Assembly (NCBI GenBank): GCA_017882125.1
Contig: JADGQC010000005.1
Span: 1 to 41,841, forward strand
Length of the DNA stretch: 41,841 bases
DNA from: Anaerolineales bacterium
GTDB taxonomy: Bacteria > Chloroflexota > Anaerolineae > Anaerolineales > Villigracilaceae
Direction of reading: 5' to 3'
In this document: piece by piece, positions 1 to 41,841 of the stretch
Position numbering within the stretch: position 1 is the first letter of the stretch
Layout: each line of letters opens with the position of its first letter
Notes under the pieces: generated by a model
What the model saw: only the letters and a program-made list of their open reading frames with translations
Database searches by the model: none
What the model was told of the DNA's origin: nothing
Position numbers and translations under genes: made by a program

Positions 1-1
1 C

Positions 2-1999
2 AAAATGCCAATGCCATTTGGATACCGTGTGCGCACGTTGCACGGGCTGGCGCACGACATCGTCCGGGAGAAACCTTCGGCGGTAGGGTTGGAGGAACGG
101 TTTTCCATCATCGATGAACGTGAGGCTGATTTAATCCGCAAGGATGCCGCAGCTGCCTGGCTGCAAGCCAACCCGTTTGAACTGGACGATTTTCTCTTAA
201 TGGATATGGACGAGGGCAAGCGCGATTGGGTTCACCGCCAGCAGTTGCCCGAGTTGGTGACGGGAATCGCCCTGGCATTCATCCGTTCTGCAAAGGACAA
301 CCGTCTCACACCGGATAAACTTCGCAACCTTCTGGGAGAGGTTCCCGCTCCTTTACCACTGGCGGAAATGGGATTAGCAATCTATACGGATTACCAGCGC
401 GCCCTGACTTACCGCGGCGCGGTTGATTTCGACGATTTAATCCGCCTGGCAATTGACCTGCTTGACAACGACCCCGAGTTCCTGGAACGGCTGCGCTACC
501 GCTGGCCGTACATCTTGGAAGACGAAGCGCAGGACTCCAGCCTGCTACAGGAGCAAATCCTGCGACTTCTCGTTGGAAACGGCGGAAACTGGGTGCGCGT
601 GGGGGACCCCAACCAGGCCATTTTCGAAACATTTACTACTGCCTCTCCCAAACACCTGCTGGATTTCATCCAGGGCGAGGCCGACCAATATAAAGAATTG
701 CCCGATTCCGGCCGCTGCCAACCCGGCATTATTGACCTGGCGAACCGGTTGATCAAATGGGTGAATGGCGAACATCCCGAACCGGCTGTACGCGACGCGC
801 TGACCGTACCTTATATCCGCCCCACTGCCATCAACGACCCGCAGCCCAACCCTCCCAACAACCCGGATGGGGTCAAACTAATAGGAAAAAAATACACTCC
901 CGACGAAGAAGTGGAAGCGGTGGTTAAATCCATTGAACGGTGGCTGCCGGATCACATGGATGGGACTACCGCTGTGTTGGTGCCGCGCAACCAACGCGGT
1001 GTGGATGTCATCAACGCGCTTAAACGTCGCAATATTGATTTTGTGGAATTGCTGGGAAGCACCTCGTCCACTCGGCTCGCAGCTGGTCGTCTGGGGGATA
1101 TCGTCAGCGCTCTTGCCGATCCACAGTCATCCGTACGCCTGGCAAAAGCCTATCTTGCCTGGCGCTGCGAAGATGAAGAGGGATCCAATACAGATTTTCA
1201 GCGCCAAATCGCCGATAAGATTCATGGATGCAGCCAGATCGAAACCTTTGTCAGTCCCCGCAAGGACCGGGATTGGCTGGCAGACCTGGAATCTGAAGGA
1301 GCCACCACTGAAGCCATTTTAGAGCTGGACGAATTTCGAGTTTTCGTCCAGCGATGGCAGGGAACGACTGTCCTTCCTATCGACCAGATGGTGCTGGCAT
1401 TGTCACAGGACTTGTTCAATGCTCCGAACGACCTGGCCCTGGCGCATAAGCTCGCTCTTGTACTGCGCCAGGCCAGTGATGATCACCGTGACTGGCGACT
1501 GCCAGAATTAAATGGCGAGCTCAGCATGATCTCCCGTAATGAACGACGCTTCCTTGGGTTCAGCGAAGACGACTCTGGTTTCGACCCGTCACACCACCCA
1601 GGGAAGGTGGTGGTAACAACCATGCACAAGGCAAAGGGGTTGGAGTGGGACAGGGTTTACCTGATGTCGGTCAACAACTATGATTTCCCCTCCGGACAAC
1701 CCAATGACCGTTATATCCCTGAAAAGTGGTTTGTGCGCTCAAGCCTCAACCTGGAAGCTGAGACCCTGGCTCAACTGGAAGCCGTTTTATCGACCGGAGA
1801 ATACAAATTCTATAAAGAGGGCTTAGCCAGTCAAACTGCCCGGCTGGATTACGTTCGGGAGCGACTGCGGCTGCTCTATGTGGGCATTACGCGAGCGAAA
1901 AAGGAACTTATCATTACCTGGAATAGCGGTCGCCAGGGTGACCAGACTCCGGCAATCCCGTTCGTAGAGCTGCAGGGATGGTTGGAGAATATGACCTGA
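2..1999 (+). CDS. UvrD/Rep-type superfamily 1 DNA helicase, 5' truncated by window edge
   Basis: 3'-to-5' SF1A helicase that unwinds DNA with ATP in repair or recombination. The reading frame is open to the left edge, so the N-terminus with Walker A (motif I) lies outside the window. Visible here, counted from the first ATG at 5: a motif Ia-like segment (RTLHGLAHDI, near 10), motif II DEAQD at 173-177, motif III (GDPNQAIF, near 200), motif V (TTMHKAKGLEW, near 540) and motif VI (LLYVGITRAKK, near 620). The protein ends about 30 residues after motif VI, so it has no C-terminal nuclease domain like AddA or RecB. A separate RecB-like nuclease is encoded at 9711. The family call is firm. Whether it is the housekeeping UvrD/PcrA or a paralogue cannot be decided without the N-terminus. 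Confidence 0.93.
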   Translation, partial: KMPMPFGYRVRTLHGLAHDIVREKPSAVGLEERFSIIDEREADLIRKDAAAAWLQANPFELDDFLLMDMDEGKRDWVHRQQLPELVTGIALAFIRSAKDNRLTPDKLRNLLGEVPAPLPLAEMGLAIYTDYQRALTYRGAVDFDDLIRLAIDLLDNDPEFLERLRYRWPYILEDEAQDSSLLQEQILRLLVGNGGNWVRVGDPNQAIFETFTTASPKHLLDFIQGEADQYKELPDSGRCQPGIIDLANRLIKWVNGEHPEPAVRDALTVPYIRPTAINDPQPNPPNNPDGVKLIGKKYTPDEEVEAVVKSIERWLPDHMDGTTAVLVPRNQRGVDVINALKRRNIDFVELLGSTSSTRLAAGRLGDIVSALADPQSSVRLAKAYLAWRCEDEEGSNTDFQRQIADKIHGCSQIETFVSPRKDRDWLADLESEGATTEAILELDEFRVFVQRWQGTTVLPIDQMVLALSQDLFNAPNDLALAHKLALVLRQASDDHRDWRLPELNGELSMISRNERRFLGFSEDDSGFDPSHHPGKVVVTTMHKAKGLEWDRVYLMSVNNYDFPSGQPNDRYIPEKWFVRSSLNLEAETLAQLEAVLSTGEYKFYKEGLASQTARLDYVRERLRLLYVGITRAKKELIITWNSGRQGDQTPAIPFVELQGWLENMT

Positions 2000-2129
2000 C
2001 CGGCACTGGCAGAGAATAATAAATTTACGTCAAATTGCCAGAGGAATCCAAATATTATTATCGGGAAATAACCGAAGCATAAACTAAGCAATCGTGGGTG
2101 GAATTGACGGATAGATAGCAACTTCCAGG

Positions 2130-2158
2130 TTGCGTCCAACTTCAAAAAGCTATAAAAT
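2130..2158 (+). promoter_or_regulatory. candidate sigma-70 promoter for the EamA gene
   Basis: TTGCGT at 2130-2135 and TAAAAT at 2153-2158 are 17 bases apart, 31 bases before the ATG at 2189. The -35 box is a poor match and the -10 is good. A 5-bp inverted repeat (GCAAC...GTTGC) overlaps the -35 box. The rest of the 189-base gap after the helicase shows nothing recognisable. Confidence 0.35.
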
Positions 2159-2188
2159 AGGCCAATTGCCGAAAGGATACCACTCCCA

Positions 2189-3094
2189 ATGAAATTTCGC
2201 ATTGCAGTCGCGATGCTGGCTATTTACCTGGTCTGGGGTTCGACTTACCTGGCGATTCGATTCGCAGTCGAAACAATTCCGCCTTTCATCATGGCCGGGA
2301 CGCGCTATCTGCTCCCCGGTCTGCTTCTAATGGTTTGGAGGAGACTCGCAGGAGACCCAGCCCCAACCCGCAGACAGTGGCTGTCAGGTGCAATCGTGGG
2401 ACTCTTTCTACTATTGGGCGGGAATGGACTGGTCTCATGGGCGGAACAACGAGTGGAATCGGGGATTGCTGCACTTATTATCGGCACGGTCCCAATCTGG
2501 ATGGTGATATTCGATGCAGTATTAACCCGCATAAGACCTCGCTGGCAGGTGATCATGGGGCTGCTGACCGGGTTTGGTGGCATCATCTTCCTGATCGGTC
2601 CGGAAAGTCTGTTCGGCCAACACCCGCGTTATGACCTGCTTGGCATTGGTGTTCTCGTTCTGGCGGCATTTTTATGGGCGATTGGCTCCATTTACAGTCG
2701 GGACGCCGACCTGCCCCGCTCTCCGCTCCTGGGGACCAGCATCGAGATGCTGGCCGGAAGCGTCGGGCTCTATATCGCCAGCCTGTTGACGGGCGAATGG
2801 AAAACGTTCAACGTAGGGGCTGTTTCACAGCAATCAGTATTGGGGTTGCTATACTTGATCGTATTGGGAACCCTGGTCGGGTTTGTAGCTTATACCTGGC
2901 TCCTTCGAAATGCCCCCATTTCACTGGTGTCAACTTATGCCTACGTAAACCCATTGGTCGCAATCCTGCTGGGAAACTGGTTGGTACAGGAACAGCTCAA
3001 CTGGGAGGTTGCCCTGGCAGCGGCAATCATCATCGGCTCGGTTGTCCTAATCAACTCCTTCAGGAGAAAACTGGTAAGTGCACCGGCTGACTAA
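2189..3094 (+). CDS. EamA/DMT-superfamily permease (RhaT/YedA-like)
   Basis: Inner-membrane drug/metabolite transporter of 301 residues, the usual length. It has ten predicted hydrophobic segments in two EamA repeats (about 5-140 and 155-295). The N-terminal AIYLVWGSTYLAIRFAVETI stretch is typical of the YedA-like branch. The substrate is unknown; relatives export amino acids or other small metabolites. An AAAGGA sequence lies about 10 bases before the ATG. The gene is monocistronic, with its own promoter candidate and a strong terminator, and it converges on the FGGY-kinase operon. A second, different EamA gene lies on the other side of that operon (8800-9702). Confidence 0.9.
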   Translation: MKFRIAVAMLAIYLVWGSTYLAIRFAVETIPPFIMAGTRYLLPGLLLMVWRRLAGDPAPTRRQWLSGAIVGLFLLLGGNGLVSWAEQRVESGIAALIIGTVPIWMVIFDAVLTRIRPRWQVIMGLLTGFGGIIFLIGPESLFGQHPRYDLLGIGVLVLAAFLWAIGSIYSRDADLPRSPLLGTSIEMLAGSVGLYIASLLTGEWKTFNVGAVSQQSVLGLLYLIVLGTLVGFVAYTWLLRNAPISLVSTYAYVNPLVAILLGNWLVQEQLNWEVALAAAIIIGSVVLINSFRRKLVSAPAD

Positions 3095-3108
3095 ATGTTG
3101 ATTCCTGA

Positions 3109-3151
3109 AATCAACCTGCCCGGTAAGAATACCCGGGCAGGTTGATTTTTT
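3109..3151 (+). terminator. Rho-independent terminator between converging genes
   Basis: Perfect 15-bp stem (3109-3123 pairs with 3133-3147) with a 9-base loop, ending in six T (3146-3151). It ends the EamA transcript. The stop codon of the opposing FGGY kinase (3150-3152) abuts it. The minus-strand side has only a short T run, so it is stronger in the plus direction. Confidence 0.9.
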
Positions 3152-4685
3152 AATTCTTCCTCATCGCCTGATACAAAGGCTGGAGTCGCTTGTACATTTG
3201 CTTATACACGCCATAATACAACTCATCATAGCGAGCATGTACCTTTATATCCGGCTCAAATGTGTCACGCACATGCGTCATCTCCCGTATGGCCGTCGGA
3301 AAATCCGGATGGACTCCGATCCCCACAGCTGCATCCATCGCGGCGCCCAGCCCAGAAGCCTCATACACGTGAGGGCGGGAAGCCGGCAAGCCGAATACAT
3401 CCGCGGTCAACTGCAATGCCGCTTCGGATTGGCTGCCCCCTCCCGCCACCCGTAATTCGGTGATAGGCACACCGGAACGTTTTGTAGTCCGCTCAGCGCC
3501 TTCACGCAGGGCATAAGCCAGGCCTTCCAGGATGGCACGATAGATGTGGGCACGCGTGGTCACGTCGCTAAAGCCGATGATGGCGCCGCGTGCTTCCGGA
3601 CCCGGGAAAACCAAGCCGGGTGACCAATAAGGCTGAAGCACCAATCCATCGGAGCCCGGTGGGATGGTACGCACCAGGTCATCGAACAAGGTTTCAGGTT
3701 CGATACCCTGCGCCTCGGCAAGCCCCTGTTCGCGCAGACCAAATTCCTGCTTGAACCAAGTCACCATCCAGTAACCGCGGTAAATCTGAATTTCAAAACT
3801 ATACTGTCCCGGGACAGCTGCAGGGTAGGGAGGAATGAGCGGTATGACTTCGATGTATTTTTTATGGGTAGTGTTGATGGTGGCAGTCGTCCCATAACTG
3901 AGGCAGGCGATATGCGGTTCCAGGCAGCCTGCTCCCAGGACTTCTGCAGCCTTATCTGCAGCGGCGGCAATCAGCGGCAGACCAGCCGGTAGACCGCTGG
4001 CAGCTGCAGCCTCTGCGGTAATCTCTCCCAGTTTGGAGGCGACCGGGATAAGCTCCGGAAGGAGGGTTTTATCAACCGGCACTGCCAACCACTTCCAGCC
4101 CCATGTAGCCTCCCAATCCTGCTTCTTGTAATCGAAGGGGATGTACCCCACCTGGGAGCCGACCGAATCGACAAACCTGCCGACCAGCCGGTAAGTTAAA
4201 TAACCTGAGAGAAACAAATACTTAAAGGAGGCCTTCCAGATCTCGGGTTGGTACTTCTGCAGCCAATTAGCCTCTGCTTCTGCTTGAACGTAAGCAACCG
4301 TTTCAGAGGCACCTGCGATCTTAAAAGCTACCCCCCAAAACCCACTTAGCGGTTTAAGTCCCTCGGTGCGTCGCTGGTCGAGCCAGTGGATGGCCGGGCG
4401 CAGCGGTTTGCCTACTTTGTCCACGTTGATGAGCGTACTGCGTTGGGTGGTGAGGCTGACGGCAGCGAGGCTGGATTTATCCACACCCTGCACCCATAAA
4501 TTTTGGCAGGCATCACAAACGGCCTTCCAGAAGACTTCGGGATCCTGCTCAGCCAGACCAGGAGCGGTGGAGTAATATGGCTCAATTGGGACCCGGGATT
4601 TATATAAGATTTTTCCACGTGGATCAAAAACGATGGCGCGCACTGATTGGGTACCGTTATCGATCGCGAGCAGGTTTTCGGGCAT
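3150..4685 (-). CDS. FGGY-family carbohydrate/polyol kinase
   Basis: ATP-dependent kinase of the hexokinase-actin fold, 511 residues, cytoplasmic. Seen: the N-terminal phosphate-binding segment [17 protein letters not shown], a substrate-lobe motif TTQRST followed by HWLDQRR, the second-domain glycine region LSYGTTATI, and the FGGY C-terminal signature region ([10 protein letters not shown], then [14 protein letters not shown]). Glycerol kinases carry NQRET where this has TTQRST, and xylulokinases carry GQMHG, so neither assignment fits. The substrate is open; a polyol, a ketose or a glycerol derivative are all possible. The start at 4685 is chosen for GGAGG five bases upstream; an in-frame ATG at 4697 lacks a Shine-Dalgarno. 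It is the last gene of the fadR-like/AGPS-like/GlpD operon, 69 bases after glpD. Confidence 0.88.
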
Positions 4686-4754
4686 GAAGGCCTCCATTAA
4701 GGGAAAGGCACCAAAGATAAATTATCCAGCCAGGGATTCTGTGGCGGATGAGAA

Positions 4755-6338
4755 TTATAGGCGATATGCCCGTTTCCATAATTCCGAATATGATTTTTCT
4801 TCAGCCTGCCAGCGGGTATCATCCCAGCCCAACTCAGGCTGGACAATGGCGCGGATGCGGGTCATTTGATCCATGCCCCCGTTGTTGACAAGCAACCCGA
4901 TCCGGACGCGACGCAGAAGCAAATCATCGAGGTGAACGACGCCTTCTTCGCGCGCTGCCTGGCGGAGTTCAGCCCAGCAATAAATAGTTCCAGCAACAGG
5001 ATCGAGGTCTTTTCCCGAGGCGGAAAACAACGCCGCCGATCCAGGTCCATAGCGCGCCAACAGGCGCAGGCATTGCGTGGGGCTGAAATTCGAGACCGCG
5101 CAGGCAGCCACAGCTTCCCGTGGGATAACGTCCAGCACGGGGACGTCCGGATCGAACGGAATATTCCCAAGGTGGCGGCGGACAGCGATTAAAGCATCGC
5201 GTGCCATGATCCGGAATGTTGTCAGTTTCCCCCCGCTGACGGTTAGCAGACCGTTCTCGTCCCAAAGGACATGCTCGCGTGATTCTTTCGAAGGGTTTGG
5301 CTTGCCTGTATTCACGACTGGACGGATCCCGGAGAAAGTGGCGGTCACATCGGCAGAAGTCAATTCCTGGGCAGGGAATACTTTCTGCAAGCCAGCCAGC
5401 AGATACTCGACTTCAAAGTCGTTAATGCAGGGATCGGTAACCAGATCCGAATCCAGGTCGACATCCGTAGTACCGAAAATTACGACCCCTTCCCAAGGAA
5501 TGGCAAAGACTGCACGACCATCTTCCGGATGAAGGAAAGTAACCGCGCGGGTCAATGGGAGGCGCTGGAAAGGAAATATTAAATGGCTGCCGCGGATCGG
5601 GCGCAACCTCGGAGCTTTCCCCACTTCGCCACGCAACCTATCCGCCCAGGCTCCGGTTGCATTTATCACCACCCGGCCTTTTATTTCCGTCCGCCTGTCT
5701 GAATCTCCGGAAGTATCAAGAAGGACCACGCCGCATACCTGCCCGGAATTTGTCTTGAGCAGGGATTCGACGCGCGCATAATTGAGAGCAAGCCCTCCAG
5801 CGGACACAGACTCGCGCAATAAACGCAAAACCAGACGGGCGTCATCGGTTTGAGCATCAAAAAAACGATACCCGCCATGCATGCGAGGTGCGGTCAGCGA
5901 AGGACAGAGTTCGCGCAAATCATCGTTGTCATACGAACGGTGACTCCATTGATGCGCCATCAAGTCATAAACGGCCAGCCCTGCTCCGAAAACCCAACCC
6001 GGCATGTGATCTCCCGGAAGGATGGGGTAAAGGAATCCCAGGCGGTTTACCAGTCCTCTGCCTTGTTTTAATAAGTATTCGCGCTCGGTCACAGATTCCA
6101 GGGTAACGCGGACCTGGGCATTTCTCAAATAGCGCATGCCACCATGGACAAGTTTCGATGAACGCGAGGACGTTCCTGAAGCGAAATCGTCCGCTTCGAA
6201 CAAAACTACCTTCAGTCCGGAATGCACACACTGACGCAGAATCCCCGCGCCGGTGATCCCACCGCCGACGATGATCACATCCCAATCCTGATTGAGTTCC
6301 GACCAGGCCCGGTCACGCCAGCCTTTTGTCCAATCCAT
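4755..6338 (-). CDS. glpD: FAD-dependent glycerol-3-phosphate dehydrogenase (GlpD/GlpA type)
   Basis: Oxidises sn-glycerol 3-phosphate to dihydroxyacetone phosphate and passes electrons to the membrane quinone pool. The 527 residues hold an N-terminal FAD-binding Rossmann motif (VGGGITGAG at 24-32), the family segment SSRSSKLVHGGMRYLRN, a central DAO domain, and the C-terminal DAO_C helical domain (LDDLLLRRVRIGLL). The start at 6338 (MDWTKGWRDRAW) has AGGAG seven bases upstream; an in-frame start at 6386 would run into the preceding gene. It follows the AGPS-like gene by 37 bases. The family is certain; the exact substrate is an inference, since GlpD paralogues acting on related phosphates exist. 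The role proposed here is supplying DHAP to the neighbouring AGPS-like flavoprotein. Confidence 0.9.
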   Translation of the reverse strand: MDWTKGWRDRAWSELNQDWDVIIVGGGITGAGILRQCVHSGLKVVLFEADDFASGTSSRSSKLVHGGMRYLRNAQVRVTLESVTEREYLLKQGRGLVNRLGFLYPILPGDHMPGWVFGAGLAVYDLMAHQWSHRSYDNDDLRELCPSLTAPRMHGGYRFFDAQTDDARLVLRLLRESVSAGGLALNYARVESLLKTNSGQVCGVVLLDTSGDSDRRTEIKGRVVINATGAWADRLRGEVGKAPRLRPIRGSHLIFPFQRLPLTRAVTFLHPEDGRAVFAIPWEGVVIFGTTDVDLDSDLVTDPCINDFEVEYLLAGLQKVFPAQELTSADVTATFSGIRPVVNTGKPNPSKESREHVLWDENGLLTVSGGKLTTFRIMARDALIAVRRHLGNIPFDPDVPVLDVIPREAVAACAVSNFSPTQCLRLLARYGPGSAALFSASGKDLDPVAGTIYCWAELRQAAREEGVVHLDDLLLRRVRIGLLVNNGGMDQMTRIRAIVQPELGWDDTRWQAEEKSYSELWKRAYRL

Positions 6339-6375
6339 GGTTGATCTCCTGGATTCCCTTCGTGCGGACGATGGT

Positions 6376-7983
6376 TCAGAAACCAAGGTCCTCGCTCAAA
6401 AACAATTTTCCAGGGTTCATCATCCCATCCGGGTCAAAAGATTTGCATACAGCGCGGATGGCATCCATACCAAGGGAACCCTTTTCTGCGGGCAGGTAAG
6501 GGGCATGATCAATGCCAACACCATGTTGGTGTGTGATCGTCCCGCCCTGTTTCTGGATCGTCAGGCTGGCTGCCTTTTTCATTGCTTGCCAGAGTGCTAA
6601 AAGTTCATCCGGGTCAGCCGGACGCCGGAAGAGGAAGGTGGTGTAGACACTGGCTCCATCACGATAAACGTGTGACAGGTGTGCAAAAGCCAGAACCTTC
6701 GCTCCAAAATTACCCGCAGCCTCTATTATGGCGGCTGGAATTGCCTCTGAAGCTGCCATAACTTTGGACCAAGGGAGAGCAGTTTCGGCTGTGTCGATCG
6801 CCACACCCAGGTCCCAGAGCGTATTGCGCAGGTAGGGGGAGTAAAAGCGACTCTTTTCCCAGGTGTGACCGACAACCGTGCCGACAAAAAGTCCTCCCTG
6901 TCTGCGGCATATGGATGAAGTCTGTGCCCTAACATTTCGCACATGACCAGCGGACCCCGTCGCTCCAAAAACCAGGAGGCAGCGCATCCTGCCATAACCG
7001 ATCAAGCGCAGACCCTTATCTGCGGCGCCAACCCAGGATTTTCCGGAAAGAATCAAGGTGGTCTCTGTTTCCTGCGGGTTGGAGAGTCTCAGCATAGACA
7101 CAGGGACTTCATCCTGAGCAACCTTGCGGACCGCCTGAGTACCCTGCTCCCAGGTGGGGAAAAAGACTCCGTAGAATTCCTCTGCTTCGGGAACCTGGCA
7201 CAGCCTGACCTTCGCCTGGGTTATGACTCCCATGCGTCCTTCTGATCCAAGGACCATCTCTTTAACATCAGGCCCTGCTGCAGAAGCCGGGAAATGGGGG
7301 ATTTCCAACATCCCGCGTGGGGTCTGCATCCGTCCCCCGGCGAATAACTGTTCAATCCGCCCATATTTGTAAGATTGCTGACCCGAGGAACGGGTGGCGA
7401 TCCAACCTCCCAAAGTTGAATACTCGTGCGATTGCGGGTAATGCCCGAGTGTGTAGCCATTCTCTTTTAATACCTTTTCCAATTCCGGACCGGTGACTCC
7501 AGCCTCGAACGTTGCCGTGCGCCCGAATTCGTCCAATGAAAGTAGACGCGTCATGTGTTCCAGTGAAAGCGTCAGCACCGGCATATCCGATTTTGAAGGA
7601 TTAATATGTCCGACCACACTTGTCCCGCCTCCATAAGGAATTACTTTGGCTCCCACCTTTTGGGCATAATTCATTAAATCTGTTACATCCTCTTCATTGC
7701 CGGGATTGGCGACACCATCAGGAAACGCGCCGATCCGACCCGAACGAAGAGCCACCCAGTCAGGCATGGATTGACCACGGGCATGGGTTAGTCGCGCTTC
7801 TGGAGAACTATCTATTAGATTATGGTAGTGAAGATGGGTGGCAGGCACTGATTTAAGAACAGTCTCGAAAACGGCATCCGGCTGAGGATCCAAAGTTCCA
7901 AATAAGGAGGTGAGATATGCCCTTGCTGAATCTGGAACCGGGTATTCGGTTTTAATATTGCCCCACCCGTTCCAGCGCTTCAT
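6376..7983 (-). CDS. FAD-binding oxidase resembling alkyl-dihydroxyacetonephosphate synthase (AGPS)
   Basis: Flavoprotein of the VAO/PCMH fold, 535 residues. The FAD-pyrophosphate loop PYGGGTSVVGH lies near 114-124. Further AGPS-like segments follow: GHYPQSHEYSTLGGWIATRSSG, a PASAAGPD-to-LGSEG stretch and KSFDPDGMMNPGKL at the C-terminus. These resemble eukaryotic AGPS more than GlcD or D-lactate dehydrogenase. AGPS exchanges the acyl chain of acyl-DHAP for a fatty alcohol to form the ether bond. The tri-His motif of AGPS reads His485-Gln486-His487 here, so chemistry may differ. The true start is ATG 7983 with AAGGAGG upstream; its ATG overlaps the stop of the fadR-like gene (ATGA), so the two are translationally coupled. 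Bacterial members are mostly uncharacterised. The FAD-oxidase call is firm; AGPS activity is a hypothesis. Confidence 0.8.
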   Translation of the reverse strand: MKRWNGWGNIKTEYPVPDSARAYLTSLFGTLDPQPDAVFETVLKSVPATHLHYHNLIDSSPEARLTHARGQSMPDWVALRSGRIGAFPDGVANPGNEEDVTDLMNYAQKVGAKVIPYGGGTSVVGHINPSKSDMPVLTLSLEHMTRLLSLDEFGRTATFEAGVTGPELEKVLKENGYTLGHYPQSHEYSTLGGWIATRSSGQQSYKYGRIEQLFAGGRMQTPRGMLEIPHFPASAAGPDVKEMVLGSEGRMGVITQAKVRLCQVPEAEEFYGVFFPTWEQGTQAVRKVAQDEVPVSMLRLSNPQETETTLILSGKSWVGAADKGLRLIGYGRMRCLLVFGATGSAGHVRNVRAQTSSICRRQGGLFVGTVVGHTWEKSRFYSPYLRNTLWDLGVAIDTAETALPWSKVMAASEAIPAAIIEAAGNFGAKVLAFAHLSHVYRDGASVYTTFLFRRPADPDELLALWQAMKKAASLTIQKQGGTITHQHGVGIDHAPYLPAEKGSLGMDAIRAVCKSFDPDGMMNPGKLFLSEDLGF

Positions 7984-8678
7984 TTGGCCTCCTTTTGCAT
8001 TTTTTGCCACAACTCCAGGCTCTCTTCCATGATCCGGCGGGTAAGGGTTTCGGCATCGAAGGCTGCACCCGTTCGGGCGCAATCAAGCAACTCCGCATAG
8101 AAATTTCGTGAATGCTGACGGCACGCCGGGAAAGCAAAATATTGCTCTCCAATGGTTATCGACAGTTTCTGGAAGCCGTTGAAGAGAAAACGGAATATTG
8201 GATTTGGTGTCAGCTGGGTAAGACGCATGTGCAAGTCCCAGTCGGCGCGAGCGAACGCAGATGAATTCTCTTCCAGATGTGGATAGGTTTCCAGCAAAGC
8301 AACTACTTCCTCTGCGGCGGCCTCAATAGCCTGGCGAGTGTATGCTGGAGCCACCAGAACGCGAAACTCAAGCAAATGGGTCACAAAATCTGGTGATTGG
8401 CATACAGAGGTCTGAGCAAGTACTGCAAGAACGGCCAAACCTCCTTCCTGCCAGTAATCGCGGACACGGGTGGGCTTGCCATGCTGAATATTCAGCCACC
8501 CATCGCGGGCCAATCGCTGGAGCGCTTCACGCAGGGTTGGGCGGGTCACGCCGACCAGGTCGGCAAGATCTCGTTCGCCGGGAAGGCTGCTGTTGATAGG
8601 GAAATGCCCGGACAAGATGGCTTCGAGCAGGCGGCTTTCAGCCATTTCAGCGGGTTTTTGAAGGGTCTGCCAATCCAT
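7980..8678 (-). CDS. FadR-like GntR-family transcriptional regulator, probably acyl-CoA responsive
   Basis: DNA-binding repressor/activator of 232 residues (E. coli FadR has 239). Residues 10-70 are a winged helix almost superimposable on FadR: GERDLADLVGVTRPTLREAL then RLARDGWLNIQHGKPTRV. The FadR DNA contacts R35, T44, R45, R49 and H65 appear as R36, T45, R46, R50 and H66; only T46 is changed (P47). The C-terminal half follows the acyl-CoA-binding FadR_C domain, not FCD: NPIFRFLFNGFQKL, QYFAFPACR, and EESLELW keeping the counterparts of S219 and W223. AAGGAG precedes the ATG at 8678. It is first in the operon, and a FadR-type palindrome lies 12 bases upstream, so autoregulation is likely. 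True FadR is best known in Gammaproteobacteria, so its presence here is notable. Confidence 0.88.
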   Translation of the reverse strand: MDWQTLQKPAEMAESRLLEAILSGHFPINSSLPGERDLADLVGVTRPTLREALQRLARDGWLNIQHGKPTRVRDYWQEGGLAVLAVLAQTSVCQSPDFVTHLLEFRVLVAPAYTRQAIEAAAEEVVALLETYPHLEENSSAFARADWDLHMRLTQLTPNPIFRFLFNGFQKLSITIGEQYFAFPACRQHSRNFYAELLDCARTGAAFDAETLTRRIMEESLELWQKMQKEAK

Positions 8679-8689
8679 GTCTACTCCTT

Positions 8690-8711
8690 ACTGGTAAGTG
8701 GTCTTACCAGT
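8690..8711. promoter_or_regulatory. FadR-type operator palindrome
   Basis: A perfect 9-bp inverted repeat, ACTGGTAAG (8690-8698) and CTTACCAGT (8703-8711), surrounds TGGT. Inside it is TGGT-CTT-ACCA at 8699-8709, the TGGT-N3-ACCA core of E. coli FadR operators. It lies between the divergent fadR-like and EamA genes, touches the fadR-like Shine-Dalgarno, and would sit just downstream of the predicted start of transcription. Confidence 0.75.
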
Positions 8712-8728
8712 CAAAGGATACCATTTTT

Positions 8729-8758
8729 AGAATATCAAAGTCTAGTGTTGATTGTCAC
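8729..8758 (-). promoter_or_regulatory. candidate promoter of the fadR-like operon
   Basis: On the minus strand, GTGACA (8758-8753) and TATTCT (8734-8729) are separated by 18 bases. Transcription would start near 8722, which places the palindrome at 8690-8711 at roughly +11 to +32, a position where a bound repressor blocks elongation or initiation. Confidence 0.4.
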
Positions 8759-8799
8759 ATTTCAAATTGCCCCTCAAATTGCCCTGTATACATCGACAC

Positions 8800-9702
8800 A
8801 TGCGCGCTACCAAGCAGCACACAAAGGCGATTCTGCAGGCGATTTTTGTCACCATCCTGTGGTCCACTTCATGGATCCTGATCAAGGTGGGTTTGCATGA
8901 CAACCTGCCGCCCATCACTTTTGCAGGGCTGCGTTACACGCTCGCGTTTATTTGCCTGGCGCCATTTGTGTTTGTCAATTCTTCCCACCGGACTGTGTTG
9001 AAACAAATGAGTGCTAGAAATTGGGGCAAACTAGCCCTGCTGGGTGTGGTTTATTACACCCTTACCCAGGGAGCCATGTTCCTGGCGTTGGCATTTTTAC
9101 CCGCAAACATGGTCAGTTTATTGCTTAACCTGACCTCGATCTTCGTTGGAATTGCCGGGATCAGCCTGCTCAAGGAATCCCCGTCACGGCTGCAATGGTT
9201 CGGAATTGGGCTGGCAGGACTTGGCGTTGGCGTTTACTTCATTCCAATCGATCTTCCACAGCTCCAGTTGACCGGGTTGGGAATCGGATTGTTTTGCATG
9301 ATGATGAATGTGGTATCCTCCCTTTTCAGCCGGGAAATGAACCGGGATGCAATTCTCCCGCCACTGGTGGTAACCTTTATCAGCATGGGAGTCGGATCGA
9401 TATTGATGCTCATCACCGGGCTGGTTATTCAAGGGTTCGGCACGGCAACAGGGTTGGACTGGGTCATCATCGCCTGGATGGCTGTAGCCAACACTGCCCT
9501 GGCATTTACGTTATGGAACCGGACCCTGCAAGTGTTGACAGCTGTGGAGTCATCCATTCTTAACAGCTTGATGATGCCTCAAATTGCCATCCTGGCTTTC
9601 GTTTTCCTGGGGGAAGGGTTAACCAGCAAAGCCATTGCCGGGCTGGCGCTGGTGGGGGTTGGGACACTGGTTGTGCAACTAAAACCGCACGATAACATGT
9701 AG
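8800..9702 (+). CDS. EamA/DMT-superfamily permease, divergent from the fadR-like gene
   Basis: Membrane transporter of 300 residues with two EamA repeats (about 8-135 and 150-290). The first opens with AILQAIFVTILWSTSWILIK, typical of the family. ATG 8800 is preferred because the protein then starts with a short basic tail before membrane segment 1; a TTG at 8752 would add 16 residues. No clear Shine-Dalgarno is visible. It shares a 121-base intergenic region, including the FadR-type palindrome, with the operon on the other strand, so it may belong to the same regulon and move its substrate or product. The substrate is not predictable from sequence. The nuclease gene follows after 8 bases. 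Confidence 0.9.
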   Translation: MRATKQHTKAILQAIFVTILWSTSWILIKVGLHDNLPPITFAGLRYTLAFICLAPFVFVNSSHRTVLKQMSARNWGKLALLGVVYYTLTQGAMFLALAFLPANMVSLLLNLTSIFVGIAGISLLKESPSRLQWFGIGLAGLGVGVYFIPIDLPQLQLTGLGIGLFCMMMNVVSSLFSREMNRDAILPPLVVTFISMGVGSILMLITGLVIQGFGTATGLDWVIIAWMAVANTALAFTLWNRTLQVLTAVESSILNSLMMPQIAILAFVFLGEGLTSKAIAGLALVGVGTLVVQLKPHDNM

Positions 9703-9710
9703 AATAGAGT

Positions 9711-10532
9711 ATGGACTCCCATTCCCTGCCTCCCGGTTTTATTTTCTCCCAATCATCCCTGCAAGATTACAACGACTGCCCCCGCAGATTTCAATTACGT
9801 TATATCGACAAATTGCAATGGCCCGCAGTCGAGACGGAACCGGTCCTGGAAAATGAACGCCGCCAGCATGAGGGACAACTTTTCCACCGCATGGTCCAGC
9901 AGCACCTGATCGGGCTGCCAACCGAAAAACTCACTCCAATGGCAAATCCAGCCGAACTTTCACGGTGGTGGGAAAATTATCTGACCACCAGGTTTTGCCT
10001 GGACGGTTACGCGCTCCATGCAGAGTTGACTTTGGTTGCACCGGTTGGGATTTACCGGTTGGTGGCAAAATACGACCTGATCGCAGTGAAACAAAGTGAG
10101 CGGGCTCTTATTTATGATTGGAAAACAACCCGCAAACGCCCACGGGATGAATGGATGGCTGCCCGTTTTCAAACCCGAGTCTACCGGGCAATGCTCGTCC
10201 AAGCTGGCGATGCCCTGAACGGAGGAAAACCAATTCCTCCAGAACAAGTCGAAATGATCTACTGGTACGCCGATCACCCAAACGAACCCGCCCGGTTTCC
10301 CTACAATGACACCCAGTACAAACGCGATTGGGAGACTCTGACTGGTCTCATAACCGAAATAGGTAACCATCAGCATTTCCCACTGACCGAGGATGAGAAG
10401 AAATGCGCATTCTGTCCCTACCGATCCTATTGCAACCGCGGCGGGAAGGCAGGGACGATGGATGATTTGGCTGAAACTGAACCGACCAACAGCGAAATAA
10501 ATTTCGAACAAATCGCCGAAATCGAGTATTGA
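9711..10532 (+). CDS. RecB/Cas4-like PD-(D/E)XK nuclease with four-cysteine Fe-S site
   Basis: Single-domain nuclease of 273 residues related to the nuclease ends of AddB/RecB and to Cas4. Seen: Cys23 (YNDCPRRFQLRY), a conserved His (EGQLFHRMVQQH), an acidic residue in LVAKYDLIAV, the catalytic core LIYDWKTTRKRP, the motif QTRVYRAML, and Cys232, Cys235 and Cys241 in CAFCPYRSYC. The one-plus-three cysteine layout is the [4Fe-4S] staple that pins the N- and C-termini in AddB and Cas4. No helicase domain is attached; the nearest UvrD-type helicase is at 2-1999. The next gene is recJ, six bases downstream, which suggests a shared DNA-end-processing role. There is no CRISPR array or cas gene nearby, so it is not called cas4. 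Confidence 0.85.
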   Translation: MDSHSLPPGFIFSQSSLQDYNDCPRRFQLRYIDKLQWPAVETEPVLENERRQHEGQLFHRMVQQHLIGLPTEKLTPMANPAELSRWWENYLTTRFCLDGYALHAELTLVAPVGIYRLVAKYDLIAVKQSERALIYDWKTTRKRPRDEWMAARFQTRVYRAMLVQAGDALNGGKPIPPEQVEMIYWYADHPNEPARFPYNDTQYKRDWETLTGLITEIGNHQHFPLTEDEKKCAFCPYRSYCNRGGKAGTMDDLAETEPTNSEINFEQIAEIEY

Positions 10533-10538
10533 CGAAGC

Positions 10539-12830
10539 ATGCGCTGGATAGACACTGACCCCGTCCGGTCACAATATCTGCTGCCCGACCTGCACCCGCT
10601 CGTCGCACGGACGCTTGCCCGACGAGGGATGACCACCCCCGAGTCAGCCCGCGCCTTTTTGGATCCGGAGGCGTACACCCCCTCACCAGCTGGGGCCATG
10701 CCAGGGCTGGTCACCGCAACCAACCGGGTCGAGCGAGCCATCCGATCCGATGAACACATTTGCGTTTGGGGGGATTTTGACGTGGACGGACAAACATCCA
10801 CGACAGTGCTTGTCCAGACCCTGCGGGAGCTGGGGGAAAAGATTTCCTTCCACATTCCAGTCAGGGAGCAGGAGAGTCACGGGGTCAATATCCCAGCCCT
10901 TAAAGAAATAATAGACCACGGGGCGCAGCTCATCCTGACATGTGACACAGGAATCAGCGCGGTTGAAGCCGCGGATTATGCCCGGACCCGCCACGTGGAT
11001 ATGGTGATTACCGACCACCATGATCTACCGGAGATTATTCCGCAGGCGGCTGCGATCATCGACCCAAAATTAATGATCCCCGACCATCCCCTGGCAACTC
11101 TCTCCGGGGTAGGTGTGGCCTATAAATTGGCGGAAGAGCTCATCGCACGTTTCCCATCGTCAGGTTGCTCTGCTGACTCCCTGCTCGACCTGGTGGCGTT
11201 GGGCATGGTGGCCGATGTTGCCAGCCTAAAACGGGATGCCCGCTACCTGGTACAAAAGGGGTTGGCTGCACTGCGACATACCCAGCGGCTCGGATTGCAA
11301 ATCATGATGGAAATGGCCGAACTCGATCCCGCCAACCTGAGCGAGGAGCATATCGGTTTTGTGCTGGGGCCGCGGTTGAATGCGCTAGGCCGCCTTGGAG
11401 ACGCCAACCCGTCCGTGGAACTGCTGACGACAAACGATTCCGGGCGTGCACGTGTGCTGACTACGCAATTGGAAAACTACAATGCCCAAAGGCAACTCCT
11501 TTGCAACCAGGTCACCCAGGCCGCCGAAGCCCAGTTAAAGGCAAACCCTGCGCTGCTGGAAGATGTGGTGCTCCTGCTTGGTCACCCCGCCTGGCCTGGA
11601 GGGGTGGTGGGAATCGTTGCCAGCCGCCTGGTTGATCGTTATGGCAAGCCCGCCATCCTGTTTTCGACACCCGATAACGGACCAGCACGAGGCTCTGCGC
11701 GGTCGGTGGAAGGACTAAATATTACTGCAGCTATTGCAGCCCAGAAGGACCTCGTGCTTGGTTTCGGAGGGCACCCCATGGCTGCCGGGGTTGCATTGGA
11801 AAGGGAGAAACTGCCCGAATTCAAGCGCAGACTGTGTAAAACCGTTGAGGAAATGCTGGGCGAGGCAGGGATTAAGGAAGCGAAACTTAATATTGACGCC
11901 TGGCTGGACCTGCCCGAAATCACATCCGACCTCGCCGCCGCTCTCGAAAGCCTGGCACCCTTCGGCGCGGGCAACGAAAAATTAAATCTTGCCACACACA
12001 ACCTGAAGTTGCGATCCTCGACGACGATAGGACGCAATAAAGAGCATTTGAGACTGACCGTGGCAGACGATACTGGAAATACACACACAGTAATGTGGTG
12101 GAACGGTGCGGGAGAGACTGCTCCCAATGGAATATTTGACCTGGCATATTCCGTCCGGGCGACGGATTGGCGCGGCAGCCGCGAGGTCCAGATGGAATTA
12201 GTTGATTTCAGGGTAATCGAGGCAGCCCCGGTGGAAGTAAAAAGCCAAAAACCGGAAATCATTGACTTCCGCAATATGAAAGAACCGCTCACACTGCTCC
12301 CGGATTTTAACCGGGACACATCCACGATGATCTGGGCGGAGGCGGACGCGAAAAAAGAGGTGGGGGGAAAAGACCGGAACGAACTCGAGCCTGCCAATAA
12401 CCTTGTCATCTGGACCATCCCTCCATCGCCCAGGGAATTGGAATATGCCATGGGGATTGTCAAACCGAAGATCGTTACCCTGGTATGCGCCCATCCGTTC
12501 CTTGAGATCACCGATGCCTTCATGGCCCGCCTGACAGGCCTCCTTAAATTCGCAATCTCACATTACGAAGGAAAAATCACATACGCTGATTTGGCGGCAG
12601 GGACTGCACAGCGCCGGATAACCGTTGAGCAGGGGTTGAATTGGCTGGTTTCCAGCGGAAAAATAATACTTGTGCGTAAGGAAAAAGATAACCTGTGGGT
12701 GGCGCCAGGCAAGACGATCAATGACCTGGGTGGGGCGGCGCGGTTGAGGATGGAAGTCCAGGGATTATTGGCGGAATCAGCGGCATACCGGGCACATTTC
12801 ATACGGGCGGAGAAAGATACATTGTTTTAA
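10539..12830 (+). CDS. recJ: Single-stranded-DNA-specific exonuclease RecJ, long form
   Basis: 5'-to-3' ssDNA exonuclease used in recombination and mismatch or base-excision repair. The 763 residues hold the DHH domain (GDFDVDG near 80, CDTGIS near 143, TDHHD at 157-161), the bridging helix, the DHHA1 domain (GFGGHPMAAG near 408-417) and an OB-fold (about 455-560). The C-terminal extension (about 575-763) ends in a winged-helix-like segment (KITYADLAAGTAQRRITVEQ, then SGKIILVRKE). E. coli RecJ is 577 residues, so the tail is like that of long Firmicute RecJ. Metal-binding Asp/His motifs are all present. The Shine-Dalgarno is weak, and the gene is probably cotranscribed with the nuclease before it. 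Confidence 0.95.
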   Translation: MRWIDTDPVRSQYLLPDLHPLVARTLARRGMTTPESARAFLDPEAYTPSPAGAMPGLVTATNRVERAIRSDEHICVWGDFDVDGQTSTTVLVQTLRELGEKISFHIPVREQESHGVNIPALKEIIDHGAQLILTCDTGISAVEAADYARTRHVDMVITDHHDLPEIIPQAAAIIDPKLMIPDHPLATLSGVGVAYKLAEELIARFPSSGCSADSLLDLVALGMVADVASLKRDARYLVQKGLAALRHTQRLGLQIMMEMAELDPANLSEEHIGFVLGPRLNALGRLGDANPSVELLTTNDSGRARVLTTQLENYNAQRQLLCNQVTQAAEAQLKANPALLEDVVLLLGHPAWPGGVVGIVASRLVDRYGKPAILFSTPDNGPARGSARSVEGLNITAAIAAQKDLVLGFGGHPMAAGVALEREKLPEFKRRLCKTVEEMLGEAGIKEAKLNIDAWLDLPEITSDLAAALESLAPFGAGNEKLNLATHNLKLRSSTTIGRNKEHLRLTVADDTGNTHTVMWWNGAGETAPNGIFDLAYSVRATDWRGSREVQMELVDFRVIEAAPVEVKSQKPEIIDFRNMKEPLTLLPDFNRDTSTMIWAEADAKKEVGGKDRNELEPANNLVIWTIPPSPRELEYAMGIVKPKIVTLVCAHPFLEITDAFMARLTGLLKFAISHYEGKITYADLAAGTAQRRITVEQGLNWLVSSGKIILVRKEKDNLWVAPGKTINDLGGAARLRMEVQGLLAESAAYRAHFIRAEKDTLF

Positions 12831-13021
12831 GAAATGATGCTGGAGAAGATGTTGGCGCGGGCGGGGAAAAAAAGATGGGGGTTCACAGGAGTGAAAGAGA
12901 AGGAGGTAACCGAAGGCATCGAGCTCACGAGAGCCCATGCGGTCAGTGTCCGCTTGAATCCGACACATTCGTGAAACATTTCATTCTTGCCACATTAGTA
13001 TGCCAAAACGAATACAAACGA

Positions 13022-13177
13022 ATGACTGATTTTAAGCACCTTTTTTTAAATGATACCTGTGTGAAACATACAGGGAATAAAGGATCACAATTATGCGCCT
13101 CCATAAGAGGAAAAGGTGATTGGGAGTCAGTTGTTAAGGTACGGTTGGCAGATATTAAATACCAGCAATGGGAGTGA
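13022..13177 (+). CDS. doubtful 51-residue hypothetical protein
   Basis: ATG-started ORF of 51 codons. The product is hydrophilic, with a C-terminal half (GDWESVVKVRLADIKYQQWE) that reads more like protein than random translation. No Shine-Dalgarno is visible and I recognise no family. The next small ORF starts 4 bases after its stop, which favours a real pair or the two pieces of a decayed gene. It could equally be chance. Confidence 0.2.
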   Translation: MTDFKHLFLNDTCVKHTGNKGSQLCASIRGKGDWESVVKVRLADIKYQQWE

Positions 13178-13181
13178 TGCC

Positions 13182-13289
13182 ATGGACAATAATAGAACAT
13201 ATGTCCAGTTAAGTCAAGAGGCTGAACATTTTTGGGCAGTCTATGATCATTTGCATCCTAACATGCCGATAAAGGAATTGCATCCCTAA
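13182..13289 (+). CDS. doubtful 35-residue hypothetical protein
   Basis: ATG-started ORF with GGGAG seven bases upstream, so better supported for translation than its neighbour. The product begins MDNNRTYVQLSQEAEHFW and has no recognisable domain. It ends 19 bases before the archease ATG. It might be an independent small protein, a leader ORF of the archease-rtcB unit or noise. Confidence 0.25.
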   Translation: MDNNRTYVQLSQEAEHFWAVYDHLHPNMPIKELHP

Positions 13290-13296
13290 AACCGAT

Positions 13297-13302
13297 TACA
13301 AT
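13297..13302 (+). promoter_or_regulatory. -10 box candidate for a leaderless archease transcript
   Basis: TACAAT six bases before the archease ATG at 13309, which has no Shine-Dalgarno. A transcript starting at the normal distance from this box would begin at the ATG itself. Confidence 0.3.
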
Positions 13303-13308
13303 TTGATC

Positions 13309-13722
13309 ATGCCGTTCGAAGAACTTTCCCACACGGCGGATTGGTCTCTGCGTATTTGGGCCGCGGACCTGACCCAGCTATTTGCGGAGAGCGCCAGAGG
13401 GATGAACGCCCTGACAGGAACCAAGCTAGCCGAAAGCCCGCGGGTACAGAGAACATTTTCCGCTTCCGCGGAGGATGCGGAAAGCCTGCTGGTCTCCTTT
13501 CTTTCGGAACTGGTCTTTTTTGCCGAACAGGAAACCCTGGCATTCGACAGAATTGAGTTGAAGATCGATGCCAGAGAAGGCCAATCCTGCACCCTGTCCG
13601 CAACTCTAAGCGGGGCAAATATCCTGTCCTTGAACAAATCCATCAAAGCGGTGACTTTTCATAATATGCAGATCCACCAAACTGAGCGCGGGTACGAGGT
13701 TGATATCGTGTTCGATGTTTGA
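13309..13722 (+). CDS. Archease, RtcB activator
   Basis: Small protein (137 residues) that speeds guanylylation and multiple turnover of the RNA ligase RtcB. Seen: the N-terminal [16 protein letters not shown] signature with the HTAD metal-site motif, the central [20 protein letters not shown] helix region, and the C-terminal [10 protein letters not shown] strand. All match archease in order and length. ATG 13309 is used because family members start a few residues before the F-E-x-L-x-H-T-A-D motif; a TTG six bases earlier is in frame. rtcB follows after 50 bases on the same strand, the standard pairing. Confidence 0.93.
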
Positions 13723-13772
13723 GGCACCCTCCAGGCAAGAGTCAGCGGTACCGAATAGGGAGTGAGAAGTTC

Positions 13773-15224
13773 ATGATCCGCATACAAGATTTAAAAAGAA
13801 TCTCTGACTTCGAATGGGAAATCCCGCAATCGCTGCGAGGTGACATGCGCGGCCCGGTGCGCATATTCGGGACACGTAAACTGCTCGAGCAAATCCTGGG
13901 TGACAAATCACTCGAGCAGGCTGTCAACGCGTCCACTTTGCCGGGGCTGGTGGGCGCTGTAGTGGTTATGCCCGATATGCACCAGGGTTACGGATTCCCC
14001 ATCGGCGGCGTAGCGGCAACACGGTTTCCACATGGAGTGGTGTCACCGGGAGCGATCGGGTATGACATCAACTGCGGTGTGCGACTGCTGGCTTCAAGCA
14101 TAGAAATGGAGGCCGCTCTGCCGCATCTTGACCGGCTCGCAACCCTGTTGAACCAATACTGCCCCAGTGGTGTGGGTGTGAAGGGTGTGGTGCATGTAAA
14201 CGTTCCTGAACTAGATCGCTTGATGCGGGCCGGCTCGCGCTGGGCTCTCAAGAACGGATATGCAAGGGAAAATGATCTCACGCGTACCGAAGAGAACGGC
14301 TGCATGGAAGGAGCTGACCCTGCCGAGGTCAGCGCGCGTGCCAAGACACGGGGGCTCGATCAAATCGGGTCGGTAGGAGCTGGCAACCATTTCGTTGAAG
14401 TGGACCTGGTGGAATCAATCCTGGACCCCGAGACAGCCGCGGTTTTCGGATTACAACAGGGCTGCCTGGCAGTTCAAATCCACTGCGGTTCACGGGGACT
14501 CGGCCACCAGGTCTGCACAGATTACGTGCAGGATTTCCAGTCAGCGGTAAAGCGATACGGGATCGAACTGCCCGACCGCGAATTGGTGTGTGCACCAATG
14601 GACAGCCCGGAGGGACAGGCTTATCTCGGCGCAATGCGGGCAGCCGCAAACTATGCCTTTGTCAACCGGCAGCTAATAGCTTTTTCAGCCCGGCGCGCAT
14701 TCGAAGAAACTTTCGCGGGCAAACTTAAAAACTGGCAGTTGATCCAGGTGTACGATATTTGCCACAACATGGGAAAGATCGAGACACACGCAGTGGATGG
14801 GAAACAGGTAAAAGTGTGTATACACCGGAAAGGGGCGACGCGCGCGTTTGGTCCAGGTACGCCCGGCCTGCCACCCGAATTCCAGCAGACCGGCCAACCG
14901 GTGCTGATCCCCGGTTCAATGGGAACGGCCTCATGGGTCCTGGCAGGAACGGAAACATCCATGCTGCGCTCCTGGGGTTCCAGTTGTCATGGTGCCGGGC
15001 GGACGATGAGCCGCTCGCAGGCCAAACACGATTTTCGAGGCGATGTTTTACGCCGGGAGCTGGAAGGGCGCGGCATCAAAATACGCGCGGGCAGCATGTC
15101 GGGGCTGGCCGAAGAAGCTCCGGAGGCATACAAGGATGTGGACTCGGTGGTCGAAACGGTTGTGGCAGCCGGGATTGTGCGGAAGGTGGCGCGCCTGCGC
15201 CCACTGGTCGTTGTAAAAGGATAA
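13773..15224 (+). CDS. rtcB: RNA-splicing/repair ligase RtcB
   Basis: GTP- and Mn-dependent ligase that joins RNA 2',3'-cyclic phosphate or 3'-phosphate ends to 5'-OH ends in tRNA splicing or RNA repair. 483 residues. Conserved blocks: [36 protein letters not shown] with the metal-binding Cys, [36 protein letters not shown] (the segment carrying the guanylylated His in characterised RtcB), [10 protein letters not shown] and [12 protein letters not shown]. All catalytic blocks are intact. The start at 13773 ([10 protein letters not shown]) has a GGGAGTGAGAAG Shine-Dalgarno region; an upstream in-frame start would overlap archease. No RtcA or RtcR is nearby. Confidence 0.96.
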
Positions 15225-15296
15225 ATGGGAACAAATCCGGGGATCCAGACGTCTTCTTTTCATACCATATAATTCGGGTATAAAAAGGAGAAAATT

Positions 15297-15752
15297 ATGC
15301 TAAAGATGGGAAAGTCTTTCGGATTAATTTTGATTATCGGGGCCTTCCTGGCTGCGTGCGCATCTCTCCCGATTGCCTCACCGACTCCCATCCCCCCACA
15401 AGGGGACAATCCTTATGCCCCTCAACCTGGTGATGCGGCGTTGATGCCGAGCAATGCAGAAATCGTATCCGCTGCGGTAATGACTGCCGAATCATTTCCA
15501 CCCCAAATTTCGCTTTCGCTCTCTTACCGGTTAATCACCCCATGCAACAGCCTGCGGGTGAATATCAGCCAACCAGACAGCACAAAGCGGGTTCAATTGG
15601 ATGTTTATGGGGTCGCTCCCAAGGACAAGCCCTGCACCTTGATGGCCCTGGCAACCCCTCAACAGGCGACGATCAACCTGGGTAGTTACCCGACCGGTCA
15701 ATACACCGTTTGGATCAACGGAGTTCAAGTTGGAGAATTCAACGCTCAATAA
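15297..15752 (+). CDS. small hypothetical lipoprotein
   Basis: 151 residues. The first 21 are a lipoprotein signal peptide: basic start, hydrophobic GLILIIGAFLAA and lipobox LAAC with Cys21 as the lipidation site. A Pro/Thr-rich linker follows (SPTPIPPQGDNPYAPQPG), then a single beta-rich domain (about 60-151) with two further Cys near 82 and 110 that could form a disulfide. The domain resembles small Ig-like surface modules, but I recognise no named family. AAGGAG lies six bases before the ATG, and a TATAAT occurs at 15268-15273. It is probably monocistronic and ends at a strong terminator. Confidence 0.75.
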   Translation: MLKMGKSFGLILIIGAFLAACASLPIASPTPIPPQGDNPYAPQPGDAALMPSNAEIVSAAVMTAESFPPQISLSLSYRLITPCNSLRVNISQPDSTKRVQLDVYGVAPKDKPCTLMALATPQQATINLGSYPTGQYTVWINGVQVGEFNAQ

Positions 15753-15772
15753 GCTGGGCCATTTGATTTTCT

Positions 15773-15824
15773 ATACCAAAAAAGAGAACCGAAGATAAAA
15801 ATCTTCGGTTCTCTTTTTTGGTAT
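15773..15824. terminator. Bidirectional Rho-independent terminator
   Basis: A perfect 24-bp stem (15773-15796 pairs with 15801-15824) with an AAAA loop. Runs of six T/A near the outer ends of the arms give a T tract in both directions. It separates the plus-strand lipoprotein gene from the opposing ABC ATPase gene, whose stop is at 15832. Confidence 0.92.
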
Positions 15825-15831
15825 ATGGGGA

Positions 15832-16587
15832 TCACTTTTCCAAAATCTGTGACAGGAACAACTTCGTCCGGTCCTCTTTAGGAGCGGTAAATATTTCCTT
15901 GGGTGTACCGGTCTCGACGATCAGCCCGTTATCGAAGAAATACATCCGGTCTGCGACAGCCTTGGCGAAACCCATTTCGTGTGTGACCACCAACATGGTC
16001 ATGCCCGATTTTGCCAACCCGATCATTACGTCCAAGACTTCCTTGATCATTTCCGGATCGAGGGCTGAGGTAGGTTCGTCAAAGAGCATAATCTTTGGTT
16101 CCATGGACAAGGCACGGGCGATCGCCACCCGCTGCTGCTGGCCGCCAGAAAGCTGTCCCGGGAATTTGTCAACCTGCTCTGGAATCCCCACACGTTCGAG
16201 CAATTCCTTCGCTTTTTCTTCGGCTTTTTCCTTTGTCCATTTTCGCACCTGGATCGGTGCCAGGGTAATGTTCGCCATCACATTCAAATGTGGAAACAGG
16301 TTAAATTGCTGAAAGACCATCCCCGTTTCCATGCGGATCTGCTCGATATTGCGCATGTCCTTGGTCAATTCGATCCCATCCACGATGATCGTACCGCGTT
16401 GATGATCTTCAAGCCGGTTTATGCAGCGGATGAATGTCGATTTTCCAGAACCCGAAGGGCCAAAAATGACAATGACCTCCCCTTTATTAACTTCCATGCT
16501 GACGCCCTTTAAAGCCTGGAATTTTCCGTACCATTTCTGGACGTCGCGGCAGATTATGATCGGGTCATTCGGTGTCTCAGCAGCCAT
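15832..16587 (-). CDS. Polar amino acid ABC transporter ATP-binding protein (GlnQ/HisP type)
   Basis: Cytoplasmic ATPase subunit of a PAAT-family importer, 251 residues. Walker [11 protein letters not shown]-loop [10 protein letters not shown], signature [15 protein letters not shown], Walker [15 protein letters not shown] and the switch VVTHEMGFA are all present. These, and the [14 protein letters not shown] stretch, are diagnostic for GlnQ/HisP-like proteins. ATG 16587 is chosen because GGGAG lies six bases upstream; the adjacent ATG at 16590 is only three bases from it. No permease or binding-protein gene is in this window: upstream is a YbaK-type deacylase, downstream a converging lipoprotein. 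So its membrane partners are elsewhere. Confidence 0.92.
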
Positions 16588-16682
16588 CATCCACTCCCAA
16601 ATTGCGTTTTTGCCAAACGAATTATCAAATGTCAAACAATATATATTATAGGGCAAAATTTGCAGACATCAACCAAGATTGC

Positions 16683-17171
16683 CTAGGAGTTCACAGAATC
16701 CGGGGTGCTGATGTGCGCAAACCGGGCGTGGGTTAATTCCGCGAGGGACGTGACCGGTAACTGGATATTGAGACCGCGCTGCCCGCCGCTGATATGAATT
16801 CTAGCCTGGGTGTGTGCTTCAGCATCGATCACCACTTGAAAGCCCTTGTTCACCAGCGCAAGCGGTGAAATCCCTCCAGCCAATAAACCGGTCAATTCTT
16901 CAGCTTCACGCTCAGTCGGCAAGATTACCTTTTTCTCCCCCAAAGCAGCCGCAAGCAATTTCAGGTCCACATGGTTTGGACCGGGTATCACTGCCAAAAT
17001 GGGTTTACCCTTCGGACGGGTGACCACAATGGTTTTATAAACAAGTTTCGGATCCAACCCCAGCACCCGGGCAGTTTCACCGGCGCCGAGTTTTTCCGGG
17101 GGAGTTTCAAATGCCAGGTAAGGAATTTTTTTTGAATCGAGCAAACGGGTCACGTTATTCACGATAGGCAT
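16683..17171 (-). CDS. ybaK: YbaK/EbsC-family aminoacyl-tRNA deacylase (Cys-tRNA(Pro) type)
   Basis: Trans-editing enzyme that hydrolyses mischarged Cys-tRNA(Pro). The 162 residues match the YbaK length. Seen: the N-terminal TRLLDSKKIPYLAFE, the substrate-pocket region VYKTIVVTRPKGKPILAVIP with the conserved Lys of YKTLV, EREAEELTGLLAGGISPLAL and DAEAHTQARIHISGGQRG. ATG 17171 (MPIVNNVTRLLDS) gives the family-typical N-terminus; a longer frame to 17246 would add a basic stretch with no counterpart. It is transcribed toward the ABC ATPase gene and divergent from the small anchored protein at 17228. Specificity within the YbaK group is inferred from similarity only. Confidence 0.9.
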   Translation of the reverse strand: MPIVNNVTRLLDSKKIPYLAFETPPEKLGAGETARVLGLDPKLVYKTIVVTRPKGKPILAVIPGPNHVDLKLLAAALGEKKVILPTEREAEELTGLLAGGISPLALVNKGFQVVIDAEAHTQARIHISGGQRGLNIQLPVTSLAELTHARFAHISTPDSVNS

Positions 17172-17227
17172 GGAGATTAACCTTAGCCGGATGAACTTGC
17201 TATACCTGCGTCGGATTTTACCCGAAA

Positions 17228-17578
17228 ATGAACAGATCCTTGTCATTTAATAAACTTATCAATCTCGCTGCCCTGGCAGGGTTGATCGTCTGGGCTGCCA
17301 TCAGCCTGGGAGGTTCTTCCAGGAAACCTTTTCCCGGGAAAGCGGCAAAGACATGCACACCTATCGGTACGCAGACCATTATAAGAAAAGGAAAAGAATA
17401 TTACATAACGTTAATGAATAACGAGCTACCTTTGGTACCGGTGAAATACCTGGATTGCAAGGAGGAAAGGCTGGATGAAATCATTTTCCCCAGTCTGATA
17501 CCAACTCATGCCAGCACCAACCCATTTTTTCCTAAAGACAGCCCCGGCATTTTTATTCTTGCGGGTGGCAAAGACTGA
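17228..17578 (+). CDS. hypothetical membrane-anchored or secreted small protein
   Basis: 116 residues. Residues 10-29 (LINLAALAGLIVWAAISLGG) form an N-terminal membrane anchor or signal peptide. The remainder is polar and probably extracytoplasmic, with two Cys (near 43 and 76). No known domain is recognised. There is no strong Shine-Dalgarno before the ATG. It lies between ybaK (divergent) and rel (same strand, 129 bases downstream). The call as a gene rests on the ATG, a plausible N-terminal anchor and the lack of a competing frame. Confidence 0.6.
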   Translation: MNRSLSFNKLINLAALAGLIVWAAISLGGSSRKPFPGKAAKTCTPIGTQTIIRKGKEYYITLMNNELPLVPVKYLDCKEERLDEIIFPSLIPTHASTNPFFPKDSPGIFILAGGKD

Positions 17579-17692
17579 CTGGGATGAAAAGAGAGCATTT
17601 GCCCACCTTAACTGATATTCCCGATTAAAGACCTTTTATAGACTCACAGTCCAGGCGTTTACCGATGGGGAAATTGTTCGGGCTGGTTGAAG

Positions 17693-17698
17693 TAAAAT
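17693..17698 (+). promoter_or_regulatory. -10 box candidate upstream of rel
   Basis: TAAAAT nine bases before the rel ATG at 17708, which has no Shine-Dalgarno. No good -35 lies 16-18 bases further upstream. It is consistent with a leaderless or near-leaderless rel transcript. Confidence 0.3.
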
Positions 17699-17707
17699 AG
17701 AGTACAA

Positions 17708-19933
17708 ATGAAAACGTCGTCACCACTCAGCCTCAAAGAACTGCTTGACCAGCTTCCTGAGTATTACACGCTGGCCGACCGGGAATTAATCCAGCATGCC
17801 TACCGGATGGCAGAAAAAGCTCATGCCGGGCAGAAACGTGCGTCAGGGGAGCCCTATGTAAACCACTGCCTGGCAGTTGCCGCCATCCTGGCTGAATATT
17901 CCATGCCTGCCGATATTATCGCGGCTGGGCTGCTGCACGATACTGTAGAAGATACGACCATCAAGTATGAAGAACTACGCAATGATTTCGGAGATGGGGT
18001 TGCAAACCTTGTCCAGGGGGTGACCAAGTTAACCCAATTACCGCGTGTCTCGCGCGGCGAGCACCAGGAAGAAGCCCTGCGCAAGTCTGACGAGGCCGGA
18101 GCAAAAATTGAGGATGAAGCAGCAAAGCGCAACCGCAAACGCGATCTTGCCACAGAAACCCTGCGCAAGACTTTCCTGGCAATGGACAGCGATGTGCGTG
18201 TGGTGCTCATCAAACTGGCAGACCGACTGCACAACATGCGCACGCTGGGTGCATTCCCGGAGGCAAAGCGCCGCCGGATTGCCCAAGAAACGCTCGATAT
18301 TTTCGCTCCGCTCGCCAACCGGCTGGGCATATGGCAGATCAAATGGGAACTGGAAGACCTGAGCTTCCGTTACACCAACCCGGACAAATACAAGGAAATA
18401 GCAGAACAACTGGCCGAGCGGCGCGAGTCACGCGAAGCCGAGATCCTGGAAATATCCAAGGCAATTTCCAAACTGGTGGCCGCCTCAGAGATCAAGGTGG
18501 AGATTTCAGGGCGTTCAAAGCACATCTATTCCATCTATCATAAGATGATGGAAAAAGGGAAATCCTTCGACCTGGTCCGCGACGTACGAGGCATCCGGCT
18601 TATCGTTCCAGACGTGGCAGCCTGCTATACCGTTTTGGGCCTGATCCACACTCACTGGCGGCCCATGCCAGGTGAGTTCGATGATTACATCGCGGCTCCA
18701 AAGGATAATTTCTATCAATCCCTGCACACGGTCATCATCTACGATGATGGAAAACCAGTGGAGGTCCAGATCCGCACGCACGAGATGGACGAAAATGCCG
18801 AGATCGGTATTGCCGCCCACTGGCGCTACAAGGAAGGCGGCGAACGGGGTAAATACGACGAACGCATCAACTGGCTGAGACGGGTGATGGAGTGGAAACA
18901 GGATGTGGACGATGCCCAGGAATTCGTCGACAGCATGAAGACGGATGTTTTCAAAGACCGTGTCTATGTGTTCACCCCGCATGGTGACATTATCGATCTC
19001 CCGGCTGGTTCAACACCCATTGATTTTGCTTACCACGTTCACACCACGGTTGGTGACCGCTGCCGGGGTGCGAAGGTCAATAATAAACTTATCCCGCTGG
19101 ATTACACCCTAAAAACCGGAGAACAGGTGGAAATCCTGACCGCCAAACAGGGAGGCCCCAGTCGCGACTGGCTCAATCCAAACCTGGGGTTGGTGCGCAC
19201 ACAGAGGGCGCGTTCAAAAATCAAGGCATGGTTCAAGAAACAGAACCGAGAGCAAAATGTCACCCAGGGCAAGGAAATACTCGAGCATGAAATCCAGCGG
19301 CTTGGCCTGGCTGAATTGGATGAGGACGGCCTAAAATCCCTTGCCCAGAATTTCCAGCGCAACCCGGAAGAACTTTATAACGCCATCGGCTGCGGGGACC
19401 TGACCATCGGGCGGGTGGTCAACAAGCTGCTGGAGGCCAAAGAAAGCGACGATATCCTGGTCGTTGTTCCGGCGACCAGTGAAGCTGTTCCCTCCGAAGC
19501 TGTTACCGTACTGGGATTAAAAGGCCTGCTGACAGCCATGGCGAGGTGCTGCAACCCGACCCCCGGTGATGAGATCATCGGATATATAACCCGCGGGCAT
19601 GGAGCGACCATCCATCGACAGGACTGTCCCAACATACTGCGGATCAAGGATCGAGAGCGGTTAGTTAAAGTCTCTTGGGGTGAAAATGTGCGAACCTACC
19701 CGGTGCCAATCCGCATACGCGCATTCGACAGGCAGGGGTTAATGGGCGACATCACCACCCTGCTCAACTCCGAAAGCGTAAATATTGTGGACGTGCAGGT
19801 AGGCGTCAGTAAAAACCTGGCGGATTTGCGACTTGTGATCGAAGTGAGGGACATTAACCAATTGAGCCGCATGCTGGCCCGCATTGAAAATCTCCCCAAC
19901 GTTTTGGAAGCCCAGCGCGTCAGGGCAGGATAA
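17708..19933 (+). CDS. rel: Bifunctional (p)ppGpp synthetase/hydrolase, Rel/SpoT family
   Basis: Makes and degrades the stringent-response alarmones pppGpp and ppGpp. The 741 residues hold, in order: the HD hydrolase domain with His77-Asp78 in LLHDTVEDT and intact GEPYVNHCLAVA and KLADRLHNMRTL; the synthetase domain (about 230-370) with GRSKHIYSIYHKM, RDVRGIRLIV and YIAAPKDNFYQSLHTVI; a TGS domain (about 418-480) with VYVFTPHGDIIDLP; a Cys-rich helical/zinc-finger region with MARCCNPTPGDEIIGY; and a C-terminal ACT domain (about 665-741). Both enzymatic halves keep their key motifs, so it is called bifunctional. This is probably the only long RSH of the genome, as usual outside Gammaproteobacteria. 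The aminotransferase gene starts one base after its stop region. Confidence 0.97.
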   Translation: MKTSSPLSLKELLDQLPEYYTLADRELIQHAYRMAEKAHAGQKRASGEPYVNHCLAVAAILAEYSMPADIIAAGLLHDTVEDTTIKYEELRNDFGDGVANLVQGVTKLTQLPRVSRGEHQEEALRKSDEAGAKIEDEAAKRNRKRDLATETLRKTFLAMDSDVRVVLIKLADRLHNMRTLGAFPEAKRRRIAQETLDIFAPLANRLGIWQIKWELEDLSFRYTNPDKYKEIAEQLAERRESREAEILEISKAISKLVAASEIKVEISGRSKHIYSIYHKMMEKGKSFDLVRDVRGIRLIVPDVAACYTVLGLIHTHWRPMPGEFDDYIAAPKDNFYQSLHTVIIYDDGKPVEVQIRTHEMDENAEIGIAAHWRYKEGGERGKYDERINWLRRVMEWKQDVDDAQEFVDSMKTDVFKDRVYVFTPHGDIIDLPAGSTPIDFAYHVHTTVGDRCRGAKVNNKLIPLDYTLKTGEQVEILTAKQGGPSRDWLNPNLGLVRTQRARSKIKAWFKKQNREQNVTQGKEILEHEIQRLGLAELDEDGLKSLAQNFQRNPEELYNAIGCGDLTIGRVVNKLLEAKESDDILVVVPATSEAVPSEAVTVLGLKGLLTAMARCCNPTPGDEIIGYITRGHGATIHRQDCPNILRIKDRERLVKVSWGENVRTYPVPIRIRAFDRQGLMGDITTLLNSESVNIVDVQVGVSKNLADLRLVIEVRDINQLSRMLARIENLPNVLEAQRVRAG

Positions 19934-19934
19934 T

Positions 19935-21080
19935 TTGAATCCACTTTTTCAAGTTTCGCAATTTTATATACCCCCCGGTTTCATAGACCTTGGGCTTGGG
20001 GATCCACAATTGTCGCTCCTGCCTTTCGACCTTTTGCGAACAGCTGCAGAAGAACGTTTCAAGCAACGCGAGATCGAGTTCCTCCAATATGGTACCGAAC
20101 AAGGCGATGGCACCTTCAGACAATCGCTGGCAGCATTTTTAACCCATGCTTATTTATTGCCAGTCGAAGCGGACAGCCTGTTCATTACCAACGGCGCGTC
20201 GATGGGACTGCATCTTATCTGTACCCTGTTTACCCGACCGGGCGACACAATTTTTGTCGAGGAGCCGACATATTTCCTGGCTTTGCGCATATTTACGGAT
20301 CATGAATTGCAGGTAGTCCCGATCCGAACCGACGAAAACGGGTTAGTCATCGAAAACCTTGAAGAAAAGCTGGCCGAATACAATCCGAAATTCCTTTACT
20401 TTATCCCAACTTTCCAAAACCCCACCGGTCACACGTTGCCTGCCGGACGGCGCAAGAAGTTATTGAGAGTGAGCCGCCAGCATGATTTCCTGCTGGTGGC
20501 TGATGAAGTCTATCATTGCCTGAGTTACTCGGGAGAAGTTCCCAGACCTTTCGCAGCAGATGCCAAATCCGGGAATGTCATCTCCCTGGGTTCCTTCTCA
20601 AAAATATTGGCACCCGGTCTGCGGCTTGGATGGATACAGACCGACGAAAAGATCATGCAACGATTAGTAACCAGCGGCTTGCTGGACAGCGGCGGCGGGA
20701 TGAACCCCTTCACTTCCGCGATCGTCCGCCAGGTTTTGGAAAATGGCGGCCTTGACCAGAACATCGCCAAATTGAAAGCGATCTACAGCCAGCGCGTTTC
20801 GATCATGGATGACGTTCTGCTCCAGCACATCCCCCAAGCTGAATACAGCGTACCAAAAGGCGGCTATTTTTTCTGGATCCACCTCCCAAATACGATCAAT
20901 ACCATGGAGCTTCGACGCAAGGCAGAGGATTTCAAGATCGGATTCAGACCGGGAGCGCTCTTCTCCTGCCAGAAAGGAATGCAGGACTACATCCGGTTAA
21001 GTTTTGTTTTTTACGAACCCGATCAATTGGAACAAGGGATACTGCGGCTTAAACGGAGTCTTGAAAATTTCGAATATTAA
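19935..21080 (+). CDS. PLP-dependent aminotransferase, fold type I (LysN/2-aminoadipate-type)
   Basis: Cytosolic class I/II aminotransferase of 381 residues. Seen: an N-terminal IDLGLGDPQLSLLP substrate loop, LQYGTEQGDGTFRQSLAAFL, the cofactor-binding NPTGHTLPAGRR (Asn), ADEVYHCLSYSG (Asp and Tyr), and the Schiff-base Lys in SLGSFSKILAPGLRLGW. These match the LysN/MocR-aminotransferase group, which acts on aromatic, 2-aminoadipate or branched-chain substrates. No winged-helix domain is attached, so it is an enzyme, not a MocR regulator. No ATG occurs before the conserved region. TTG 19935, one base after the rel stop and preceded by AGGA, is the likely start; a TTG at 19884 inside rel is less likely. 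Substrate unknown. Confidence 0.88.
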   Translation: MNPLFQVSQFYIPPGFIDLGLGDPQLSLLPFDLLRTAAEERFKQREIEFLQYGTEQGDGTFRQSLAAFLTHAYLLPVEADSLFITNGASMGLHLICTLFTRPGDTIFVEEPTYFLALRIFTDHELQVVPIRTDENGLVIENLEEKLAEYNPKFLYFIPTFQNPTGHTLPAGRRKKLLRVSRQHDFLLVADEVYHCLSYSGEVPRPFAADAKSGNVISLGSFSKILAPGLRLGWIQTDEKIMQRLVTSGLLDSGGGMNPFTSAIVRQVLENGGLDQNIAKLKAIYSQRVSIMDDVLLQHIPQAEYSVPKGGYFFWIHLPNTINTMELRRKAEDFKIGFRPGALFSCQKGMQDYIRLSFVFYEPDQLEQGILRLKRSLENFEY

Positions 21081-21112
21081 CCAAGGATGTGAGTCAAAGG
21101 AGCCTGGGGGGA

Positions 21113-22399
21113 GTGAATGTTATAATCTTCAACATGCCATGGTATTTGCGCCTGTTACGGGGAATCGAAATCAGCCTGTACGCCATTTTCTTTGCCGGTC
21201 TGCTGGGGGGCAGCAGTTTGATGGTTTCCACAAAGCCATCCGAAGCCGCCCGGCGTTATACCCGGTCGGTGGAGTTCGATTACGTTTCCTGGACGCTGGA
21301 AGCATTCGCCGTCAAGCTGGACCAGGCTGTTCTGGGAACTCCTTATTATTTCCCCGAAATATCCCGGCACCAAATCGTAGTGGATTACCTGCACCTGATG
21401 GATGCCATTCTCTCCGACGAAAATAAAATAAACTTAATGTTCTCAGACCCGAAAATCTCGAATCCTCCAGTGGCTTCTCAGCCCCTGCAAGCACAACTCA
21501 ACGGGCTCGAAGGGCAGCAACGCCAGCTTTCCCCGCTGGCAGAGGCCGTGCTCCAGGATCAAATTTCGGCTACGCTCGCGGACCTGGGTTTGACCACCGG
21601 CGGCCAACCGCTGCCCCCGGTCCTATTCCACATTTCCCCACTGCCTTATGACCTTATCATCTCACCCCGGGATAAAATCCAGCAGGATGCAGCGATTTCC
21701 CTGGTTCCAGATTTAAGCGTTGACCAACAAAATAACCTTGAAACCCAGGTGGATTCCGGCTTGAACGTTTCGTCACTGGTGGTACCGGTGGGTGGAATTG
21801 GTTCCTACCCAACCATGGTCATGCGCACCACGGCGCTGGACTGGCTTTCCGATACCATCGCCCACGAATGGACCCACAATTGGCTCAGTCTGCGCCCGCT
21901 TGGTCTGAACTACGATACCACCCCCGAACTCCGCACGATGAACGAAACCACTGCATCCATTTCAGGGAATGAGATCTCCGTTCTCGTTTTAAAAAAGTAT
22001 TACCCAGAACTTGCGCTTGAATACAACATTCAAAATGTCAGCCTGCCGCTCAATCAACCTAAGGCTAATTTCAACTTCAATAACGAAATGCATGTCACCC
22101 GCGTCCACGTAGACGAACTGCTCGCCCAGGGTAATGTGACAGAGGCTGAAGCTTACATGGAACAGCGCCGCCAGTTCTTTTTCGATAACGGATACGCAAT
22201 CAGAAAACTCAACCAGGCCTACTTCGCTTTCTATGGTGCTTACGCGGATGTTCCCGGTGGCGCGGCGGGCGAAGACCCGGTAGGGCCGGCTGTACGTGCC
22301 CTGCGGGCGAAGAGCGCCAGCCTGACCGATTTCTTGAAAACCATTTCCAAAATGGACTCCTTCCAGCAACTACAAGCCGCGGTATCTCCGGGAGGGTGA
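21113..22399 (+). CDS. membrane-anchored putative zinc metallopeptidase (HEWTH, gluzincin-like), unrecognised family
   Basis: 428 residues. One N-terminal membrane segment (LRGIEISLYAIFFAGLLGG) is followed by a large extracytoplasmic part. His251-Glu-Trp-Thr-His255 is a zinc-binding HExxH, and 22 residues later Asn277-Glu278 (MNETTASISGNE) provides a candidate third ligand in gluzincin spacing. A hydrophobic AxLDWLSDTIA helix precedes the motif, as expected for the active-site helix. I cannot place it in a named peptidase family. The start is uncertain: GTG 21113 has AAAGGAG ten bases upstream, while ATG 21134 has no Shine-Dalgarno but a TATAAT (21121-21126) seven bases before it. It is followed after six bases by the DsbA-cyclophilin lipoprotein, so an envelope role is likely. 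Peptidase activity is inferred from motifs. Confidence 0.72.
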   Translation: MNVIIFNMPWYLRLLRGIEISLYAIFFAGLLGGSSLMVSTKPSEAARRYTRSVEFDYVSWTLEAFAVKLDQAVLGTPYYFPEISRHQIVVDYLHLMDAILSDENKINLMFSDPKISNPPVASQPLQAQLNGLEGQQRQLSPLAEAVLQDQISATLADLGLTTGGQPLPPVLFHISPLPYDLIISPRDKIQQDAAISLVPDLSVDQQNNLETQVDSGLNVSSLVVPVGGIGSYPTMVMRTTALDWLSDTIAHEWTHNWLSLRPLGLNYDTTPELRTMNETTASISGNEISVLVLKKYYPELALEYNIQNVSLPLNQPKANFNFNNEMHVTRVHVDELLAQGNVTEAEAYMEQRRQFFFDNGYAIRKLNQAYFAFYGAYADVPGGAAGEDPVGPAVRALRAKSASLTDFLKTISKMDSFQQLQAAVSPGG

Positions 22400-22405
22400 G
22401 CTCAA

Positions 22406-23629
22406 ATGCGAAAATTAATCGGAATTCTCCTGTCCTGTGTGTTTATCCTGCCCTCCTGCAGCCCAGTACCTGCATCCGTCACACCGGTTACGAGTGAAAT
22501 CCCAAACCCTACGCGACCGCCAGCCACCCCGGCGTCCAGCGCCTGTACACTGCTTCACTCCCCGATCACTCCCCAAGCGGCCCTGGCTGCTGAGTTTGAG
22601 GGTCGAGGTCATGTCAGCGGACCGGTGGATGCGCCAGTCACCATCATCGCTTTCAGCAATTACCAGTGCCTGCAATGCGCTTTCCTGGCAGCCAGCCTCA
22701 GGCAAATCCGTTTGACTCATCCGAACGATGTGCGCCTGGTATATATTCACGCTCCACAATTGGGGAACGATAAAGATAATTTCGCAATACAGGCCGTTGA
22801 GTCAGCCGATCTGCAAGGCAAATTTTGGGAGATGAGCGACCTGCTCTTTGAGAAACAGGCCGATTGGTTCAGTTTACCGCCCCAGGATTTCGAAGGATGG
22901 ACTATAACCCAGGCTGCAAGTCTTGGAATGAACCCAACCCAGTATAAGACTGATTTCGAGAGCCAAGTGGTGCAAGACCGCCTTCAGCAAGCCGTTCAAT
23001 CGGTTGCACAACAACCGTTTGCCACGCCGCGCTTGTTCGTCAATAGTAATTCACCATACACCGGGCTTGCCGATTTTGCGAGCCTGGACACGGTGGTGCG
23101 CATGGACGCACTGGTTGCCCGGCAATTCAGCGCCTGTCCTCCAAATCGTATCGACCCGCTAAAACAATACGTTGCCACTCTCCACACAACCAAGGGGGAC
23201 GTGGTTTTCCAGCTCTACCCAGAAAAAGTCCCCGCGGCGGTAAATAATTTCGTTTTTTTGGCACGGAACGGCTGGTACGACGGCATCACCTTTTACCGTG
23301 TTCTTCCCACCGACAGGGTGATGAGCGGTGATCCCAGCGATACCGGATTGGGAAACCCCGGGTATCTCTTCGAGACAGAAATTGCCGCAGGGCTGAGTTT
23401 CAACCAGCCGGGCATGCTGGCAATGGACAACGACGGTCCGGGCACGAATGGCTCCCGATTCTTTATCACCCTGGGATCGAATCCGCAATTAAACGGACAA
23501 TTCACCATCATCGGGAAGGTGTTGACCGGCCTGGAGGTTTTATCTGCGTTAACTCCACGGAACCCTCAACCCGGGATTTATCTTCCACCGGGTGATGAAT
23601 TGATCAGTGTCAGCATCCAGGAACAATAG
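22406..23629 (+). CDS. Lipoprotein fusing a DsbA-like thioredoxin domain to a cyclophilin-type peptidyl-prolyl isomerase
   Basis: Two folding activities in one surface protein of 407 residues. The signal peptide ends at a lipobox-like LPSC (Cys18), followed by a Pro/Thr/Ser linker. Residues about 65-245 are DsbA-like: the start GPVDAPVTIIAFSNYQCLQC carries the redox pair Cys88-Leu-Gln-Cys91, and ATPRLFVN supplies the cis-Pro loop. Residues about 255-407 are a cyclophilin: TTKGDVVFQLYPEKVPAAVNN, GWYDGITFYRVLP, GTNGSRFFITLG and NGQFTIIGKVLTGLEVL. The catalytic-site Arg and Phe-Phe positions look present. The Shine-Dalgarno GGAGGG lies about ten bases upstream. Neighbours are a putative metallopeptidase and a PrsW-type protease, so it probably assists folding of exported proteins. 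The fusion is unusual. Confidence 0.9.
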   Translation: MRKLIGILLSCVFILPSCSPVPASVTPVTSEIPNPTRPPATPASSACTLLHSPITPQAALAAEFEGRGHVSGPVDAPVTIIAFSNYQCLQCAFLAASLRQIRLTHPNDVRLVYIHAPQLGNDKDNFAIQAVESADLQGKFWEMSDLLFEKQADWFSLPPQDFEGWTITQAASLGMNPTQYKTDFESQVVQDRLQQAVQSVAQQPFATPRLFVNSNSPYTGLADFASLDTVVRMDALVARQFSACPPNRIDPLKQYVATLHTTKGDVVFQLYPEKVPAAVNNFVFLARNGWYDGITFYRVLPTDRVMSGDPSDTGLGNPGYLFETEIAAGLSFNQPGMLAMDNDGPGTNGSRFFITLGSNPQLNGQFTIIGKVLTGLEVLSALTPRNPQPGIYLPPGDELISVSIQEQ

Positions 23630-23637
23630 GCATCTCC

Positions 23638-24945
23638 ATGGAATCCAACCTTAACTTGAACCATCGCCGCGACAACATTTTGATCCTTTTCAGCAGTCTG
23701 GGAATCCTGGGGTTGCTAATCCGCGGGGCCTACCTTGCGGTTACCGGGATTATTTATTTTGATCCGGCAGATGTCACAAGCCTGGCATCAAGCATGCTGG
23801 ACGCACTCGCCATGTTATTCTGTGCGGGGCTGCTTCTGCCAATGCTGGTTTACTCCGTCAGACGACTGAGGGGGAAGGTTATTCCGCCAACCGCAATCAG
23901 ACCTGTCAGGTTCTGGCAGGTGTGCGGCTTGCTCACAGCCTGGGCGGCGGTGGTAATCATCGGAACAATCCTGGACAATTCGTTCGCTTATGGCTGGATC
24001 GTGGCGGCACCGCTGTTCCTGCTGGGCATCAGCCTCCCCATCCTCTGCCTGGTCTGGGTGGGAGTGGGTGGCATTCCTGTTGGATCCCGGCGGCGGGTGT
24101 GGTCTGTTTTTGGTTTTGGACTGGTTGGAAGCACGCTTGCGGCGGTATTACTGGAATACCTAGTGATTGGTGCAGCAATTTTGCTGATCGGAATCCTGGC
24201 GGTATCCAACCCTGACCTGCGCACAGTCATCAACCAGATTCGGACCCAGGTGGCAAATGCCAATTCCGGGGACATGCAGGGATTAATGACTGCATTGGCT
24301 CCCTATCTCACTAATCCACTGATCATCCTTTCCATCGTGTTGTTCGCCTCCGTGCTGACACCCCTTATCGAAGAAGCCGCAAAGCCAGCGGTCGTCTGGT
24401 TCATGGGCAAACAGCTGCGATCCCCTGCTGAAGGGTTCGTATTGGGGGCGTTGTGCGGGGCCGGATTCGCGATGCTGGAGGGACTCATGGCTGCGAGCGG
24501 CGCCACGCAGTTGTGGGGTTTTGGCCTGGCAGGACGAGGTGCAGCTTCCCTGATGCATATCACCGGAAGTGGGATCATGGGTTGGGGGATCGCATCCGCC
24601 CGGTTGGAAAAACGGTATGGACGACTGGCGTTGAGCTACCTTGCCTCGGTAAGCATACATGGTCTATGGAACGGGGCTGCAATCCTGGCAGTCTATGGTT
24701 CATTGCGGGCAATGGCTCAGAACACCCTGCAGCTTGATCTTCCCAATGCATTGTTAGTTATGGGTGGAGTTGGGATCCTAATCCTGGAACTGGTTATCAT
24801 GCTCACGGCATTTCCACTGATCAACCGCGCCCTGCGGAAATCGGTGCAGACTCCTGCCCAACCATTATTGAAATCTGATATAATCGCTCCGATTTCAAGT
24901 TCAACCGCGAGGGAAAAAAATGGATTTGATCCTAAAAGCAATTAA
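23638..24945 (+). CDS. PrsW-type intramembrane protease family protein
   Basis: Polytopic membrane protein of 435 residues with about ten hydrophobic segments. The PrsW/CPBP-like motifs lie in the second half: PLIEEAAKPAVVW (paired Glu near 243), GFVLGALCGAGFAMLEGL, SLMHITGSGIMGWGIA and SIHGLWNGAAIL, providing the Glu and His residues expected for catalysis in the membrane. PrsW of Bacillus cleaves an anti-sigma factor. No anti-sigma factor is encoded beside this gene, so its target is unknown. It starts eight bases after the fusion lipoprotein and its end overlaps the dedA-like gene by 26 bases, which indicates one transcript. The first 200 residues are membrane segments without recognisable motifs. 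Confidence 0.82.
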   Translation: MESNLNLNHRRDNILILFSSLGILGLLIRGAYLAVTGIIYFDPADVTSLASSMLDALAMLFCAGLLLPMLVYSVRRLRGKVIPPTAIRPVRFWQVCGLLTAWAAVVIIGTILDNSFAYGWIVAAPLFLLGISLPILCLVWVGVGGIPVGSRRRVWSVFGFGLVGSTLAAVLLEYLVIGAAILLIGILAVSNPDLRTVINQIRTQVANANSGDMQGLMTALAPYLTNPLIILSIVLFASVLTPLIEEAAKPAVVWFMGKQLRSPAEGFVLGALCGAGFAMLEGLMAASGATQLWGFGLAGRGAASLMHITGSGIMGWGIASARLEKRYGRLALSYLASVSIHGLWNGAAILAVYGSLRAMAQNTLQLDLPNALLVMGGVGILILELVIMLTAFPLINRALRKSVQTPAQPLLKSDIIAPISSSTAREKNGFDPKSN

Positions 24946-25582
24946 CTTCGTCCTGCATATAAATACTTTCTTGAACGATATCATCACCCGCTATGGAGCC
25001 TGGACGTACGGGCTGTTATTCTTCGTAATTTTCATGGAAACCGGCTTTGTTGTGACTCCCTTCCTCCCAGGTGATTCGCTCATCTTTGCGGCGGCAACAT
25101 TCGCAGCCCATGGACCGCTAAACCCATGGCTGTTGTTTATTATCCTGTCCATAGCAGCAGTAAGCGGGGATACGGCCAATTACTGGATCGGTCATACCAT
25201 TGGCGCAAAAGCCTATTCGGGGGAGGTCAAATGGATCAAAAAGGAATATATGGACCGCACCCATATCTTTTTTGAGAAACACGGCGGCATGGCGATCTTC
25301 CTGGCACGGTTTGTACCCATTATCCGCACGTTTGCACCGTTTGTTGCGGGGGTGAGTGAGATGCCGTATGGCCACTTTATCACCTGGAATCTTGTGGGTG
25401 GGGTGACCTGGGTGGCGACCTTTACATCACTTGGATACTTTTTCGGTAATATCCAATTCGTCCAGAAGAATTTCGAACTGGTCATCATTGTCATGGTGCT
25501 CATCTCATTCGTCCCGGCAGTGGTGGAATTTGTAAAGGCCCGGCAGGAAATAAAAGCACAAAAAGTTAAGAACGAGTTGTAA
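24920..25582 (+). CDS. DedA-family membrane protein (SNARE-associated/VTT domain)
   Basis: Inner-membrane protein of 220 residues. DedA proteins act as lipid-carrier flippases (undecaprenyl phosphate) or affect membrane potential. Seen: the reentrant-loop motif TPFLPGDSLIFAAATFA with the conserved Pro-Gly-Asp, FFEKHGGMAIFLARFVP and RTFAPFVAGVSEM with the two conserved Arg. Both halves of the family signature are intact. A GAGGG sequence lies seven bases before the ATG. It is the last gene of the envelope cluster that starts at about 21.1 kb and overlaps the PrsW-type gene. A terminator follows nine bases downstream. Confidence 0.93.
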   Translation: MDLILKAINFVLHINTFLNDIITRYGAWTYGLLFFVIFMETGFVVTPFLPGDSLIFAAATFAAHGPLNPWLLFIILSIAAVSGDTANYWIGHTIGAKAYSGEVKWIKKEYMDRTHIFFEKHGGMAIFLARFVPIIRTFAPFVAGVSEMPYGHFITWNLVGGVTWVATFTSLGYFFGNIQFVQKNFELVIIVMVLISFVPAVVEFVKARQEIKAQKVKNEL

Positions 25583-25590
25583 CCAATCAA

Positions 25591-25619
25591 AAAAGGTCTC
25601 CTGAAAAAGGGGACCTTTT
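25591..25619. terminator. Bidirectional terminator between converging genes
   Basis: An 11-bp stem with one G-T pair (25591-25601 with 25609-25619) and a 7-base loop. The T run is better on the minus strand (six T), so it mainly ends the plus-strand dedA transcript weakly and serves as a stronger terminator for the gene ending at 25646. Confidence 0.8.
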
Positions 25620-25645
25620 GATAAATTAGCCAAGTCAGATATGGA

Positions 25646-28111
25646 TCAGGGGGTAATTCCAAAAAAGCGCGGATACCAGTACCACAACACGTCTGCCGCA
25701 GGTTTGCCATGGATGGAAGCCGAGGCGTCCATCAACACTGCCGGAGGATAGTAGCCTCTACTGACAAAACCGGCCAGCCAGGGTCGTTCATTTACTGCCA
25801 TCAGCAACGCCTGGTAAATATCCGCCTGGATCTGCAAATTGACCGGTCCCTGACTGCCGCCCGGTTGGAATAATGAGCTCACAGGCAATGAGGCACTGGC
25901 AGCGTTGTCAGCCGAAGGATAAGCCACAGCAAGGATGACCGGTTTTTTCAGGCTGGACTGGAACGGTTGCACGTCCGTGTCGAGCAACTGCCCGGCTGCA
26001 GCCTTGATATGATCCACGTCGGAACCAGCAATGGGGGCATACCAGAGCAGGTAAATCCCATCCAGGGTAGCAGCAAAATCAGGGACTACCTTCAACCCGC
26101 CTGGATACGAGGTTGCCCAATAAATGCTGCCACCAAAGCGGCTGCGGACATCCGAAATGATGGTCTGCCAGCGTGCATGCGCATCCGCTGGGACACCGGA
26201 ACTGGTTCCGTTTATTTGACCACCCGGCAATGCAGGCGTAACCCAATCCCCGCCAAGGACAAGTGCCTGGGCACCAGCTTTCGCAGCCAGGTCAGCATGG
26301 TAATCGGCGAAGGCTGCATACCGTTCGAACCAGGAATTCCACCAGGTTGCGTCCCTTGGGGCAGATGACCAAAAGGAGTTCAAATCGCCAGGCAAATTTA
26401 CAGCGGGGAAAAGGGCGACATTTAGGTTGGAAGCGCGGGCGCGGCTGACGGTATCAAGCGTATCTGCCCAAAGGGGATCAACACCGGGGACAGGCGAAAA
26501 GACAAAAGGCTCGGTCTGCCCAACCGTCCAGGAGGGGTCAACCACCAGCCAGTTGGCGTAGCGGCCTTTTACATCCTGGATCGCGAGCGAAGTCCAGGCC
26601 TGCCAGGTGGGGTTGTACCCTGAAAGGAACTCCACACCCGCCGTAAATCCCTGACGCGTAGTAACCGGCACCCCCATCAAGGTTGAAGGGGGCGGTGCCT
26701 GCAGCCAATTCCAAGTGGAAACGCTATCCTGCAGATCCTGCGGTACCAGGCTGGTTGAAACCAATCTCCCAAGCTGGCCATTTGACGTCTGCAAATCGTC
26801 CGTAACCCCACACTGGTCGTTGCGGCAATAACGGTACTGAAAATCGCCAAGCATGTCCAGGGGACTATACAGCTCGTAAACCCATTTGTTGTTGCCCTGG
26901 GGCCACATCGGGATGGGTTCGGTCCAGCCGTAGGGGTTGAACTGGATCGAGATGATGTCACTAGCAGGAGTTATGGCTGGTATGCTGGCTTCAAAAAGGA
27001 TGGGCGAGGATGTTCCCGCCTGCCAGGTCTGGATGGCATCCTTTACCTGAATTGGTCCCGACGAAGCAGGGACGATCAACTGGCGAACGATGAACGTGCC
27101 GTCGGTATTATGCTCGGCATTCCAGAAACCATCTCCAAGAGTATATTTGTAGCGGATATCCGCTCCAACCGGGAGCAATATGGATAAAGTGAGTAAGCCA
27201 TCCGGTTGAGGAGAGAAAACCGGCATGCGAGTAGCGACCGTGCTCAGTCCACCCTGCAGATCGCCAAATGTATTGCCCAACTGGTAGAGGTTGCCTGCCA
27301 GGCGGATGGGGGTATTTTGAACCGTGTCAGCAGGTACGGAAATGGTGAAGGTGACATTGACCATTTGCGCCGGGGTGAGAGAAATCGTAACTGGGGTGCG
27401 CTGTCCTGCTTCAATGCGGGCCCCCTGCTGAAAGGTCTGGTAGGTCCCGTCGATGGCATAGGCTACCAGGTTGTGGGTTCCAACGGGGAGATTTTCGATT
27501 GCAAAAGCCCCGGTTGAGTCAGTCAAGGTTTGCTGACCGCCTGCGGATATAAGGATATCCGGGATGGGGGTGTTGCTGGATGCATCCAACACCTGACCGG
27601 TCAGTCGACCGGAGGGGCTGGAGAAACTGCCATCACTCCAGGAGGCTATCACGTCATCCGCCGCACCTGGTCCCGTGACTGCGTACATACGGTAACGCAC
27701 GGGTTTATTGAAAGAGTCATTTTCCTGGAACGGGATAGTCCCCTGGCGGATATAGCGATATTTTATAATGCTGTTCAAAGGGAAGGGGATGGCAACCGTG
27801 TAATGCAACGAGTCCATCCCTTGCATGGCATAGGTTACTGCGTTCAGTCCCAGACCAGTGACTTCATCCACCACCGACAGGGATAGTGTCTCACCCGCAA
27901 GCAGCGGTGACGGCAGAGCTACCCGGAAAGTAACCGCGGCAGCAGGTATGGGTGTTGCGGTTGGGCCTGAAGACTGACCCGGAGTGGAGGTCGAAGAGTT
28001 TAGCCCCGGAACGTTTAATAAGGTAAGAGTACATCCGTTGAGCAACAGGACGAGAATGCAGCCCAGTGGAACCAGGGTAGAAATTGATCGATGGACGAGT
28101 CGAATGCGCAT
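25646..28111 (-). CDS. Large lipoprotein: starch-binding-like modules plus C-terminal TIM-barrel glycoside-hydrolase-like domain
   Basis: 821 residues. The signal peptide ends in lipobox LLNGC (Cys27), followed by a Ser/Thr/Pro linker. The next parts are beta-rich: a CBM20/early-set-like module (about 55-165; YTVAIPFPLNSIIKYRYIRQ), a carboxypeptidase-regulatory-like domain (about 168-245; GRLTGQVLDASSNTPIPDIL), a second carbohydrate-binding-like module (about 248-365) and a third (about 370-485). Residues about 495-821 look like a (beta/alpha)8 barrel of the GH113/GTA-TIM type, with QALVLGGDWV, IYWATSYPGG, LAGFVSRGYYPP and the ending GKPAADVLWYW. The catalytic acids are not certain. AAGGAGG precedes the ATG. 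It probably binds or processes surface or environmental polysaccharide. The 296 bases before it, up to nusB, show no gene. Confidence 0.75.
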   Translation of the reverse strand: MRIRLVHRSISTLVPLGCILVLLLNGCTLTLLNVPGLNSSTSTPGQSSGPTATPIPAAAVTFRVALPSPLLAGETLSLSVVDEVTGLGLNAVTYAMQGMDSLHYTVAIPFPLNSIIKYRYIRQGTIPFQENDSFNKPVRYRMYAVTGPGAADDVIASWSDGSFSSPSGRLTGQVLDASSNTPIPDILISAGGQQTLTDSTGAFAIENLPVGTHNLVAYAIDGTYQTFQQGARIEAGQRTPVTISLTPAQMVNVTFTISVPADTVQNTPIRLAGNLYQLGNTFGDLQGGLSTVATRMPVFSPQPDGLLTLSILLPVGADIRYKYTLGDGFWNAEHNTDGTFIVRQLIVPASSGPIQVKDAIQTWQAGTSSPILFEASIPAITPASDIISIQFNPYGWTEPIPMWPQGNNKWVYELYSPLDMLGDFQYRYCRNDQCGVTDDLQTSNGQLGRLVSTSLVPQDLQDSVSTWNWLQAPPPSTLMGVPVTTRQGFTAGVEFLSGYNPTWQAWTSLAIQDVKGRYANWLVVDPSWTVGQTEPFVFSPVPGVDPLWADTLDTVSRARASNLNVALFPAVNLPGDLNSFWSSAPRDATWWNSWFERYAAFADYHADLAAKAGAQALVLGGDWVTPALPGGQINGTSSGVPADAHARWQTIISDVRSRFGGSIYWATSYPGGLKVVPDFAATLDGIYLLWYAPIAGSDVDHIKAAAGQLLDTDVQPFQSSLKKPVILAVAYPSADNAASASLPVSSLFQPGGSQGPVNLQIQADIYQALLMAVNERPWLAGFVSRGYYPPAVLMDASASIHGKPAADVLWYWYPRFFGITP

Positions 28112-28407
28112 GCCCCTCCTTTCAGCGTCGTTGGTTTGGATCTATGAGCAGGCAATCATTCTGTATTTTACAAGGGAACATGAGGATTAGATAGGGGGAG
28201 ATTTTCCCATCCATGTGTTTCCAGCGGGGACCACCCACAGCCGAGGAAATCAATCGATTTAAGTTGAAAATAATTTCCTGGACATGGTTTAAGTTTAAAT
28301 TATGGAGAGGGAAAGCGGTTTTGACTTGAACTCCCGGTAAACAACCCCGTAAATATTGCTAAATTCCGACTTCAATATGACAAGTGACCAAAAGAAAATT
28401 ATCAGCG

Positions 28408-28845
28408 TTACTGACCCCTGGGCAGAAGAAATTGGACGACTTCATTTTCATGCTCTGCCAGGCTGCCAAGAACACCATTTACGAAACGCGGGGCACTATC
28501 TGATCCGAAAGCTTTGGCAAGTTCAACCGCTTCATTTATTGCCACTTTGACAGGAGTATCGCGTTGAGCCGCAAACTCCCAGGTGGCGATGCGCAGAATA
28601 TTCCGGTCAATGGCTGCAATTTGATCAAGGGGCCATTCGGGCGCGTATCGTGCAATCACCTGGTCCAGTTGTTCCCGCAGCGGGATGACGCCAAAAATAA
28701 TCTGGCGGATAAACTCCGCCAGTTCGTCAGGAAATGGTTCCTCCTCCAGCCGATCTTGCAGGACCTGCACTGGAAGGTGTCCCACCATGTCGACTTCGTA
28801 AAGTGCCTGCAGAGCAGTGCCACGTGCTCTGGTACGTGCTTTCAT
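28408..28845 (-). CDS. nusB: Transcription antitermination protein NusB
   Basis: RNA-binding all-helical protein of 145 residues that joins NusE/S10 on boxA in rRNA antitermination. Seen: ARGTALQALYEVDMVG at the N-terminus, then LREQLDQVIARYAPEWPLDQIAAIDRNILRIATWE and VAINEAVELAKAFGSDSAPRFVNGVLG (each quoted in part, all in family order). The start ATG 28845 has GAGGCG about nine bases upstream and lies six bases after the Asp23 gene. The linkage of Asp23 and NusB is common in Gram-positive-type genomes. Confidence 0.96.
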   Translation of the reverse strand: MKARTRARGTALQALYEVDMVGHLPVQVLQDRLEEEPFPDELAEFIRQIIFGVIPLREQLDQVIARYAPEWPLDQIAAIDRNILRIATWEFAAQRDTPVKVAINEAVELAKAFGSDSAPRFVNGVLGSLAEHENEVVQFLLPRGQ

Positions 28846-28851
28846 ATAAAG

Positions 28852-29196
28852 TTACGCCTCGGTTTGGTAATCAATATCCTCAATATGTATGTTGACGTGC
28901 CCGACTTCCATTCCCGTCATCTCGGAGATGGCGCGCCCAACCGTCTGCTGCACGGTACGGCTGACATCGCGAATGTTGACATCACTTTCCAAGATCAGGT
29001 AAAGATCGACAAAAGCATTACCATCTTCAACCACAATCCGGATACCATCATTGCCACGTCCAAACAAACTGTTTACACCACCCTTGATGGGTGCCATGCG
29101 CCTGACCCCTTTTACTTCCAAGGCAGCCATGCGGGCGATGGTCAACAAAACTTCGGGGGTAAGAGTGGTTTTTCCTGAAGAACGATAATCGGTCAT
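28852..29196 (-). CDS. Asp23/Gls24 (YloU)-family protein
   Basis: 114 residues, one Asp23 domain. Visible signature: LTPEVLLTIARMAALEVKGV at 12-31, a central GNDGIRIVVEDGNAFVDLYL, and the C-terminal GMEVGHVNIHIEDID. Members are cytosolic or membrane-associated proteins linked to envelope stress and, in YloU-type neighbours of nusB, of unclear role. TAGGAGGT is six bases upstream of the ATG, one of the best ribosome sites in the window. It lies between the TIGR01906 gene and nusB in a tight minus-strand run. Confidence 0.93.
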   Translation of the reverse strand: MTDYRSSGKTTLTPEVLLTIARMAALEVKGVRRMAPIKGGVNSLFGRGNDGIRIVVEDGNAFVDLYLILESDVNIRDVSRTVQQTVGRAISEMTGMEVGHVNIHIEDIDYQTEA

Positions 29197-29242
29197 GGGT
29201 ACCTCCTAAGAGAACGGGAATTATATCACCTGAAATTGCCAA

Positions 29243-29902
29243 TTATTTCCGCTTAAGTGGCAGGCTTAGTCCAAGCACCAAACCGCAAACGACATCCAAC
29301 AAGCCCGCAAACAGGAATGCATCCTGCCAGAATTGCATCGGGAAAAGGCGTATGAGGGTGTCCGAGTACAGGAAAAGCCAGGAGTTACCGGAAAAAAATA
29401 ACTCGTGGAAAACCGTGAAGAACTGCCAGAAACTGATCCCGGCAAAAATGCCGATGACAGCCACCAACCCAACCATCACCCAGCCGCCGCGTTGGATGCC
29501 CTTCACAAATTTCTCCCACCACCCCCCGAACCGCGCCCATAACCCAAGAGCAAGGGTAAAGAACCAAACTCCGTACCCGATCCATAGGACGGGTTGGACA
29601 ACATTTTTAACATCGTGCATGTGACTTAGTTCGCGTGCGTTGAACAGCGGAGTGCCATCAGGGAAAGTCAAATCGCCGAGAAAGGATATATCGGCATTAT
29701 TTACCAAATAATCAATGGACAATTGCGACCAATGCAAGCGGTCTTGAAGGGTAAACCCATACTCATCAACCGGAAAACCCGGCAGTCGATATTCAATGGC
29801 AGGGAAGGCATGTGTCAGCAGGAGTCGTACACCCAGGAAGGTCAATGCCACTGGGAGCAGGAGCGTGACCAGCCAAGATAGTATCTTGTGCAGTGTTTTC
29901 AT
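29243..29902 (-). CDS. TIGR01906-family (DUF1461) integral membrane protein
   Basis: 219 residues with about four to five membrane segments. Family marks are ARELSHMHDVKNVV in the extracellular loop and FFTVFHELFFSG followed by SDTLIRLFPMQFWQDA. Function is unknown for the family. ATG 29902 overlaps the stop of the preceding gene (ATGA), so translation is coupled to it; a start at 29962 would lie inside that gene. The loop between segments 1 and 2 (about 30-115) is large and probably outside the cell. Confidence 0.88.
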   Translation of the reverse strand: MKTLHKILSWLVTLLLPVALTFLGVRLLLTHAFPAIEYRLPGFPVDEYGFTLQDRLHWSQLSIDYLVNNADISFLGDLTFPDGTPLFNARELSHMHDVKNVVQPVLWIGYGVWFFTLALGLWARFGGWWEKFVKGIQRGGWVMVGLVAVIGIFAGISFWQFFTVFHELFFSGNSWLFLYSDTLIRLFPMQFWQDAFLFAGLLDVVCGLVLGLSLPLKRK

Positions 29903-31449
29903 TGCATGGTACCTATTTCGCCTTGCAGGATAAAATTCAGGATCATGGTGTTTGTAATCCATTCAATTGGAGACTTGTCGTCCGTGAAAACAACCGTATG
30001 CTGCGGCGCTGGTTGGAGATTGTCCCTTGTTAGAGTCATTGAGTCCACCAATAGCACATTTGAATCCTGCCGGGCAGCCAGTGCGGATAGGTTCCGGTCG
30101 AGATTGATCTTCTCCGTTGGCTGCAGGGTGGCGTAAATCAACGAGTTGAAGGTATCGGGAATATCCATCACATAAATCGATGGAAAAATCGTGCCGAGGG
30201 TGGTCGCCAGCCCGTCAATCAGCCGCCGATCGCCGGGAGCGCGACCTACATTGATCGCCACCACCCCGTCCGGTTTGAGGTGGTCGGCAGCAATCCGGAA
30301 GAACTCCTGGGTGGTAAGGTGAGGCGGGATATAAGGCGGGCGATATGCGTCAACACAAATCAAGTCATACTTCTCCGGGCTGCTCCCCAATCCCCACCGC
30401 CCATCCTGAATAATGACGTTCAAGTTGGGCAAATTCATATCGAAATATTTTCTGCCCACTTCCACAATTTTGGGATCAATCTCAAACCCGTCAATCACTA
30501 CATTCGGGAAGACAGCCGCAGCCTGCCGGGCTGTAGTTCCAGCAGCCAACCCGACGATTGCAATTCGGCGAATATCCTCAGGTCTGCGGTCCGCATAAAA
30601 GAACGGTCCCACCAGAAATTGCTGCCAGGGACCGCCATATTCGAGGGTCAGTGGATTGTATTCTGAATGAACCCCCTGCCCCTCATTCAGCCGAAGGTAG
30701 CGGGTGCCATTGATTTCGAGTACTTGTATATAGTTGTAAGCTGATTCGGTCTCGAAAATCTGTCCGTCCGTCCGCTTGATCCCTCCTCCTCTCCCAAAAA
30801 ACGCCAATAAAACCAAGGCAATGACCATGAGAAAATAAGGTGTAACGGCACGCCAGCCTGCGCTAAGAGCCAGGCCTGCAAGCGCGACAATAAGCAGTGC
30901 GATACTGAAAACAAGAAACGTCAGGGTTGTGCCAATGGTAGGGATTAAGAGCAAGGTTGGCAAGAATGTCCCGATGAACGAGCCGATCGTTGAAATACCG
31001 TAGATGGTGCCAGAGACATTCCCCGCTTTGCCGGAGTCGTTGATTGAGAGCCGGATTGCAAATGGAGAAATCATCCCAAAAAGCGTGACCGGAATGATAA
31101 ATAGAACCAGCACCCCAGCAAATGCTCCCGCCAGGATGCCTATTTGCAGGTTGTCAAACGCATTCGCCGCCAGTCGCAGCACCGGGCTGGCAATATAAGG
31201 AACGATGCCGAGGGTAAAAGCGCCCCAAGCAAGGAGAGCATACATCGTTTTTGGTCGCGGCGTCCGGTCAGCCCAGCGCCCCCCGATAAAATAACCCACG
31301 GTCAGGTAAACCAGGATCAGACCGATGATCACAGCCCAAACAGGGTTGCTTGTGCCAAATATATTACCAATCAACCGGGATGCGCCAAACTCTGCTGCCA
31401 TGGAGGTCATACCCGAGGCAAAAACCGTAAAGTAGATGTATTTGCGCAT
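29899..31449 (-). CDS. Fused membrane transporter-like/spermidine-synthase-like protein
   Basis: 516 residues. Residues about 1-225 hold seven or so membrane segments of the MFS-like SpeE-fusion type (GYFIGGRWADRTPRP; FIPVTLFGMISPFAIRLS; IYGISTIGSFIGTFLPTLLL). Residues about 240-510 are a Rossmann methyltransferase-like spermidine synthase domain with AIVGLAAGTTARQAAAVFP, VIDGFEIDPKIVEVGRKYF, VIIQDGRWGL and YDLICVDAYRPPYIPPHLTT. The gatekeeper region differs from true SpeE, so polyamine synthesis is not assured; soluble substrates or lipid-linked amines are possible. There is no Shine-Dalgarno, but TATAAT lies six bases before the ATG. It is first in the run to TIGR01906, Asp23 and nusB. Confidence 0.88.
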   Translation of the reverse strand: MRKYIYFTVFASGMTSMAAEFGASRLIGNIFGTSNPVWAVIIGLILVYLTVGYFIGGRWADRTPRPKTMYALLAWGAFTLGIVPYIASPVLRLAANAFDNLQIGILAGAFAGVLVLFIIPVTLFGMISPFAIRLSINDSGKAGNVSGTIYGISTIGSFIGTFLPTLLLIPTIGTTLTFLVFSIALLIVALAGLALSAGWRAVTPYFLMVIALVLLAFFGRGGGIKRTDGQIFETESAYNYIQVLEINGTRYLRLNEGQGVHSEYNPLTLEYGGPWQQFLVGPFFYADRRPEDIRRIAIVGLAAGTTARQAAAVFPNVVIDGFEIDPKIVEVGRKYFDMNLPNLNVIIQDGRWGLGSSPEKYDLICVDAYRPPYIPPHLTTQEFFRIAADHLKPDGVVAINVGRAPGDRRLIDGLATTLGTIFPSIYVMDIPDTFNSLIYATLQPTEKINLDRNLSALAARQDSNVLLVDSMTLTRDNLQPAPQHTVVFTDDKSPIEWITNTMILNFILQGEIGTMQ

Positions 31450-31455
31450 TGATGA

Positions 31456-31461
31456 ATTATA
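31456..31461 (-). promoter_or_regulatory. -10 box candidate for a leaderless transcript
   Basis: TATAAT on the minus strand, six bases before the ATG of the spermidine-synthase fusion gene at 31449. The ATG has no Shine-Dalgarno. A TTGACA on the same strand (31493-31488) is 26 bases away, too far for a standard -35. Confidence 0.35.
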
Positions 31462-31485
31462 ACCGTGATGAAGAGAGGCGTCTGC

Positions 31486-31514
31486 TTGTCAAATCATGGC
31501 AGGGCGTGTATAAT
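31486..31514 (+). promoter_or_regulatory. sigma-70 promoter for rplY
   Basis: TTGTCA at 31486-31491 and TATAAT at 31509-31514 with exactly 17 bases between. This is the best consensus promoter in the window. Transcription would start near 31521, leaving a leader of about 150 bases before the L25 gene. Confidence 0.75.
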
Positions 31515-31520
31515 TCCGCC

Positions 31521-31674
31521 CGCTTCCGGCATAAGCCGGTCATAATCCAGTAACGCTGGAAAATTCATGCAAGAGCGAAGGTAATCCCTTATTATTGATG
31601 GTGTTGAAATCCGGTTTGGATTTTACAAGAAATCATCATAATAATGGGGTGAGAGGCGCTCAAGGAAGGTAAAG
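31521..31674 (+). promoter_or_regulatory. long structured 5' leader of rplY
   Basis: About 154 bases with short hairpins: CCGGC-ATAA-GCCGG (31526-31539), CCAG-taacg-CTGG (31547-31559) and AAATCC-ggttt-GGATTT (31608-31624). Ribosomal protein genes are often controlled by such leaders, but I recognise no known motif. An AAGGAAGG Shine-Dalgarno lies at the end, seven bases before the ATG. Confidence 0.35.
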
Positions 31675-32349
31675 ATGGAGAAAGTCGTTTTAAAAGCAAC
31701 ACCCCGAACTGCAACCGGGCGGCAAGTAGCGGCCCTTCGCCGAAGTGGACTGCTCCCAGCCGTGATTTACGGACATAATGTGAGTCCCATCAGTATTTCG
31801 CTGGAAGGCCGGGAGGCTGGCAGAGTCCTGGGGCGGTTGTCATCCTCGAGCCTGATCACGATAGATCTGGATGGCAAGGAATATCCATCTCTGGTTCGCG
31901 AGAAACAGCAAAATTATATCAAGCGCAATCTCATCCACGTGGACTTCATGGTTGTTTCACTGACCGAGAAGATTCGAGCCAAGGTGGGCATCCTCCTGAC
32001 CGGTAATTCCCCGGCTGTAAAGGATTTCAACGCCATGCTGATTAACGGCTTGAACGAACTTGATGTCGAGGCTTTCCCGCAAGACCTTCCGGAGAGTATT
32101 ACAGTGGACATTGCCACTCTCGTTAATATTGGCGATGGCATCCATGTGCGCGATATCGTCCTTTCTGACAAGGTGCAAGTGATGGATTCGCCGGACGAGA
32201 TGATCGTCCTTGCGACAGCGCCTGCAAAGGAAGAGGTCGAAGAAGTTGTTACTCCTGAGGCCGCCGTACTCGAAGAGGGTGCTGAACCAGAAGTCCTCGA
32301 AAAGGGCAAGAAGGAAGAAGGGGAAGGCGAAGGGGAAGAGAAGAAGTAA
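31675..32349 (+). CDS. rplY: 50S ribosomal protein L25/general stress protein Ctc
   Basis: 5S-rRNA-binding ribosomal protein of 224 residues, the long CTC form. The N-terminal L25 domain (1-90) shows VLKATPRTATGRQVAALRRS, LLPAVIYGH and KRNLIHVDFMVV. A beta domain (about 95-185) follows with PQDLPESITVDIATLVNIGD. The last 40 residues are a low-complexity acidic tail rich in Glu and Lys (KKEEGEGEGEEKK), common in this form. It has its own promoter, leader and terminator and so is monocistronic. Confidence 0.96.
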   Translation: MEKVVLKATPRTATGRQVAALRRSGLLPAVIYGHNVSPISISLEGREAGRVLGRLSSSSLITIDLDGKEYPSLVREKQQNYIKRNLIHVDFMVVSLTEKIRAKVGILLTGNSPAVKDFNAMLINGLNELDVEAFPQDLPESITVDIATLVNIGDGIHVRDIVLSDKVQVMDSPDEMIVLATAPAKEEVEEVVTPEAAVLEEGAEPEVLEKGKKEEGEGEGEEKK

Positions 32350-32370
32350 CTTCCCCGTGGTTGGAATACC

Positions 32371-32405
32371 AGCAGGGACGCAATTAATTGCGTCCCTGCT
32401 TTTTT
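32371..32405 (+). terminator. Rho-independent terminator of rplY
   Basis: A perfect inverted repeat of 15 bases per arm (32371-32385 with 32386-32400), folding as about 12 bp with an ATTAAT loop, followed by six T (32400-32405). Confidence 0.93.
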
Positions 32406-32609
32406 GTTGTTACCTATCCCAGGAAATTTTATGGTTCGGGAAAATGGGAGCTTGATTCGCGGTAAAACCTCTCGCTAATGGCATTCTTCCTGCGACTCTG
32501 CTCCAGATACTTGTTTGTCCTGTAAGTTATATACTCCACATTAACGTGAGTGCCATAATATCCTTGACTCTCCTGTTAGAGCAGGGTGTATCATTAAATG
32601 GAGGGCAGC

Positions 32610-33224
32610 ATGGAAAAACTTGACTTGAAAAAAGACCTGAAATACCTTTACGAGCCGTCATCCAAATCATTTTCAGTAGTGGATGTGCCAGCCATGAATT
32701 TCATCATGATTGACGGGCAGGGGAACCCCAACACTTCAGTGGAATATGCCGAAGCGATACAAGCCCTGTATTCATCGGCTTACACGCTCAAGTTCATGAT
32801 TAAAAAGGAATTAGGATTGGATTACCCCATCATGGCATCTGAAGGGCTGTGGTGGATGGATGATATGCGCGAATTCAGTGTGGCGCGCAAAGATGACTGG
32901 AAATGGACGATGATGATCATGCAGCCGGAAATTGTCACATCCGGATTGTTCTTTCTGGCAGTAGCTGAGGCTGCAAAGAAAAAAGAAATACCTGCCCTGG
33001 CGCGCCTGCGTTTACAGACATTCCAAGAAGGAAAGGCGGCGCAAATCATGTATTTTGGTCCGTATGCTGAAGAAGGCCCGACCATCGCCCGCCTGCATAA
33101 GTTTATCGAAGAAAGCGGGTATGTCAGGGATGGAAAACATCACGAGATCTACCTGGGTGACCCCCGCCGCTCTGCACCCGAGAAACTGCGCACCACCATC
33201 CGACAACCAATGAAGAAGGCTTAA
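32610..33224 (+). CDS. GyrI-like small-molecule-binding domain protein
   Basis: 204 residues with a SOUL/GyrI-like (Bacterial transcription activator effector-binding) fold. Family stretches: FSVVDVPAMNFIMIDGQGNP near 20-40, LKFMIKKELGLDYPIMASEGLW (in part), and FQEGKAAQIMYFGPYAEEGP near 135-155. No DNA-binding domain is attached, so it is a stand-alone ligand-binding protein, possibly a xenobiotic-binding or hydrolase-type member. GGAGGG lies four bases before ATG 32610; an in-frame ATG at 32598 is less well placed. In the 200 bases upstream, TTGACT and TATCAT could be a promoter with a long 19-base spacer. It converges on the Nudix gene with no clear terminator between. Confidence 0.85.
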   Translation: MEKLDLKKDLKYLYEPSSKSFSVVDVPAMNFIMIDGQGNPNTSVEYAEAIQALYSSAYTLKFMIKKELGLDYPIMASEGLWWMDDMREFSVARKDDWKWTMMIMQPEIVTSGLFFLAVAEAAKKKEIPALARLRLQTFQEGKAAQIMYFGPYAEEGPTIARLHKFIEESGYVRDGKHHEIYLGDPRRSAPEKLRTTIRQPMKKA

Positions 33225-33255
33225 AGCTTATTTGAGACCAGTAAATCTGTTACCG

Positions 33256-33879
33256 TTATTCATTCAATAATCCCAACACGGAAAGAAAATTGTGGGTCAT
33301 CCTGGCAGTGGCTCCCCATAAAATTTCACCATCATATTGGTGGTAGTAAATAACCGGGAAGGAGCGCTCTGAACCAGCTGGGGTAATCGACCGTTCCTCC
33401 CAATTTACAGTGTCAGCCAGCCAAGCCAATGGAAGTGTAAATACGCGTTCCACCTCTGCCGGCTCAGTGCGAATTTCGAATGGCCAGGGAATCACGCCAA
33501 CCACCGGAGTGACCCGGTAGCGGGTGATTGTGAGCACCTCATTTAGTTTTCCCAGCAAGCGGACATCTCCGGGTTTCAATCCGATCTCTTCTTCGGCTTC
33601 CCGCAAGGCAGTTTGCTCAGGGGTTGACTCGCCCACTTCACAGCCACCACCGGGGAAAGATACCTGTCCCTTGTGATGTTCCACTGCCTCTGTGCGACGG
33701 GTGTAAACGACGTGCCACTCTTCTTTAATAACAATGAGAGGGATCAACACTGCAGCGCAAACCAAGCGCAAATCAGTGTACATGTCGGCATATCCGTCCG
33801 TGGATGCCACCAAACCAGGGCGGTATGCAAGGCGCAGGTTTTCTCTAATGGCAGCTTCTGTCAGGCGGGGGAACGTCAT
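33256..33879 (-). CDS. Nudix hydrolase, CoA diphosphatase-like (NUDT7/NudL group)
   Basis: 207 residues. The Nudix box is complete: GGGCEVGESTPEQTALREAEEEIGL by position near 75-99, with the REAEEE core. Ahead of it, HKGQVSFPGG is the extra motif typical of CoA pyrophosphatases (LRxxxGxVxFPGG). After it, LTITRYRVTPVVGVIPWP also fits that group. These enzymes cleave CoA to phosphopantetheine and 3',5'-ADP. There is no Shine-Dalgarno at the ATG. It is 79 bases downstream of the start-facing trmI end and probably cotranscribed with it. Confidence 0.88.
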   Translation of the reverse strand: MTFPRLTEAAIRENLRLAYRPGLVASTDGYADMYTDLRLVCAAVLIPLIVIKEEWHVVYTRRTEAVEHHKGQVSFPGGGCEVGESTPEQTALREAEEEIGLKPGDVRLLGKLNEVLTITRYRVTPVVGVIPWPFEIRTEPAEVERVFTLPLAWLADTVNWEERSITPAGSERSFPVIYYHQYDGEILWGATARMTHNFLSVLGLLNE

Positions 33880-33958
33880 CGTGAATTGCCCAATAATTCA
33901 TTGATAGAAAATTCAATTTCCGGATATTATCAGCAGTTTTGGAAATTAAAGATTGAGC

Positions 33959-34855
33959 CTATTGAGAGTTATCCCCCTGCGCATTGTCAAAATCCGCTGT
34001 TGCAGGTTGCTCTTCCGATTCCCCTCCTGACTGCTCCTCCAATAAACCCCTGGCGCGTTCATCCTGGCTGGGCTCGATGCGCCTGCCGAAGGTCAGGAAA
34101 CCAGTGTGCGCCACCATCCGGTCGGTGGGACGCAACCGGGTTGGTTCCGGTTTGTAATAGCGCAGCAGGAGCTCACACACCTCGACAAACGCGAAATGTT
34201 CACGCCTCATAACGTAGAGCAGTCTCTCAACCTGGTTGAAGGTGGGCACCAGGTTGCAGAAAAAACCACCAGGTTTGAGGGCAGTGCGGACCTGGCGGAT
34301 GTAATCCCATGGGTTCGGTAAATCCAGGAAGCAAGCATCCACATTTTCCTCGGTGATGCCGTCTCCAATATCGCCCAGTCTGAAATCCACCCGTGAATCC
34401 AACCCCAGTCGGTCAAGGTTTTTGCGTGCCAGGTTTTGAAATTCAGTGCGTTTTTCATAGGTCACCACCCGCCCTTGCGGACCCACGGCATAAGCCAATG
34501 CCACAGTCATCGACCCGGATCCGGTGCCCGCTTCAAGGACGGTTTGTCCCGGCCCTATGGACATGCTGGTAAGGATAAAGCCAATATCCTTGGGATACAT
34601 TATTTGCGTGCTGCGCTTCAGGTCCACCAACAGGTCAGCCAGGGAAGGCTGCAGTATAAAAAACGGTGCTCCCTGGTGACTGAATACCTGAGAGCCCCAG
34701 GGTTTCCCGATCAATTCGTCGTGGGTCAAAATGCCGCGGTGCGTGTGGAATGTCCCACCAGGGAGGAGCGGGAAAATAAAATGCTTGTGGCGCAATCCAA
34801 CCAACAATGCCAGGTCACCGGCAGAAGCGTGGGTGGTATTCAAATTCCAGGGCAT
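33959..34855 (-). CDS. trmI: tRNA (adenine-N1-)-methyltransferase TrmI (m1A58)
   Basis: SAM-dependent enzyme that methylates A58 (and A57 in some) in the tRNA T loop. 298 residues. The N-terminal beta domain carries HTHRGILTHDELIGKPWGS, and QIMYPKDIGFIL is the family hallmark before the Rossmann fold. SAM motifs are VLEAGTGSGSMTVALA, VVTYEKRTEF and NVDACFLDLPNPWDYI. The C-terminal part ends in an acidic, Glu/Ser-rich tail of about 40 residues beyond the usual end. ATG 34855 is preferred; a TTG at 34876 is in frame, and neither has a Shine-Dalgarno. Confidence 0.94.
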   Translation of the reverse strand: MPWNLNTTHASAGDLALLVGLRHKHFIFPLLPGGTFHTHRGILTHDELIGKPWGSQVFSHQGAPFFILQPSLADLLVDLKRSTQIMYPKDIGFILTSMSIGPGQTVLEAGTGSGSMTVALAYAVGPQGRVVTYEKRTEFQNLARKNLDRLGLDSRVDFRLGDIGDGITEENVDACFLDLPNPWDYIRQVRTALKPGGFFCNLVPTFNQVERLLYVMRREHFAFVEVCELLLRYYKPEPTRLRPTDRMVAHTGFLTFGRRIEPSQDERARGLLEEQSGGESEEQPATADFDNAQGDNSQ

Positions 34856-34927
34856 TGGATAAGTAGCGGAAATCAAGTAACTGTGGGAGTGAAAGACATT
34901 AGACGGTTACAAGCTTTCCTTCCTCCT

Positions 34928-36838
34928 TTATGGTTTAAGAACCTTTACAAAGAAATCGGAGATGGCATTGTAGCATGCCACCCGGTTGGCATATTTGAGA
35001 ACGTCATGACCTTCATCTTCGAAAAGAAGGATATCGATATTCTTGCCTTTCCGTTTCAAGTCCGCCACCAGTTCTTCGGATTCCTTCGCCACCACGCGCG
35101 GGTCATTTCGACCCTGGATAACCAGCATCGGGCAGGACAATTTGTCGAGGTATGTTTTTGGCGACCGTTCTTGCATGAAAGAACGCCCAGTATTGGTCGC
35201 CGGGTCTCCGAGGACAACTTTAAAAAATGGCTTCCATGTCTCCGGGAGACGCTCGTAGAAGGTGATCAGGTCGTAGGGTCCGAACATGTCACAGGCAGCA
35301 GACCAAAGATCCGGGTGACGACCAGCGAGGGTGAGCGTCATGTACCCGCCATAAGAACGGCCAACCACGGCGGAATGCTTTAGATCCAGGCGTTTGTCTT
35401 TTGGCAGGATGCTGGTCATTGCATGCACGTGATCGAGGCGGTCCTGCCCGCCCCAATCACTGTCCACTCGTTTCATGTAATCCAACCCGTAACCGCTGGA
35501 CCCGCGTACATTTGGCACAAAGACTGCGAAACCGCGCAAGGTGAGAAATTGGATGAGCGGCATCGAAAACCAGGCAAAATCAGGGCGTTCCTGGCTCTGC
35601 GGCCCACCGTGGATATAGTAAACCAAAGGGCGCGGGCCTTTAAAGCCAAGGATATCGGCTGGAAGGTAAAGGCGGGCTGAGATCCGCAGCCCATCATGAG
35701 AAACAAATGAAGCGTCCTCCCCTTTCGAGAGCTGATTTTCCGGGATTCCCAGGATGCGTTCTTCGGTGTGCATCACGATGGTTTCGCGGTCTTTGCCTTC
35801 AATGGTATAAACCTGGGTAGGGCTGACCGCAGTGGAAAATGACAGGATGAAACGGTCACCCTTGATATCATAATAAATGGTTTCCATTTTGCCATCCGAG
35901 AGATCGCCATCACCCACCAAGGTGTGCTTGAGCGTCATCACCCTCAATGTTTCATTGTAGGTGCCCTCATACTCCCACGAACATCCATCAATATTGAATG
36001 CAACCAGGTAATAAGTGCCTTTAAGGTGCGAGAGGCCGCTCAATTCACCCACGCCGTTGTGCAGAACTCCTTTAAGTTGGGCTGGCTGGATCTCCCCCGG
36101 GTTGGAAAGGTCAATCACGCCGAGACTATATTTGTCGTCAAACAGGGCGCTCGTTAAAAGCACGCCACTACCAGACGGCGTCCAAACAGCTGCTCCAATA
36201 CCATTTGGGGGCAGTGATTCCCCTTTCTTGCGCTTGTCGATCGGCTTCCCATACAACAAACTTTTCTTCCCCTTTTCCAGCATCCATAAAACGATGTCCC
36301 CAGCGGAGTATCCATCCCCGATCAAGATCCGAGTGTGATCAGCATTCGGGCTGTAAGGGATGGATCCCCACTCGGATTCAGCAAGTTTGGTGAGCATATT
36401 AGACCGCAGGTCGCCGCGGTACGCTTCATGGAGCCCTTTGTCGCGACGCTCTGCATTTAGATAAATAATATTCCTTTCGATGTCACATTCTGTTAAATGC
36501 ACGCGGTAATTTGAAAGCGCCCCGTCAAAGGCCGTTTCTGGAAATCCACCATTAATCGGAATAAGCATTGGCTGGTAGTTTTCATCCCCATCGTGATCAA
36601 GCATGACGAGAATCTTGTCAAGGAGAGGTAAAACATAAAATGAATAGCCTCCCACGAGATCCGGGTTCTGCATGGAAATATCGGGAGGCAGGAGAGGTTC
36701 GGGAACCGATCCCCCGTAATACATTGCATAGAGGCTCAGGTGTCCTGAAAGATTGCTCACAAAAAATATCCGGTCACCTACGAGTTGAGGGGAAAGATGC
36801 AAACGGGCAGATAAGAATGATTCGATCCTGGCAGCCAT
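34928..36838 (-). CDS. S9-family prolyl oligopeptidase/acylaminoacyl-peptidase-like serine peptidase
   Basis: 636 residues. Residues about 1-370 form a beta-propeller-like domain; about 380-636 are the alpha/beta-hydrolase domain. The catalytic triad is visible: Ser495 in GRSYGGYM, Asp579 in QGRNDPRV and His611 in EDEGHDVL, with the oxyanion loop region PLVYYIHGGPQSQ. The order and spacing fit S9C acylaminoacyl peptidases. No signal peptide, so it is cytoplasmic and probably trims short peptides. AAAGGA lies seven bases before the ATG. The 72-base gap to trmI suggests cotranscription. Confidence 0.93.
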   Translation of the reverse strand: MAARIESFLSARLHLSPQLVGDRIFFVSNLSGHLSLYAMYYGGSVPEPLLPPDISMQNPDLVGGYSFYVLPLLDKILVMLDHDGDENYQPMLIPINGGFPETAFDGALSNYRVHLTECDIERNIIYLNAERRDKGLHEAYRGDLRSNMLTKLAESEWGSIPYSPNADHTRILIGDGYSAGDIVLWMLEKGKKSLLYGKPIDKRKKGESLPPNGIGAAVWTPSGSGVLLTSALFDDKYSLGVIDLSNPGEIQPAQLKGVLHNGVGELSGLSHLKGTYYLVAFNIDGCSWEYEGTYNETLRVMTLKHTLVGDGDLSDGKMETIYYDIKGDRFILSFSTAVSPTQVYTIEGKDRETIVMHTEERILGIPENQLSKGEDASFVSHDGLRISARLYLPADILGFKGPRPLVYYIHGGPQSQERPDFAWFSMPLIQFLTLRGFAVFVPNVRGSSGYGLDYMKRVDSDWGGQDRLDHVHAMTSILPKDKRLDLKHSAVVGRSYGGYMTLTLAGRHPDLWSAACDMFGPYDLITFYERLPETWKPFFKVVLGDPATNTGRSFMQERSPKTYLDKLSCPMLVIQGRNDPRVVAKESEELVADLKRKGKNIDILLFEDEGHDVLKYANRVACYNAISDFFVKVLKP

Positions 36839-36883
36839 GAAGTTGTCCTTTCTTCAGGAATAAATAATATTATCACGAAAGTC

Positions 36884-36912
36884 TTGACGAATTTCAACCC
36901 GCCAGATAAAAT
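36884..36912 (+). promoter_or_regulatory. sigma-70 promoter for the cold-shock gene
   Basis: TTGACG at 36884-36889 and TAAAAT at 36907-36912, 17 bases apart. Both are one base from consensus. The transcript would start near 36919. Confidence 0.7.
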
Positions 36913-36918
36913 GTAGCC

Positions 36919-37081
36919 GTTAGGTGGTAAGTGTTCGTGCTGGAATCGCAGGAAGCCGGCCCAAGAGCAATCCACGAGGGTCGGTGTTTTTTAAATAAAT
37001 CATCGCTGGGACACCTCGACCGCACTGAATACCGAGCACCATTATCCTATTCTTTTTTTTCAAGTAAGGAGAAGCAATAAA
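36919..37081 (+). promoter_or_regulatory. long 5' leader of the cold-shock gene
   Basis: About 160 bases between the predicted transcription start and the ATG. cspA-type genes of other bacteria have such leaders, which refold in the cold and control translation. A run of eight T (about 37053-37060) precedes the AAGGAG ribosome site. No specific known motif recognised. Confidence 0.45.
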
Positions 37082-37291
37082 ATGGCAGAGCGTGTGACCG
37101 GTACGGTCAAATGGTTCAATGCGTCGAAGGGCTACGGCTTCCTCGCACACGAAGGCGGCCCGGATGTTTTCGTCCACTACAGTGCGATCGAGTCTGACGG
37201 GTTCCGCACCCTTCAGGAAGGCCAGGCGGTCGAGTTCGAAGTTGAACAAGGACCCAAGGGCCTCCAGGCAGCGCACGTAAAACCCATGTAA
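37082..37291 (+). CDS. cspA: Cold-shock-domain protein
   Basis: Single-stranded nucleic-acid chaperone of 69 residues, one OB-fold. [16 protein letters not shown] holds RNP1 (KGYGFL), and DVFVHYSAI holds RNP2 (VFVHY). The length and every key aromatic residue match CspA/CspB. AAGGAGAAG lies five to seven bases upstream of the ATG. It is a single gene with its own promoter, long leader and terminator. Confidence 0.97.
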
Positions 37292-37306
37292 TCTTTCAAT
37301 TGAACC

Positions 37307-37346
37307 AAAAAAAGTTCCTCCCCATCAGCGGGGAGGGACTTTTTTT
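37307..37346 (+). terminator. Rho-independent terminator of the cold-shock gene
   Basis: Stem of about 17 bp (37307-37323 with 37330-37346) with one imperfect pair and a 6-base loop; the right arm ends in seven T. The A run on the left arm makes it bidirectional, so it can also serve the opposing gene that ends at 37373. Confidence 0.9.
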
Positions 37347-37372
37347 ATTTAATGGAACTATTGTAGGGGAAA

Positions 37373-37645
37373 TTATCTTCTCGTGGAAATTTCCACCCGA
37401 CTCAACCATTCACCAACGAACAGAAAAACCGCACTTCCAAAAGTTGCCAAACCGGCATTGATGGGGCCTGCGGCTGCGAATGTCCACCCAATTGCGCTTC
37501 CAATACCATGTCCAATCCAGAATCCAAGCCAGGATAGCAATATGTATAAAGCAAGCTTGCTCAAGCCGCCACCCTTCCAGAAATGGAAAGCGGTCCCATA
37601 AATTGAAGAAAGGATAATTCCAAATACGATGGCAGGGAAAGTCAT
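37373..37645 (-). CDS. small hypothetical membrane protein
   Basis: 90 residues with three hydrophobic segments (about 3-20, 28-50, 58-80) and many small residues, including GIGSAIGWTFAAAGPINAGL. It ends in a short basic tail. No named family recognised. The ribosome site is weak (GAGAG). It lies between mnmA and the cold-shock gene on the minus strand, with 47 bases to the end of mnmA, so it could be cotranscribed with mnmA or independent. Confidence 0.7.
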   Translation of the reverse strand: MTFPAIVFGIILSSIYGTAFHFWKGGGLSKLALYILLSWLGFWIGHGIGSAIGWTFAAAGPINAGLATFGSAVFLFVGEWLSRVEISTRR

Positions 37646-37692
37646 AACTCTCTCGATGAGCGAGATTATATCATAAACTGGCTATACGCAGT

Positions 37693-38775
37693 TTAATCAA
37701 TCATCCCCCCGCCGAGAACCAAGTCGCCATCATAGAAAACCGCGGCTTGACCGGGAGTAATATCGCGCTGAGGTTTATCAAACCGGGCACTGATGCTGTT
37801 GGAATATTCATTTGGATAATCAATTTCCAAGGGCGTGACCTCCGCCCAGGCTTCACTGGCAGTATAACGCGTTTTTACCTGCGCTCGAAATGATTCCATT
37901 GGAGCCTGCCCTGAAATCCAATTCACTTCCCTGGCAACCAGATCGCGCAATCCCAGCTCCTCCTTTTCTCCGACCGTCAGGGTATTTGTCGCCACATCTT
38001 TTGAAAGCACATAGAGGGGAACGTGAGATTCAACACCCAACCCTTTGCGCTGACCAATTGTGTAATATGCCAGCCCCTGGTGTTCGCCTACAGTTTTCCC
38101 CTCACTATTTACGATGGTTCCCGGAACACCGATTTGGGGGGCATTCCGTTGAAGGAACCCACGATAATCCTCCCCGGCCAAAAAACACAAGTCCTGGCTG
38201 TCTGACCTTGTGGCGGTAGGCAGGCCAAAATCACCGGCAAGTTTACGGATTTCCGGCTTGGAATACTCCCCCACCGGGAAGAGTGCCTTAGCCAGTTTTT
38301 CCTGTGTCAAAACGTGAAGTACATAAGACTGGTCTTTGGAATGATCAACAGAACGCAATAGTTGCCAGCTTCCATCCGTCAGTTTACGAGTCCGGGCATA
38401 ATGCCCGGTTGCCAGGTAATCCGCTCCATGTGCCAATGCATGATTGAGCAGGAAATCCCATTTGACCCGCTGGTTGCATATCACGCAGGGATTGGGAGTC
38501 ACGCCGCGCGCATACCCGTCCAGGAAAGATTGCACAACAATGGATCTGAATAACTCTTTCGCATCCACGACATAGAAAGGTATATCTAGCTTCGCTGCCA
38601 CCCGGCGGGCAAGAGCCATGGAATCCGGGGTGCAACAGCGATTGGAGTCTTCCTTGCCAGTTTCACTCCAAAGGCGCAACATCATACCGGTAACATCATA
38701 GCCCTGTTGTTTGAGCAGGGCCGCCGCGACCGAAGAATCTACACCTCCCGACATGGCAACAACGACTTTAGACAT
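37693..38775 (-). CDS. mnmA: tRNA-specific 2-thiouridylase MnmA
   Basis: Puts the 2-thio group on U34 of tRNA(Glu/Gln/Lys). 360 residues. The PP-loop SGGVDSSVAAALLKQQGYDV is at 9-28. The catalytic cysteines lie in NPCVICNQRVKWD (near 98-101) and DSQDLCFLAG (near 198). Other family blocks are LATGHYAR, KDQSYVLHVL, and EHQGLAYYTIGQRKGLG. The C-terminal beta-barrel ends with ITPGQAAVFYDGDLVLGGG. It starts nine bases after the cysteine desulfurase stop, its sulfur donor. Confidence 0.97.
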   Translation of the reverse strand: MSKVVVAMSGGVDSSVAAALLKQQGYDVTGMMLRLWSETGKEDSNRCCTPDSMALARRVAAKLDIPFYVVDAKELFRSIVVQSFLDGYARGVTPNPCVICNQRVKWDFLLNHALAHGADYLATGHYARTRKLTDGSWQLLRSVDHSKDQSYVLHVLTQEKLAKALFPVGEYSKPEIRKLAGDFGLPTATRSDSQDLCFLAGEDYRGFLQRNAPQIGVPGTIVNSEGKTVGEHQGLAYYTIGQRKGLGVESHVPLYVLSKDVATNTLTVGEKEELGLRDLVAREVNWISGQAPMESFRAQVKTRYTASEAWAEVTPLEIDYPNEYSNSISARFDKPQRDITPGQAAVFYDGDLVLGGGMID

Positions 38776-38784
38776 TTTTATAAC

Positions 38785-39957
38785 TTATTCCCACTTATCC
38801 GGAGTTAATGCTCTAGCCTGTTGAATGATGCCAGGTACTGCCTTTAAAAATGCGTCAATATGGGCGGGGGTTGTCCCGGCACCCAACGTCACGCGCAGCG
38901 ATCCCAGCCCCCAATCACGGGACAGCCCAATTGCAGTCATTACTTCGCTTGGTTCGGGATTACCAGTCTTACAGGCAGACCCGGACGAGCATGCAAAGCC
39001 GGCTGCGTCAAGCAGGGTAAGGAGCAAGTTTCCATCCACATCTTTGAAGGCAAAAGAACAATGATTGGGCAATCGATCAACAGGATGACCCGTCAGGAGG
39101 GAATCTGGGACCTCCTCAAGGATTGTCCCAACGATTCGGTCTCGAAGCGGGCGGACGTGGTCCATGCGCTGAACGCGTTCTTCTTTAGTCAACCGAAGTG
39201 CTGCTGCAAACCCAACGGCATAAGGAACATTTTGAGTTCCAGCCCGCAGACCATTCTCCTGTCCACCGCCAGTTTGGATCGGAAAAATGGGAGTACCAGT
39301 TCGGACATAAAGCACCCCAATGCCTTTTGGTCCATAAAACTTGTGCGCGCCAAGTGACATCAAGTCGACATTTAACGTCTGAACATCCAGCGGAAGATAT
39401 GCAGCCGCCTGGACGGCATCGGTGTGAAAGGGAATATTGTGGGCACGACAAACAGCTCCAATTTCTGAAACCGGATTAACTGTGCCAATTTCATTATTTG
39501 CATACATCACCGAGACAAGGGCAGTATCCTTGCATATAGCATTCGCCACCGTTTCTTGAGTGATGGCTCCATATTTATCGGTCTTCAGCCATTCGACCTG
39601 GAAACCATAAACCTCTGCCAATTGGATCGCGGTCTTACTGACAGCATGATGCTCGGCCTGGCTCGCGAGAATCCAGGTAGCTCCGGATTTTTCACGCATG
39701 GCAAGGGCAGTCCCACGGAGGGCGAGGTTATCAGACTCAGTCCCACAAGATGTAAAAACGATCTCTTGCGGAAGACAGTTTAGTTCTGATGAGATCGTTT
39801 CGCGGGCAGATTCAACTGCTGCCTCAGCCTGCTGTCCATAGCGATGGATCGAAGAGGGATTGCCGAATGTTTCATTGAAGTAAGGGGACATGGCACCCAG
39901 TACACGCGGGTGAACTGGTGTGGTGGCGGCATAGTCCAAATAGATGTGGTCAATCAT
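38785..39957 (-). CDS. iscS: Cysteine desulfurase, IscS/NifS class
   Basis: PLP enzyme that takes sulfur from cysteine as an enzyme persulfide for thiolation and Fe-S assembly. 390 residues. YLDYAATTPVHPRVL at the start, QAEHHAVSKT (His stacking on PLP), SLGAHKFYGPKGIG (Schiff-base Lys) and the active-site loop CSSGSACKTGNPEPS (catalytic Cys near 327). That loop is the long, group I (IscS/NifS) form. mnmA follows after nine bases; no iscU or iscR is in the window, so dedicated tRNA thiolation is a reasonable role. The ATG has no Shine-Dalgarno; TATAAT lies eight bases before it. Confidence 0.95.
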   Translation of the reverse strand: MIDHIYLDYAATTPVHPRVLGAMSPYFNETFGNPSSIHRYGQQAEAAVESARETISSELNCLPQEIVFTSCGTESDNLALRGTALAMREKSGATWILASQAEHHAVSKTAIQLAEVYGFQVEWLKTDKYGAITQETVANAICKDTALVSVMYANNEIGTVNPVSEIGAVCRAHNIPFHTDAVQAAAYLPLDVQTLNVDLMSLGAHKFYGPKGIGVLYVRTGTPIFPIQTGGGQENGLRAGTQNVPYAVGFAAALRLTKEERVQRMDHVRPLRDRIVGTILEEVPDSLLTGHPVDRLPNHCSFAFKDVDGNLLLTLLDAAGFACSSGSACKTGNPEPSEVMTAIGLSRDWGLGSLRVTLGAGTTPAHIDAFLKAVPGIIQQARALTPDKWE

Positions 39958-39965
39958 AGGAAAGG

Positions 39966-39971
39966 ATTATA
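39966..39971 (-). promoter_or_regulatory. -10 box candidate for a leaderless cysteine desulfurase transcript
   Basis: TATAAT on the minus strand, eight bases before ATG 39957. The ATG lacks a Shine-Dalgarno. No good -35 is seen at 17 bases; that place is occupied by the 20-base tandem repeat, which could bind an activator or repressor. Confidence 0.4.
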
Positions 39972-40037
39972 CCGCTTCGCGGCACGGTGTACCCCTGCGG
40001 AGTGCGGTGCACCGCTGGGGTGGTATTTTACCGCCCT
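39971..40037. repeat. 20-base imperfect tandem repeat with GGTGNACC palindromes
   Basis: Units start with ACC at 39971, 39991, 40011 and (shifted one base) 40030. Units one and two are alike at 13 of 20 bases. The joints form GGTGTACC (39986-39993) and the palindrome GCGGTGCACCGC (40004-40015). It overlaps the expected -35 of the cysteine desulfurase promoter. Likely operator cluster. Confidence 0.55.
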
Positions 40038-40137
40038 ATGACATGATCTACCCCAGTACATCATATAGTATCGGAAGTGAAAAAATATTTTCTATCAGGG
40101 TCAAATTATTAAAAAAGTATGTTAGCCTGTGAGAGCC

Positions 40138-40241
40138 GGGATGCTATCCTCCACATATGGGGATGATGTCCCGATACTGCTGGGATGTTATCCCCCAAAT
40201 ACGGGGATGATATCCCGATCGTGCTGGGATGTTATAATCCC
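40138..40241. repeat. array of five GGGAT-N3-ATCCC palindromes with a 22-base period
   Basis: Palindromes start at 40138, 40160, 40182, 40204 and 40226, exactly 22 bases apart (two helix turns). Two 44-base units (40138-40181 and 40182-40225) match at 37 of 44 bases. The fifth palindrome is stretched to GGGAT-N6-ATCCC and contains the TATAAT in front of scpA. The regular phasing points to cooperative binding of a dimeric regulator on one face of the DNA. Confidence 0.75.
40233..40238 (+). promoter_or_regulatory. -10 box of scpA
   Basis: TATAAT, eleven bases before the scpA ATG at 40250, leaving a leader of about five bases at most. It lies inside the fifth palindrome of the array, so a protein bound there would cover the promoter. 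Confidence 0.45.
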
Positions 40242-40249
40242 AATATCCC

Positions 40250-41035
40250 ATGGATCCGAACCTGCAACAAACCCAGCTCCCCCACCAGTCTGGCGGTTAC
40301 TCCGTCTCGACTCCCGTTTATGAGGGGCCACTCGATCTGCTCCTGCAACTGATCGAGCGCGCAGAACTGGATATCACCGCAATATCCCTGGCACTGGTCA
40401 CTGACCAATACCTGGCGTACATCCATCAGATGCAAGTTCCTGCGGATGATATTTCAGGATTCCTGGTAGTCGCAGCCAAGTTGATCCAGATCAAGTCAGA
40501 AGCTTTACTACCCAGGCCTCCGGTCAGGGAAGCAGGTGAGGAAAACCTGGGCGAGGCGCTGGCGTATCAGCTGCGAATTTACAAGCGCTACAAGGAACTT
40601 TCCAACTGGCTGGATGACCGCGAAACTCGGCATTTGCGTACATATTTACGGGTGGCTCCTCCCCCCAAAGTGGAAAGCCGCCTCGACCTTTCCGATATTA
40701 CCCTCAATGACCTACTGGCTGCCGCTGTGGAAATTTTTTCGGATGAAGCAGAGAAACAGGCATTGGGAACGATTATTTCGGCACCGCGCATAACTATTCG
40801 GGAAAAAATCGCATTGATCGCTGACCGCTTGGGAAAGGAAAAAAGCGCCTCCTTTAACGGAATGCTGGGAAAAAAACCGACCCGCCTGGAGGTGGTGGTT
40901 ACCTTCCTGGCACTCCTGGAACTGGTCAAACGCTATCGTGTTTCCGCCAGACAGGACAAATTGTTCAGCGACATTCAAATTGAGAGGCTGGAGGAGTGGG
41001 GGACCAACGAAGACCTGGAAATCGAATTCGAATAA
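40250..41035 (+). CDS. scpA: Segregation and condensation protein A (kleisin)
   Basis: Kleisin subunit that closes the SMC ring with ScpB for chromosome condensation and segregation. 261 residues. The N-terminal domain shows TPVYEGPLDLLLQLIERAEL, YLAYIHQMQVPADDISGFLV and AAKLIQIKSEALLP, the Smc-neck-binding helix bundle. The C-terminal winged helix (about 185-255) shows VVVTFLALLELVKRYRVSA. The middle (about 95-180) is the expected linker. No Shine-Dalgarno; see the TATAAT box and palindrome array just upstream. scpB, usually next door, does not follow; the next gene is an unrelated membrane protein 84 bases on. Confidence 0.95.
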   Translation: MDPNLQQTQLPHQSGGYSVSTPVYEGPLDLLLQLIERAELDITAISLALVTDQYLAYIHQMQVPADDISGFLVVAAKLIQIKSEALLPRPPVREAGEENLGEALAYQLRIYKRYKELSNWLDDRETRHLRTYLRVAPPPKVESRLDLSDITLNDLLAAAVEIFSDEAEKQALGTIISAPRITIREKIALIADRLGKEKSASFNGMLGKKPTRLEVVVTFLALLELVKRYRVSARQDKLFSDIQIERLEEWGTNEDLEIEFE

Positions 41036-41119
41036 TTTTGCAAACGGGTTGTTACCTGTATTAATTTTCAACCAATTTAGCTGTATACTAAATTATTCCG
41101 ATTCTAGAAGGAAATCCCC

Positions 41120-41482
41120 GTGAATAATATTGAAATCCTGTACTACGTGAGAGATGCAGTAGCATGTTTGGGGGTATTGGTCGGTTTGGGCGGCGCAGTC
41201 TTTCTATTTACCCGTAAAAAGGTCATGCCAGGCGTCCTGGCCCTGATCGGTTTTATTTTCCTGGGCATCGAGCCGTCCTTGGATATAATCCTGTGGCGGA
41301 TCCTGGGGAACAACTCTAATGCCAATTACGATACGTTAAATTACACGTATGCATGCATCACCGGCCCGGCGCTATTCCTGGGAATCTTATTGATAGTATT
41401 GGCCTTCGTTAATGGTTTCCGGGAAACCAAGTTACCCCCTCCACCCATGGAACCACCGGTAGACCTGCCGCCAACCATTTAA
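41120..41482 (+). CDS. hypothetical membrane protein
   Basis: 120 residues with three membrane segments (about 10-30, 38-58, 84-106) and a proline-rich C-terminal tail (LPPPPMEPPVDLPP). No named family recognised. The start is GTG 41120 with AAGGAAA about seven bases upstream. Expressed after scpA or from its own promoter; a terminator follows. Confidence 0.72.
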   Translation: MNNIEILYYVRDAVACLGVLVGLGGAVFLFTRKKVMPGVLALIGFIFLGIEPSLDIILWRILGNNSNANYDTLNYTYACITGPALFLGILLIVLAFVNGFRETKLPPPPMEPPVDLPPTI

Positions 41483-41498
41483 TATTTGGTTGATGGTA

Positions 41499-41841
41499 TT
41501 AAATAAACGGATGCGCTGAGTCGCGCATCCGTTTTCGAATCACTGAAACTGCCAGTAAAGCTAATGAAGCTCCGCCGCCATCAAAAATTAGCACATCCAC
41601 CCAACTCGGATAACGACCCGGTACAAAAGATTGATGGTATTCATCCGTTATGGCATATAGTACTGCCAGGAACAGCGCAAGCCACCAGAGGCGTTTATCC
41701 AAATGTAATCCATACCAAAATGCCAATGCCAGCAAGCCATAGCCGAGCATATGGGCACCCTTTTTAATTACCAGGTCCAACAGGCCAAAACTGGGCATTT
41801 CCTGGGAGGGGATGGATGAAAAGCCAAAAATACCGGCCATA
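41499..41841 (-). CDS. VanZ-family membrane protein, 5' truncated by window edge
   Basis: 113 residues visible, running off the right end. Typical VanZ features: KKGAHMLGYGLLALAFW, then YAITDEYHQSFVPGRYPSWVD with the conserved Asp-Glu-x-His-Gln and Pro-Gly-Arg, and a closing membrane helix. VanZ members are small polytopic proteins, one of which gives low-level teicoplanin resistance; most have unknown roles. The sequence begins in the first membrane segment (GIFGFSSIPSQ), so the true start is beyond the window although an ATG sits at 41840. No other van gene is present, so no resistance role is claimed. Confidence 0.88.
   Translation of the reverse strand, partial: MAGIFGFSSIPSQEMPSFGLLDLVIKKGAHMLGYGLLALAFWYGLHLDKRLWWLALFLAVLYAITDEYHQSFVPGRYPSWVDVLIFDGGGASLALLAVSVIRKRMRDSAHPFI
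41506..41535 (+). terminator. Rho-independent terminator overlapping the end of the VanZ gene
   Basis: A perfect 11-bp stem (41506-41516 with 41523-41533), 6-base loop and a run of four T (41532-41535). It ends the plus-strand transcript. It also lies inside the last codons of the opposing vanZ-like gene, whose C-terminal residues are therefore set by the hairpin. Confidence 0.85.

Follow-up and report, generated by a model that had tools for sequence, protein, structure and literature searches.

A FadR-led operon with AGPS-type and GlpD-type flavoenzymes in Chloroflexota, the layout of which suggests breakdown rather than synthesis of glycerol ethers

Does a bacterial operon that couples an alkylglycerone-phosphate synthase (AGPS)-like flavoenzyme to a FadR-type regulator build ether lipids or dismantle them? 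The window, i.e. the whole stretch of 41,841 nucleotides from an Anaerolineales bacterium (contig JADGQC010000005.1) that was analysed, carries four minus-strand open reading frames in tight series, encoding FadR, an AGPS-like protein, GlpD and an FGGY kinase. Re-deriving the reading frames returned all four where the initial annotation had placed them, including the ATGA coupling that it described. The features of the locus are:

3150-4697, minus strand: FGGY-family kinase, likely start ATG 4685 (Pfam, curated models, residues)
4755-6338, minus strand: GlpD-type FAD sn-glycerol-3-phosphate dehydrogenase, 527 aa from ATG 6338 (Pfam, curated models, residues)
6376-7983, minus strand: AGPS-family (alkylglycerone-phosphate synthase-like) FAD enzyme, 535 aa from ATG 7983 (Pfam, sequence, fold, tree)
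7980-8678, minus strand: FadR-family GntR regulator, 232 aa (Pfam, NCBIfam, residue comparison)
8689-8712, minus strand: putative FadR operator, 24 bp, with the core ACTGGTAAGACCACTTACCAGT at 8690-8711
8715-8744, minus strand: promoter-like TAGACT-N18-TATCCT immediately 5' of the operator (read by eye, no tool score)

The fadR stop and the AGPS-like start overlap by 4 bp (ATGA), followed by gaps of 37 bp between the AGPS-like gene and GlpD and of 57-69 bp between GlpD and the FGGY gene, the latter depending on the FGGY start, for which ATG 4685, preceded by GGAGG, is the likelier choice. Pfam assigns FadR_C (119.5 bits) and GntR to the regulator, FAD_binding_4 and FAD-oxidase_C to the AGPS-like protein, DAO and DAO_C to GlpD, and FGGY_N and FGGY_C to the kinase.

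The AGPS-like protein scores 283 and 219 bits against AGPS chains, with D-lactate dehydrogenase as the next best match at 97 bits. Its predicted structure, which the initial annotation had proposed to compare with eukaryotic AGPS, has the full-length AGPS fold (VIA-align Z 40.0, rmsd 2.0, 509 residues, model 1-528), whereas the alignment with D-lactate dehydrogenase (Z 30.5) starts only at residue 49, as the N-terminal AGPS part is absent there. The guinea-pig AGPS residues R182, H300, T309, W313, R317, R419, R515, Y578, H615 and H617 are matched in the window protein and in almost all operon members. R299, R386 and Y447 correspond to R352, R447 and Y508 of Dictyostelium ADPS, which are essential by mutagenesis (PMC3509576), and are invariant in 17 diverse members. 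Thus, sequence, predicted fold and catalytic residues all agree on the kinship with AGPS. Compared with AGPS/ADPS from guinea pig (4BBY) and Dictyostelium (2UUU), the operon enzyme shares the fold, the catalytic Tyr and Arg and the GGWI-TR-SG and H-x-HGVG motifs, but its identity is 28-33%, it comes without peroxisomal partner enzymes, and it forms a clade of its own, apart from eukaryotic and myxobacterial AGPS. In addition, the HHH triad (guinea pig 615-617) reads HQH, with Gln for the middle His, in the window and in nearly all operon members, HHH being retained in three loci (L128, L131, L161).

An ordinary D-hydroxy-acid (GlcD/D-lactate) oxidase, which would turn the cluster into an ordinary oxidation operon, has FAD_binding_4/FAD-oxidase_C in common with the AGPS-like protein and accounts for a match of 131 bits to the GlcD model. 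This match lies far below the curated cut-off of 567.9 bits, Gln stands where the GlcD motif EHG has Glu, and the tyrosine and arginines of AGPS are retained. The initial annotation had named clustering with GlcD/D-lactate oxidases as speaking against its proposal; scores, active-site residues and fold contradict such an oxidase identity, making it highly improbable.

The GlpD-type enzyme was compared with E. coli GlpD at H50, R54, Y55, R317, R332 and K354, which we take to be the glycerol-3-phosphate (G3P)-binding set. All six have counterparts in the window protein and do not vary, where aligned, among 92 operon GlpDs, implying that the site still takes the glycerol-3-phosphate end. The protein nevertheless falls below the curated equivalog cut-offs (PRK12266, 263.7 vs 360; PRK13369, 231 vs 352). 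The kinase departs further from its canonical relative. Among the residues that presumably contact glycerol in GlpK (R83, E84, W103, D245 and Q246), R83, W103 and D245 are retained, and E84 and Q246 are replaced, the E84 position being Ser, Gly or Ala in 54/56 operon kinases. Judged from the sequence, a small residue in place of E84 would open the side of the pocket where a 1-O-substituent would sit. By curated cut-offs the kinase is neither GlpK (159.7 bits, cut-off 590.35) nor XylB, and it is nearest to E. coli YgcE (230 bits, vs 117 for GlpK). These properties, together with a separate canonical glpK-glpD pair elsewhere in the genome, argue against the original suggestion that kinase and GlpD make plain DHAP from glycerol; the canonical pair likewise disfavours plain glycerol utilisation.

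In the biosynthetic scheme put forward by the initial annotation and by Kotecka et al. (PMC8151288), the DHAP so formed would be acylated by an unlinked acyltransferase, and the AGPS-like enzyme would swap acyl for alkyl, starting ether-lipid synthesis. The full AGPS-type set of catalytic residues is in line with this scheme, but the kinase is not GlpK, the genome has its canonical pair, DHAP is already supplied by glycolysis, and neither an acyltransferase nor a reductase is present in the window operon. The missing functions do occur beside another AGPS of the same bacterial family: a eukaryote-like AGPS from a related genome (46% identity to guinea pig) has a GNPAT-like acyltransferase and a short-chain dehydrogenase (SDR) as neighbours on its contig. 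This difference in neighbours favours a catabolic direction for the window operon, as does the oxidative action of GlpD, since a reductase is what ether-lipid synthesis requires. Alkylglycerol catabolism, which the initial annotation had listed as an alternative, is thus the better fit.

Synthesis could also proceed without GNPAT if the kinase phosphorylated monoacylglycerol, the GlpD-like enzyme made acyl-DHAP by oxidising 1-acyl-G3P, and the AGPS-like enzyme converted this to alkyl-DHAP. Such a route would have the three enzymes act in series, which accounts for their travelling together, would suit a kinase pocket with a small residue at GlpK Glu84, and would supply FadR with an acyl ligand. 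However, alkyl-DHAP reductase and fatty alcohol must then come from elsewhere, and a quinone-linked oxidation of G3P derivatives by GlpD followed by re-reduction would be wasteful; we consider this route quite improbable.

As to substrate, direction, ether cleavage and ligand alike, we tentatively infer a FadR-switched salvage module that breaks down 1-O-substituted glycerols; 1-O-alkylglycerols and their phosphates are the likeliest substrates, and the eukaryotic ether-lipid pathway would in effect run backwards. The FGGY kinase would convert the free 1-O-substituted glycerol to its sn-3-phosphate, and the GlpD-type enzyme would oxidise C2, yielding 1-O-substituted DHAP. The AGPS-type flavoenzyme would then take the hydrogen from C1, join C1 to flavin N5 and expel the O-substituent, releasing a fatty alcohol, or a fatty acid if the substituent is acyl, the remaining product being DHAP if water is the acceptor and acyl-DHAP if a fatty acid takes that role. 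From the covalent mechanism of AGPS, we infer that its chemistry could work toward ether cleavage; our literature search returned no publication on the reversibility of AGPS. FadR would occupy the promoter operator and be released by a lipid ligand, probably acyl-CoA.

The initial annotation had assumed that a bacterial pathway of this kind would be new, yet the same trio and the same anabolic route were proposed in 2021 for PA3026-PA3024 of P. aeruginosa, the deletion of which was without phenotype, Biolog plates included, a point against the salvage reading, and which is co-induced with the phospholipase C PA3464, a point in its favour (Kotecka et al., PMC8151288). FAD oxidoreductase, GlpD and FGGY kinase follow there in identical order and orientation, and three Pseudomonas loci (L156, L164, L165) show 45-62% identity to the window genes. 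In contrast to the FadR gene inside the window operon, PA3026-PA3024 has a divergently transcribed AraC regulator, GliR (PA3027), no FadR operator, and a neighbouring gene for a YegS-like lipid kinase; L164 likewise carries a divergent AraC gene, which encodes an Arabinose_bd domain. In Myxococcus xanthus, a bacterial AGPS homologue, MXAN_1676, contributes slightly to ether lipids, which supports synthesis; it shares its operon with a FAR/GNPAT-like fusion and a protein of the epimerase family (PMC9131029). The Archangium AGPS at L194, taken as its counterpart, belongs to a clade other than that of the operon enzymes, and L194 AGPS and operon-type AGPS coexist in one Archangium genome. With an AGPS-like enzyme in a clade of its own and without the partner enzymes, the window operon is an improbable candidate for the biosynthetic scheme.

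A more distant relative, the E. coli ygcU-ygcW-ygcE cluster, combines an AGPS-like flavoprotein (25% identity) with a related FGGY kinase (31% identity, DK..E.LGAG motif) and a nearby glycerol-3-phosphate antiterminator, but in place of an adjacent canonical GlpD it has an SDR and MFS transporters. The transporters are of the sugar type, a counterpoint to the alkylglycerol reading that points to a smaller polar substrate. The operon might accordingly degrade a small polyol or glycerol conjugate that is not a lipid, and the AGPS-like protein, perhaps like YgcU, might be a dehydrogenase or lyase whose substrate is a phosphorylated keto compound. The kinase's closeness to YgcE and the flavoenzyme's match to YgcU (138 bits, vs 69 for GlcD) agree with this, and EryA/EryB-type pairs of a kinase and a GlpD-like enzyme are known to serve erythritol. 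The window operon nonetheless lacks a transporter, its regulator is of the FadR type, YgcU is only remotely similar, and induction of the Pseudomonas operon is accompanied by that of lipid genes (PMC8151288), so that a polyol substrate appears rather unlikely.

The regulator bears on the lipid ligand of the proposed salvage module. It exceeds the cut-off of NCBIfam NF003444 (216.9 bits vs 189), but not that of the stricter TIGR02812 (210 vs 249.2). Its likeness to E. coli FadR extends over both domains and the DNA-contact residues except T46, and S220 and W224 were confirmed as the counterparts of Ser219 and Trp223 that had been noted before. The residues of FadR critical for acyl-CoA are G216, S219 and W223 (PMC4259882); the Gly216 counterpart is Met in the window protein and Met in 37/38, Ile in 1/38 and Gly in 0/38 operon FadRs, which counts against the acyl-CoA control that was initially proposed, and Phe149 is likewise replaced in all of them. 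FadR-type control, as initially proposed, is borne out by a conserved operator, AACTGGTnnGACCnCTTACCAGTT, common to 35/38 FadR-led loci and found in 0/64 FadR-less ones. In the window, its core is a perfect 9-bp inverted repeat enclosing TGGT-N3-ACCA that ends ~10 bp 5' of the fadR start codon. Where the window has its promoter-like sequence, many relatives have TTGACA/TATAAT-like hexamers. The E. coli FadR site, aaCTGGTCnGACC(T/A)Gtt, is similar (PMC9329746) and shares the TGGTCnGACC core, although the window operator is a longer palindrome; this type of core is also common to LldR sites (PMC10272880).

At 0-1 mismatch, a criterion that leaves weaker sites aside, the operator is present in 10/12 genomes, once per genome, at the AGPS-GlpD operon or, in genome G022, next to a fadR gene where the contig ends. 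The absence of a second good site in the 12 genomes searched speaks against a wider regulon with global fatty-acid control; unlike E. coli FadR, the window type appears to be a local regulator of one operon. Our literature search found no published account of FadR in Chloroflexi. With the operator, the FadR-controlled operon copies can be recognised and candidate inducers tested directly.

A neighbourhood search across genomes, as initially suggested, showed that the gene order is kept at 45-90% identity across Chloroflexota and in other phyla, there mostly without FadR, indicating that the operon is not a chance assembly. The AGPS-GlpD pair persists in Chloroflexota, Pseudomonadota, Myxococcota and further groups, whereas the presence of kinase and FadR varies. 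Of 14 AGPS-GlpD genomes examined, almost none of which has a kinase linked to the pair, 13 lack an FGGY kinase of the operon type altogether, implying that the kinase step is not universal, which counts against the salvage reading. Besides regulators, no further conserved neighbour was found across the fetched loci. Single cases include an acyltransferase (L147), an acyl-CoA synthetase (L168) and a HAD hydrolase (L163). Acyl-CoA dehydrogenase is present in nearly all relatives, so its co-occurrence with the operon carries no information.

DUF2804, a member of the GliR regulon that also adjoins an Archangium AGPS, co-occurs with the operon in relatives (11/18 vs 5/43, p about 0.0002, relatedness ignored). 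As a fourth component it was rejected and remains a lead: the FadR box is missing from the DUF2804 genes, whose neighbours are MFS, GH2 and hydantoinase genes, and the search of the window's own genome returned no DUF2804.

The four-gene set occurs widely and is in part already known; from its layout, breakdown of glycerol ethers seems likelier than their synthesis. To our knowledge, AGMO is the sole enzyme described as cleaving alkylglycerols, and it requires O2 and tetrahydrobiopterin. It is possible, if doubtful, that the operon provides oxygen-independent, flavin-dependent glycerol-ether cleavage with which groundwater, sediment and other bacteria consume ether lipids; if true, such cleavage without oxygen would be new. 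AGPS homologues serve as markers of ether-lipid and plasmalogen makers in environmental genomes, e.g. in Black Sea metagenomes (PMC11868695), and if the operon AGPS subfamily, which is common in bacteria, is degradative, AGPS-based ether-lipid inferences would need revision.

The minus-strand operon of four genes described in the initial annotation is present at the same coordinates in the reading frames of the window, and its four proteins carry the domains assigned to them there.

3150-4697, minus strand, FGGY kinase
4755-6338, minus strand, GlpD-type dehydrogenase
6376-7983, minus strand, AGPS-like (alkylglycerone-phosphate synthase-like) flavoprotein
7980-8678, minus strand, FadR-like regulator
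8690-8711, putative FadR operator AACTGGTnnGACCnCTTACCAGTT upstream of fadR, a perfect 9-bp inverted repeat

The FadR and AGPS-like genes overlap in ATGA, and the intergenic gaps are 37 bp (AGPS-GlpD) and 57-69 bp (GlpD-FGGY). The host, an Anaerolineae-like Chloroflexota draft genome of 2.8 Mb, has one copy of the AGPS-like gene. Plus-strand EamA-type transporter genes lie on both sides (2189-3094, and 8752-9702 divergent from fadR), and are not conserved operon neighbours.

The AGPS-like protein matches Dictyostelium ADPS with 283 bits and guinea-pig AGPS with 219, versus 97 for D-lactate dehydrogenase. A structure predicted from 17 sequences (mean pLDDT 83) aligned with AGPS over its full length (Z 40.0, rmsd 2.0, 509 residues), whereas with D-lactate dehydrogenase Z was 30.5 and the first 48 residues had no counterpart. 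R299, R386 and Y447, which are family-invariant, correspond to three residues shown by mutagenesis to be essential in Dictyostelium ADPS (PMC3509576). At 13 key sites the window protein reads RHTWRRRESYHQH and the guinea-pig enzyme RHTWRRRETYHHH, the one consistent change within the catalytic triad being Gln for its middle His. Maximum-likelihood phylogeny groups the operon proteins in a single clade (support 100/100), apart from the eukaryotic clade, myxobacterial AGPS and several other bacterial groups. In one same-genus genome the AGPS-like gene (G004:C450:7584-9190) is broken by an apparent frameshift.

Counting the window's genome together with 60 relatives, this clade occurs in 18 of 61 genomes, and the operon-type AGPS gene is common throughout the phylum Chloroflexota, where AGPS almost always sits next to GlpD and FGGY and FadR are frequent yet optional. 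Among 80 public loci, which are best matches rather than a random sample and in which contig ends lower the counts, GlpD adjoins AGPS in 74, while 44 have FGGY downstream and 29 have FadR upstream. Among the 80 are records of Pseudomonas, Undibacterium, Herbaspirillum, Massilia, Marinobacter, Saccharospirillum, Archangium, Acidobacteria and Desulfobacteraceae; a number of these are metagenome bins that may be misnamed, incomplete or mixed. Because the operon kinase subfamily is absent genome-wide from 13 of 14 AGPS-GlpD genomes tested, nearly all without a linked kinase, AGPS and GlpD constitute the operon core. Further lipid hints are a lone acyltransferase gene upstream of the operon (L147:8565-9425) and a lone acyl-CoA synthetase gene divergent to it (L168:7943-9643), each in a gammaproteobacterial bin.

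The regulator matches E. coli FadR across both domains (166 bits). Compared with the DNA contacts listed in PMC4259882, the window protein keeps R35, T44, R45, T47, R49 and H65, with Pro for T46; of the ligand residues, operon FadRs keep S219 and W223, but G216 is replaced by Met (37 of 38 members) or Ile (1 of 38) and F149 by His or Gln. The operator includes the E. coli FadR core CTGGTCnGACC (PMC9329746), also used by LldR (PMC10272880). Allowing up to 5 mismatches in 21 positions, it recurs at 35 of the 38 distinct loci led by FadR, 28 of which differ at two positions or fewer, while the best match in 64 FadR-less operon copies has 8. Genome-wide, 10 of 12 genomes have a site with 0-1 mismatches, once each and at the operon; in the relative G022 it adjoins a fadR gene at a contig end instead. 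All ten strong FadR matches in the 61 genomes likewise lie with the operon or at a contig end, a confinement indicating, as far as sequence can tell, that this FadR is a dedicated local switch. It is probably an autorepressor, since the operator comes after the -10 region. At three loci (L077, L078, L079) the operator upstream of fadR is reversed (e.g. AACTGGTAAGTGGTCTGACCAGTT), and the third half-site may therefore sit on either side.

The residues that we take to bind G3P are kept in the operon GlpD and invariant in 92 members where aligned. For the kinase, no curated equivalog model passed; its closest relative is E. coli YgcE (31% identity, 230 bits, versus 117 for GlpK and 97 for XylB). 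At the presumed GlpK contacts it retains R83, W103 and D245, but E84 is Ser, Gly or Ala in 54 of 56 operon kinases and Q246 is Lys in 55 of 56. The predicted fold is FGGY and leaves the substrate undecided, because LsrK, glycerol kinases and sugar kinases tie at Z 37-38. Plain glycerol is an unlikely substrate for the kinase-GlpD pair, since the genome has a canonical glpK elsewhere (758 bits against a cut-off of 590), immediately followed by a second GlpD homologue.

All our functional readings are inferred from sequence, predicted structure and gene order. The initial annotation proposed a possible ether-lipid biosynthesis under acyl-CoA control, with alkylglycerol catabolism or a polyol pathway as alternatives. 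Such synthesis requires an acyltransferase before AGPS and a ketone reductase after it. G018, an Anaerolineae-like bin of the window's family, has an AGPS of eukaryote-like type (46% identity to the guinea-pig enzyme across 500 residues) between a PF01553 GNPAT-like acyltransferase and a short-chain dehydrogenase, and this locus (L213:1072-4539) looks like a bacterial ether-lipid synthesis operon. What the window operon offers instead is a kinase plus a GlpD that oxidises; together they would lead from the glycerol to the DHAP level, as the reverse, catabolic pathway would need. In Pseudomonas, phospholipase C PA3464 is co-induced with the operon, which fits lipid breakdown; deleting the operon gave no phenotype (PMC8151288).

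A DUF2804 gene (PA3342) belongs to the Pseudomonas GliR regulon. DUF2804 is over-represented with the operon (11 of 18 genomes versus 5 of 43 without); relatives that carry it include G004, G007, G009, G010, G016, G027, G033 and others, and the Chloroflexota genes adjoin MFS and GH2 genes. In Archangium one (L214:8259-9260) is divergent to the myxobacterial AGPS.

The route had been put forward as new, but Kotecka et al. 2021 already proposed glycerol to alkylglycerone phosphate for PA3026-PA3024 under GliR, a gene order that they found in no more than about a dozen genomes (PMC8151288). In M. xanthus the AGPS MXAN_1676 affects ether lipids slightly, the main enzyme being ElbD (PMC9131029), and O2-using AGMO is described as the sole known alkylglycerol-degrading enzyme (PMC7911779). 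What is new is the wide occurrence of the operon, its distinctness from AGPS of the eukaryote-like and myxobacterial types, the pairing of FadR with its operator, the residue changes in kinase and FadR, and the argument that the pathway may run in the catabolic direction.
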